Shown one piece after another: positions 1 through 64,000 of a stretch of DNA of 64,000 nucleotides. A model generated the notes under the pieces. The model had not been told where the DNA came from and did not search any database. It saw nothing but the letters and a program-made list of their open reading frames with translations. The translations under genes were made by a program, and so were the position numbers. The first letter of the stretch is position 1; each line of letters opens with the position of its first letter. Origin of the DNA: Paramacrobiotus metropolitanus (lineage: Eukaryota > Tardigrada > Eutardigrada > Parachela > Macrobiotidae); assembly GCF_019649055.1 (NCBI RefSeq), contig NW_026570256.1, forward strand, positions 372,001 to 436,000. Reading direction: 5' to 3'.

Positions 1-1782
1 AAGCGCTATTTGGTCCTGCATAGCACAGAGATCGGTATGGCGTTCAGCTGTCTCCGCCCACGCGGATATCTCGGAGCGCCAGTCACACCACAGTCATTTC
101 GTCAAGTGACAATCCCCATCGCTCAGCTGATGTTTTACTCCCACGCAGAACGTCGCAGTTACGAATTTTCGGATAACACTGAAGATACTCTAGAGCGAAT
201 CCGGGAGTTTCCGTCATTTCGTAGTCGTTTTTTGCGAAATACTCGCAATATTATGTTTCTCGGCGTTAGCGAAGACAAAGTTGAGCTGCTGTGTAGAAGA
301 GGCTATAAACTAGAAGCCGACGAAGGGCTCGTGTTCTCGGTATCCGGAGAGTGGTATAAAAGACTGTTTGCTCCTGGGTCAGACACTATTATTCCGTGCC
401 GCCGCGCTCTGGAAGAGATGCTTACCATTATTACGTTCCAGCATGGTAATTGTCATAAGAAAATTTCCTTACTGTATTGTGTAAACTTTTGCCTCTAACC
501 TGTCACAATTGCAGACCTGAACGAGCTGGATGAAACCCGTTTTGATGACCTTTACGTGGAACTGTGTCTGATGGTTTTCGGTTATTTAGATGTTTTCGAC
601 CAGCACTGCCTCCGCCGGTAAAGAGCCGGTAAAGAACTCAAAGCGCGCTTACCCAGATCAGTAGCTCACAGTAAATAAACTGGGCTTAATTTAAGGCTTA
701 ACTAATTTTATTTTATTTCATCGTATGTTGTTAGAAGTCAAGTTACGCTCTTGTTGCTTTTGTATAGACTGTTTGTTTTTCAGGTCGTGCAGTTATTTTG
801 ACCATTTATTGTCGTCGGTTGTTATCCAGCAATTTATAATTCTGCCATATCAGCCTGAGCATACGACACAGATTTTGAGTTATTTTACCTGCCGTGAAAA
901 CGTCTGTGAAATGGCTTACATTCTTGCGAGCTGTGTTACCACGAAAGCCAGAATTTTTATCTCACTGGCAATTGGAAGGACCGGCTACGCCCAGTCACAA
1001 TGGTACCACGATGTTTGGGCGTGCAGCTTGATTATCTGGTCATCGCCAACAACTCCGAGCTCTTCCTACACGAATTTTTTCCATTTCCACGGTCAGATCT
1101 CATGTTGTACACGTACGACTTAGTGGACATTCAACCCAATTATCTGTATCTGGCCGAAGGTGCTGGTGTTGATTATGCTTCCCTTTGTCGGCGTGTTGTA
1201 CTACAAAATTGCTGTTTCAATAGCAGATTATCGATATGTTTCATAGCAATTATGATGATCGATGCAGTTCAGCATACGAGTATGTTCATGCCGGAAGCGC
1301 CTGAACGACGGCACATCCGATGTTGTCATGACCCTTTTCATATCACCATTCCTCGTTGGCAGTACACTTTCACCAGTTCATCGACACCCACCTTTGAAAC
1401 AACCTTCAGGTCCGCGCTCGCGGAGTTTTGTCCGGCAGTGAAGAGCAGACAGGTGGACTCCTTATTGCGTTGGCTTGAGTCCTTGGCACCTGAAGATTTA
1501 GAACCCAGAAAGTGTATTTGGCCATTTATTGCGCTGACTTATGAGCTGTGGGTTTGCTTGAACTGCAAAAGCTTTTGCAGATATTCTCATTTTCATAACG
1601 GGTTTTTATAATTGGACAGGTGGAAAGAAAAGCCTCCCAAGTGTCTAGAAGACGCCAAAAAAGACATTTCCACCAAATTTTCTTCGAATAAATTGATGTT
1701 GCAGACACTTGCTCTGTTGCTACCGTGCATTACTGACGGATTTTGTTCCAATACACACGCGGTGGACAACGAGACGCTATGA
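1..1782 (+). pseudogene. F-box family protein copy 1 (5' truncated by window, frameshifted)
   Basis: Four exons can be placed: A <1-445, B 515-617, C 784-1547, D 1620-1782, with GT-AG boundaries and phases 1, 2 and 2, the same as in the copy at 12568-18340. Exon A matches that copy around RGYLG.PV.PQSF. Exon B (103 bp in both copies) encodes an F-box-like stretch (DLYVELCLMVFGYLDVFDQH). Exon C shares LVIANNS and CIW.FI. Exon D shares WKEKPPK and LQTLALLLPCI. Exon C has a frame break near 960-975: the frame reading ...ARIFISL must change to read NWKDRLRP...LDYLVIANNS, and its 764-bp length is out of phase with the 753-bp paralogue exon. The break could be a true pseudogene lesion or an assembly error. 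F-box proteins usually act as SCF ubiquitin-ligase adaptors; that role is inferred here. Confidence 0.72.
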
Positions 1783-2350
1783 ATTACCATAGTACAGTAG
1801 GCTGTTGTCTGGTTGTAATAAAAAAACGGCATATAAACTTTTGTAATTGCTTTGCAAGACAATCTCGTGTAATGACATGCGACCGACAAAATTCCGTAAC
1901 AAGCAGACGGAAATCCTTACTCAAGATCGTTCGTATGGAGGCAGGTAAGGTCACCAAACGCTGTCGATATACGCGAACAACGCCACCTTTTCCAGCGCTT
2001 GTGAACTGGAATCCTTACCACGCGATGCAACAGAAACTTGCATCTCGATGGTTCTTATAGAACGTGTTCCTGCGGAATGATGTCCTTCATTAACAGAAAA
2101 CCAGAAAAAACAAAATACCGAATTCCAGACGCTGCTTAATCGATGTAGCGAGTTTTACTCCCGTATTATCAGCTTCACAATCATAAAATTGCCTTACTGA
2201 TAAAGGAAACCAAAAAAAAAGTATTCTTGTATCTGCTCAGGGTCTTACTGCCACAGACACAATTTCACATTAAGAGCGACTGGCATCGAATGCGCCAACG
2301 CGGATTCTCCAGGCAGTCAGGTACGAGCTACATTGAGCTATTGAGCTCGT
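1783..2350. other. Spacer, no gene seen
   Basis: This is 3' flank of F-box copy 1. An open frame overlaps exon D but shows no similarity to anything else in the window. An imperfect short duplication containing gagctcgtacattgagctat lies at about 2326-2362, just before the retrotransposon fragment. I see no other structure. Confidence 0.5.
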
Positions 2351-2363
2351 ACATTGAGCTATT

Positions 2364-3335
2364 CATAGGTTTTATTCACTGACTGGAACGGAGAGCCTTG
2401 ACTTGGTGCACCAACTGTGGCAAGCAGCATCGGGTGCTAAATTACCGTCAGAAAACCAACGAAAGACACAGAAAGTGTGGGACGCCGCTCTGGTCAAAAA
2501 ATCTTGCGAAGATATCACAAACTTGTATGCAAATGATGTTACACATTGTGCGCCTTTGCTTGCAGTTGCGCGGCCGGAATCGGGCAAATGGCTGAACGCC
2601 CTCCCTGTACCTTCACTCGGAACGTTGATGTCAGACGAGAGTTTTCGTGTAGCAGTTGGACTACGTGTCGGCGCGCCAATTTGCAGTCCCCATCTTTGCG
2701 CTGACTGCCGTCTGCCTGTCGACCAATACGGCCACCATGGACTTTCCTGTAAGAAGAGCGCTGGACGTTTTCTTCGTCACTCTTCCTTGAACGAAGCAAT
2801 TCGGAGAAGCCTAGTTACCGCCAATATACCGGCCGTACTGGAACCGAGAGGGACCAATGACGAGGATGATCGCCGGCCGGATGGTGTGTCGCAGTCGCCT
2901 TGGAGAAACGGACCACGACTACCTTGGAACGTGACATGTGTTGACACCGTGGCCTTGTCTAACGTCATCATCAGCAGCGTTAAAGCCGGAGAAGCTGCCA
3001 GGAAAGCGGAAGAAGAAAAGTGCCGAAAGTACGAATATCTGGCGCCGGAGTACGACTTCGTTCCTTTAGCTTTCGAGACTTTTAGCGTCGGCGGCCCAGC
3101 TTGTGTGAAATTTTTACGTGAGCTAGGAAAACGCTTGAAGGATGCTTCTGGAGAAAAACCATCATAGAGTTTTTGATGCAACGTCATAGTATTGAAATAC
3201 AGCGCTGGAATGCGCTGTCTGTGACGTCCACTGTTCCACGTTCTGGTGGTTTAAATGCTGTTTACTTTGTGTTATAATGTTTTTTGTAAGTGATGTGTAA
3301 ATTACTGTCTAATAACTAAACCAATAAAATTTTCA
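2364..3335 (+). mobile_element. 3' fragment of a non-LTR retrotransposon
   Basis: This covers the C-terminal coding piece (next entry) and its 3' untranslated tail, which ends near an AATAAA signal at about 3322. No reverse-transcriptase core (FADD/YADD box) is visible upstream, so the copy is truncated at its 5' end, as is usual for LINE insertions. No poly(A) tail or target-site duplication was identified. Confidence 0.55.
2403..3167 (+). CDS. Retrotransposon C-terminal domain (zinc knuckle plus endonuclease-like)
   Basis: The open frame continues upstream past 2403 without a recognisable start, so 2403 is only a nominal boundary. The protein reads LLAVARPESGKWLNALP, then VAVGLRVGAP, then a Cys/His cluster (C.PHLCADC...HHGLSC), then LNEAIRRSL, then RPDG and W(N/D)VT.VDT. 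This order is what I know from the C-terminal part of transposon-encoded reverse transcriptases common in invertebrate genomes. RPDG followed by the VT.VD strand resembles a PD-(D/E)XK restriction-like endonuclease core. The domain assignment is inference from motif order. It is a decayed mobile-element fragment unlikely to serve the host. Confidence 0.55.
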   Translation: MVHQLWQAASGAKLPSENQRKTQKVWDAALVKKSCEDITNLYANDVTHCAPLLAVARPESGKWLNALPVPSLGTLMSDESFRVAVGLRVGAPICSPHLCADCRLPVDQYGHHGLSCKKSAGRFLRHSSLNEAIRRSLVTANIPAVLEPRGTNDEDDRRPDGVSQSPWRNGPRLPWNVTCVDTVALSNVIISSVKAGEAARKAEEEKCRKYEYLAPEYDFVPLAFETFSVGGPACVKFLRELGKRLKDASGEKPS

Positions 3336-3680
3336 CCCCTGACTTGAAACTGGTATTATTGATGGCTATGCGATTTTCCCGGGCGTGCAACCGGGGCGAG
3401 ACGAAAACGATGCTGCGAGCCGAAAATGTAATTCGAAAAACCGCCTCACTCGCGCTATTGGTTGCCATTTTTGGCCATGTTCGAAATTATGTCACTTTCG
3501 AACGCTTGCTTCGCCAAAGCAGCTTCTGATGCATCCAAAAACTTAAGTTTTTGGATGCTTCGTTTGGGGGGCTGGGGGGGACGTTAGGCGTGCAGCTTCG
3601 GCTGTTCAAAAATACAGTCTCAACGTTGTACTTGATTCAAGCGGCAGCTACTTACAGTAGTATCTAGCTTTATCGCCTTT
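3168..3680. other. Retroelement tail and GC-rich spacer with a hairpin
   Basis: After the retroelement tail comes a CpG-rich stretch (about 3345-3500). It is followed by a perfect palindrome at about 3532-3562 (gcatccaaaaacttaag and its complement) and a G-run near 3565-3580. This lies immediately left of the Harbinger genes and may include that transposon's left end, but I could not find a matching inverted repeat on the right side. Confidence 0.4.
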
Positions 3681-3813
3681 TTTGATTCTAGAACTTGGTT
3701 CTTTTTCTAAATCATTTATTTCGAAGTTGCACGGTTTTATAAGTATCTGTGACTCTGTGGTTTTCTTCTGTGTGCATCTTTTACATAATTTTCGTGAAAT
3801 AGAGTACTTAGCC

Positions 3814-5606
3814 ATGGCATTCCAAGTAAATGGCCCATTTAGCAGAACAGACATAGCTAGTAGACTTGCTGGCGGCACTCTAGAAATTGCGAACTGGAGC
3901 AATGTAGATCCTCATGAATTCGTCAGCGTATTTTTTCCCGGCTCAACACACAGCGTTCTCCTTCCTCAAGTCCCATCTTCGAGTCAGCTTCTTGCGGAGA
4001 CAAGTCAATTAGCTGAAAATAATCTTGACAGTAACGATATGTTCGATGCGCAAGCTGTTATGCAGATACCTAGCGGAATACCGCGGAGCGAAGCCAAGGA
4101 TGGTCCTCTGACGCCTGTTGATATTTCGGAATCAAACTCCAGCGTCGCTGCAGAAGTGAAGAGAGCAAGAGGTCGTCCGAAAGGACCAGAAACTAGCAAA
4201 CAGCGAAAAAGAAAAGAAAAGGCAGATAAGCGCAAACTGGACGAAGAACAACGAGATATCTCAACATGTGCACGGTATGCTGTGGTTGTTGAAAATAATC
4301 CCTGGGACTGCAAGCGTAACAGCCCAGGGTTTTACAAGCGCTGGGCCACCATTGTTAAGATTTTGAAGTCCAAGAACTTGCTGGAGAATACTCCTAATGC
4401 TGGACGTCTGTTTCAAAATGCTATCGGGAAAGCGCTCGCTGACTATCGAAAGACTTACGTAGAAAGACCAACTGGAGAGGAACCGCCGCCAAAATCGGAG
4501 GAAGATGAACTCGTTGGTGAAATGTACCGTCTAAAGCAATCCGGAGATGCTGGAGAGGACTCCCTCGAAGCGGATGACCGCGAAGCTGGATTAGAAAAGC
4601 GCCAAAATGCGATGAAGCGCTTGGGAATATCTACTGGCAATAAGACTCGACACGTTCTATCACAGGATACACAGATGACGGCCAGATTCGAGATTATAAT
4701 TCGGATGAACCGCAATATTTAAAAGAAATGGAAGAAAGTCTTGTTGGGAGGTTGGACAGGATGTCTAGCTTTCGTCTTCATTATCCAGGTACGTTTCAGA
4801 ATGCTTAAATGCAAAAAAACTTAATTTAATCTAACCAGAAAAACTGCACGTCTTTCAATTTAATGTGTTGTATACAATGTAAGTAATAATTTTTTAACTT
4901 CAACCACCTCGCTTTCATGCCGAATTTTTATTTTATTATTTAAGGATTAGGAATCTTTATTACTGTTTTTTACTACTAATGGTGACTATGTTTGACTAGA
5001 CGAATCCACAAAAGTACAACTTCGCACCACGCCGAAGTCCGGCTTAGAAAGAGTTCGAAAGGGAAACCCCGTTGAAGCGGATAACCGCGAAGCTAGTAGC
5101 TTACAGGAAGCAGCTGAGGACGACAAAGATTACGATAATTTGGACAGTTTTAATGGTGTGTTGCAAGCCGTAACGATTTCCTGCAATACGTAATTTATGA
5201 AATTATGTGTCTGCTTGCAGAAAAAGCGTTGCAACTAGAGAGTTCTAGTAGCTCTCCTGAAGCAAGTGGGCCAAATAAAAGCAAAGGCGATAGCACCAAA
5301 GCGGGAATCCGCGGACGGGAAAAGGATATTGTGGATGCCGTTATGTGCTTTTCGGAGACGGCAAAGGAAGCCGCAGACATGCAGTGGAAGCAATGGTGTG
5401 CCGAACAAAAAGAAATTGCCTTGGATAGGGAAGCAAAAAGAGAAATAGAAAAGCAAAAGCTTGAGCTGGAAAGAGACCGTTTAGAAAAAGAAATTGAACA
5501 GCGGAATAAGGACCGCGAAGCTGATTTGCAGAAACATTTGGCAACAGTTAAGGCTTTGGAAAATGTCATGGATCGTTGTTTGAGCAGAAATAACGAAAAA
5601 ACTTAA
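3814..5606 (+). CDS. Harbinger DNA-binding partner protein (frameshifted)
   Basis: Three exons fit: 3814-4788, 5000-5155, 5221-5606, with GT-AG junctions and consistent phases. The start is the ATG of MAFQVNGPF. Features in order: an AT-hook-like basic stretch (ARGRPKGP), a lysine/arginine-rich segment, a trihelix/MADF-like region (NPWDCKRNSPGFYKRWATI...), acidic linkers, and a long C-terminal charged coiled coil (about 100 residues rich in E, K and R). Near 4670-4690 the frame must slip by one base: the reading that gives DDGQIRDYNSDEPQYLKEM continues openly to the splice donor, whereas the other frame stops at 4722. The gene is therefore probably broken, or carries a sequence error. In this superfamily the partner helps bring the transposase to the nucleus and the transposon ends. 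Confidence 0.68.
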
Positions 5607-5666
5607 TTTCAAGCTGTAGCAGCACTGTAATAACAGCTTTTATCAGAGAAACTTGAATAAAATTGT

Positions 5667-6859
5667 TTAATTAATAAAGGCCGCGGCGAGGTATTCCTCT
5701 AGCATCGGTGGTTCCACCTTAAACCGGCGACTGATAAGTTTGCAGCCGTACAAGCAGGTCAAGCAGTTAGTAAGCAAAGCAGAGACAAGATAAATTTTCG
5801 CTGTCTGCTGCCAGAGCAACTGTTGGCTGCGAGAATAATTCCCAAATGCAAAATATCTTGCAATTTTTAAAAATCCTAGCTCAACAGCAACGCGACATAA
5901 GCATAAGTCTTTGTTAAACTGAATCTCTTCCGGAGTTAGGTTCAATCCCTTGTATGGCGTTTGGATTTCCGGAGAAATTGTATAGCCTTTATCGGCAAAT
6001 AAACAGTAATCGGGGTTTCCCCAATCGAGGTTTTTCCTCTTCAGCCGGCTTCGCAGTTTGGTCCTTAACAGCATGTACGCATCGTGTCTTCGTCCTTCCA
6101 CTGGTCCAAACATGTTAATGATAAGCCCGTCTGGTGCGACAACAGATTGAAATTTCATCACATGACGGCCACTGTGCCCGGAATAATATTCTTCCTGAAA
6201 TACGCTCGGCTTGCAAATTGCTCTTGCTGTACCATCAATAAAGCCCCAGCAGTGCTCTACAACAGCCCATACATTTATGGCACAGACACCAAATGAAGAA
6301 TACTTCTATGCAATAACGACAGACAGAAATACTGTCCCAACATACCGTATCGGCCTTTGCTTTCGCGGAAAACCGCTTCAGAGTATTTCTCAATGGCCTC
6401 TGGAGTTATCCAGTCAAGAGATTCGAGCAGCCGCCCTTTACGGCTGTAGATGTGACTAATGGTCGTATTAAAAATTCGGGATAACTGGCTCTGGTCTCTT
6501 CCCAGAAGATCCATTGTATCAACCCACCGGTTCGGGAAATCAAGACGACGCAATGTCACAGCAAAAGCTACCTCGGCGCTTACGTTGGTTCCGTTCGAAC
6601 ACACAATGCGGTCAGGCAGTTCCAGCGCATCCAAGAGCCGTCGGAAATCGGCATAAGATCGCATTCGAAAAAAAGCTCGAAACTTCTCCCGAGGCATTTC
6701 CTCTAAGCCAGTGTGATTGCGGTCATAGAACCGCTCGAATTCTCGGTCAGCATGGGTCAGGAGCGCGACACCCATAAATAAATGATCCAAGGTTTTAAAC
6801 ATTGCACGCCTGCGCTGGCGTCGCTTGGCCTTGAACTTTTTACACATCATGTAATGCAT
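5667..6859 (-). CDS. PIF/Harbinger DDE transposase (DDE_Tnp_4 type)
   Basis: Two exons: 6859-6346 and 6256-5667, separated by an 89-bp intron (gtatgt...tag). The joined frame is open and gives 367 residues, starting at MHYMMCKKFKAKRRQRRR. The N-terminal half contains a helical DNA-binding region (SAEVAFAVTLRRLDFPNRW, then DLLGRDQSQLSRIFN). Catalytic-core motifs are visible: CWGFIDGT (first Asp), GPVEGRRHDA (second Asp), ADKGY, and RVAVELGFLK (putative Glu). Length and motif order fit PIF/Harbinger transposases (roughly 350-450 residues). It cuts and pastes its own element in the nucleus. All three catalytic positions are present and no stop interrupts it, so this copy could still encode protein, although its partner gene appears frameshifted. 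Confidence 0.85.
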
Positions 6860-7015
6860 GGTGGGCAAAAGAAGGAAAACGTCGCGATTATAAGAGGTAT
6901 TCCTCGAAAATAAGAGGACTTCCTCGGGTTTAGAATATGGATAAGGTACAGTAACAGAAAAAACCGAATGCCGCATAGATTCCACGTAAAACAGTGCACT
7001 ACATGTCTGTTGCAT

Positions 7016-7930
7016 GTAATTTAACTCACTTGTAAGTTGTAACCAAGAAAAAACGAGAAAACTAAAGATAAAGCACTACTTGGGTGATAAAAGTGCACAA
7101 TTTCTGCAAAATTTAGAAAAACAAGCTAAAATACCAAACTTTGAAAATTTTTGAAAAAAACAACACCGTTCTTTATTTTTGGTTATCACTTGCTGAATTC
7201 AATAGCGGACGCGCGAGCAGCTTGAGATCGCATATACGCTAGATGATGTCAAGCCGGTTATCCAGAAACTATTGAAGCTGCCTGTCTGCAAGGGGTGTGG
7301 CATGATTTTAATTTACTTTCGGGATTTTTGCTTCCGGCTGCGGCTTGAAAATCGCAAAGCCATCATTGATGTTCGTTGAATAGATGATTGCTTCATTGGT
7401 ACCTTGTCGAGATAAAGGACCAGCATCAGCAACCTGCTTATTATCTGCACGCTTTCGTTAGCCAGCTGAAAAACAATTTACAGCTGAAATACCGAATGAG
7501 CTCTAATGTATCAGTAATTATTACGAAACTGCTTCCACTTTACCTTCGTGTTCTTTCTGGTTTAGGGTGACTTTACAGGTTCCAGATTCCTTTCCATTTC
7601 CTAATTTTTGGTTCAAGCTTGTCGTAGTCAATACGGCTGTATACGCACTGGACTGACTGAGTCAAAGCATTCTCACTTTCTCTAAGGCTGTGTATAAACC
7701 ACAACCCTTTTTCATCCTGAACAAAAAATTAGGAAACTGACTGTAATTTCGAGCGCATTTCGAGCGTTAAATGAAATGTGAGTCGGATAGTGGCAGCATC
7801 AGCATCATTCTAAATGCTATCTTCCAAGACCCATGACCTGATCTTGATCGCCTGCTATTCTTCAGAGTATAATGCCATAAAAATAAGAACGACATCAGTG
7901 AGTTCATTATCGAATCTGGGAAGAGATAAT
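7016..7930. other. Spacer, no gene seen
   Basis: Mostly AT-rich sequence. A short open stretch at about 7246-7380 (DDVKPVIQKLLKLPVCKGCG...) is not recognisable and has no exon signals I trust. It may contain the right end of the Harbinger element. Confidence 0.4.
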
Positions 7931-7934
7931 TTCC

Positions 7935-8065
7935 GTGCACTCTAGGTGCATGTGCATTGTTACCAGCGTTTGAAGAAGGCATTCGTCCCAATTACCAATG
8001 AGATGCAAAATTTTGGCATCTTGGCGGATAGTATCCCCGATAACGTGAGCTAGATCCCGGTTACA
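7935..8065 (-). pseudogene. Remnant of F-box family exon C (copy 4)
   Basis: On the minus strand this reads RDLAHVIGDTIRQDAKILHL and then IGNWDECLLQTL...MHMHLEC. It aligns without gaps to the exon C segment RDLAHIIGSTISQDAKILYF, IDNWEQSLFVLAN...MRVRLDW of the gene at 12568-18340. Similarity fades on both sides and no other exon of this copy was found next to it. Its strand is opposite to the neighbouring remnant at 8791-10196. Confidence 0.75.
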
Positions 8066-8790
8066 GAGCAGTATGGGCTCACATTTGAGCTTTCATTGGC
8101 GTACTTATTTAGTTTGTCAGTATTTTACACTGCCAGAATACTTTCCGCGGCAATCGTCAAAGCATTTATATATTTTCTAAAAACAATAAAACCATTTTTA
8201 AAGGAGACAGAAACCAGCATGAACGGTTGAACACTCCATTGCTTCGATTTGCGCAATGTGAAAAACGTATAAACGTAGGGAAGTTTGTGCGACGAGAGTC
8301 GCTTTGGGGATATTACCACCGCACAGCTTCAGCAAGAAGCGAAAAAAAGGGAACCAAGCCAAATTCCACGACATAGTATTTTATTCTTCCGAATCTGCTA
8401 CCAAATTGATGGGCATATACTTCAACTTGGTCTGCATCGGGAGGCATGCTGTGCGGAATAAACAGTGTACGGAAACGGAAGCAATAGCAACGCAGCCCAT
8501 GTACATCTGCCATACAAGTACTGATAACTTAAATCATCGTCAACCATCCGGTAGATACGCACTGGCAACAACCACTCTAGGTAGTACTGCATTGCTACAA
8601 ATACATTTTCGACATTATTGGACAAGCATGTTGTTACGCCTACCTGCGTAATAATTAGTGGATTTCGCTTTGTAGATTTTAGCTAATTTGATCACGGTCA
8701 AAAAAGCACCCTTGCCGCCATCAAAGAATGGGGAACCGACTGATAATTTATTCCGGAGAAGCTCGCTTACACGAATTCGTACGACAGCTC
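8066..8790. other. Spacer between two F-box remnants
   Basis: Several overlapping open frames of 60-115 codons occur on both strands, but none shows motif content, splice structure or similarity to the intact family member. I see no supportable gene. Confidence 0.4.
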
Positions 8791-8867
8791 TACTCCTTGA
8801 CAAGCAAATATTGTGAGCCAGAAGAATGCATTTGGCCGTTAATTGTCTGATCTTATGAACTGTAAAC

Positions 8868-9621
8868 GGGTAGTACTAATTAATGTTACTGGTACGGGTA
8901 GTGGTACTGGTAGTGGTAGCATGTTATGTTACTGTTACTGTTAGTGGTAGCGACAGTGGTTCTGCCACTGGTAGTGGTACTGGTTGTGGTAGCGATTACG
9001 ATACTGCCACAAGCAGAAGTGTTACCGGGAAATTATTATAACTTCGCTTCCTTGTTAATAAATTTACAGAGAGTGCCGAAATACGATTAAGTTTTGCAGT
9101 TTTCGTCGGCTGCTAACACAAGCGGCAGCCAGGCACACTAAGAGGCGCTGTGGCAGTTATGAAAGTAACAAAATTAATAATTTTTTGTTCGATCTTATGT
9201 ACGGGCGGGTGTTTTACCGGGTGGCTGAATAAAATGTTGGTCTGGTTTATCAAGTTCCACTTGTCCTTGCTTAACTGAGATCACGCAATTTCATCAAAAG
9301 GACAACATTTGTAGCATGAAAAGAATTTAAAAAAATCTCAGAAATTCAACTTTTTCACAAAACTGCAGAACTAAATCGTATTTCGGCACTCTCTGTTGAT
9401 CTATTGACCTGGAAGCGAAGTTATAACAATTTCCCGGTAACACTTTTACTTGTGGCAGTATCGTAATCGCTGCCACTACCAGCACCATTTTACCATGAAA
9501 TGTTACCACAACCAGTACCACTACCAGTAAAAGAACCATTGTCGTTACCACTAACAGTAACACTAACATAACATGCTACTACTATCAGTACCACTACCAG
9601 TAACATTAACTAGTACTACCC
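8868..9621. mobile_element. Long-TIR foldback element, Mutator-like, with 9-bp target duplication
   Basis: The element starts GGGTAGTACTA and ends TAGTACTACCC. Its arms (about 8868-9105 and 9358-9621) are long imperfect inverted repeats made largely of GTTACTGGTAGTGG-type runs. The 9 bases ACTGTAAAC occur directly on both sides (8859-8867 and 9622-9630). Long terminal inverted repeats with a 9-bp duplication are the hallmark of Mutator-like elements. The roughly 250-bp middle shows no transposase, so it is non-autonomous. An open frame across the right arm is an artefact of the GTT/GTG repeats. Confidence 0.85.
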
Positions 9622-9711
9622 ACTGTAAACATGGAGCATCATTTGCACAACCGGCATCAGGGCGGCGTGATGCTTAAAAGGATTTTAATTTATCTGTACA
9701 GGTGGAACGAG

Positions 9712-10036
9712 GGGAAGTATTCTTCTTCCGTACGAAATCATGGCATCTGTGCATGCTAGCTAATGCGTCGCCATCGCGGTAAACTTTAGTCGCCCAGGAG
9801 TACCTTGTGTTTTTAGCCCTGAAATAACCTGTCTTACTCGATCTGCGATAAAGTTGTTCGCCGCACAGCAGAATTCCACCAAAACCGAGTAAAAAGGCTT
9901 TCGAAATACGATAGTTTTGTCGCACAGAATTGATCAGGTCGGTTAAAACGAAATAGCTGTTGACAAATGGTGAGAATCTTGCACACCGGTACAAAAGCCT
10001 ATTAGAATACAGTAACTAACGAATCTAAATCTGCGA
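9712..10036. other. Insertion inside exon D of F-box copy 3
   Basis: Exon D similarity stops after the first codons (near 9711) and resumes at about 10037-10040, so roughly 325 bp of unrelated sequence separates the two parts. A 106-codon open frame spans most of it on the minus strand (YRISKAFLLGFGGILLCGEQLY...), but I do not recognise it. No clear duplicated target or inverted ends were found. Confidence 0.5.
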
Positions 10037-10231
10037 TTAAGCACCTGGATGCCGTTAAAGCCGACATAATATCTCATTAGTTTTCCCGAAGAGCTGTGTT
10101 ATGTATCCACTGGCACTACTACTTCCGTGTATCACTGGTGGATTCTGCAGTGTTGCTCAAGCAGTCGACAACGAGACACAGCCAACGCCAGAGTAAAACG
10201 GATCATACTGCCGATCCAAGCAAACTGTACC

Positions 10232-10928
10232 ATACTTTAAGGAAAATGGCCCGGTACATAGTGTCAAAAATGGGATACATACACTAAAACTTTCGCTTGC
10301 GCGCACTCTGAATCATTATTTTGTAATATTTTATGTCATTCTAAAGCTAAATGATTTGTATACATTGTTCTGAAAACCGTTCGCGCGCGCAACATCCGGT
10401 TGCTGAGATATGGTGTATTAAAATGGGCGAAAAGTTTAAATGCATTGTTGTGTACCAAAAGTCTGGTTATTATCCGATCTTCTTGAAACTTTGCTGTAAA
10501 AGGCACATGACCATGAAGTTGAAAGTGAACCAATATCAGATCCATAGCATTTTTTTCCGATTTTAAAATGAATTTCAAAAATTTTAAAATTCATTTTAAA
10601 ATTATGGGAAAGTGCTATGGACCTAAAATTGGTTCACTTTCGACTTTATAGCCATGTGCCTTTTACAGCAAAGTTTCAAGAAGATCGGATAATAACCAGA
10701 CTTTTGGTACACAACAATGCATTTAAACTTTTCGCCCATTTTAATACACTATATCTCAGCAACCGGATGTTGCGCGCGCGAACGGTTTTCAGAACAATGT
10801 ATACAAATCATTTAGCTTTAGAATGACATAAAGTATTACAAAATAATGATTGGAAGTGCGCGCAAGCGAAGTTTTAGCGTATGTATCCCATTTTTGACGC
10901 TATGTACCGGGCCATTTCCCTTAAGTAT
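10232..10928. repeat. Near-perfect 700-bp hairpin (foldback repeat)
   Basis: Left arm 10232 to about 10583 and right arm about 10590-10928 are reverse complements with scattered mismatches and essentially no spacer; the centre is AT-rich near aaattttaaaattcatttta. Both arms therefore encode the same apparent peptide on opposite strands (VPFTAKFQEDRIITRLLVHN), which is repeat-derived and not a gene. It starts 35 bp after the end of F-box copy 3. A transcript across it would form a very long double-stranded hairpin. Confidence 0.88.
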
Positions 10929-11158
10929 TTTATGCGTCAATAATGCGTTTAAAAAGTCACCCTGTGGCTGAAATATGCATGCTAAGATTATTAACACAAA
11001 ATCACTAGAATGACCGAGCATGCTCGCCTCGTCAGGGTTTAAGGCAGTAAGTTTAACAAGAACTATTTCACTGTGAAATTGCTACCGCAGTAGCTCAGTA
11101 ACAAACTATAGTAGGCGTTACATGTTTTATGATAAACGAAGTACTATATCTTTGAATC

Positions 11159-11265
11159 TGCCCTTAATAAATTATTAAGGGCAGCTAATACATTAAATAT
11201 AATACAGATAATACATTATTAAGGGCACATAATACATTAAATAATACATGGCGGCCTCTGTGGGA
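11159..11265. repeat. Perfect small hairpin and tandem AT-rich repeats
   Basis: A perfect palindrome (ctgcccttaataa and its complement) spans about 11159-11186. It is followed by a partial repeat of attaagggca and several copies of taatacattaaat up to about 11250. Confidence 0.6.
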
Positions 11266-11324
11266 CCAGTTGCTTTGACAGAAAGTGATAGTGAGAGCTT
11301 GAGAAATCGGGCCACAGACATATA

Positions 11325-11905
11325 AGGGGAAAAATGTGTCTAGCCGAACCAGTCCCTTGTACTTCTGATGTAAGCCGGCTGGTGGTTTACGTTGTGGCTG
11401 CATAGCGTTTTATGTAAAGCGCTGCTATTAAGGCTGTGCGGCATTGACGGTACATGTGGTATTAGCTGCACCAGGCAGGTCCGGGCTATAACACAGTTTT
11501 AGCCTGTTTACCTGCAGTTGTACGAGTGCTGCTTACCTGTTATCTACCTGCAATCTTAATGGCAGCGCTTTAGGGGGGATCCATAAATTACGTACGCAGC
11601 GAACCAGGGAGGGAGGGGTCCAAAAAGTGTGACAAGCTGTGACAGCCTCGACGAACCCAGGGGGGAGGGGGTGGTCCGCTTCATGTATTACGATTGAACG
11701 AACCACGGGGGGAGGGGTTAAGCAAACGTGACGGACCGCTACGAAGGGGGAGGGAGGGGTGAAAAAATCGTGGTTTTCTGCGTACGTAATTTATGGATGC
11801 CCCCTTACATAAAACACTGTCAAGCCACAACGTAAACCACCAGCTGGCTTACATCAGAAGTACAAGGGATTGGTTCGGCTAGACACATTTTTCCCCCTAT
11901 ATTAA
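11325..11905. repeat. Foldback repeat interrupted by a MITE
   Basis: Arms of about 95 bp at 11325-11422 and 11805-11905 are reverse complements (for example cttgtacttctgatgtaagc against gcttacatcagaagtacaag). The space between includes the separate TIR element at 11573-11804. The structure is a foldback element into or beside which a second element has moved. Confidence 0.78.
11573..11804. mobile_element. 232-bp MITE nested in a foldback repeat
   Basis: Terminal inverted repeats of about 26 bp (starting ggggg..tccataaattac, containing the palindromic acgtacg) sit at 11573-11599 and 11778-11804. Flanks read ...ttta before and tta... after, consistent with a TTA target duplication, though this is short enough to be chance. 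The interior is purine-rich (several gggggagggg runs) and has no coding capacity. Confidence 0.72.
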
Positions 11906-12567
11906 AAAGTGATTTCAAGGTATGATAAAACAAATACAAGCGCAGTATTTATAACGTCCAGACAGCAGTGTCCAGATTTCGCTCTTGCAACCCGATTTAA
12001 GTAAAAGTGGAAAATATGTATTATGTCCTCTTCAGTTTTAGTTCTGTGCGACCAAAGTTTTCCTGGCGCGTAGTCGGTTTGCCTTGCCTGGGCGTGTTTA
12101 AAGCATCAAGCGCACAAAATAACGACTGCCCTAGAGATTCTTCATTTATACAGCTCCAAAACGTTTGTTAACTGCCTTTTAAAATTATTTCTTGTAGTTC
12201 ATCTGAAACGACTGCATAAGCGAAATTAGCATTTAAGTTTATCAAAGGCTGACTAGAGCAGCATTTACAATAATTGATAGCTTCAGGTGGCTCCGTAGTG
12301 GTAGGTTTGTGCAGGGTACGCGGGTAGAAGCGCTATAAGGTCAGTATTTTTAGCCAACGACACTGTGTTTACACAGTTTAGTTGATGGTGAATCGTGCAG
12401 TGTGAAGCATGGTGCGCGGCAGCGGATTAATAAAGACCATCTACGTACGTACAAGTATTTAATTACAATGAAAACTGCACGACATGCGGATTTGAAAAGA
12501 AAGACCATGAGGACATACGAAATAGTCGACATCGGTTCTACCGTGGAGTCAGATTATCCGGGCGTGG
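11906..12567. other. Spacer 3' of the F-box gene, no gene seen
   Basis: AT-rich sequence downstream of the minus-strand F-box gene's stop codon. Short open frames overlap on both strands without motifs. No clear poly(A) signal stands out. Confidence 0.4.
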
Positions 12568-18340
<5,773 letters not shown>

Positions 18341-19857
18341 GTTTGCACTTTTCCAGCAAACATTGTGTGCGTGTTGGCGAGTCTTAATATTATTAGCCGA
18401 CTAATACGTACAGTAAAACCTTTCGGAGAGTGGCAGACGAATACGTTTGAACATTCCCTCATTCACATTGTCCCAGAGTTATCGCAAACGCTTTCGCCGG
18501 GAAATCGGATATAGCAGGATTGAAACCGGTGAATGCTGCAACAATTGCGCAACTTTGCTGTATTAACAGACTGCACCGGAGCAGTTGTCATATCAAAATA
18601 ATATGAAGTTGCGATGGTGCCGGTGCGTTAGCACCACCGACGTGCATGTGCATCGTTCGTCCAGGGAAAAGGAAAGTACAGAATATTCATGTTGCACAGA
18701 TCGATACGCGCACTTGTCTGCCAGTGTTAAGCCAACGCGTATTGCGTTTACTGCATCAGAAGTGCTTACTTACAAGTGCTGCTGTTCCCGCATGGTCACC
18801 GTGTCAGTTCAGCAGTGCAGTATCGATTAAAAATTCTGGCATTTCATTGAAAATCAAGGGCATTAGTATATTGTGCTGCTAGGTATGCCCAGTCTACAAT
18901 CCTCAGCAAACAGCTGCTCGCTACTTAGTGACCCTCCGTATAAGCAGTGATAAGCTCGCAAGTCGCAACCATAAAGAGGTCTTTTTGGTATTCGATTGGT
19001 GGTAGCTGTTGGAACTGCAGCGAAAAAGACAACTGCAGAAGTTATAATTGTGCGCGAGTACACGATTCAAGATTTACGGTTTTCCAGCACAATAAATCGT
19101 ACCTTTGTTAGTTCTGCAATGACGACATTGCCACGAGAGAGCTTTTGTTCATGAAATTCAGGAATGTTACAGCCTATGCTATGTCATGAAATCGTGGAAA
19201 AGATATGGTCAGTAAGTGCACTGATCAGTACGTCGATGCTTTCGCTCCATACGACAACCCGGCTCTGCACGAAAATGAGCCACGCCCTAAAAGTTATTAA
19301 CCGATTTCATTCAACAAAGAGGCAGTAGTAAACGTGCTACGAATGCGTAATCTAAAACGGACAAAAAAGTAAGTAGATGAGACGCGATCGCAGACCGACT
19401 GGCCGATTCCTACTTATTTTTGTTATGCGCTGGTTCTGCCATTACACTGTTTAACTACGGACTACCAATGTGCAAGCATTTGCCATTGCACTACTTAACT
19501 GCAGCATATTTTTCGCTCAGTAAGTTTTTATATGTTTGCCACGGTATTTTGCTGAATGCTGCTGCTTTGGACGCAATTTGCCGATGTGCTTAAGAAATTA
19601 GTTGCTAGTAGATGATGACCTTTCTGGTCGTAACAACTCGCGTTCACCTTGCGCGCGCTTCTAATAAATAGCCTCGTCAGACTTCTGTGAACTAAACCGT
19701 AACGTAGAATTTCGCTTTCATTTGTGTGCAATTTGCAAATTAAAGTTGCGAAAAAGGCGGACCGTGAACGCCCTTTCGAATAACAGAAATTTAATACGTT
19801 TCCTCAAACATTTAATTCCAAAAAAAAACTTTAGTCAGCCAAAATATTGCAGTTTTT
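18341..19857. other. Upstream of F-box gene; no gene seen
   Basis: Mixed-composition sequence between the F-box gene start and the end of the next minus-strand gene. Several open frames of 60-80 codons occur in overlapping frames, none with motifs or splice structure I can support. Confidence 0.4.
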
Positions 19858-20490
19858 TTAGCCACCACGCTTCTTCCACTTCTTCAGCTTCAACCCTTTG
19901 TTCATAAACAATCCACTATCTTTTTCCGTTGGTGCCGATCGGCCTGTCTCGACAGGATGATCCACTGTCTGCGTCGGCGCTCCTTCGACCTACAGAAAGC
20001 TACAGGTAGCCGAATGAAATCCAGTAAAACTAATCATAAATTTACTATCTTCGGGCAACGTATGCGTAGTGGCGTACGTACATTTTGTGATTTATACAAA
20101 TGATGGCGTGCAAATATGCTTACATCTTGATGCCACCCTCCTTCCTCCGCGTTCGAAAAGCGCTTCACAACGGTTTCTACCATCATCTGGGGGAACACTT
20201 CCTGCATGGGACCACCGCTGGCACTTGGATATGGTGCAGAATATCCCTCAGCTTTCATCATCCCATCCCATCGGTACACATTCTCCTCACTTGACACCTC
20301 CCCTGGACCTCTCCGCTGAATGTGTAGGCCTGCCAGTCTGTAAACCATATGGCATTTATTAACGAAGTGGTTGTTTTTCGTTCCGTGAGATGCACCTCAG
20401 GACGCCAAAACACGCAATACCAAATACTGAACACATGCAACTATTAGACTGGAAAAGAATTTTCACTAGTTTCCAACGCGCACTTGCCAT
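19858..20490 (-). CDS. Small three-exon protein of unknown function
   Basis: Exons: 20490-20396 (tentative), 20337-20124 and 19989-19858. Exons 2 and 3 are well supported: acceptor tttacag, donor gtaagc, acceptor ctgtag, matching phase 0, and an open frame ending in a basic tail (LKLKKWKKRGG then stop). Exon 2 reads GLHIQRRGPGEV...YRWDGMMKAEGYSAP...MQEVFPQMMVETVVKRFSN. Exon 1 (MASARWKLVKILFQ...) fits in phase but uses a weak GTGCAT donor. Total about 146 residues with no membrane segment. I do not recognise the family. The basic C-terminus and short hydrophobic N-terminus would be compatible with an organellar or nucleic-acid-binding protein, which is only a guess. Confidence 0.5.
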
Positions 20491-22066
20491 TAGCAACTTG
20501 ACCAGAACTGACACACATTCAGACAGTCTGCAATGGACTTCTGAAGTTATTGCATACCGTCGGTGTTAAAACTTTTCTGAAGTCCACTATGCATACGGCT
20601 TGGTTGTTGCTATCATATCAAAACCATTGTCTGACCTTTCGCTATTGCAAACATATCGTGCCGAGATAAGTTGCATTTGCCGAGATAGGCTGAGATAAGT
20701 GACGGCAAACACTTGTTACATGTAAATGAACTTTACTTCTGCGCCAAGGAAACGAAACTAAAATATACCAAACACAAATGTGTGATCGCTATGCGACTTC
20801 CTCAATTATAAATGCATGGCTTCTCCAGTATCGGAATGTACATCCGCACGACACACCCTAATGACTTTTCTCGGCTGGACACTGGTCTACCAAGTCGTCG
20901 AGCCTTGCAAAACACCTCCGCTGGATTAATCGGAATTAGCTTTGCTAATTCTATATAAAGGTTTGGGCTTGACCAAACGTATGCATCCGTAACTCAGTTT
21001 ACAAAAGGCTTCCAGCTAGGCAGACGATCTTCCAGATGTCACTGTGACACTGTACAATTCTGTACTTAATGATTTTTAAGAAACTCGTTGAGAAATGTTG
21101 ACTAGAAACCTGCGTGTTGCATGCAACCTAGCAATGCTAAAAAGGTCTGTTTTTGTGACGCATGGAATAAAACCAATAAGACTAAAGATTTTAAAAATTA
21201 AAATGAAGAAACACTACAATAATTTTCACAAAATTAAGTGTTATCCGTTATACACAAATTATTCTTCTAAACGAACAAAGGCTTTCTGAAACGGCGTTTC
21301 TCCACTTCAAATTTCACAACGGCAAGGCAATATATATATTTATATATATATATATATATAATAGCCGAAAAAAGCAAACTGAAGCGGCATACGGCTCACC
21401 AAGCTGTTAGTCGGCTATATGCCGGCGGCTGTTCCAGCCCTACCGAATACAGCAGTTAAAGTTTTAAGATTCCACTGCTTGGAATCTGACGCAAAAACCG
21501 TGGAGCCAGAAAGGCGCCTGTAAATGAGAACGCGTTTGCACCGATCGTATATAAAGCGGCTCTTTCTGTTCAACAGCGATGTTGAACAGGATCAGCGAGC
21601 TCTTCGAGCATGTGTACTGCGCCATATACAACTGAATTTGCACAGAAAGATCCTTCGCTGCATTCGCTTAGTTCCCTTCTCACTACCAACAAACTACCAA
21701 TCACAAGCAACCAGCTGATAGTGCAATGCTGCAAATCAAAAGATATGCATACTTCTATACTATAACTCGGGGAAAACGCTAATAACGTGAGTCGGTAGCG
21801 CATTTGTTGCCATACAAGTCCATAAACGATTTCCGGTTTTACCGGTTCCCGGTTCCTAGTTATCAGTTAACCGTAGACGGGTGCACTAGCCAGCCAAATC
21901 CGTACGTACGCAGTGCCTATATCCTTACCGGGAGTGCTGTATAATCAAGCTGCTGTACGGTGTTTAGTTCTCCCTAATTGAACGTCTCAAAGTAAAGCGC
22001 GACAAACGTTATATCGGAATAATAATTTTACCACTAAGAATATCATCAGGCTCATATTTTATCATC
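20491..22066. other. Spacer with a short TA repeat, no gene seen
   Basis: Non-coding by inspection. A TA-rich microsatellite lies at about 21331-21362 and three related gccgagataag-type words occur at about 20658-20700. Open frames near 21524-21803 overlap on opposite strands and have no recognisable content. Confidence 0.4.
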
Positions 22067-22230
22067 TTACATGGCTTCGGCATGTGCTTTCATTGCTTCC
22101 ATCGTCTCTTCTTCCTCGTGGCCCATCAGCATGAAATAATTCCTTCGATTGGTACCGCGAGGAGTAATCCAGGTCCAGGTGCCTTTGATCCCGTGCTGAA
22201 CCAAGTAACTGGTCAGGCGCTCCGGCACAA
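22067..22230 (-). CDS. Terminal coding exon of an unidentified gene
   Basis: The exon starts after an acceptor (ctgttttgtag) at 22230 and runs open to a TAA at 22067: VPERLTSYLVQHGIKGTW, TWITPRGTNRRNYFML, then an acidic-helical end EEEETMEAMKAHAEAM. The composition is strongly protein-like and ends sharply at a stop, but the upstream exon was not found: the next 450 bp on this strand are repeats and palindromes. The exon may belong to a gene with a distant first exon, or be an orphaned exon left after rearrangement. Family not recognised. Confidence 0.42.
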
Positions 22231-22414
22231 CTACAAAACAGCCTATCATTCCTCAGTTCTTAAAATTTCAGCGCTAGTAAATTGTTGTTGCATTGTTGTT
22301 GCATCTGTATATGCAGATATTGCTTATGACCAGTACGCGGTATCTACAGAAATAACGAAATACAGGTCTGTAGGACACTAACACATGTTCATCTACGGTT
22401 CGAAATGATTAATT

Positions 22415-22672
22415 TTTATTTATGATGCGGCTCGGTACGACTACAGGTGTAGTCGTACCGAGCCGCATCATAAATAAAACTCGTGGACTGGCTCGTGGAC
22501 TTGTAGTTTCTCTCGGTAAATTGGAAGTGACAGTACCCATAGCGATTTCGTAGAAAAATTGCATTGTACTGCTTGTACTGTCTACGTATACTAGTATACG
22601 TAGACAGTACAAGCAGTACGTATACTAGTATACGTAGACAATTTACCGAGAGAAACTACAAGTCCACGAGCC
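22415..22672. repeat. Cluster of nested palindromes
   Basis: Three inverted repeats overlap. A nearly perfect hairpin lies at about 22418-22478 (gatgcggctcggtacgacta and complement). A second is at about 22578-22640, built from two copies of the self-complementary gtatactagtatac flanked by gtctac/gtagac. A third pair, 22487-22522 against 22637-22672, has arms containing ctcgtggacttgtagtttct. The nesting suggests a foldback element that was itself rearranged. Confidence 0.85.
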
Positions 22673-25563
22673 TAAAAGATATTTACGTATTTACGTCGTA
22701 AGATATTTACGTATTTTTTATATACGTATTTTAGTATACACGGAACGGTAACTATACGCGGATGGTATTCCCGAATACATATGCTCTTATTAAATTTTAC
22801 AATATTATTATTTCTCAAAATTGAATGCTATTCTGTAGAATAAAATATGTGAAACTGTTCTACTAACAGCAAAAGCCTAAGTACTCTGTAAGTTTATGAT
22901 GCTCGTATACAGATAAATTCCTGCTACGCTTCGATCATGCAGTGCCCTACAACCCTTTACCCTTTACAAAAGGGCACGCGAAATGAGTGCCCTTTTACTA
23001 GTTTTACACCTGCTACATTTTTTAGTTAAATGAACCGATGTTCGCATTAGTAAAAGCAAAAGAAAAAACCTTACATCCTTGGGGATTTTGGTTGTATACC
23101 ACGAGGAGTTCCAAATTATAACTCAGGGTTTCGGTCTTTTTTTTCTCGGTGCTATTTCGGCCTCCCATTCTGTAAAATGAATCCAGTTTATTACTTCCTA
23201 GTCGAAAAAGATATTTACGCATTTTTTAAATACGTATTTTAGTATTTTTTATATCATCCATTCCATTAATTTTCTATGAGCATTTAACGCTAGATAATTA
23301 AAAGGTTACCATAAAGTGTATTTGTAGATTTTTTTACGCGCTGCTAACACAGTTTCGCTAATTTATTCTGGGTGCTTAGTATTTGGTTATTTTCAGAAAA
23401 AATGTCACGATAATTTTTTAACGCGGCTTTTCTGCATTTCCCTGCGAACAACAGAAAACTCCGGCGAGCAATCTGTAACGATGATGATAGTAAACCGCTT
23501 GCAGATGCCTGACAACGATTTACCGCGGTGCAAGCTTCTAGTGACCTTATTAACTTAGTCGACTATAGGCAAGCAGTTTACAACGACCGCGATCGTCAAC
23601 AACGGCGAAATACATCGAATCAGTCTTCGGCAGGGCACTACGTTAATGTTACATTACATTATTTTAGTATCAAATAATTACATAGGTGTACAGTACTGAA
23701 TACGAAGATATTATTCCGCTTATTGAACCCTTCTTAATTTATATGTCATAACAAGTTCAACCATATGTTTTACTTGGTAAAATAAAATTCCTGTACAGTA
23801 AATATATATAGAGTGAATAAAACAGTAAATTATAAAACTTTTTATCAACTGCGGTTAATTAAAATCTAATCAGAAATTATTAACAATCTTTCGAACTTTG
23901 CAATTTTAAAAAAAAAGTTAATCAACGTTTAAAAAAGTGTTTTATCCGCCAATTAAAAGTCTCTTAACGTAAAATTAGAATAAAATATATAGAATTGTTT
24001 AAATATTATTCAGTAGGCTTTTTAGTGCAGTAACTAATCTAAGCGTTTTCATTGGATTATTTCATTGGATTATTCAAGTGAACATTGGTTAAAAATTGGG
24101 CAACAAACTAAAGTAATCAAAAGCTGAAGTAAAATATTTAAGTTTAGTTAGATTAAAATAAATCAAAGTAAAATAAATTGCTTTTTTAATTTTCAAATTT
24201 TATTACAAAGCACGTTTTTACAAATTGCGGTACCCTACGGATACATCTGGGTGGCAGAACGTAAACCACTGCACCACGATATCGCAGTCTAATTCGGTGC
24301 ATAACGCATAACCTCGCAAGTCTGACGACAGGTGATCTCTGACCGTAGAGAAGTGGCTACAGCTCGCTGACGACAGTGCTACTTATTTTGTAGCTTCATA
24401 AATTTTTCATTAGTGCGGACTTCCCTAAATACATAATATATGTGCACTTTTATTCTGTTAATTGTGCGCTTTTTTTTAAAAAAATATATGGCAATATGGT
24501 ATAATTATAATGCTCTTCTAATGTTGTCAAAGAGCTACGTACTGCCTGATTATGTATTATCTGGAGACTGCAAAAGGTATGAAGCCCCCGTATATTATAG
24601 ACACCCCTTTTCGCACCCTGTTTATTATAGGCACCCTTTTTAAATTAATATTATTTACAATAGATTCCATCATTGACTCATTCACTGTTCTCAGATATCC
24701 TTTATAATAAAAGATTAAGAGGGGGCGTGATCAGTGTGTCTGTCAAATCCCCCAGAATCGCAGAGTGGATCAATATTCAACATTTACGGATCATTCGATA
24801 GCGCTGATTTCGTAGATGAGCCCGCAACTTTCGGATTTCAAAAAACAAACATCGTTTGAGAGAAAACTGTAAAAACCCTATCATACAAAGTCTACGGAAC
24901 CCCAACACAACCAATCAGCGAAGACTTAAAGTAACTGCCTTGCTGCAGAGCTTGCGCGGGTTATATCGTGAAACAAAATTCGAAAAATTTTGTTTGTTTT
25001 GATGTATTTGGTCTGCAATGGCTTTAAGAAACATTATATTAACAGCGGTGGGTTTAAGGATAATAAAAATTTAGGCACAAGAAAGATTTAAGTTATTTTG
25101 ACAACCGAACGCACAAACGACCCAGGAACTTAGGAAGTGTCCCAAGTGAGAGCTGCATGCGTCGCGAATCTTGCTGGCAGCCTGGCAGTACCAATTATCA
25201 AGTAGCTGCGGGATGACGGTGGCTGCTTGATACTTAGGTAAAAGGCAGTGTTTTGCGGTAGTTTTAACCTAATCATTTCTCTGTTGACACTGTTTCTTTA
25301 GTTTCGTATTATACCGATGAAAGACGGTATTTTTAAAATTAGTAATGAAAAACGGATATTTACAGAAGGCGAAACGGAGCTGCTGCGCGAGCGGAGCTCG
25401 CTAAGCAGGAGGAGCAGCAATCAAGTGAGACATCGTTTGGCAGTTTTTTTCTTACAGTTTATCAGCCAGCTCTGCAAGACTGCAACAATTGAACCTTTAT
25501 AGTTAGTTAAGTATTAAGTAGTTAGTTGGTGTGGGATTGCCACTTGCCGCTGGAAAAAATCAC
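22673..25563. other. AT-rich spacer, no gene seen
   Basis: Long AT-rich non-coding stretch. A tRNA-like A-box motif is noted separately at about 24240-24300. Two related caccct words with tattatag lie at about 24590-24640. No coding exon is supportable. Confidence 0.4.
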
Positions 25564-26027
25564 TTACCGTAATTATCGAATTTGCACCCCTGGGGTGCAA
25601 AAGTTCAAACGTCCTGGAGTAGGGATCTTATTTCGGGAGGAGGCGTTATTTCTGGGGTGGTACTATTTTTCAAACGGTATTTTTCAGAAGTGGACGTTTA
25701 TTTTCAAACAACTGCGCATTCTGTTCCATTGAAAATGAACGCAGTAGATACCGGTGTTTGCAGTTTCAGAACCTTACGAGCAGCATTCTGAAGCATAGCA
25801 CCGAATTATTTTTGTGACCGTTTACTGTTTATTAATTACATCATAGCAGTTATTATGAAGCAATTGGCCTTATATCTATCATTTCGTGGCGCTTAACATT
25901 TAATAACACCCCCATGGGAGGCAGATTCGGGGAGGAGCTATTTTTCAAACGGGTTATGGGAGGGGGCTTACTTATTACGGATAGTGCCTTATTATGCGGG
26001 GAGGTGCAAATTCGATAATTACGGTAA
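25564..26027. mobile_element. 464-bp TIR element (MITE)
   Basis: Inverted ends of about 27 bp, starting ttaccgtaattatcgaattt then gcacccc, lie at 25564-25590 and 25998-26027. The interior has G-rich runs (ggaggaggcg, gggagggggc) also arranged in rough inverted order, with no coding capacity. The target duplication is not resolved. Confidence 0.78.
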
Positions 26028-28657
26028 TTCGGTAATAACTTAGTTTTTGTCAGCGAAGTTAACTGTATTAGCAAATGCGCTAATTTTTATTTTAACTGCA
26101 TTTATCATCAGGCAGCAGTCGATTTCCTCTGCGCACTTTGCGCGGTGTCAGCCATACTACCGTAGAAGTATAGGTAATTTTACCAGTACACTTGCAAGTT
26201 GCAACACATAATCGAATTTAAAATATAGAATTTGTAATTATGATCCGTATTCTTCCTATTAGTACAGTATCTCAATCATAATTTGAGTCTTAGAGCAGCC
26301 TGTATATAACGTAAATTATTTGTAGCTGATTTGTTCCGCGCAGTTTGCGCGGGGTCTACTAGTTAAATAATAACACATTTCATTCCGATAATAAAAATAA
26401 TTCCGCCAACTAAAGCTGGACAACTGGAAACACTGCAGTGACCGGCTTCTGTTCGCTACAGTACAGCATGTACAGCTGGAGCAGGACACATGCGGCGCCG
26501 GCTACAGCGGTTCATCCCTTTTTCGTGTTCGCAGTGGTGCACACATTCGTAAAAAAACTTTTTGTCCCTTACTCCGGGGAAGGATCCAGAGCTTCTGGAT
26601 CCTTCCGTATTCAATCAGTTTATTTTATTCAAAACTATTTATTCTTTGAGTACCAGTTAAGTGAATAGCCAATCACTCAAGTATTATTTTTTATTGCAGA
26701 ATTATTAAGAAACATATAAATATAAATTAATGTAACATATAAATACTATAAATAGACCTAAACATATAAAATTATAATTACATACATATAAGTAAACATA
26801 CTTACATACAATTTACATATGAATTATATATATAAATGAATTGTACGAGGTACATATAAAGTGAATAAGTCAATTATTAAATAAATAAATTACACAGATA
26901 AATTATAAATAAATAAATACTTAAATAAATTATACATACAATTAATGCTTATTGTTAGTGTTTAATTTTGTTTTGTGTGCAATTTTGTTCTATACCGCGT
27001 TTGCTATAAGTTAAGCTGTACATAATAGCGCGCGGATCCTTTCACGTTCCATAAAGCCGTCGGATAATTTGCGCTCATAAGGGCACTCTCGTGGCTCTTA
27101 AATTTGTGTAAATACGGTAAGTACAGTTTTTTAAGTGAAATGAATTTCCAAAATTAAATTGTCTACAGTATCCTGGAACGGCCTCATTAATTCACAGACT
27201 AAACTGAAATGGCAGAAAAAAATATCGCAGATCTACTTAATTTCGGTAGCTGAACAAACTTACTTCTTCGTTGCAGTTGTAGGATCTTGTGGAATCTTCG
27301 CGCTCGCGTTTCTGGCGTTAAGCAAAGGGTTTATAATAGATTTCGAAAATTAATTTGTATCCTGACAATGAATTAGGGTTTTCGTTCGCAGCAGATTCGG
27401 ATGTCGCAATAGTCAGTGCATGCAAACAGTATGTGCCAGCCGGCATATATGCAAGTAGTACGTGCGCGCAGTTGCAGCCGGCATCTGCACGGTTGCTTGC
27501 GAACCCACGTACGAGCATCTTCACTTTCGTCTTCCGGCCTACTTTTCCGAGAATTCGCTCCGAACGCTACCGGTGTGAGCCAGGTAGACAGCAGCATCTC
27601 CTCACGCCGCAAAGTACAAGAGGCAAACGTTAGATCTCAGTCTACACTATTGTCGGCTGCATTGTACGAACATCCAGTATTTGCCGAGTGCACGATGTTG
27701 CTTTGTAGATTCTGTTGTAATTAATTGTTAATTTGCTCTAGTTGTTACAGTTGCATGTATGTCCAGCAACACAGTATCGTGCACTCGCCAGCCGCCATTA
27801 ATGGAGAAGCTGCAATCGTGTTCACTGGGATCTTGCTGAACGCTTTTCTCGTACGAGCGACGGTCCAGCGCAGACACGTACAGCAACCGTGTCTACCCAG
27901 CTCACGCCGGTATGCAAATCGCATTCTCGGAAAGCAGACGGGAAACGGAAAGTGAGAATGCACGTGGGTTCACTGGCAGTTGTCGTGTTTATACCTGTTG
28001 CAACTGCGTGTACTGAATGCCGGCTTAGCGTTCTGTCTGCTTGTATACACTGCAAGTGGCTGATAGGTAAAATAAATAAAAAAATAATTTGATTTCTGAT
28101 TGATCTTTATCGCGACCGATCGCGCTTAATTTGCGCCATACCCATCGGAGAATATTCGGATTATTACTGCATAATATAATTATATCATGTATCCCGTGCA
28201 TCTTCACTGGCCTGAATTGTGAACACGCTGCATCAGCTACAAACCCGACTTCCACTCTTCGCGTCGCAGTGGCAATCTGGAATCTTTTTCTTATATACCA
28301 GACCTTTGGCGGTTTCCGTCAGGATTACATGATGCGCGTAAATTCGTAATAATGTACAAATCTTAAAAGAAGAAGCGTTGTTTTTGTCCTTGAAACCGGC
28401 GGCTCTGATCATTCAGCGCAACTGCAACCGCCTTGTTCGGCAGCAGCGGTTCTACCGTCATCGATCATTCGCTACCAAAAGCTGCAAAGTGCAGTCAGAT
28501 GCGAGTGTGGCTGATTTAATCAGCCACAATCAGCCACACCATTAATTTAATCAATTTAATAATAATCAGCCTGATTATTATTATTAATTTTATCCGTTGT
28601 CAGTGTAGTGTGTGGAGTGTAGTACGAATTTCATTCCTTTGCCGAATAATTTTTACG
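26028..28657. other. Spacer upstream of MAD1, no gene seen
   Basis: Two copies of a gcgca.tttgcgcgg word occur at about 26131 and 26337. 26690-26970 is very AT-rich with repeated acatataaa motifs. The GC-richer part 27350-28060 has overlapping open frames on both strands without motifs. The last few hundred bases before 28658 (short repeats of taatcagccaca around 28513-28575) should include the MAD1 promoter and 5' UTR, but no core element stands out. Confidence 0.4.
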
Positions 28658-31600
28658 ATGTCTTCCTCCGAGAATCCCCTTCCCCATCGCCGTCCCCCTT
28701 CTAACCTCATCACCGCATCCTACCCTCCCTTGTCTTCCCATCCTCCGCCGCGGCCCACCCGCGAGTATTCTTTACCTTCCGCTGCTGCCCCTGGCAGTCA
28801 GCGCCCCGGGGCCGCTCGTCCCTCGTTAATCAGCGCCAGCACCCCGCTGCGCCCGGGGGAGAAACGGCGCGGAGTGCGTCCTCCGACGGTTAACCCCAAT
28901 TTCAACCAGCCCCGCGGCCGTCTAACGTTCAACGCAGAGAGTGTGGAGAATGGGAAGGGCGAGCAGCGGAAAACGGCGCAAGAGACCCCCGCCAGCGACG
29001 CGGGGCTGGGGAGCCTGCGCGAGACGCTGCGCAAGAAGTCCGCAGTTAAAAGCCCCGAGCGCGTGCTGGCCACGTTTCGTAGGCTGGATGGGGCGCCCAT
29101 TGGCGAGGGGAAGAGCGGGGATGAGAATCTGCGAGGGGAAAATGGTGAGGAACTCTCAGAAATTGTTTGAAGCGTTCTTTGCCTATTTCGATTTTTGATT
29201 GAGTTTTGTCATTTTTATTCTCTGCGCAGAGCACAATTTCCGTCAGTTTTGAAACGCTTAATTTTTATTTGTAGTGCTGAATATTTTTTGCGACTGTTTT
29301 AATTTGCACTTAATATCTAATGATTAATTTTTATTTTATTTTTACGTAAATTTTGCAATCGCTGTTTGCAGTGGATTCCACAACGAAGAAACGACGACTG
29401 GATTCCAGCGGCGAATTGAGCCTGAATTCGTCACTGTCGCCTGGAAAAACCACGGATTTGATTAAGTTGGAGAAGGAAATAACTCGTGTTACGTTCGAGC
29501 GCGATTTGTTGAAGGAAGAAGTCAGCTTGGAACGATTGCGGACGGAGGAGAAACTGCGCAAGCACAAGCAAGACGAAGACGTGAGTAACTTATACAAAGT
29601 ATATTATTACGATTAGTTAATTAATATATTTACCATTAGAAAATTTTAATTCGATAATTATTTCTCTTGCATTAAATCAGCAAACGTTTTTATTTTTGCG
29701 ATCGTTTTTTAAGAGGACAATTGTGCGATTAATAGACGATTTTTCCCGAATTGAGTATCTGAAACTGTGGCAGCGTACGGGTATTAATTCCTTTTTCTTG
29801 GCAGGCTGCCATGGCCAAAGCCGGGGAAATGTGGTCGCAGGCGGAGAAGATTCTGCAGGAGAACGACCGGCTGCGCGAGAAGATGGACAAGGCGGAAACG
29901 GAGGGAATCGCCATGCGGAAGCAGTACGAAGAGCAGATTGCCCACATCAAAATGGAGCACATGACGCGCACGCAACAGCTCGACCGGGATCTGCGCGAAG
30001 CGCGCAGCGAGAATCTGCTGCTCAACGAGCGCTTCAAAACGTAAGTAGACTTACTCGTCTTGAGTGTGTCGAATGTTGCCAAAATTTCAGATGATTTTTT
30101 GCTTAACTGACTTTTCCATCATTTTTTTTATAATGCGAAATAATTCACGCTGGATAATTTTTTAATGAAATGACAAGAAAATTCGAGCTAAGAAAATTGA
30201 TTCGCTTGCGGCAGATTTTCTGTGAAAGATTGTTGTGTGAGAAATAATTTTTTTTACGAAATCTTTGAAAGCTCGTATTTATTCTCATGTTTTTGTCTGC
30301 TTTTTCTTTCTGTTTTTGTTACTTGCTTTAATTCCTCATGTTATTAAGCCGTACGGTTCTATCACTGACGACGTTTTACGGAATGATTATTTTTCATTGT
30401 ATAGTGCATCAAGAGAGCGCCATGTCGCCGTGGAGGAAAATCATCTCCTGAAAACCAAACTGGACAAACTGAATCCATTAGTGAGCGAATTGCGTGAAGT
30501 GCGCAAGGACAACCAGAATCTCATGGCACAGCTGCAGGTACAAACTTGAATCTGAATTTTGAATTTTTGCATACAACTTATTGTTAGCTGCTGACGCTTG
30601 CTTGTAACCTTGCAATTGTATTACGTTGGATTAATGTGTAAACGCGGCGGAGTCTCTGTATTTCTAATCCTTACGTAATTATAAATCATGACGATGAGTG
30701 TATTAGTGCTGAGAACAATTTATTCGCTGAAAATTGTGTATTTAATTAAGTATCATTGTAGATTTGTTGTTCCCAGCGCCAGCACTGAGCTGTAATTTTC
30801 GATTTTTTTAAAAAAATAAGATTGGAAAATTTTTAACGGCTTGTCTTCTGAATGTTTTAAAGGTATCTGTATATTATTGAATAATTGTGGCCGTTTTCAT
30901 ATTTCACAGTTAAGCATTTTGCTGTTTTTTAAGTGATGTTTGAAAATGGGCAAAGATTATTTGTTGGGATTTTTTCAGGCAAAAGACGGGCAAATCGCCG
31001 ACCTGACCACTGCCAACGCGCTGCTGGCCAACTTGCCGGAAGAACTGAAACAGTACCGTGAACTGCAGATTAAAGTACCGTTGCTGGAGAAGGAAAATCA
31101 GAAGTTGAGGTAGATAAACGTAGACTCTTTCTTTTTTTTGCATATTTGCGAATTGTTTCGTAGCGGATTATTTGCGAATTTCGCTACAGATATTTACTTA
31201 ATTTGTTCATCACGTAATTATTTCTTGTGTTGTAATTTCATTCTGTTTTTTTATTGCATTTTTAGCTTTAGGTATTATTTTGTTGAATTGGTTTATTGTG
31301 TTTTATATTTACAGAGAACGAGCCGCACTTGCCCGTGCTAACGAGGATAAAATCCAAACCCTGGAGGAGTCCATTAAACGCTACGAAACGCGGCAGTGCC
31401 GTTTCTACGATTTGGAGTTGGAGAACGAGCAGCTGAAGGCGCAGATCGAGGAGTTTGAATCCGCCGACTTGGCGCAGTCTCCGTCCAAGAAGCCGCGGTA
31501 CGTCGCTAGTAGTCACGTTGCGCAAACGCGCTTCTGGTGGCAGTTGCTTGTAGCTCGTAGCTTTTAACGCCTTTTATCCTGTCTGTGCTCTATCTACGAT

Positions 31601-34330
31601 AAACAGAGGACAGACAGGATTAGGGGCAATAAAAGCTACGAGCTACAAGCAACTGCCACCAGAAGTGCGTTTGCGCAACGTGACTAGTGATTTACTTTCG
31701 TCGCTAGTGATTTAATTATCTAGTTTATGATATTATTTTGTAATTAATTTTTTTCTGCCTGTTGATAATAATTCAGCATTGATACAATATTCGCAGGCTT
31801 TATTGTGAGCAATGTTTTTAATTACTGCAATACTTTACTGCTTCGTTAACCATGGCCGCTGTGCATAGCCGTGCATACAGCCGACTTTAAAGTTTAAAAG
31901 ACTTAAAAGCCGTTGATTTTACTTTTACGAGGTATGAGTACAAACCGGTTTTGAGGCTGATGGTGAGGCGATAGCTGGCTGATTGTGAGAGCGAGCGAGT
32001 GAAGGGAACAATGGCAGTTGCGCAAGCGGCTGTATCACAGTTAGACGCAAAGATGTGCAGATAAAATCAGCTGTCAATCAATCTGTCAGGCGTGTTGTGG
32101 TTTAAATTTTAAACAGAAACTTTCTTTATCTCGTTGGTACAGTACATACTGGAGCTGAATGTCGATTGCTTTTATGTGTACAATACAGCGGCATTCAGCA
32201 CTTACTTGATCGGATTGGTGAAATGGAACTGCGTGAGAAGAAGCTCGGTGATGATGTCGCCAGCCGGAACCAAAAGTGAGTTGCAAAATAGTTTATACAA
32301 TACATACATACTTTACATTTACATACAGATAAATTTATACATGTAGTTATTGAAAGAAGCGCGCCTGCATTTCTCATTTAAGTCAATGATAGGAGCGGAT
32401 TTTCTTGGTAGGATCGGTGAAATGGCCGACCGTTGTCGTGATCTCGAAGAGCGAATTGTGGAGGTCAAATCCCAGTTGGAATTGTCGGAGAAGTCGAAGC
32501 AGATGCAGGAAAGCCGGGCACAGGATTTGTCAAACAAGCTGGCTGCCGTTTCCACAGTAAGAAATTTGTGTAAAATAAGTGGAAGAATTAACAGATGTAC
32601 TTGCCGTTCTTAAGATTTTTATAGTCATAATTTTAACCATAGATGCGTTGCAGTTAATTAACTGCTGGTTTAAACGCTGAATATTTCTGTTTGGATAATT
32701 TTTCTTTAATTTTCCCTTTAATTTGCCTTCTTTTTTTAAAATTTTACAGTGAAAATAACCGTTTTAGAACAAAATACGCATGCGTACCAAATGCATCTCA
32801 AAACGGATAATGGACTAGTATGTCTGTATTGGAGATAACGCCAACAACAAATTACAGGGAGAAAAATTTGTTAATGTAAAGTTTATCAATAACTTTTCAG
32901 GAACGCGATACTTTTAAACTGATCAAAGAAACCATGGACCAGTCGTCCAACCGCCGCTGTGATCCGTCCATCATGGCGAAACTGCGGGATCTGGAAGAGC
33001 GGGCCACACGCAGCCAGACACTGGCCGACAACTTTGAGCAGATGTATAACCGGGCATTCTCGTCGGAATCCCAGTTTAAGACCACCTTGGAGGACCTCCA
33101 GCGCCGCTACGAAGCGGAGACGGTGCGGGCGCATGAACAGCTGCAGAAGCTGACGGAGGAGAATGAGGAACTGCGGACGGTCAAGGAGGAGCTGGAGGAG
33201 CGGCTGGGCGAGTGGACGCTGCGGATGCTGCGCGGGGAATACGATCCCACGCGGACGGAGGTCGTGGTGGTCGGGGAGAGTCCGTTGGAAGCGGCGCAGA
33301 AGGAGTACTTGGCGGAGGCGGGGAAGGTGTTGGAGGAGAATAAACTGCTGCAGGAGAAACTCAACCAGGTGAAGATGGGCGGCGGATACAGCGGGGATGT
33401 GACGGTGAATGCCGAAGAGTTCCTGCGCGGTCCCGGGGAACAGCTGGAAGGTAAGTGTAACAAACGCCAAAAGGTCGTTTTTATGGTTTTTCTTTTAGCT
33501 CTTTTTGGGAGTCATTAAGCAGGTTTTCTCTTCAAAAATCCGCTATTTTCTGATTATTATTCTTCGTTACAAAATGAAAGCAACGATAAATTTTTTCGCC
33601 GTGTTAGGGTAGTTGCGTTGCTTTTTTTCCCAACGATACGGCGAAGAATACGGAGTAGGGTTACCATGAGCAATGAAGTATCGTAGTGCAAGGGTTCCAA
33701 ATGGCCGTAGGAGGCAGCAGGAGTTGGTGATCCAGATAAAGATTTACAAGTTACGAGATATAATTATAAATTTTACTAACAATTTGTAATATGTTTTAAA
33801 CTATTCTTATGTTTTAGAATAGTGTTTGGTTTTTTATTACTTAATGTGGTCGATACGGACGGTGCAGTTATTAAGGTTGTCGTCGCCTCGTTTTTTTATA
33901 ATTGCTTGATGCGCTCAGTCCTTTTAGTACCGGGTCAAGTGTGCGTACTGAAGTCCAGAATTTTTCAGAATTGAAGAAGCAGTTGGAGAAAGCGGAAAAG
34001 CAACGTAACCAGGACACGACTTTCTTCAAGAAGTCCATCCAGAGTTTCCGGCACGTGTGCCGCGACCTGCTGGGTTGGAACATCCGCTACGACGGCAACA
34101 AGATCGTCTTCCGCGTGGCCGACGCACCGGCTAACGAGACGATCGTCTTCGAGCGGGAGGACGAGAACAAGCCGTGGGAACTGCGCAGCAACGACTACAC
34201 CACGGCCAACCAGGTCTTCGTCAACGAGTTCCTCACCAGCCACCAGAGTCCCCCGGGATTCTTCGCCCGCATCATCCTCAAGATCCTCTCCGAGCGCACG
34301 CTGATTTGCATGGACTCCCCCACTCCGTAA
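28658..34330 (+). CDS. MAD1L1: Mitotic spindle assembly checkpoint protein MAD1
   Basis: Ten exons join in frame into 840 residues: 28658-29144, 29372-29580, 29805-30040, 30405-30537, 30979-31109, 31315-31497, 32189-32275, 32412-32556, 32901-33450, 33969-34330. The N-terminal ~160 residues are Pro/Ser/Arg-rich and probably disordered. The rest is almost continuous coiled coil. Family marks near the C-terminus are RMLRGEYDPTRTEVV (human MAD1 has a closely similar GDYD..RTKV) and the compact terminal domain FKKSIQSFRHVCRDLLGWNI...FVNEFLTSHQSPPGFFARI. MAD1 holds MAD2 at unattached kinetochores and nuclear pores and templates its conversion to the anaphase inhibitor. The disordered N-terminus makes it longer than the human protein (about 718). 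I did not locate the MAD2-interaction motif with certainty. The gene stands alone; introns are small and intron 6 contains a hairpin repeat. Confidence 0.93.
31505..31690. repeat. Hairpin repeat directly after a MAD1 splice donor
   Basis: Arms of about 85 bp (31505-31589 and 31608-31690) are reverse complements with few mismatches and about 20 bp of loop (for example ctggtggcagttgcttgtag and complement). The left arm starts 7 bp after the donor at 31498, so the pre-mRNA of MAD1 would form a long stem immediately next to the exon 6 splice site. It looks like a recent foldback insertion. Confidence 0.9.
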
Positions 34331-34483
34331 AGGCGTGGCTGATTTTTTGTCATTTTTAGATAAAGCCATTTCAGTAGCATTTTGTTGTTTATTTTTAAGG
34401 ATTTTGTATCGGCCTGTTATGCAGTATTTTGTCGGCAGTGATGCGTTTTACATGGGAATGAACACGTGCGTTTGAAAAACTAA

Positions 34484-34489
34484 AATAAA
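34484..34489 (+). terminator. MAD1 polyadenylation signal
   Basis: A canonical AATAAA lies about 155 bp after the MAD1 stop codon and is the first such hexamer downstream on this strand. Confidence 0.6.
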
Positions 34490-35247
34490 TGCTTGTACTG
34501 AATCATCACAACTAGCAGCGATTTTCTGTCGAAAACCTTAAAAAATGCGATATGTGCAGTACTGTGTATCTGCTTTTAATTGTAAATATGTACTTACGCC
34601 GCCGTCTTACGGTACGTACAGACGGTACAGTACCAAATCCAATCATGCGCGTTTCATTAAGTATCCAGATCAATGGGTTCGAAGTTATTAATGACTGGTT
34701 TCAAAGGAATTTATTTTAAGAAACGATCATTTATTTCAATAAAATAAGCTATAAATTATAAATAACGTGGCAGCTTTATTAGAATTATCGAAAATATGTA
34801 CAGTACAGTACTCTGGCAATTTTCAGAGCTTCAGGGCGGTAGTTCATGCAGTTTGATTCCAGTCGTGTCGCCCCCATTAGACGGCGGTACAACCATTAGT
34901 CGTAGTTTTGACTTTTGAGTCTGATCCGTTCAACTGTTTCACTACCTGAAATAAAAATTAAAAAATAAATTATAAATTGGAATAAAAGTCATTTACTTTC
35001 GTCAGTTGTTCTTGGCGCCTAGGCATTTTAAGTGCAAACTTCGTTGTATTCTTTCGTTTCTCTATTGCAAACTGTCAATTTCCCAGCTGCATTTCATTAT
35101 TCCTATGCGAAGTTGAAAGCTGATTAGTCAGTAGCCCGCTGCGTGTATGTCTCTTCACTTTCAGCTGATGCTGCGGTGCAGTTAGCTTTTCAGTATTTAA
35201 CGCATTTATTAAATTATATTCTTGAGAAATTCATCTTTGCTTCCATC
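34490..35247. other. Spacer between MAD1 and the small membrane protein
   Basis: AT-rich, with no coding evidence. The last ~100 bp before 35248 read openly in frame with the next gene but have no protein-like composition, and are treated as 5' UTR and promoter. Confidence 0.4.
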
Positions 35248-35568
35248 ATGACGGACCCCACCTCCAGACCTCCTCCGTCCTCGGCCGCATCCTCGGCGCG
35301 AACCGCTGCCAACCTCCCGAAACCCCCGCGTGCTGGCTTCCCCACCTGGGCCCTGGGTTTCGGGCTCCTCGGCCTGGGAGTGGCCTACTACAGCTTCCGC
35401 ATGATCCCGTCCAACAGCCGTGCCACCAAGGAGGAACTGAAGACCAAGGGCGAGGACCCCACCAAGGCCTTCCCCGAACTGGCCAAACCGACGCCCACCA
35501 CCGGGGCGGTTGTCACGCCCGACAAGGTGCCGTCGGTGACGATCCATACGCCGCCGGGACAGAAATGA
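35248..35568 (+). CDS. Small single-pass membrane protein, 106 residues
   Basis: Intronless frame starting at MTDPTSRPPPSS. The first ~30 residues are Pro/Ala/Ser-rich, followed by PRAGFPTWALGFGLL then GLGVAYYSFRM, one hydrophobic helix at about residues 34-52. A Lys/Glu-containing segment and a Pro/Thr-rich tail follow. GC content and codon bias are markedly higher than in the flanks, as in the conserved genes nearby. An upstream in-frame ATG at 35143 is possible but adds an unlikely leader. The size, short positive loop after the helix and position near a complex III subunit gene would suit a mitochondrial inner-membrane protein, but this is a weak inference; I do not recognise the family. 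An AATAAA follows at about 35738. Confidence 0.75.
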   Translation: MTDPTSRPPPSSAASSARTAANLPKPPRAGFPTWALGFGLLGLGVAYYSFRMIPSNSRATKEELKTKGEDPTKAFPELAKPTPTTGAVVTPDKVPSVTIHTPPGQK

Positions 35569-36334
35569 AGGACGGTGGTTGTCCGGGGAAGCGTGGACAG
35601 ATTTCTGTACTGTTCATTGCAGAATGAGTGAAAGCGTGAGTGCCGTGCGTCAGGGTGTGTAGGACGCCGTTCAGGACTTTTGTTGTTGTGTATTGCACAC
35701 TATAATACTACTGCCAGATTTATCATTTATGGTCGGTAATAAAAAGTTCGTGTGCGTGCTGAACGTTCTGTTCCAGTATTTGCAGATGGTGTTGCAGGCT
35801 GGTGAAAATTCATGTTTATTCGCTTGTAACAAGCCATTAAAATTAAGTTACTTATCTGTCGTAATACAAAAATGAACGTACATAACTTTTGTAGTTTGTA
35901 CATATTTTGAGTGCAATCTTGCTGGCGGCTTGGCGCAGTAAAAATTGAACAGCGAATTAATAACAAATGCCAAGATTATCAAAACCAATTGTTTAAAAAA
36001 TGCATTAAAAGATAGAAAATAATAATTATTATTAACCGTAGAGATATACGAAAAATGTAGTCCATCAACCAATTGTAAAATTTTTATATTTTCATGAAAA
36101 AGAAATTCCGTCAGAAACGTCAGTTAATATGACGATTTTCATTTTTTAACTCCGTCTCAGATAGTGCAGACTGCAGAGTAACATCCAGTTACTCGCGAAA
36201 ATATCTATATTACCACAGAAATCAAAAATGCACAAACATTTCCCTTGCAGACTATACACGCACAGGATGTTCGGTGAAAACAGCACACAGTTCTAACGCG
36301 CAAACGGCCAGCATCCAGTCGGTGGGTAGAAGGA
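35569..36334. other. Convergent spacer, no gene seen
   Basis: This holds the 3' UTRs of the small membrane protein (plus) and UQCR11 (minus), which are transcribed toward each other. An AATAAA is at about 35738 on plus; no clear minus-strand signal was picked. The remainder is AT-rich. Confidence 0.4.
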
Positions 36335-37345
36335 TCAGGTATAAATTTTGTCCTCGAATTTCTTGCGGTAGAAGGGGATCTTGTTGTTGATCACCTGCCA
36401 GTCGGTGAACAGCAGTCCCAATAACGCCGCCGCCACACCGAAACGGACGGCTGTCGGTGTCCTGCAAAATGCAAATGAAAACAACTAATGCCAGATTATT
36501 CTTAAAAATAACTCAAGCAATCGAAAGCACCACTGACAAAAACACCAATAATAAAAATATTATATGCACGTAAATTCATACCAGCAGAAACTGGAATCAG
36601 AAATAAAATACAGATCTTTGGACGCGCACTCTGCGACTGCGACTTTGTTCTCAACTTTTATGATTATCATAAAAATAATTCAAATTTTCAATTATATCCA
36701 TCCGGGTTATCGACATTCCCAGCTTGAACAAGCACCACAAATAATATGAATTATCAAAAACAGTGAAACACTATTTAATTAATCTATAATATACGAGTAC
36801 ATGTGGAGTAATGATAGTATATTCACACTGTATTGTACATAATATGGAGATAACTGAATAATGCACAAACTGAATCACGAATGAAATATCAATCAATACG
36901 AGTACAATTTACGACATGGAAATCGCAAAATAACGTTAAAATTGTACGTATAAACTGTAAAATAATTAACACGCATGTAACGGCATGTTGAACACGTTTC
37001 TGAGACTGGTAAACATTATAAACCTTAACGCAAAGCTCGGGCAAACGGAAAACCGTTCTGCTCGTTATCGCAGAGATTTCTGAGGAAGATTTCGAGTTAT
37101 CCTTGTTACACGAACAGCATCGTTTTTTTTCAAAAAGCAACCATTATTTAAAAGTTTCCGAAAAGCATCAACATATTTCGAAGTCATACAGTATAGTTCT
37201 CCTGCTTAAAACTGTTATACGGAGTACCTAATTCTTACGTTTGCTGTTCTTACGAATCTTACCATAGTCTGGCCAATTCAAAATAACGAGGTCCATAGAA
37301 CCGATTGCTCTGCAATATCTCGCGCCATTTCGCAGCAACATCCAT
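36335..37345 (-). CDS. UQCR11: Cytochrome b-c1 complex subunit 10 (6.4-kDa subunit)
   Basis: Two exons, 37345-37263 and 36461-36335, split within a Trp codon by an intron of about 800 bp; the joined frame gives 69 residues. The protein reads MDVAAKWREILQ then FYGPRYFELARLWTPTA, a single helix (VRFGVAAALLGLLF), TDWQVINNKIPFYRKKF. This follows the known subunit almost motif for motif: G.RY.EL...W.PTA near the N-terminus, one membrane helix, TDW, then P(F/Y).(G/K).KF near the end. It is a peripheral single-helix subunit of mitochondrial complex III in the inner membrane. Both exons are too short to be found without splicing. It is somewhat longer than the human protein (56 residues). Confidence 0.88.
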
Positions 37346-38732
37346 TCTTCGTTACGAAAGTTGGCTCAGATGGAAATCAATGTTAAGGAGTAATTTCAAC
37401 GGGAACAGAACTACAATCAAATTCCAGTCGTAATTTCTCAAGTTGAAAAAGACGAAACTGAAAAAACTTCGAGCGATCCCATCTGCAAGCCTCGGTCTCT
37501 TAAACTGGGATATAGTGGTACTGCGCACTATTTTCTGGAAGGCGGAAGTACTGTGCATATTGCATCCTGTGAAATTGGCCACCAAAATTCAATAAACATA
37601 TCGCACTTACCGATTCACTGTACTCCAACCGCCAACCGGCGCCAGCTACATTTGCGTGCAGACAGCTTGCTACAGTTAGCTCGCACCGGAAGTACGGGTA
37701 CATACGTACAATACACAGATCGCATTCTATAGAATATTGTGATGGGCGGTATTTCTAAGTTTGTTTTTAATTCTTAATTTTATTACCTTGATTTTAAATC
37801 TGTATTAATGCTCCAGTTGCCGCTGACATTGATATGTACGAAGACTATGTACTGCGTGCTGCTGGAATTTTAACTGTAATGATTACTCTGCATCCAATCG
37901 TAAGTACAGCTGGCATTTCATACAATACATTAACAGAAAAAATGTACACTAATACACTAAATTAAAAATTAACTCAGAAAGTGAATAACTTTTGCATGCT
38001 CAAAAACGTGCATAATAAAGCTAAAAATTAAATACAACTAATAAACTAATAAACACGAGCGCGTGCACAGAAATGTAAGAGCGTATACCGTATAAGATAC
38101 TATATTAATTACAGCTCTATATACAGTGCTATGCATGCATATCGCATGATGTATACGAAGAAGAGTAAATTTTACAACAAATAAAAATTAATAGGAAGGA
38201 ATGTTGTTAATAGAATAGGTATACCGAACGGTACATGGATAAGTACTGTACACAGGTACCTCGCGGGACGTGTACAAGTACTGTACTTGTGTCAATAATT
38301 TTATATAGAATGATATGCAGTTTACTACGCACTTGAATGGCTGGCCAGTTGCATGAAGTTCAGATGATTCATATTATCGCCATTTTTTATTCCTTTCTTC
38401 TTTTGTGCACTTACTGTACATGTGCATAATTATGGCGGCGCGCTCAACTAATTTTTATAAAAACAGATAGTAGTCCTATATATTGAAGGGATCGGGCCAT
38501 TTTAATAAGATTAAAGGAAGTGATAACTAGCATATCCACAATGAATACTCGGTGTCTTGCTGAGTACGTGATGAGAAAATGTATGCAAAAGTTTGATTCG
38601 CAGTTTGATTTTCATTACAATTTGTGAAATACTGGGGCCAACGTATGGTGTGATACTTCCAAACAGCTTTTAGGCCAGTCACTGCGTAAATCAGTCGAAC
38701 GCATATCTGTATCTATATCAACTGCCATTAGT
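37346..38732. other. Spacer upstream of UQCR11, no gene seen
   Basis: AT-rich. An open frame at 37500-37703 on the minus strand overlaps the UQCR11 promoter side and has no recognisable content. Short pieces such as gtacctcgcgggacgtgtac near 38257 look palindromic but are small. Confidence 0.35.
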
Positions 38733-39449
38733 ATATATAGGGGGAAATCGATAGCATACTATACACCTTCCCTGTACTGCTCCAGTCATCCGTATGGATT
38801 GCCACGTTATGGCAGAACAGGGGTTTTTAAAAGCGCCACATTTATACCTGCACATTGATTGCTGAAAAGTCGCTTTAACAAGCGTATCTTGAAATGCTTA
38901 TGGGTGATTACCTTCAAACTGCCCTGTATTCCAGGAAACCTCTTTTTTTTTACATGAAAATTCACCAAGACCTCAGAGTTAAACATTAGAAAACGATTTT
39001 TATAAACTTCCGGCGAGTGACGCAGATGTCACCGCCCGGTGTGGCACCGTGATTTGGCTCACATTTTGAAAGTTTTCGAATCTTCCATCCTTTTGATTTT
39101 CGATTTTCGGGCAAACAAGTGGCTTCTTCTCGCAACTTTGGTTGCAAAATGAAGAATAAATTACGGGAATCAATTTAAGTGTTAAATGTGCCTTTTCGAA
39201 AAAGATTTGTGCACACTCCCACGATTCTGCCCACAACAAAATGCAAATCCTACTGTCACTGCACTGACTGCAGCACTTACAATTAGTTGATTATCACTGC
39301 CTTACACGGTACATGTACCTGCATCAATGTGCAGGTATAAATGCAGCGCTTTTAAAAACCCCTGTTCTGCCATAACGTGGCAATCCATACGGATGACTGG
39401 AGCAGTACAGGGAAGGTGTATAGTATGCTATCGATTTCCCCCTATATAC
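38733..39449. repeat. Foldback element, arms about 128 bp
   Basis: Arms at 38733-38862 and 39322-39449 are nearly perfect reverse complements (for example gtatggattgccacgttatg and complement; outer ends tatatagggggaaatcgat). The ~460-bp interior has a 79-codon minus-strand frame without motifs. Probably a non-autonomous DNA transposon; the target duplication was not resolved. Confidence 0.85.
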
Positions 39450-39963
39450 ACCTATAGCGGCAAATAAAAACACTCTTCTTGTTTATTGTGCATCTGACCG
39501 GTAATAATAATCTTGCCGCAGACTGATCAAACGACAAAGTGAGCAAAAAGAGAAGAAAAAAAAATTACTCCCGACAGTGCGCCATAACAATGGGCGCTTT
39601 TAGTCGATCATGAAACAGCAATTGAGGTCAACCCCAAGGGACAGTCACATCGCTCATTCTGTCACGGAAACCAGCATGATATCTTCCCCCGCTTTCTCTT
39701 TCTTTCCCATCTCCGCTTGTCCATACAACAAAATAAAGTAGGCCAAAATCAAGTTAAACCTAATTTATATGAACCATTTTTCTCTCCACAAGGCAGCATT
39801 ACCATCAGTTAATGGAAGAACACGTTTCAGATACACTGTGCACTAGCCGCTTTACAGCGTCGTCGGTACAGGGAATCCCGACCGTTCGCCACATTCAAGA
39901 TTACAGCCTTACGCGCGCAGTTTCCTGCAAGATTGCTATTTTTACAGCGCTGCAGAGAACTGA
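39450..39963. other. 3' flank of the GPCR gene, no gene seen
   Basis: The sequence between the foldback element and the GPCR stop codon. It should hold the GPCR 3' UTR. Confidence 0.35.
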
Positions 39964-42900
39964 TCACATGGAGCTTAATTCGCGGCGTTCACTGGTCGGA
40001 CTGCTCAGGCTTTCGTTAACCTCCAGCAGGGGCGATTGCGTGGGATACGGGAGATATCCGGGTTTGTCGGGTCGGCCCAGTGAGCCATTGGAGGCGCGGC
40101 GCGGCCCGGTGCCGTTGGGTGTGGTCGCGTGTAAAATGTCGAGGTAGGGACCTTTGCGTGCGCCGTACACCTGCGTGGCGGATGAGCGGCGGGTGACCAT
40201 CGAGGGCGAGGTGCTGGCGTCGCTGCCCTTCCGCGGGGAACGGTAAGTGGAGTAGCGCAGTGACGTCATGAAGGAGCCGGTGCGCGAGATGTCGAAGCGG
40301 TCGAAGGAACGCGGATGCGAGGCCGGTTTGCGGCAGCCTAATTTTACTATAAAAAAAAGCTGACTCAAATTCATGTAAAATATAAGACCGGGATTGCCAG
40401 TGCTTATTTATATATAAGCGGCCCGCATGGAAAAATAAAATATGCTGTATCATGTATGTACGTACTGTAGTATCGTAAAAACCTAAATTTGTAAAAAATG
40501 ACATGGTTTTTTTTTATTTCGAAGACAACGGTTGCTTGGAGTGACATCATTCGATATGATTGTACAGTATAATCCTAGAATTTAAGCCCATGTTCTACGA
40601 TACGCTCTTGTGCATTTGTACGATCGCAGTTGCAGTCGACCTTATTAAAATAAAAATACAAATGCCATTTAAATGCGGTTTGTCACGCGTCGCCGAAGAC
40701 GCGAGAAAAGAACACCAAATAATTTACTTTAGCGAAGAATAACAATACTCGAAGTGAGACTTGTGACTCAGTTGTGGGTTGTCTTTGAAAATCAGCAATG
40801 TTTCCGCGAAAGCCGTTTTAAATACATGGACATAAAAAGGCGACACTGTCGTAGTGACCGAGTTTAAAGAGTTGTTGAAAATTGAATTGTGGACAGGGAA
40901 CAAATTGCCTAAGTGCATCCTTGTCCGGGGTTAAAACGAGTGAAGGAGAATAATCTGGGAATGTCTTGCTTATACAGATACACTGCGTCCGCGCACTGCA
41001 ACAGCGCACCATAATTTTTCACCATTCAATATAATTAAACGCGACAACACTGATGATGCGGACTAATGACATGGAATGTGTGCTGTGCTGAACGACGATC
41101 AGTCATCGCGGTTGTAACCGACTACTACGACAAGCGACATCTTAGCCGCTCCGCAGGCGGTTGCACATTACGTAAGGACCGAGAATCATCAGCGGCGTTT
41201 TGATCGACATTTAAGAGATGTAATCTCCGGTGCCGAGGAAAATCTTGAGGGATTTTCGTTTTTCAATACAGCCATGCTCGTCAGCGAAATGATCCGTAAA
41301 TCCCGGACAATGAACGACAGTATGTTATGTAAAAAACGAAATCACTTTCTCCAACATAATCGTTAACATTTTCCCGGCCATTTTCGTCATCCGGTAATTT
41401 TTATAATCCGGAGTTTTCTTGTATATTTTTAACCGGTAAGTGTTATTGCGGAGACTTTTGATTATGTGTCGAATGTGATGGGCAGATGACGTGCTGGTGT
41501 TGTCAAGGTTAATCGATCCGTTTTCCCGAGACAACGCTCTCACGCAAAACGATGGAAATGGACGCTGTTTATGAAATCGGCTGAGCGTTGCGTATAGTGT
41601 GTGCATATCTCTGTGTATCGTCGATCTTAAGGAGTGGAAATTGATTAGTGTCAATGGGTGCGTGGCCCGCCCCCGGAACGTTGGCGTTCTTCGTGGCCGC
41701 GGGTGCCGTTCGGGGAAAGATTTGATCGCTGTACACATGCTATGGCGACTTCCGGTGCATGCACGTCCGATTGCCCGATGACGTGCGTAAGACGATCGTC
41801 TTCAAAAAATATTTCTTGCGCAATATATGTGATCATGAGCGGTGCTTGAGACGGAGAATGTCTTAAGTGAAAAGGTCAAGAGATTATTTTTAGTAACAAA
41901 GTTATCTTTTAAAAAAAAATTTTAATAATTGTTTGTACGCCTCTCCTTAATTAAAGCCATGTTTTATACTAATTGTTCCGTTAAGTTATCTAAACGGTTA
42001 GTATATTTTACTGCCAGACTTGAATAGATACGTAGGCTAGCAGTTTTCCCAAAATAAAACTTTTTCTTCGCACTTGTATAAATTTTTTGAATTTATTCTT
42101 AAAAGTAATTGGTCTAGCTTTAATATTTCTGTTTTAAAGAACAATTTTTTTTTAAAAAACACGAAGTATATTATTTGGTATTTGCATGAGTTGGCTGCTG
42201 GCGTTGTTGCGTTTTACTGTAATCGCTTTGCAAAGGGATTTGCGTCGCCCTCCCGACACGCGTTGCGCACTTATCCAACTGTGAAGCACGTGGCAGTTAG
42301 TGCCGCGGGCCAGTGTATGTAATAGGTTAATCATCGAGGGGCTTGCGACTGCGTCTTCCGGGAAATGAGTGGATATACACGCTAAAGAGCCATTCTTAGC
42401 CACGACGCATACTGCGGCTAAATTATTACGAACCCGGCGCACGCTCCCGGATAAGAAACCCCTTAAGAGAAAAGCCTTTCGCTCTAAGAATGGCGCGCAC
42501 TGCCCAGGGTTGCACTTATACGCTGCATGCAGCGCCGTGCGGCGTGCTGGTTGCGGCGATTATGCATTTATGATCATATTATATACATATGCCGGCATCG
42601 TCTTACTTACCGCAGTAATATGTCACCACCGTTCGGATTTCCCGGATACGTGCCGTGTAGATAATCGGATACACCAGGAATTTCAATAATATTAGCAGAT
42701 TCACGATGATATTCGTCTGTAAGAGAAAAGGAATCAGCTTCAGAAAAATTTACCCAGTAACCACTTTTCTGCAATATGTCAAATTTCACCGGAAAATGTA
42801 CCGGGAGCAGCTTCTTGCGTAACTAAAATTGTTAGCAAACTTTTGTAGCAAAAAATTATTAATTTACCAAACGAATTTTATAGCAATATCCAACAAATAA

Positions 42901-45209
42901 CCAGTCTGGGATATATAGGTTTTTGTCAAGCCACTTAACTACGCTTTGCTACAAACAACCACAGCGCTTAATATACTATGAAAAGCCATGTGAATTCCAG
43001 TAGCCATAAATTACTGCCTCTGCCCAGTAGCCAAATTTTATTCTGCCAGGAAATAACAAATTAGTGCTCTGTCTACAAGTATGGACTAGAGTGTTAAGAT
43101 ATGTTTGACGGACTCGTTTTGCATAATAAATAAGTCAGTACGCGAGCCTAAATTTTGTTCTTAAATGATTATCCGAAATGCACTCTAATTTTTACGCTGA
43201 AAATGTTTTCTAGCTAATAAATACGAATTATTTTCCCTCAGAAGAAACGCGTTAGCAAACTGTAGTATTGTTATTTCCTAAAATGACTCAGTCTTGACTC
43301 TTACCTACTCTGTTATTGCTGTTCTTAAAATTAAGTCTAGGTCCCGTGGGGTAATGTCTTATTGCGATGACCTTACCGGCAGCCTGATACAAAGCGATAT
43401 GCTCAGGGGAATAACACAGTCATAGCACACCAGCAGGTAATTAATCACCGCCGGCAGCCAGCCAATCAGGTAGACGAACAGGATAATCAGCGTGGTGATC
43501 AGTGCCCGTGTATTACTGGCCATGCGGCGTTTCTCATCGCGATAGCTGCGCTCGGTACTGGCCAGCTGGCTGGCGGTGACGCTCATACTGCCGCTGACGC
43601 TCACACTGCCCCCGCTGCTGCTGACGTTGTTGGTGTTGTAGTTGGCTGCGCTGCAGTCCAGGGTGCTCAATTTTTTCTGGTGCAAATGGATCTCGAGGAA
43701 GACATGGAAGTACACCACCGACATCAGGATTAACGGGGCGAAGAACAGTGCGGACACGAAGAAGCGGAAGGCGAATTTGTGCGCAAAATCGTCCCTTTGA
43801 CAGTATGGGGAGCGGAAGCCCTCATCGGGAATCGAGACGAAATATATGAAAAATATCACATCCTGCAATTGGGAAAGATGCACATGGTCATTAATATTCG
43901 TAATTTTTCGCATTTCTTTTTTCACAGTTATGATGTTTTTAATTTTTCGTACATGAGTGCAACAAAAAAGCACGAAATATAACTAATCCGAGCGTTTAAG
44001 AACTTAACGACAAAGACTATTGAATAACGTTTTGAAACATTAATAATGATGAGTAAATTCACGTAATGCTAAAAAAGGAAAAATTGCAAGGTATTTAAAA
44101 TCCAAAGATCCACTTGTAAGCGTACGTACATAAAAACTAAGACCAAAAATAAAATCTTTTTATGATATTTTTTTGACGTTTCATGTATGTACCGATGTAC
44201 GTATTACAGATTTTACGCACTCGGTTGGTACCTAATTTCAAAAGGACTGGAAGTCATTAACGCCACCGTACTACATTGTTCACTAATATTTCAAAACCAT
44301 TCGGATATTATTTACATTCCTACGCTCCGGATAACGGCAATAAATAGATAATTCACTGAGATTTGCGCACGTCACGGCAACAATGATTAATAAATTATGC
44401 ACTTAGTCTAAGCTAAGCTTCGGGATACATGCGCATTTTTTACTAACTTGATACATTATTCAAACGTGTTAAATTATTTTGTGCCGGAGTTTTTATTTGG
44501 GACTGCACGGCGAAAAAGTGAAAAGTGAGCACTCAGAAAATGTAAAATATCAACAAAGATGAATGCTAAAAGAACAGACAAACTTTCGCTCAATGTGGTT
44601 AGTTAAACTAGCGAAGGACGTAAGTACTTTTGTTAAGGACGAAAGCATCCCATGCACTACGAATCACGTTCAGTTATTCTGCTGCATCATATATTCTCAT
44701 ACCGGCAGTATCCACATCACCGCAATGCAAATGGCCGCATTCTGCCGCGTCATCCGCGATGCATAATGCAGCGGCTTCGTGATGCCCATCCAGTGATTAA
44801 TGGCCAGCGCCATGAAATGCAGCGCCGAGCACACCATCCCGCTCAGCCGCAGCGCCTCCACCACGAACTGTATACACGCCCGGTACTCCATGTCCACGTG
44901 GATGTTCCAGAAGAGGATGTTGTTCACCAGGATGCCCACCCCCATGGCGGCTGCCGCCACGGCATCCGCTGCCGCCAGGGACAGACTGAACATCAGCGTC
45001 GGTGTCAGCTGTTTCTTGCGGATGAAGAACACCGTGGACAGGATCAGGGCGTTGCCCAGGAAAGCTAGGGCGCATAGTGCCAGGAACACCGGGCCCATGA
45101 TCAGGTAGATGGAGGACAGGTAGCGGATGGCGCGCTCATCGGACTCAACGGTGTCGCAGCGCAGGGGACGCGCGTCGAAAAGTGTCGTGCTATTATTGGT
45201 CGGCGTCAT
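39964..45209 (-). CDS. Class A (rhodopsin-like) orphan GPCR
   Basis: Four exons: 45209-44703, 43862-43377, 42716-42611, 40346-39964, with GT-AG junctions and phases 0/0/1, giving 493 residues. The extracellular N-terminus has a glycosylation site (NNST). TM1 has GN (GNALIL), TM2 has LAAAD, the TM3 cysteine is in YRACIQF and the ECL2 cysteine in SPYCQ. TM3 ends in NHW instead of the usual DRY, then MGITKPLHY. TM6 has GWLP instead of CWLP. TM7 has YPIIY in place of NPxxY, followed by helix 8 (TARIREIR). ICL3 carries a Ser/Gly-rich insert and the C-tail is long and Ser/Pro/Arg-rich. The third exon (106 bp) was found only by following phase. It is a plasma-membrane receptor signalling through G proteins; the ligand cannot be told. 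The PLHY segment after TM3 is shared with many amine-type receptors, but no subtype is claimed. Introns are 0.7 to 2.3 kb without supportable genes. Confidence 0.88.
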
Positions 45210-48200
45210 GGTAGGCGCGGTTTAGATGGTCAGGGCACTGAGGACGATCTGTAGCAAAGGTCAAGATATTAGTCGAGCGTGGGTGCATAAATTTAGCACT
45301 CTGATGAAAAAATATTTTATGAACAAGACTTCGGTAGTTCCGCTACTTTAACAACTAACGCATTTTTTTTGTCTAAAAATTTAGTGATGATTTCGCGTTT
45401 ATTCGTGGCAATATTGTAAAATCACTAATTAAAACGTGTAATTTTCTTGCTGATGTTTGTAGATTGAACAGCGTTTGTTACCATGTGCTGTAAATTTTCG
45501 CAACTTAAAAAATAATTAAACTTTATTTAGACACTTGGATAGTGTAAGTATACCAGCAGTTAGTATTCGTAAAGATTCACCGGAAAATGCCACAGCACTA
45601 CGATTTCCACAATTTTCATTACGTTTCACATCTTTGGCTGCCTCTCGTATGCTCTCCTAACCGAGCGCAAAATCAGTGCAAAACGGTGCATTTATACATA
45701 CGCCCATGATGGATGGACCATGGCGTTAAGTGCGACAACACAGTGCATCTACATAAGCGGAGCACTCTGGAAAATTGTTCTCCAGTCGGCTGGATACGGC
45801 GGATATACATCCGTTATGGCGTGCGGTGTATATACGTTGGGCCTGCAGCGACGCTGACAGGCGGAAGTCAAGGTAACGTTAGGGAAATGAGGCTGAGTTG
45901 GCCTAGAAACGTCGCGAGCGGGGTATTGTGCAGCCGGGAAAGCAGAGAAAATTACCCCAAATCATTATGACCGGCGTTTCCGCCATACACACAGACACAC
46001 GCCCCACACACTGCACACCCCACATCCCGCGGTTTTATTGGGATTTCGGCTTTAACCGGCTGGTTAGCACGGTAAATGGGCCCGTAATTGGCGGACCCGT
46101 ATGGCGCTCATTATATTGATTGTTTACACAAGCAAACGATCAGGGATAACGGGTGAAATGGTCTTCAAGTGGCCGGCATTAGCGCCAAGATGGTAAACGA
46201 GTGTAAACTGAGCCAAACTGAGTATTTTTAATGGTCAATTTTTGTGCGTGTACTTATAATACAACAGCTAGTACTGCACCGACTTCAGCAAAATTTTCGT
46301 TTGAATTTCAGGCAGACATTTCGCAGCTTGGACAAAAAGCGCCAGCTGTTCTTCTGACGCAATATTATTTAGACGTTTAAAAATACCTAAGTCTGGTTTT
46401 TAAAATTATTTAAAACACGATGAAATTATAACTACGTCCTAAAAATTAACAGATTTAGCAGGTTCCTGATTTTATTTGATTTAATATTATTCTGGGACAT
46501 TCGAGTTAGCGTTCGAGAGTATGACTGGCACGCGGTAACCACTACTCTACGATTTTCCAATATTTTCTGTTTTTTGATGGGCTCCTTCTTTTCTCTGCTT
46601 ACTTATCGTATAATACAAAAATGCATTTTAGCCGCGATATTTGGGCTATATTCTGAAAATAGTTTACTTTTTACTTACTCGGGCTCTCTGGCGTAATATG
46701 TTAGCTGGTAAAACATGATAGAATTGCTTCTTGTACATTCCTTAAATCGAGCAGTAAGTTTAACCGCGCACAAATAGTTAAACGAAAGTATTTGAACGCC
46801 GTTTTTTTATGGCAGTCCATGCTGTAGTATCGCCTGTTAGACCGGGAAAACGGCAATGTTTTGCCGATTTAAACGCATTACGATCGAGTAACAGCAGCCA
46901 CTGGGTCAATCAATTGCCTAAATATTGACCATTTACTTCCGACACAGCTTGAAATGCGTTTGATCGTTAGTGAAGAAGATTCCCTCTCCCAAGTGTTCAT
47001 TAGCTCCACTAATACCGGCAAACGATTTTACGGTATATTGTCAGTTGGGAAAGTGCGGATTAGAGAAAATTTCATTATTTCAATCGGAAATCCTGTTAAC
47101 ATTTTATGACTTCTTATTTAACGACTTACGAAATTTGAATAGAAAAACGCAAATAAAGCCACGTGTTAGAAAAAGCGACCAAGTGTTGTGCAATCAATCA
47201 CAAAAAAGGGGAAAATACTTATGCTGCTGAGTGCGCAGGTTAAGTAATTTAAATTAAAATTATTTTAAATCGCAGTTTTGATCGAGTAATTATACCATTC
47301 AGACTTATGCATTACTGGTTTTGTTTAACTAAACTCCGTACGGATATCTGGTACTTTTTTATTTCAGTTTATAAACTAAATTTTTATACCGTTTTAATTG
47401 AAAAATACGGCAAGCTGAGAAACGAATTCGATAATCGGAGCAAGATGGTAATTAGACAGCCGTCAGCTCGCAGTTTGTCGGCTGGTGTATATATGGGAGA
47501 TTAATACCGGCGACAGATGTAGCGTCACGCTCCAGAAAATGAGTTCCTGCCACGAAACGGCGTCTTAATGAAATTATTAATGATATCGTTTGTAGCGCGG
47601 CAACTGTCGCCGCGCTGCGCGGACAATCCCGCGCGGGACACATTTCTGTGGCGCAACACCGGCAACACGGGCATATTTCACATTATATACGAGACTGTGC
47701 GCCGGGGCGCTGACAAATGCCGATGCGGTAATCCGCTGCTATTGCAAAATAGGCTAATAGCACTCTTACAACGCTCATTATCATATTTCATCATCGATAA
47801 TTGTTAACATTTTTTTTATTTGAATGTCAGGTTTTATGTGGAAAAGCAGGTTTTCCACGAATAAATTAGTTTTAGAATGTTATTGCACTAACGCTTATAA
47901 CTATTAAAATTTAGGCGATCATTTACACAGTGAAGCCGGAATATCACTTTGAAGTTGTACGATCAAACACGCTTTATTTAACAACACATCGATAAAGCAA
48001 ACAATCAATTAAAAAGCAGAAAAACAGTGGGAAAACGGCAGACGGCATAATTTTGATTGTTTACTATGAAGCAAATCATCAGACTTTACTAAAAAGAAGA
48101 TGGCTTTTTTTAGATCGATACAGTATACCTTTATCGATTTATAACAAACTACCTTTTTTAGATACCTTTCTGCTACGGTTTTTTTCTCTAAAAAATACTT

Positions 48201-51200
48201 TGGTAAATTTAGCAACTATATTACTCTACATATAATACAAAAAAACTTGAGAAGTTGCAGTGCATTCAGCGGTAAATTCAAGGAAAACATTTTAGTAAAA
48301 ACGAAATCAATTTTTTTTATTTCTGGAAGTTCAAGATTTAAAACTAAGTGTCATCTTTTCAATGTTTTTCCATATTGATAATAATGGGAAGTTTACCGTA
48401 TTCCACGATGACAAATTGCTCATATTTCCGAATCCGCTCACCGCATTCCTCGTGGTGAGAATACAGGGATCAAAAGTATTTAGAACATGACCATCCCCGC
48501 ACACGGAATGTGGTACACACATGCGAGCCAAACAACACCCCGTCTGCGCCCCGAATAAATATCCTCCACTCAAAATATTCGGTTTGTTGACCGTTGGGAA
48601 TTCCGAAAGAAAACAAAATTCCTCAAGGGAAAAAATGGGCAAAAAATGGCCGATTGTAATGGAAGGTGAGGTAAAAGTGGAAAAGCGCAAGAGCACTGCT
48701 GAAAGATGAGCAGTACGGATTCGGTGGCTGGCAGTGGATATAATCCACACGCGTGATCTTTCGCCGCTCCGATGGGGAACTGTCAGCGTCGATTGGCTTC
48801 CAGTGTTAATTATAGCCGGGCGATGAAAATGAAATTAACTAATGGTATACAGCTGTTTTAACTGAGCCGGGAGTCGCCGGGATCTCTGCGCTGCCGCGAT
48901 CAGCACTCAATCAAAAACAGAAACGGTATTACGCATAATTGACTGCATGTAATCATCGCTTACATACAACATATTCCCACATTCATCGCATCCAAGTAAT
49001 TAAAAAAAATAAGTTTAATGTCTTTCTGCCACAGAAAGTACAAAATTTCCACCGATTTTGATTAGCTTTTGAACCGTTAAGAAGTTTTAATAACAGTTTA
49101 ATATATGTTCTCTTAATAACGCTAACGTAAAGGTCACCAAGATTATTATCATGTAAAACTGGCGTGAAAATGCCGGTTTTAAATAACAACGCAATAAAGA
49201 TAAACTGATCGACAAAAGGTCACGGTAAAGAGGGCGCAGAAGAATGAGGAAAACAGTATAAATTGCAGCGGAAGTCATGAAACAATCCGGATAATTGTAA
49301 TCAGGAAATCACGGGATACGATTTCTCCGTACAATAATTTCGCAAATGCAATAATATTCCAGAATGCCGGGAAGCGAAGATCGATAGCGAGACACATTAA
49401 TAAAATTTGCTGAAAAATCCGCACCAGACGGATATTGCAGTTATGACGGTGAACATCCGGTGCTGTGTGTGCGCCTAGCAGACAAAAGTCGAATAAAAAC
49501 CCCCACAAACATATCCCGCGCTCCGCGCGATCACTCACACAACCGACGTAAATGCTGAATGGCAGCCCGTGCACAGCGACGACAGGACGAGCACATGCGT
49601 ACTATTTTACTGTGCCTGTTGTTGTATGCAATGTACGAGTGATCTGCGTTGAATATACATGTGTGGTGTGACGTTTGTGTATTTTTATCCACGGGAACAC
49701 AACACAGAACGTCTTTCCGTGACTGACTGATCGCCTGTACCGGCATCTCTCGGGTGTGTGCATCGGGTTGGCGTGTTTCAATGTCAATGTTGATAAGGAT
49801 GAGTGTGGCTAAGTGTTTATTACTCTTTTTTCCTTTCTCCTTCTTGGCGACGGACGTGGAAGGGGAAGGTATATAAATGTGTACAACAGAATATGGACGT
49901 GTCTTTCCGCATTCTTTCACCGGCCTCCGATCGACGTCGCCGTGGCACGCCGGCCGGATGTATGGCATGTCAGGCCATCGGAGATTGGGGATGTTGTGCC
50001 ACTCTGCAGTCTGCAGTTCCTTTTGCGGATGGATATATAGACATAATCAGCAAGCAGTGAATTTCTTTTAATCAAATTATTCGCTCTCTTTTACAGTAAA
50101 AAATCTTGTATAAAAATAAATGTACACAGTAATACGATTTGTAAAACAAAGCTTAAAAACCTGAGATCCTCTGCTTATAAAGTTAATTAAATTTAACTTC
50201 CTAGCAATTTCTGTACTTTTATTTTATTTTTTCTGTAATTTTTTTTTAACTTTAAGGTTTTGCAGTTTCTGAAAAATAAATATAATTTTATTCCAGAATG
50301 AAGGTGATTACATTTTTGCCGTTTAAAATAATTTTTTAAAAGTGTTCACGCTAAGTTTTGCTGAAAGGTCATCAACTGTTTGTGGTTTGTTTCTCACATC
50401 AAAGCAATAATTGTGAAAGTATTTAAAGGTCATGTTGTTTTGCCTTTCGTGGAAAGACCGCCAAGGACGTAAATTGTTTAAAATACCGCGACGGATCCCT
50501 TCTCCGTCAATTAAAAGTAACGTTTCGACGCAGTTGATACCGATATAATTATGTCCCGCTAATCCGCCGCTTAACGCGCCCGCACGCTGCCCTTCAAAGT
50601 CAGCGGAGCTAAATGTGAAAAGTCAGAGCGCGCCAGCGCAACATCTTCCGGCTGAATTAACAGGCTCTCTTGTCTATCAGAGTGTGGCCACGGCCAGAAG
50701 TACGTGCGAAAATCCCCTCCGCTAATCCGCGTAGATATGTGACTGTTTTAAAAATAGGGAGAAAAGTGCGCGCGCCAAGAAGATCAATGCGGGCGGGTGG
50801 GGCGGCCTGCGCGCGCGCCGGGTTAAACGGTGTTAACTATGCTGGGTAAATGCTTGCGTAATCCCCGGGTAAAATTATGCACCGGAAGTGGCGCGGTGTA
50901 ATTGTTGATACGCATCGCGCGCCGAACTGATCGGGCCAGCTCGGAGGGGAAAACTGATACAGTGCGCTGTATCCTGCTGGGTGAGCAACCGAATAAACGG
51001 GATGGAATTTCACCAACACAGAAATTAAATGCCTGACACGCGGTTAATAAATAAATCAAGTACATAAACTGATGACGACACCAATAAAATCGATGCAAAA
51101 AAGTCATAAAAAATTGATTTTTTAAAAAAAACTTTGTTTAAGTTTTTTTAATTGTTTTGTTTATTGTACGATTAATAATCTATTTAAATTTATTCACATT

Positions 51201-53580
51201 TGTTTAATAAGCTACACAATTTTTAGTAAAAAATTATGATACAGCTGGCTGTGCAAATAGCAAATTTTTTTGGTACAGTTTAAAGGCAAAACAAAATTTT
51301 TAACCATTCATAATATTCCAGCTACAATTTCGAAGAAGAAATACGATACAGCGACCTATTTCGCCACCGTCCGAATAAACTAATTCTGACAGCTATTTCT
51401 CAGCGCACGCGCCAGTTTCCCCGTTCGGCATAAAAAAGGTCTTGTACTTAAGCAAAAGTTGGATTGATTTCTCTGACGGAAACTGCAGATGCGTAACCGG
51501 CTCTCTGTACAAGCGATGAAGCGTGTCGCTTACACAGCCGCGGCACATAACCTCCGTCTGTCATAAACCGGTAGCGTGACCTTTGCGCCTGCTGATGTCA
51601 GATGCGCCGTTTCCCGGAGAACGCGGACACTGGATATATACAGTGTCCATCTGGAACATTTCCCCGGTGAATTGGACATGAAAAGCAATCGACTAAACGT
51701 TTTCCTCCTCCATCGCGTCGCTGTCTCTCTTCGCAGCCAGTGCTTAAAGCGTATCTGTGGCCAATCAATATCGAATGTCAGATCAGATGCTACGCGTATA
51801 TGTACGCCAGTATCTTGTCAAAAAATCCAAGACACAGGGCACTGTATTTTTAGACAAGCTGTGAGTATAGAGCCCCGTTATTAGGACACTATACATCTTT
51901 TCACAAGTAAATGCATCCCTAAAGACACTGCACACTCTGCGCATTCCCTGGGCAATCCTCGTGTCTGCTCAATTGGACCTGAACACATTTAAGCCAGTTT
52001 CCGTCTATCCTGGTGTTGTTCCTTTTTTCTGCGCCAGAAAAGCGGGGATCAACGCAGGGAGGCCGGGTATATAGAACGGAATCAGGATGTGATGGAGTAA
52101 ATATGAAATTACATTTGCATAATTTGACTGCTGCTTAGAGGCGGGGCGGATCGATCGGTGTTGGGTTGTTTTGTCCCCGCGCGTGATAGTCGGAGTACTT
52201 GTTAAATAATTTTCTCCAAGCGGCCTTAATTGACTTTATTGTGTTTCCCGGGTGGGCATTTTGTGTACAGTCAATACAAAAGCGATAAGATTCACATCTG
52301 TGAAACATCTAGCATCTAGATCTCGTAAATAAGAAACGGTAGTTGCTCAGGCTCTGACAAAATTGGCATTTTTTTTACTTCCTTCGCTGAATTGTGAATA
52401 ATACGGACTTGTATTTTTTTATTATGAGACCGATTGCAATTTGTCACATATATTGCCGTAGCGCATATGAAGGAGCGATATTGCATTACAAATATTTGTA
52501 TAATACAGCTTCAGTGATTTTATAATACCTATAATATGGGAACTGGTATTGGTCAGATATTGCCCTTATTAAAAAGTATTTACATGATACAAAACAACTA
52601 GACCCAAAACTACAGGATTTAATTTCTACATATCAGGAATTGTATTAGGCAAGTAAAACGGCCACCAGAATAAACGCTATGTATCAATGTGTAGCAAATT
52701 ACCAGCACTACTGTATATGTGTGAAGACTTCTCTTGGAAATAGAGCGACTTTAAGCTGAAAATCCGGTCTAAAGTCAAGCTGATGCAAAAGCGAACTGGT
52801 AACAGCTTGACCAAATTTGGCTTTTAAATCAGCCATTAGGACAAGGCCGGGATCAATGGGACGTGACCATGCGACCTTGATTTTCGTTAATAGCATTTTC
52901 AGTATGCAGCAACACGGGCGGATGGGGAATTTGCATACAGCGTAGTATCCTATTATGCAGAATGGAAACAGCCGGTAACTACTGAAATTATTGCTTGCCG
53001 CGGATAAAATCGCAACAAACGCGTTTAGAAATGGCGCTTTGAATCCGACAACGGCGCTCAGCTTATGGCAAAATGTTACCAGAATATAAAGTCATTTAAA
53101 GGATGTAAAATACTGACACAATCCATGACCTTCTTTATGTAATTTGTATAAAAAAGAAAAATATCTCCATTGGATTGCAGCTTCATGATTAATTTATTTT
53201 CTGCCAAGTATAATACGGTAGTACTGATTTCTGTTTTCTCCATTTTCCATCAGTTGACCACAGGAATACCCCATTATAAGTGAATAAAACCTGTAGGTTG
53301 CTTCAATCAAGTGCCCTACCAATACCTGACAAAGTTACAATGATCACAATTGTCGTAAAGTGTCCACCATCGTTGGCGTTGGTTGACCTTAGCAGTGATA
53401 ATCAACGGCGCCCGGCGTCTGGCTACGTGGATGTGCATTTTAAAGATAATGCTTTGTATATATGTACATAATTATTAAGTTAAAATCATCGAGCGCCCCG
53501 TTATGCTAGTGCTCCCCATAATTTTCTGAACACACTTTTTTGTTTTAGGCTACATTAACCTTTTAGTGACCTTTTAGTAC
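45210..53580. other. 8-kb region without a supportable gene
   Basis: This lies upstream of the GPCR. Overlapping frames of 60-145 codons occur on both strands (largest about 48331-48750 and 49531-49968, both minus), but they lack motifs, domain-like segments and splice structure. 50560-50830 is GC-rich with gcgcgc runs, unlike the AT-rich surroundings. The region could hold distal regulatory sequence or unrecognised first exons. Confidence 0.35.
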
Positions 53581-53599
53581 GCAGCTTGAAACGGTTGCC

Positions 53600-54051
53600 A
53601 TGGCTGTGGTATACTGTTATTCACAGTCAAACTTTATGGCTCTTGTATTGTAATCTGACGCCACAAACCGCAGTGTCGGACGAAAACGGGGACATACGAC
53701 ATAGTAATAACGTCAGGCGAGTGTTAAATTGTACAGAGCGAAAGAATAAAAATTTGCTCTCTTTTAAAACATTCATTGATTTTGTAATAGTGGACAGACT
53801 GTCCTTTTTTTGAACAGCAAAGTAAAATGTAGTAAAAGGACGCCAGTTGTGTTTTCAAACAGAAATCGTTCTTATACAGGATGCTCCATTTACAAGTGGA
53901 CCGAAAATGACTTAATTGGTATCAGTTTACGTTTTTGTAGGCAGCTAGAAGTATATTATAAGCACCTGACAACTTCTCGCACGTTGTGGGAAATGGACGT
54001 ACGTTGTGGACAAACCGCACAGCCATCCTTTACGAAATAAAAGAAGACTTC
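53600..54051 (+). pseudogene. Remnant of a third astacin gene (exons 1 and 2)
   Basis: Near 53660-53715 the sequence reads TAVSDENGD and, after a frame change, IVITSG. This matches the end of exon 1 in the intact astacins (AAVSDESGNVEVTAG and VVDENDEIVITAG). At 53996-54051 it reads TLWTNRTAILYEIKEDF followed by a gtgag donor, matching exon 2 (TLWPNRTAIPYVIDSDF). No catalytic exon follows. The exon spacing (about 280 bp) is like that of the intact copies. Frame changes and the missing HExxH exon make it a pseudogene fragment. Confidence 0.78.
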
Positions 54052-54224
54052 GGTGAGGACCAAATATCCACAAATAAGCATAAAAGAAAATATTATTACC
54101 CGTTGACGTAGATCTACATCCGCACATATTGTCGCGGTGTACGTACACTGGTTTCGAAGAGGTCTCGAACTTGTTAATTTAAAAAAATATGCAAATCTCA
54201 TAAATCCTAAGAATTTTATGAGCG

Positions 54225-54335
54225 TAAGAATTGTAAGAAACCTAAGATACTAAGAAACCTAAGAAGTCTGAGAAACCCAAGAAACCCAATAAACCTAAGA
54301 AATCTGAGAAATCTAAGAAAGTTCAGTCACGGCGG
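54225..54335. repeat. Degenerate aagaaacctaag repeat
   Basis: About ten imperfect 9- to 12-bp units of the type aagaaacc(t/c)aag and aagaaatctgag run from 54225 to 54335. It lies immediately downstream of the astacin remnant. Confidence 0.7.
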
Positions 54336-55908
54336 TCGGCTCGATTCAGATTAACTGTGCCGTATTTTTCGGAATTTTTCTGTAATTTGTAGCAGACCGA
54401 TGCCGAAGGCCGCGGTGTGTCTCGGTTTTCAAACGCAGAAAGCATTAGTCCATGTATGTCTATAGAAGCCCATAGCGACAATCCGTTTTTTTAGATTCTT
54501 CGTATTCCTCTGAGGCGCAAAAAAAGCGAAACAAGCGCACAAACAACGGCATTGCTCCGACGATTTTAGCGCAGTTAACCGCGCTCGAATCGGCCCAGCC
54601 GCTCGCATGCGCAAGCCGGACAGTGATCAGCAATAATAACGACGCAAACCGGTACTTACTTTCACGAACTTCCCGCATCTGCAGATACTTTTCCAGGAGG
54701 CGCTGGCTGACAGCCAAAAGAAATTACAATTCCGAGCCAGCAAATCGTTAACTACGGGATTTACAGTCTTACAATACACTGCAGCTGATGAAACGCTACA
54801 GATACATACTGTATTGTGAAGTACCTTGACACAAATAACGAAGTAACATGCATGTGCCCATCCTTTCTTTTAACGCACCTGTTATTTTCTAATCGTGATG
54901 AATGCCCTAAAAGGGTACGCTAACCGCTAACTTTGCTTTGCCGTCTGTTTTATCGTTTTCGACGGGTTTTTTCAGCTTACCTTTACCGTTGCGTTTGCCG
55001 CCATGAAAACCGTATACTCTAATTAACCGTTTCAAACAGTCCTTGAGGTAGAGAAAATAAATGACCATCAACGCATTGCTGTCTGGAAAACTGTTACTGT
55101 GGTGTTTTTAAAAAGGAAGTTTTAGATATCTGTACATTATATCCGAGGTACCGGTATGCATAGTACTCGAACATTATTTTAGAATCTGCGTAAATTTTGA
55201 TTAAAATGCTTTCACTGGTGGCGCCAAGAAAACGAATTTGCTTCATCAAAAATAAGCGCAGAGTTCTTACTTGGGATCCTCCTTTCCCGTTAGAAAAGTG
55301 TCAAGCATTTTTTTCCAATAAACAGAAACAAAGTTTATGAAACAGGCCTTGTACGAACAATAGTATCCTTTCACGTGGCTGTATCTTTCGCGCAAAATTC
55401 TAAAATATTGCATGTCTACCGCATGATTACGTCGTGGTCTTTGCAGTTCACTGCCCGCAAGCTATGTACAGTATATTGCCGTCGTGATTCGGAGCTCCGG
55501 CTCTGGTTCATTTATTTATTGTTAGCAAGAAACGTCAATTCCTAAATAAAAATAATTGTTGTGAGTCATATTTTGACAGTTGTCTGCAAAAAATCCCATC
55601 AATTTTGCAACAGATTGAGAAGTTGAGAACCAATGATAGGTGATACACGAAAGATAGGTAATACACGTTTCCGTATAATAAAAATGCAAGACGTTTTTAT
55701 TACTGTTTTATTGTGCAAAGAACAGTCTGTACAGATGTACAGGATCAAAGCAGCATGATTTGACCAATAAAGTTCGAAGCAGCAGTTCGTAAATGAAGAC
55801 AGTAATCACACTAAAGAAGCGTACCATATTTGTTTAATTCACATTTCGATTTTCCGGTTTCCGAACAACCAACAAGGACATACTAAAAATACCCCAGCTT
55901 ACCAAAGA
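54336..55908. other. Spacer upstream of the first astacin gene
   Basis: No coding exon supportable. A minus-strand frame at 54460-54717 has no signal-peptide or family features. The promoter of the astacin gene should lie at the right end. Confidence 0.35.
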
Positions 55909-58280
55909 ATGGGACGGAAGTATTGCATTTTCCACTGCGTTCTAATAGTTCTCGTACTGCTTCACAGTGCAGCAGCAGTGGTGGACGAAAATGATGAAAT
56001 TGTCATAACGGCTGGTAAGGCTGCTCTGAGGTGCAATGGCGAGAGTCTAAACCGGCAGGCGCGAAAATTTGTGCGGACATTATGTAATTGTTGCAGAAAT
56101 TAAGTGGTGCACTTATAATTACAGCGCTGTTCATAGTTGCTTCCTACTCATATTTTCAGATATGCAAATGGGTTGATAATGATTTCACGAATGTCGCTGA
56201 TTTGTTCCCAATATATATGCAGACTGCCAAGCGCATACTCCAGAACGCGCCATTCATAATCATATTCACTGCTTTCATCTAGCCGATTTCATTCACAGAC
56301 CTTTTCAACGAGCCGATAAACTTTTTTGACGCAAATGTCATTGCGAAAACTGGCCCTACGCTGTGGCCAAACCGCACAGCCATCCCTTACGTTATCGACA
56401 GTGATTTTGGTGAGTGCACCAGCATTCAAACGAGTTTGAAGAACACAACGTTAAATTCTTCTTCTTGCTACTTAATTGATTTGTATTTCAAAAAAAAAGT
56501 TATCGTCGTCTGTAATTATGAAATATGGACCAACAAAGCTGAAAAATGCGAGTGTACACTCACCGGTGACAACCCGGTTAGCTTATTCAACATATTATAC
56601 TGCTTAACGACACGGGCAGTTTTGTTTTTATGTCTTCCATTGAAGTTGCCAGTTTTTATGTAGCTAACTGTGTCTTAGAACCAGCCGAAAAGCAAACAAT
56701 TCTGAGAGCACTGCGCATCATGGAGAGAAAAACGAGAGGATGCATTTTATTCACACCACGCGTAGACGAGATTGACTGCATCTATTTCATAACAGATGTC
56801 TGGGAAGGAACGTAAGTTCGTAGATCGTGGTGTATGCCATTTTGTTAGGGCCCAGACTGACTGTGAACTTCATTACAGGTGCGCTTCCAAAGTCGGAAAG
56901 ATAGGAGGGAAGCAGTACATAATACTGGCACGAGCAACGTGGCGGTCATCTTCATGTGTCGATACCAGAAGCATCCAGCACGAGGTCATGCACACCCTGG
57001 GCTTTCATCACGAGCATCAGCGCCCTGACCGAGATCAGTATGTGAACGTGCGCTTCAGCAATATAGACATGGATAATTACGGCGCAGAGGACTACCCGAT
57101 CGATGCAACAATGTACACCTTTGGAACAAAATACGACTACCATTCCATTGTACACTACGATGCATTTAGCGGGGCTAGTAACAAGCAAAGCCCCGCTATG
57201 ATACCGAAACATGGACTAATTGTTCGTATGGGTCAGAAAGCGCGCATGAGCCCGGGAGATGTGGCTAAGATCACGCTGGCTTACCAATGCCCGCTGAATA
57301 TCGTTGCCGGCAACCGAGAGTTCGATGAGGATTTTCCGAATTTCTCACGGGAACCGATGGACCTGGACCAGTGTGCGGCGCAATTCAACCGCTACTGCCA
57401 ATCAGATATCACCACAATAACGAACTGCACAAGCCGCCGGGATTTCCGTATTGTTTGCCAGTCGATTGCATCGGTGGCTGTGCTAGAGCGGATGGCGTTG
57501 GATATGGCAGAGAAACCGCTGCGACTGATCTCCATATATGTGGAAGAGCAATTAATTACAAAGTATTCGTTTCTGCCAATACAACGTCAAATACTGCACC
57601 TGCAACTCCAAAATTGCATCACGAAAAACGCAACCAGCAGGCTGAATAAAATGGGGTTTACAAATTTGCTCCATTTCGAACTTTACCATTGCCGCAAGTT
57701 GGTTATAGAAAAGACGGACTTCGCTTCTTCCAGACAGATTAGAATTATAGTGTTCTACAACACCACCCTTGGTTTGCTGGAGCCCGAAACTTTCACGGAT
57801 TTAGCTGAACTTCAGATACTATCTCTGGAGGCTCTTTTGGAAGGACAAAAGAACTACAAATTTGGGCAGCCGTTTAAAAATTTTCTGCGTAATCTTCACT
57901 GTGGCTGTGACTTTGCATGGTATCGATCATGGTGGCGAAGGAATAAACGGTTGCGGCTGAGCGTTGAGGCGGGTGAGTTGTATTCGTTTGCCGGACCTTC
58001 CACTGGCACGCTTTTTAGTAGCAACATGTTTACTAAAGATGATCTGTATCATCCCGTGAACTGCCAAGACGAGCCCTTTCCTTTGGGTCCTGCGTGGATT
58101 AACTATTACGCTCAAACTGAGTATTCCATTAATGAACCAAACTGCAAAGTCGGACAGAGCAGTTCTACTGGCTCCATAGGAAAGCCTGCAACAGATTCTA
58201 AACCGGCTGCGGCACCGATCAAAACACCGACTGGATCCGCTACCTTCATTAGAACTACGAATTCCATAGTGAATACATGA
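55909..58280 (+). CDS. Secreted astacin metalloprotease with LRR-type C-terminal region
   Basis: Four exons: 55909-56014, 56299-56409, 56685-56811, 56879-58280, with phases 1/1/2, giving 581 residues. The start gives a clear signal peptide (about residues 1-25, CVLIVLVLLHSAAAV). The astacin domain runs from about WPNRTAIPYVID to AYQC252, with the zinc motif HEVMHTLGFHHEHQR at 149-163. The Met-turn position reads S204-I-V-H-Y208: the family methionine is replaced by Val206, while the zinc-ligand Tyr is kept. After a short linker come a Cys cluster (C280, C288, C298, C308), irregular leucine-rich segments at about 329-450 (LHLQLQNC, LLHFELYHC, IRIIVFYNTT, LQILSLEAL), then an LRRCT-like cap LHCGCDFAWYRSWW at 454. 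It ends in a Thr/Ser-rich tail with no membrane helix. It probably acts outside the cell on peptides or matrix. No propeptide switch residue was identified; a short pro-region separates the signal peptide from the domain. Confidence 0.9.
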
Positions 58281-58612
58281 GAGTCAGGAGTAAAACCGGC
58301 ATTGAACAATAGGTATAAGAAAACGATAGAGTAAAGAATTTATAAAAATTTGTTTTATTACATCTGTTCTGTATACTTGACATTGCCACGGTTAATGTTG
58401 GATATTACGGTCTTTAATATTCCTTGTGTTTCCATTACCTTGCGAAAGATTTTTATTTACCAAAAATCTGTGTGCTATGCTGCTAACCCTTGAAAGAAAT
58501 TGTTTTTGCAAACAGTTGCTCTGCTTGTTGGTTTCATGATGCCTGTATGCATGGATTAAAACAATTGTTGTTTTCGCTTCTTTGACCAGCTGCCGTAATA
58601 TGTTGTGATTTA
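58281..58612. other. 3' flank of astacin 1, no gene seen
   Basis: AT-rich 3' flank of the first astacin gene. A minus-strand frame at 58392-58691 lies downstream of the GPCR fragment but shows no transmembrane motifs of that receptor. Confidence 0.35.
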
Positions 58613-58649
58613 TCACAAAAAAACTGTAACAGCTGAAACTGTACACAAC

Positions 58650-58910
58650 TTTACGAGTAATTGGCAACATAAGTACACATAAATTAAGCACAAAGAAACA
58701 GCAAGAGGAAAACCGGACCCATGATTAAGTACTCTGTATCTGTAGATGAAGAACAGATGGTGGACGACGCGCTCCTCCGAGTCGACGGTGCCGCAGCGTA
58801 GAGGTCGCGCGTCGGGAAGCGTCGTGCTGTTATTGTTCAAAGACATGGTTCGGCGCGGTTCAGCTGGTCAGGGCGTTGAGGCCAGTCTGCAGCAAAGGTC
58901 AAGGCATTAT
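58650..58910 (-). pseudogene. Duplicated first-exon fragment of the GPCR
   Basis: On the minus strand the sequence from 58846 reads MSLNNNSTTLPDARPLRC then GTVDSEERVVHHL. This is close to the GPCR start MTPTNNSTTLFDARPLRC DTVESDERAIRYL. A frame change follows, after which LIMGPVFL of TM1 is still recognisable (near 58700-58725). Similarity also extends about 60 bp upstream of the ATG into the 5' flank (cagtctgcagcaaaggtcaag). TM2-TM7 are absent. It lies between the two convergent astacin genes, about 13.6 kb from the intact GPCR start. It is a truncated, frameshifted duplicate. Confidence 0.85.
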
Positions 58911-60142
58911 TTGGGCTTCGGGCCATTAATATAGTACTCTGAATCGAAAAGTGAAGCTTATCAACATGGGTTTGGAAGTTTACAGAACTATTTGGATTGT
59001 TTTTCTTTTCTTTTGGTAAAGTTGTATACTGTTTCATAAAATGCTCAGTTTGCTTGCAAATAAAGTACTATGAAAGTTCTACGTAGTTTACAGGCATTGT
59101 ATTTTCACTGTTGTATTAGCATCCATGTGACCATGTACAGTATTCGCAACTTATAAACATGGCGTGTCCAGTGCATGATCATACCGTGTGTCACACACAT
59201 TAATCAACTTCCGATAACTGCATAATATATGAAACATGACTTGACGTCACAAAGCATGGCATTGCTACCCAGTAGCGCTTCGACGATTGCTTTACAGTAA
59301 TACCACTGTTGTTGGTAGTATCACGCTTTAGAATACGTATGAACACGACTGTATTCCATTTATTGCTAAAACAGAAACTGGTTTTCACTATCATACCGTG
59401 TAAAATGCTGGAACGTTTTCATTGCTGCCGTGTATACAACATGTTTTATTACCCAGCCATGCAACAAATACAGTACGCGCAGTTTCAAATAACCCGCGGC
59501 AGTACCTATGATTTTTCATATCCGGAAATGACGACAGTTGTCATCATCGCCACCAATCGAGATATCTTCGGCCTTCAAGATCAGTCAACAATTAAATTAA
59601 CTGCTCTTATATCCTGCTGGGGTTCAAGCGAACTTTGGAAGTTAACTAGTAGTCTTCACCTGCATTATTGCCGGTGAGGCTGATGAATGTCATTCATTGT
59701 TGTGTAGCGCCCTTTTCAGAATTGGCCAGTACGATACTTGTGACATGCCTCAGAATGCATGACTGCGTATAATTATGTGTGAAAATAATTTTAAAATAGG
59801 AATAAACTCGGCAAAATCAAGACTTGCTTTGTTGTTAACTGTACATAAATGCGCCGCTGACCGCCGGCCATTTCATATGGCATTTTGCAGGATTGAACAG
59901 CACTGCAGTTTTACTGTGGAATTTAACGACTTAACGTTATAAGTGAAACGGTAGTTTTGATTTGATTCGACCCGTCAGGCTGAAAACTGCAACTTTTTAA
60001 AAATTGAAAGAAACAACAGCCAGTGCATTTGAACCAAGTCACGCACCTGAGCCCATTGTCAGAATTTTTTTATTACCGTTATCGCGTGAAAACTGGAGCA
60101 CATAGCCATAAAGCCCTTCTATATTCCATTACTTTTAAGAAC
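58911..60142. other. Spacer between GPCR fragment and astacin 2
   Basis: A 122-codon plus-strand frame at 59309-59677 (VFHLLLKQKLVFTIIPCKM...) has no recognisable features and lies in sequence of ordinary composition. No other structure is seen. The 3' UTR of the second astacin should lie at the right end. Confidence 0.35.
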
Positions 60143-62676
60143 TTATTCGTTAGCAAAAGCGACGCTGTAGTCTTCACTCGGTCCTCCATTCCTAGATCGC
60201 CCCCATATTGATCCATCATTTCGAAAGGACGTCCACCAACTTCTACATCGCTCGTCCTTAATAACCGCCATAATAGCAGCGATCAGAACAGCAGCGCCCA
60301 AAATTACGCCTGCCGAGGTACCTGTTATGGTCCCTGGGCTTAATTTATTTCGCGACAGTGCAAGAGGCCTAATAGTAACATTCCACGGCAAAGTCGTCGA
60401 GACAACCGTTGATTCAGTGGATGTCAGGGCGGTTGCCGTTGTGGTGGGATTCACTATCAAAGTTGATAGCCTCGGTGCAGAAGTTGTGGCAGTGGGTGCT
60501 TGGTTGCAAAGGGGGTCGTTGACAGAGTAATCAAGTTGCCAGTAATAGCTTATCCATTCTGTGCTGAGAGGAAACGGATCTGCATTGCAGTTGATGGGAT
60601 GGAACACATCTTCTTTGTTAAACTCATCACTATTAAAGAAAGTGCCGATAAAAGGCCCCTCGAAGGAATACAATTCTCCTGTCTGAACTCTGAGGCGCAA
60701 CGCTGGATTGGATCTCCACCATGAACGATACCAGGCGAATTCACAGCTGCAGTGCAGACGGTGTAGATAATCTCGAAAGGATGGTTCAAAATTGTGATTT
60801 TTCTGGCTGTCCGGTAGCGCTTCCAAAGAAAGAATCCGCAGTTCTGGCAAATCTGTAAACGAGCCTGGCTGGAGAACGTTAACGGTGGTATTATAAAAGG
60901 TTATTATTCGCAGCCGTTGGGATATCGCAAAATCAGCCTTTTGGATAATCAGGCCATGGCAGTGGTGGAGTTCAAAGTGCAACAAATTAACAAAATTTAA
61001 CTTCTCCAGTCTTAATGTCACGCGGTCCGTGATGCAGTTGCGTAGCTGCAGCCTCAGGATTTGGTTCCGAATCGGAGAAAAGGAATATCGGGCGATTAAT
61101 TGTTCTTCTACATCCAAGGATGCCAGTCGCAAAGGTTCCTGTGCCATACCGGCCGCCATACTTTCCAAAATAGGCAACTCTGCATCAGACTGGCAAAGAA
61201 CACGTAAATCCCTTCGATTCGTGCAATTCCACTGAGTGGTTATGTCCGACGTACAATAATCGTTAAACTGCAGCTGACACTGATCGTCCGTCATCGGTTC
61301 AAGAGAGAAATTTGGAAAATCCGCGTTTTTAGGAGCCGCTTTGGTGTCCAGAATAACGGTTAATGGACATTTGTAGAGTAAGGCTATCCTCGCGACATCG
61401 CTCGGGCTCATGCCCATTTGTTGACCCATGCGATTAATAAGCCCTCTTTTTGGGACCAGCGCCGGAATCTTGTTAGATGAGGCAAACGCAAAGGCATCAT
61501 ACTGCAGGACGGAATGGTAGTCGTATTTTGTTCCGAAAATGAACGCTGATGTGGTGAATGCGAAGTTCTCATATAGCTCATCTGATGCAATGTTGTCCTT
61601 GCGTATGTAGACATACTGATCGCGGTCTGTGCGCTGTTGCTCGTGATAGAAGCCCAAGGCGTGCATGACCTCGTGCTGAATTCTTCCCGTCTCCATACAT
61701 GATGATGAGGAAACAAGTCCGGCGCGGGCCAGATGAATATATTGCATCCCACCAATTCTACCGATCTTCGAGTCGCATCTGATGGAGCAAAGGAAATGTA
61801 GCGATTTAAATTTTCACAAGGAAGTACATGCTGTATCACGTGTACTCACATGCCCCGAAAGTTCCCGAGGAAGTAAATGTAATCACTTTCATCGCTTCTA
61901 GCCTTGAACAGTACACATCCTTCTGTCTTTTTCTCCATGATACGCAGAGCCTTAAGAATCACTTGCCTTTCTTTTGTACCTGTAACATAAATTTATTATT
62001 TGGAAAATTGCTTAAGTACACGTATGTTGCGTGCAAGATTGTTCACGTGTTCAAGGTTTAACGGTGTGAGCATATTGACGGGCGATGTAAGCATTTTCGC
62101 CCGTCAAATATGCTCTCACCGTGAACCGGGAACAGGTTAATTACGGTACAATTTTGCCGGCTACATACGTACAGTATTTCACAACTGCTTAAACATGCAG
62201 GATTAGTAAGCGGATTGTCTTTATATCAAGTTTAGCACTGGCAAGAAACTTTTCGAAATTCGAAAAAATAGTTGTAAATGTTTGAAGCTTTTTTTAAAGT
62301 ACTAACAAACTGGTCATAACAACTATGTATAACAAACGGCCGTCGGTTCGCAAAAAATCAGTCGTTTTCCTCACTAAAATCGCTGCTGATATAATAAGGA
62401 ATCGCTGTGTGATTTGGCCAAAGTGTGGAGCCTGTTTCCGTCTCGGCACTGACGTCGGAAAAGTCGCCCGGCTGATAGAATAAATCTAAAAAGAAACCTT
62501 TTCTAGGTAAACTTTTTCAGAAAACAAACTGAATGTAAATATATTAATTTTGAGGGCAACCTTTTACCTGCTGTTACCTCAACGTTACCGCTTTCATCGG
62601 ATACTGCCGCAACGATGTCCAAATGAAGTACGAAGACTACTAAGACACGGAACAGTGAGCAAGGTTTTCTATCCAT
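60143..62676 (-). CDS. Membrane-anchored astacin metalloprotease with LRR-type region
   Basis: Four exons: 62676-62568, 62485-62375, 61979-61850, 61778-60143, with the same phases (1/1/2) as the plus-strand paralogue, giving 661 residues. Signal peptide MDRKPCSLFRVLVVFVLH...; zinc motif HEVMHALGFYHEQQR at 152-166. The Met-turn reads S205-V-L-Q-Y209, so Met is replaced by Leu207 and the next His by Gln; Tyr is kept. The Cys cluster, leucine-rich segments (LRLQLRNC, LLHFELHHC, LRIITFYNTT, LRILSLEAL) and LRRCT-like LHCSCEFAWYRSWW follow. Then comes a long Thr/Ser-rich stalk (TTATALTSTESTVVSTTLPW), a transmembrane helix (about 598-622, SAGVILGAAVLIAAIMAV) and a 38-residue basic cytoplasmic tail. 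It is therefore a type I membrane protease, unlike its neighbour. The two genes converge tail to tail. A stem-loop lies in intron 2. Confidence 0.91.
62055..62127. repeat. Stem-loop in intron 2 of the membrane astacin gene
   Basis: Arms of about 29 bp (acggtgtgagcatattgacg and complement) flank a loop of about 12 bp. It is similar in style to the other hairpins of the window but unrelated in sequence. Confidence 0.75.
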
Positions 62677-64000
62677 AGAAAAAATTAGTATTTCTAAAGA
62701 AGCTGTCAAATGCTCGAGCTGTCAAATGTAGACAACTTTTGTGTGCCAAAGATTAATAACATGAAATATAAAAATTTACGACTGGATTGCTGATGAAATT
62801 TTTCTTGCTTTGCTGTCCTCACTACTCTTTTTTTTAATTCCAATGTTAGTTGCTTGTTTGTCCGTGCAAGCGGTACTGCTTGTCAGCAATAACCCTATAT
62901 TATGTACGGTCAAATTATTATTATGACTTGTATGTCCATACCGTCACGGCGTACACATCTGACATGTATACATAATTATGCACTGTATGATGTACAACCT
63001 GTTGCACATAACCGCAGGCAATGGCTATGAAAATGTAACCGGAATTCACGATAGTTGTTATCCTTCGCTGCAAATCTAAATAAATTAATGAGGTAACCTC
63101 TCGTGGTTGCAAATGGCCGCAAGCAATAAATGTAATTTCTTTGCATCAAAAATATGACAACATCTGTCGTGTCTATGTCGTCATCGCCCACGAATCGAAG
63201 TATCTTTTGTTTCCGGGAATAGCCTCAAACTACTGCAGTTAATTTAGCATCCTTCCACAAGTCAACACCGATTTTTATACTCATCTGCGGTAGTACCTGT
63301 ACCTGCTATTCGTTCTGTAGAGAACTGTTTAAAGTAAGCCAATATTTGCAACAGGCATTGTAACGCACGGGCGCATCTTGTAAAATTTATCGAATTGAAA
63401 ACTATGTGAGGAGGGGTGGCCTCTCCGTTCACCCGCGTACAGGCGGCTGCTAGGTTGTTTTGCTGTTTTTGCCGTGTTTTTCTTCATCTACCAGATTCTA
63501 AATCTGGTAGATTCTTTAGTTGCTAGATTTCGTCGTCTGAGCTGGATGCTTTTTCCTTTTTGCCCCGCAGCAAGGTGCTGCGGTGGCCTTTGATGTGTTG
63601 TATGAGAGAGAGATAAAGTGTGCACTGTGCAGTGTGATGGCGTTCAGTTTCCGTTTCTGTTCGCGCACAGGGGTGAACTAGCCGTTCATCCCCTGTTAGA
63701 ACTACGTGAAAGTGTAGTGGTTGCACTATGGAGCAAATTACGCTAGCGCTCAGCTAAAAGCTTGCTAGGAATAACGCTCCCGGATATAAAATTTTAAAAG
63801 GTCACTTGCAATTTGCCCTTTGCGCAAAGTACCACAGATACAATACAAAAGAATAAAAATGCTCATTTAAAAGACAATCGCGGTTCACGGCTGAGAATAG
63901 GGCTTTTTTTGTTTAATTAAGTCCAGCTCAACGACAAATGCCACTCTCAACATTAGCATTCTACTAGGCTAAGTTTCTCCGCACGCTAATTTGGTGGCTT
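62677..64000. other. Right-end spacer, no gene seen
   Basis: Upstream flank of the membrane astacin gene. A small palindrome (ctaccagattctaaatctggtag) lies near 63488-63511. Open frames at 62921-63191 and 63523-63726 on the minus strand show nothing recognisable. Confidence 0.35.

What the first reader, a model, noticed from the sequence alone, without database searches (positions are those of the whole stretch)
55909..62676. Convergent pair of astacin proteases fused to an LRR/LRRCT-type region
Both proteins follow the order signal peptide, astacin domain, four-Cys cluster, irregular leucine-rich segments, and an LRRCT-like cap (C-x-C-x3-W-x3-W). The known astacin groups I recall (tolloids, meprins, nematode NAS proteins, hatching enzymes) carry CUB, EGF, MAM, TSP or ShK modules, not LRR caps. 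An LRR capture domain would give a protease its own protein-recognition surface. Order and motifs are seen directly; novelty is inferred.
Basis: partly seen in the sequence, partly recalled or inferred. Interest (0 to 1): 0.82.

Follow-up and report, generated by a model that had tools for sequence, protein, structure and literature searches.

The report
Tardigrade proteases carrying leucine-rich-repeat modules
Two neighbouring genes, in a genome that matches a water bear's, encode astacin-type protein-cutting enzymes joined to a leucine-rich-repeat module, and they belong to a very large family in that genome in which many close members appear to have lost the ability to cut.

Summary
Both genes have four exons, GT-AG introns and a complete astacin domain (Pfam E 1.4e-42 and 3.3e-45), followed in the same open exon by a four-Cys N-cap, five leucine-rich repeats and an LRRCT-like cap. 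A 30-member profile of this module finds LRR proteins in the PDB (Toll-like receptor 13, E 2.6e-16); a paralogue with three modules passes Pfam's LRR_8 cut-off (62.3 against 27 bits). The window proteins alone do not pass it, and AlphaFold was uninformative, so the solenoid is inferred from sequence. The genome matches Paramacrobiotus metropolitanus. The module occurs at 171 or more places: fused to astacin, in up to three tandem copies, and in genes with no astacin nearby. Of 23 close astacin-LRR loci, 12 have lost the zinc motif; where measurable, their astacin domains still look constrained (dN/dS 0.14-0.28, 4 of 28 pairs). Gene B is membrane-anchored; A shows no anchor. Best reading: proteases with an LRR exosite, part of the clade turned into pseudoproteases. 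Activity, expression and spread to other species are untested.

The parts
55909..56014 (+). Gene A exon 1: signal peptide and start of pro-region
   Evidence: GT donor, frame keeps through splice; signal peptide judged by eye
56299..56409 (+). Gene A exon 2: short pro-region and N-terminus of astacin domain (TLWPNRTAIPYVID)
56679..56811 (+). Gene A exon 3: astacin domain, part
56879..58280 (+). Gene A exon 4: active-site half of astacin, LRR module, S/T-rich tail, stop
56979..57014 (+). Gene A zinc motif HEVMHTLGFHHE, intact
57330..57518 (+). Gene A module N-cap, four Cys invariant in 30 of 30 aligned units; no recognised homologue
57519..57893 (+). Gene A five leucine-rich repeats (module residues 76-200)
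57894..58145 (+). Gene A LRRCT-like cap, C-x-C-x3-W-x3-WW ... C ... C
58146..58277 (+). Gene A S/T-rich tail, 44 aa, no transmembrane helix in this exon
62568..62676 (-). Gene B exon 1: signal peptide and start of pro-region
   Evidence: signal peptide judged by eye
62375..62485 (-). Gene B exon 2
61850..61979 (-). Gene B exon 3
60143..61778 (-). Gene B exon 4: active-site half of astacin, LRR module, S/T-rich stalk, transmembrane helix, tail, stop
61640..61675 (-). Gene B zinc motif HEVMHALGFYHE, intact
60506..61321 (-). Gene B LRR module (N-cap, five LRR, LRRCT-like cap)
60260..60316 (-). Gene B transmembrane helix SAGVILGAAVLIAAIMAVI, followed by a 38-aa tail
   Evidence: Kyte-Doolittle mean 2.59 over 19 residues

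Best explanation
Genes A and B encode extracellular astacin zinc proteases of a tardigrade (genome matching Paramacrobiotus metropolitanus) that carry behind the catalytic domain one copy of a family-specific LRR module: four-Cys N-cap, five 24-28-residue repeats, LRRCT-like cap. A has a signal peptide and no membrane anchor in its last exon; B is a type I membrane protein. The module most likely acts as an exosite that holds a protein partner or substrate next to the active site, as the accessory domains of other astacins are thought to do (recalled). Within the same clade a branch lost the zinc ligands while keeping module and astacin scaffold, which fits a binding-only role for those members. 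Shown: architecture, full astacin domain, zinc motif, module family, membrane anchor of B, amplification, loss of zinc motifs. Inferred: LRR solenoid in three dimensions, protein binding, catalysis by A and B, binding-only role of the motif-less members.
For: Astacin over 2-189 of 189 profile positions in both spliced proteins; HExxHxxGxxHE intact in both. Module profile against PDB: best Toll-like receptor 13, E 2.6e-16, aligning C-x-C and Trp with its C-cap; 76 sequences at E 0.01 or better, of which the 60 shown all bear names of LRR proteins. LRR_8 in 25 of 30 units at E up to 10, best 1.2e-6, and 62.3 bits against a cut-off of 27 in the three-unit paralogue L039, in one 984-aa open frame with astacin. 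Module and astacin share one exon; 41 of 150 listed astacin matches have a module within 250 nt. Transmembrane helix in 5 of 18 exon-4 proteins tested (B, L021, L023, L024, L028), all five with intact zinc motif; 0 of 8 motif-less ones. Zinc motif lost in 12 of 23 close loci, 8 of the 12 with uninterrupted exon-4 frames. dN/dS well under 1: motif-less astacin domains 0.14-0.28 (4 of 28 pairs with dS under 1.5), intact ones 0.14-0.41 (15 of 36).
Against: Neither window protein reaches Pfam's LRR_8 cut-off alone (15.0 and 14.7 bits against 27). LRRCT alone is weak, where the family profile also meets unrelated FTO chains at E about 0.9. The N-cap matches nothing. The conserved Met of the Met-turn is Val in A and Leu in B, which may lower activity. 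A clear FxGD pro-region switch (motif recalled) was not seen in A or B. Synonymous sites are saturated in most pairs. No RNA, activity or binding data.
Confidence: 0.62

Rival explanations
1. The LRR module is the working part and the astacin domain is mainly a scaffold: the proteins are chiefly extracellular adhesion, matrix or receptor proteins, and proteolysis is secondary or self-processing.
For: 12 of 23 close loci lack the zinc motif yet keep the module. Module-only genes exist: L046 (one run of two units) and L047 (further units) show no astacin exon in 7.5 and 9 kb by a profile that did find astacin in the positive controls L039 and L040. At least 171 module places. The LRRCT region is among the least variable parts.
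Against: Zinc motif intact in 11 of 23 close loci and in every one of the more distant astacins whose motif was read; astacin domains of intact members show dN/dS 0.14-0.41.
Confidence: 0.22
2. A diversifying innate-recognition repertoire: many LRR modules bind many different non-self or partner molecules, with the protease as effector and motif-less members as decoys or receptors.
For: Family size, tandem clusters (13 module places in C36:429-521 kb), membrane-bound and unanchored forms, motif-less members; only one TIR match was found in the genome (exon-wise search).
Against: Exposed strand positions of the repeats are not hypervariable: mean entropy 0.94 against a random mean of 1.13 in the 17-row clade (P of as low 0.094) and 1.80 against 1.81 over all 30 rows. 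dN/dS is low. No infection or expression data.
Confidence: 0.11
3. The C-terminal region is not an LRR but an unrelated Cys-rich fold, or the fusion is a gene-model artefact.
For: Sub-threshold LRR_8 in each window protein and uninformative structure models.
Against: Profile hits to LRR proteins at E down to 2.6e-16, above-threshold LRR_8 in L039, one uninterrupted exon through both parts in both window genes and many paralogues.
Confidence: 0.05

Closest known systems
Astacin / M12A family (crayfish astacin, hatching enzymes, meprins, BMP1/tolloid)
   Same: Complete PF01400 domain, HExxHxxGxxHE zinc motif, the four domain Cys, signal peptide; B is membrane-anchored, as meprin beta is (recalled)
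   Different: No CUB, EGF, MAM, MATH, TSP or ShK domain was reported for A or B at E 0.1; instead an LRR module with N- and C-caps. Met-turn Met replaced in A (Val) and B (Leu)
Toll-like receptors and Slit-type extracellular LRR-LRRCT domains
   Same: 24-residue repeats followed by a C-x-C ... W ... C ... C cap; Toll-like receptor 13 is the best PDB match
   Different: Only five repeats, an N-cap of unknown type, a longer spacing in the C-cap, no TIR domain; linked to a protease
Pseudoproteases within protease families (concept, recalled)
   Same: Zinc ligands replaced in 12 of 23 close loci while the domain stays recognisable (PF01400 76.3, 80.5 and 69.3 bits in three of them)
   Different: Attached to an LRR module and arising inside one tandemly amplified clade; inactivity not assayed

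Membership tests
Astacin (M12A, PF01400) | Full-length domain above curated cut-off | tested here: met
   146 and 154.5 bits against 22.5, profile 2-189 of 189
Astacin (M12A, PF01400) | HExxHxxGxxHE zinc motif | tested here: met
   HEVMHTLGFHHE in A, HEVMHALGFYHE in B; lost in 12 of 23 close paralogous loci
Astacin (M12A, PF01400) | Met-turn S-x-M-H-Y (recalled) | tested here: not met
   SIVHY in A and SVLQY in B: Met replaced in both, Tyr kept. The feature defines metzincins, so A and B are filed as astacin-family members by domain and zinc motif, with a divergent Met-turn
Astacin (M12A, PF01400) | Pro-region with FxGD aspartate switch (recalled) | tested here: inconclusive
   Only FFDAN (A) and FSDVS (B) near the expected place, by eye
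Astacin (M12A, PF01400) | Proteolytic activity | not testable with these tools
   needs recombinant protein
Leucine-rich repeat proteins | LRR_8 above Pfam cut-off in the protein itself | tested here: not met
   A 15.0, B 14.7 bits against 27; met only in paralogue L039 with three units, 62.3 bits
Leucine-rich repeat proteins | Homology of the module family to known LRR proteins | tested here: met
   profile of 30 units against PDB: E 2.6e-16 to 0.01 for 76 sequences, the 60 shown being LRR proteins by name
Leucine-rich repeat proteins | Curved solenoid fold | tested here: inconclusive
   two AlphaFold jobs, mean pLDDT 37.6 and 33.7
LRRCT cap | C-x-C ... C ... C with Trp directly after the last repeat (recalled definition) | tested here: met
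   C203, C205 and C257 invariant, C284, W209, W213 and W214 nearly invariant in the 30-row alignment
LRRCT cap | Recognised by LRRCT profiles | tested here: inconclusive
   LRRCT_2 in 2 of 19 members, best E 0.091; PDB matches over the C-x-C at E 0.071 and weaker
Meprin / tolloid / nematode NAS groups | CUB, EGF, MAM, MATH, TSP or ShK accessory domains | tested here: not met
   none among the Pfam matches of A or B at E up to 0.1
Toll-like receptors | Intracellular TIR domain | tested here: not met
   no TIR match in A or B; one TIR match in the whole genome, on contig C15

The most novel reading that the evidence does not exclude
In this tardigrade an LRR module has been amplified to at least 171 copies and coupled to astacins as a protease-armed extracellular recognition system, with catalytically dead members as receptors or decoys, perhaps in place of an expanded Toll-receptor set.
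Probability: 0.12. Interest if true: 0.85.

Novelty: new variant of a known kind. Interest (0 to 1): 0.58.

Why it matters
Astacins are usually classed by their accessory domains; an LRR module would add a new kind and a natural test of how an exosite sets substrate choice. The tandem clade with intact and zinc-less members side by side lets one ask what a pseudoprotease keeps when catalysis goes. The family is also large for one genome and, as far as the searches here went, undescribed in open-access tardigrade papers, so it bears on what tardigrades do with extracellular proteolysis.

Tried and rejected
Both models were low confidence and no fold search was run on them.

N-cap: a 20-member profile matched nothing convincing in the PDB (best E 0.54) or Pfam (zf-RING_13 in 2 of 20, best E 0.00097, judged chance from Cys spacing), so I do not call it LRRNT. 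NCBIfam gave LegP at 79 and 82 bits against a cut-off of 300, i.e. the shared astacin domain.

Diversifying recognition: tested by entropy of exposed strand positions, not supported. One origin of the zinc-less state: not rejected (p-AU 0.234) but not shown; the tree needs at least two changes.

Organism by 18S rRNA and by COX1: not answered by the machine. Identified instead by assembly figures and DMRT places.

A first dN/dS run gave 0.11-0.27 for the astacin domain over chosen pairs, but stopped with an error in its last table and had trimmed L025 wrongly; one search repeats it with clean trimming over all pairs of 8 zinc-less and 9 intact loci, and repeats the tail table.
Full report
What is there. 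Gene A (55909-58280, +) and gene B (62676-60143, -) are convergent four-exon genes. With GT-AG introns they give uninterrupted proteins of 583 and 661 aa. Pfam finds a full astacin domain in each (146 and 154.5 bits, positions 2-189 of 189). The zinc motif is intact in both (HEVMHTLGFHHE, HEVMHALGFYHE); the Met of the Met-turn is Val in A and Leu in B, whereas it is Met in each of the 14 loci outside the close clade in which that stretch was read (L039, a second view of L004, not counted).

The C-terminal module. It starts about 13 residues after the astacin domain in the same exon and is about 270 residues long: an N-cap with four Cys that are invariant in all 30 units aligned, five repeats of 24-28 residues, then a cap with C-x-C-x3-W-x3-WW, C and C. 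I read the repeats as LRRs because the 30-unit profile finds Toll-like receptor 13 at E 2.6e-16 and 75 more PDB sequences at E 0.01 or better, of which the 60 shown all bear names of LRR proteins; because LRR_8 appears in 25 of 30 units at E up to 10 (best 1.2e-6); and because the paralogue L039, with astacin and three units in one 984-aa open frame, passes the LRR_8 cut-off at 62.3 bits. Against this, A and B alone score 15.0 and 14.7 bits, below the cut-off of 27, the C-cap alone is recognised only weakly, the N-cap not at all, and AlphaFold failed (mean pLDDT 37.6 and 33.7; the two models disagree).

Organism. The window's genome has 169,799,020 bases in 533 contigs; its C1 is 4,484,719 and its C51 1,033,953 bases. 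The published assembly of Paramacrobiotus sp. TYO has 170,483,395 bases, 684 scaffolds, longest 4,484,941, N50 1,033,707 (PMC8277472, passages). A paper on P. metropolitanus reports five DMRT genes and a DMRT pair on scaffold 5 within 1.96-2.37 Mb (PMC11191345, passages); here there are five DM-domain matches, two of them on C5 at 2.135 and 2.163 Mb. That Paramacrobiotus sp. TYO and P. metropolitanus are the same animal is recalled. I take the organism as P. metropolitanus, a tardigrade.

The family. Three capped searches with different units (136 matches, 135 of 502 candidates scored; 144 matches, 142 of 513; 150 matches, 150 of 485) together give 171 distinct places on 50 contigs after merging; new rows were picked by eye for that script. 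This is a lower bound. By nearness (1500 nt, same strand) they fall into 92 single units, 35 pairs and 3 triples. Of 136 units, 41 have a listed astacin within 250 nt upstream, 27 within 3 kb, 13 only another unit, 55 neither; but the astacin list held 150 of 164 matches and 150 of 445 candidates, so 'neither' is not absence. For two fetched stretches I looked directly: L046 (7.5 kb) and L047 (9 kb) hold units and no astacin exon by a profile that found astacin in L039 and L040. A cluster of 13 module places lies on C36 between 429 and 521 kb, A and B at its start.

Active and dead members. In one search I read the zinc motif in the 23 loci of the close clade (A, B, L010-L017, L019-L030, L033). 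Eleven are intact; twelve have lost it (for example MVIMRALGFDYE in L015, RYTMRSIGFEHE in L013). Eight of the twelve have an uninterrupted exon 4 (L013, L014, L015, L019, L020, L022, L025, L026); L016, L017, L027 and L030 are broken or partial, as are L029 and L033 among the intact ones. In a tree of 22 loci built without the motif columns, five zinc-less loci form a clade (100/99), ten intact ones another (83/94), the rest are unresolved; two changes are needed and one origin is not rejected (p-AU 0.234; searches failed, 77). dN/dS (Nei-Gojobori; pairs with dS under 1.5): zinc-less astacin domains 0.14-0.28, median 0.18, 4 of 28 pairs; intact 0.14-0.41, median 0.25, 15 of 36; modules 0.08-0.17 (7 of 28) and 0.15-0.21 (9 of 36). 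So the zinc-less domains do not look like decaying remnants, though few pairs are usable because synonymous sites are saturated.

Anchoring. Of 18 exon-4 proteins, five (B, L021, L023, L024, L028) have a helix of mean hydropathy 2.36-2.77 after the module; a sixth, L031, ends in a weaker hydrophobic stretch (1.80) that could be a lipid-anchor signal (inference). None of the eight zinc-less ones has one in this exon; later exons were not examined.

How it most likely works. A and B are probably secreted and membrane-bound astacins whose LRR module holds a protein partner by the catalytic domain. The zinc-less branch would keep binding only. If the modules served diversified recognition, exposed strand positions should be unusually variable; they are not (0.94 against a random mean of 1.13 in 17 rows; 1.80 against 1.81 in 30 rows). 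That points to a shared or conserved partner and lowers the immune-repertoire reading, which I keep as the boldest one, since the genome shows only one TIR match.

What is known. Ten word searches of an open-access library found no paper on an astacin-LRR fusion (listings only, apart from passages of PMC11191345, PMC8277472 and PMC5531438). PMC5531438 mentions metalloproteinase families among those changing expression in anhydrobiosis in other tardigrades (passage), a lead only; 'astacin' does not occur in its text nor in that of PMC11191345. Gene models for this assembly are published (24,903 genes, PMC8277472 passage), so the sequences themselves are public. I rate it a new variant of a known kind: an astacin with a new kind of accessory module, greatly amplified, with pseudoprotease members.

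Noticed in passing
window 910-1611 (+) and 12754-13569 (-): Two ORFs that look like paralogues of each other (shared LVIANNS, PFP.S.LMLYT, NCCFNS.LSICF), with no Pfam match at E 0.01: possibly another unnamed lineage family.
   Followed up: no
window 43359-45221 (-): Exons of a rhodopsin-type receptor (7tm_1, E 4.4e-12 and 8.4e-9).
   Followed up: no
window 5667-6305 (-): DDE_Tnp_4 transposase fragment (E 2.6e-21).
   Followed up: no
window 32880-33518 (+): Coiled-coil ORF with a sub-threshold match to mitotic checkpoint protein Mad1 (E 0.0024, 16.8 bits against 30).
   Followed up: no
L047 1467-2327 and 5150-6031 (-): Two module-only units have lost the second Cys of C-x-C in the cap (HCGRAFEW, HCGLAFEW; by eye), so their cap disulphides must differ.
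   Followed up: no
L002 2324-2794, reverse strand: Downstream of an astacin exon without an LRR module lies an ORF with two short Cys-rich repeats that look WAP-like by eye: another accessory domain among this genome's astacins.
   Followed up: no
G000 contig C15:1172397-1172657: The only TIR-domain match found in the genome, beside at least 171 LRR modules of this family.
   Followed up: partly
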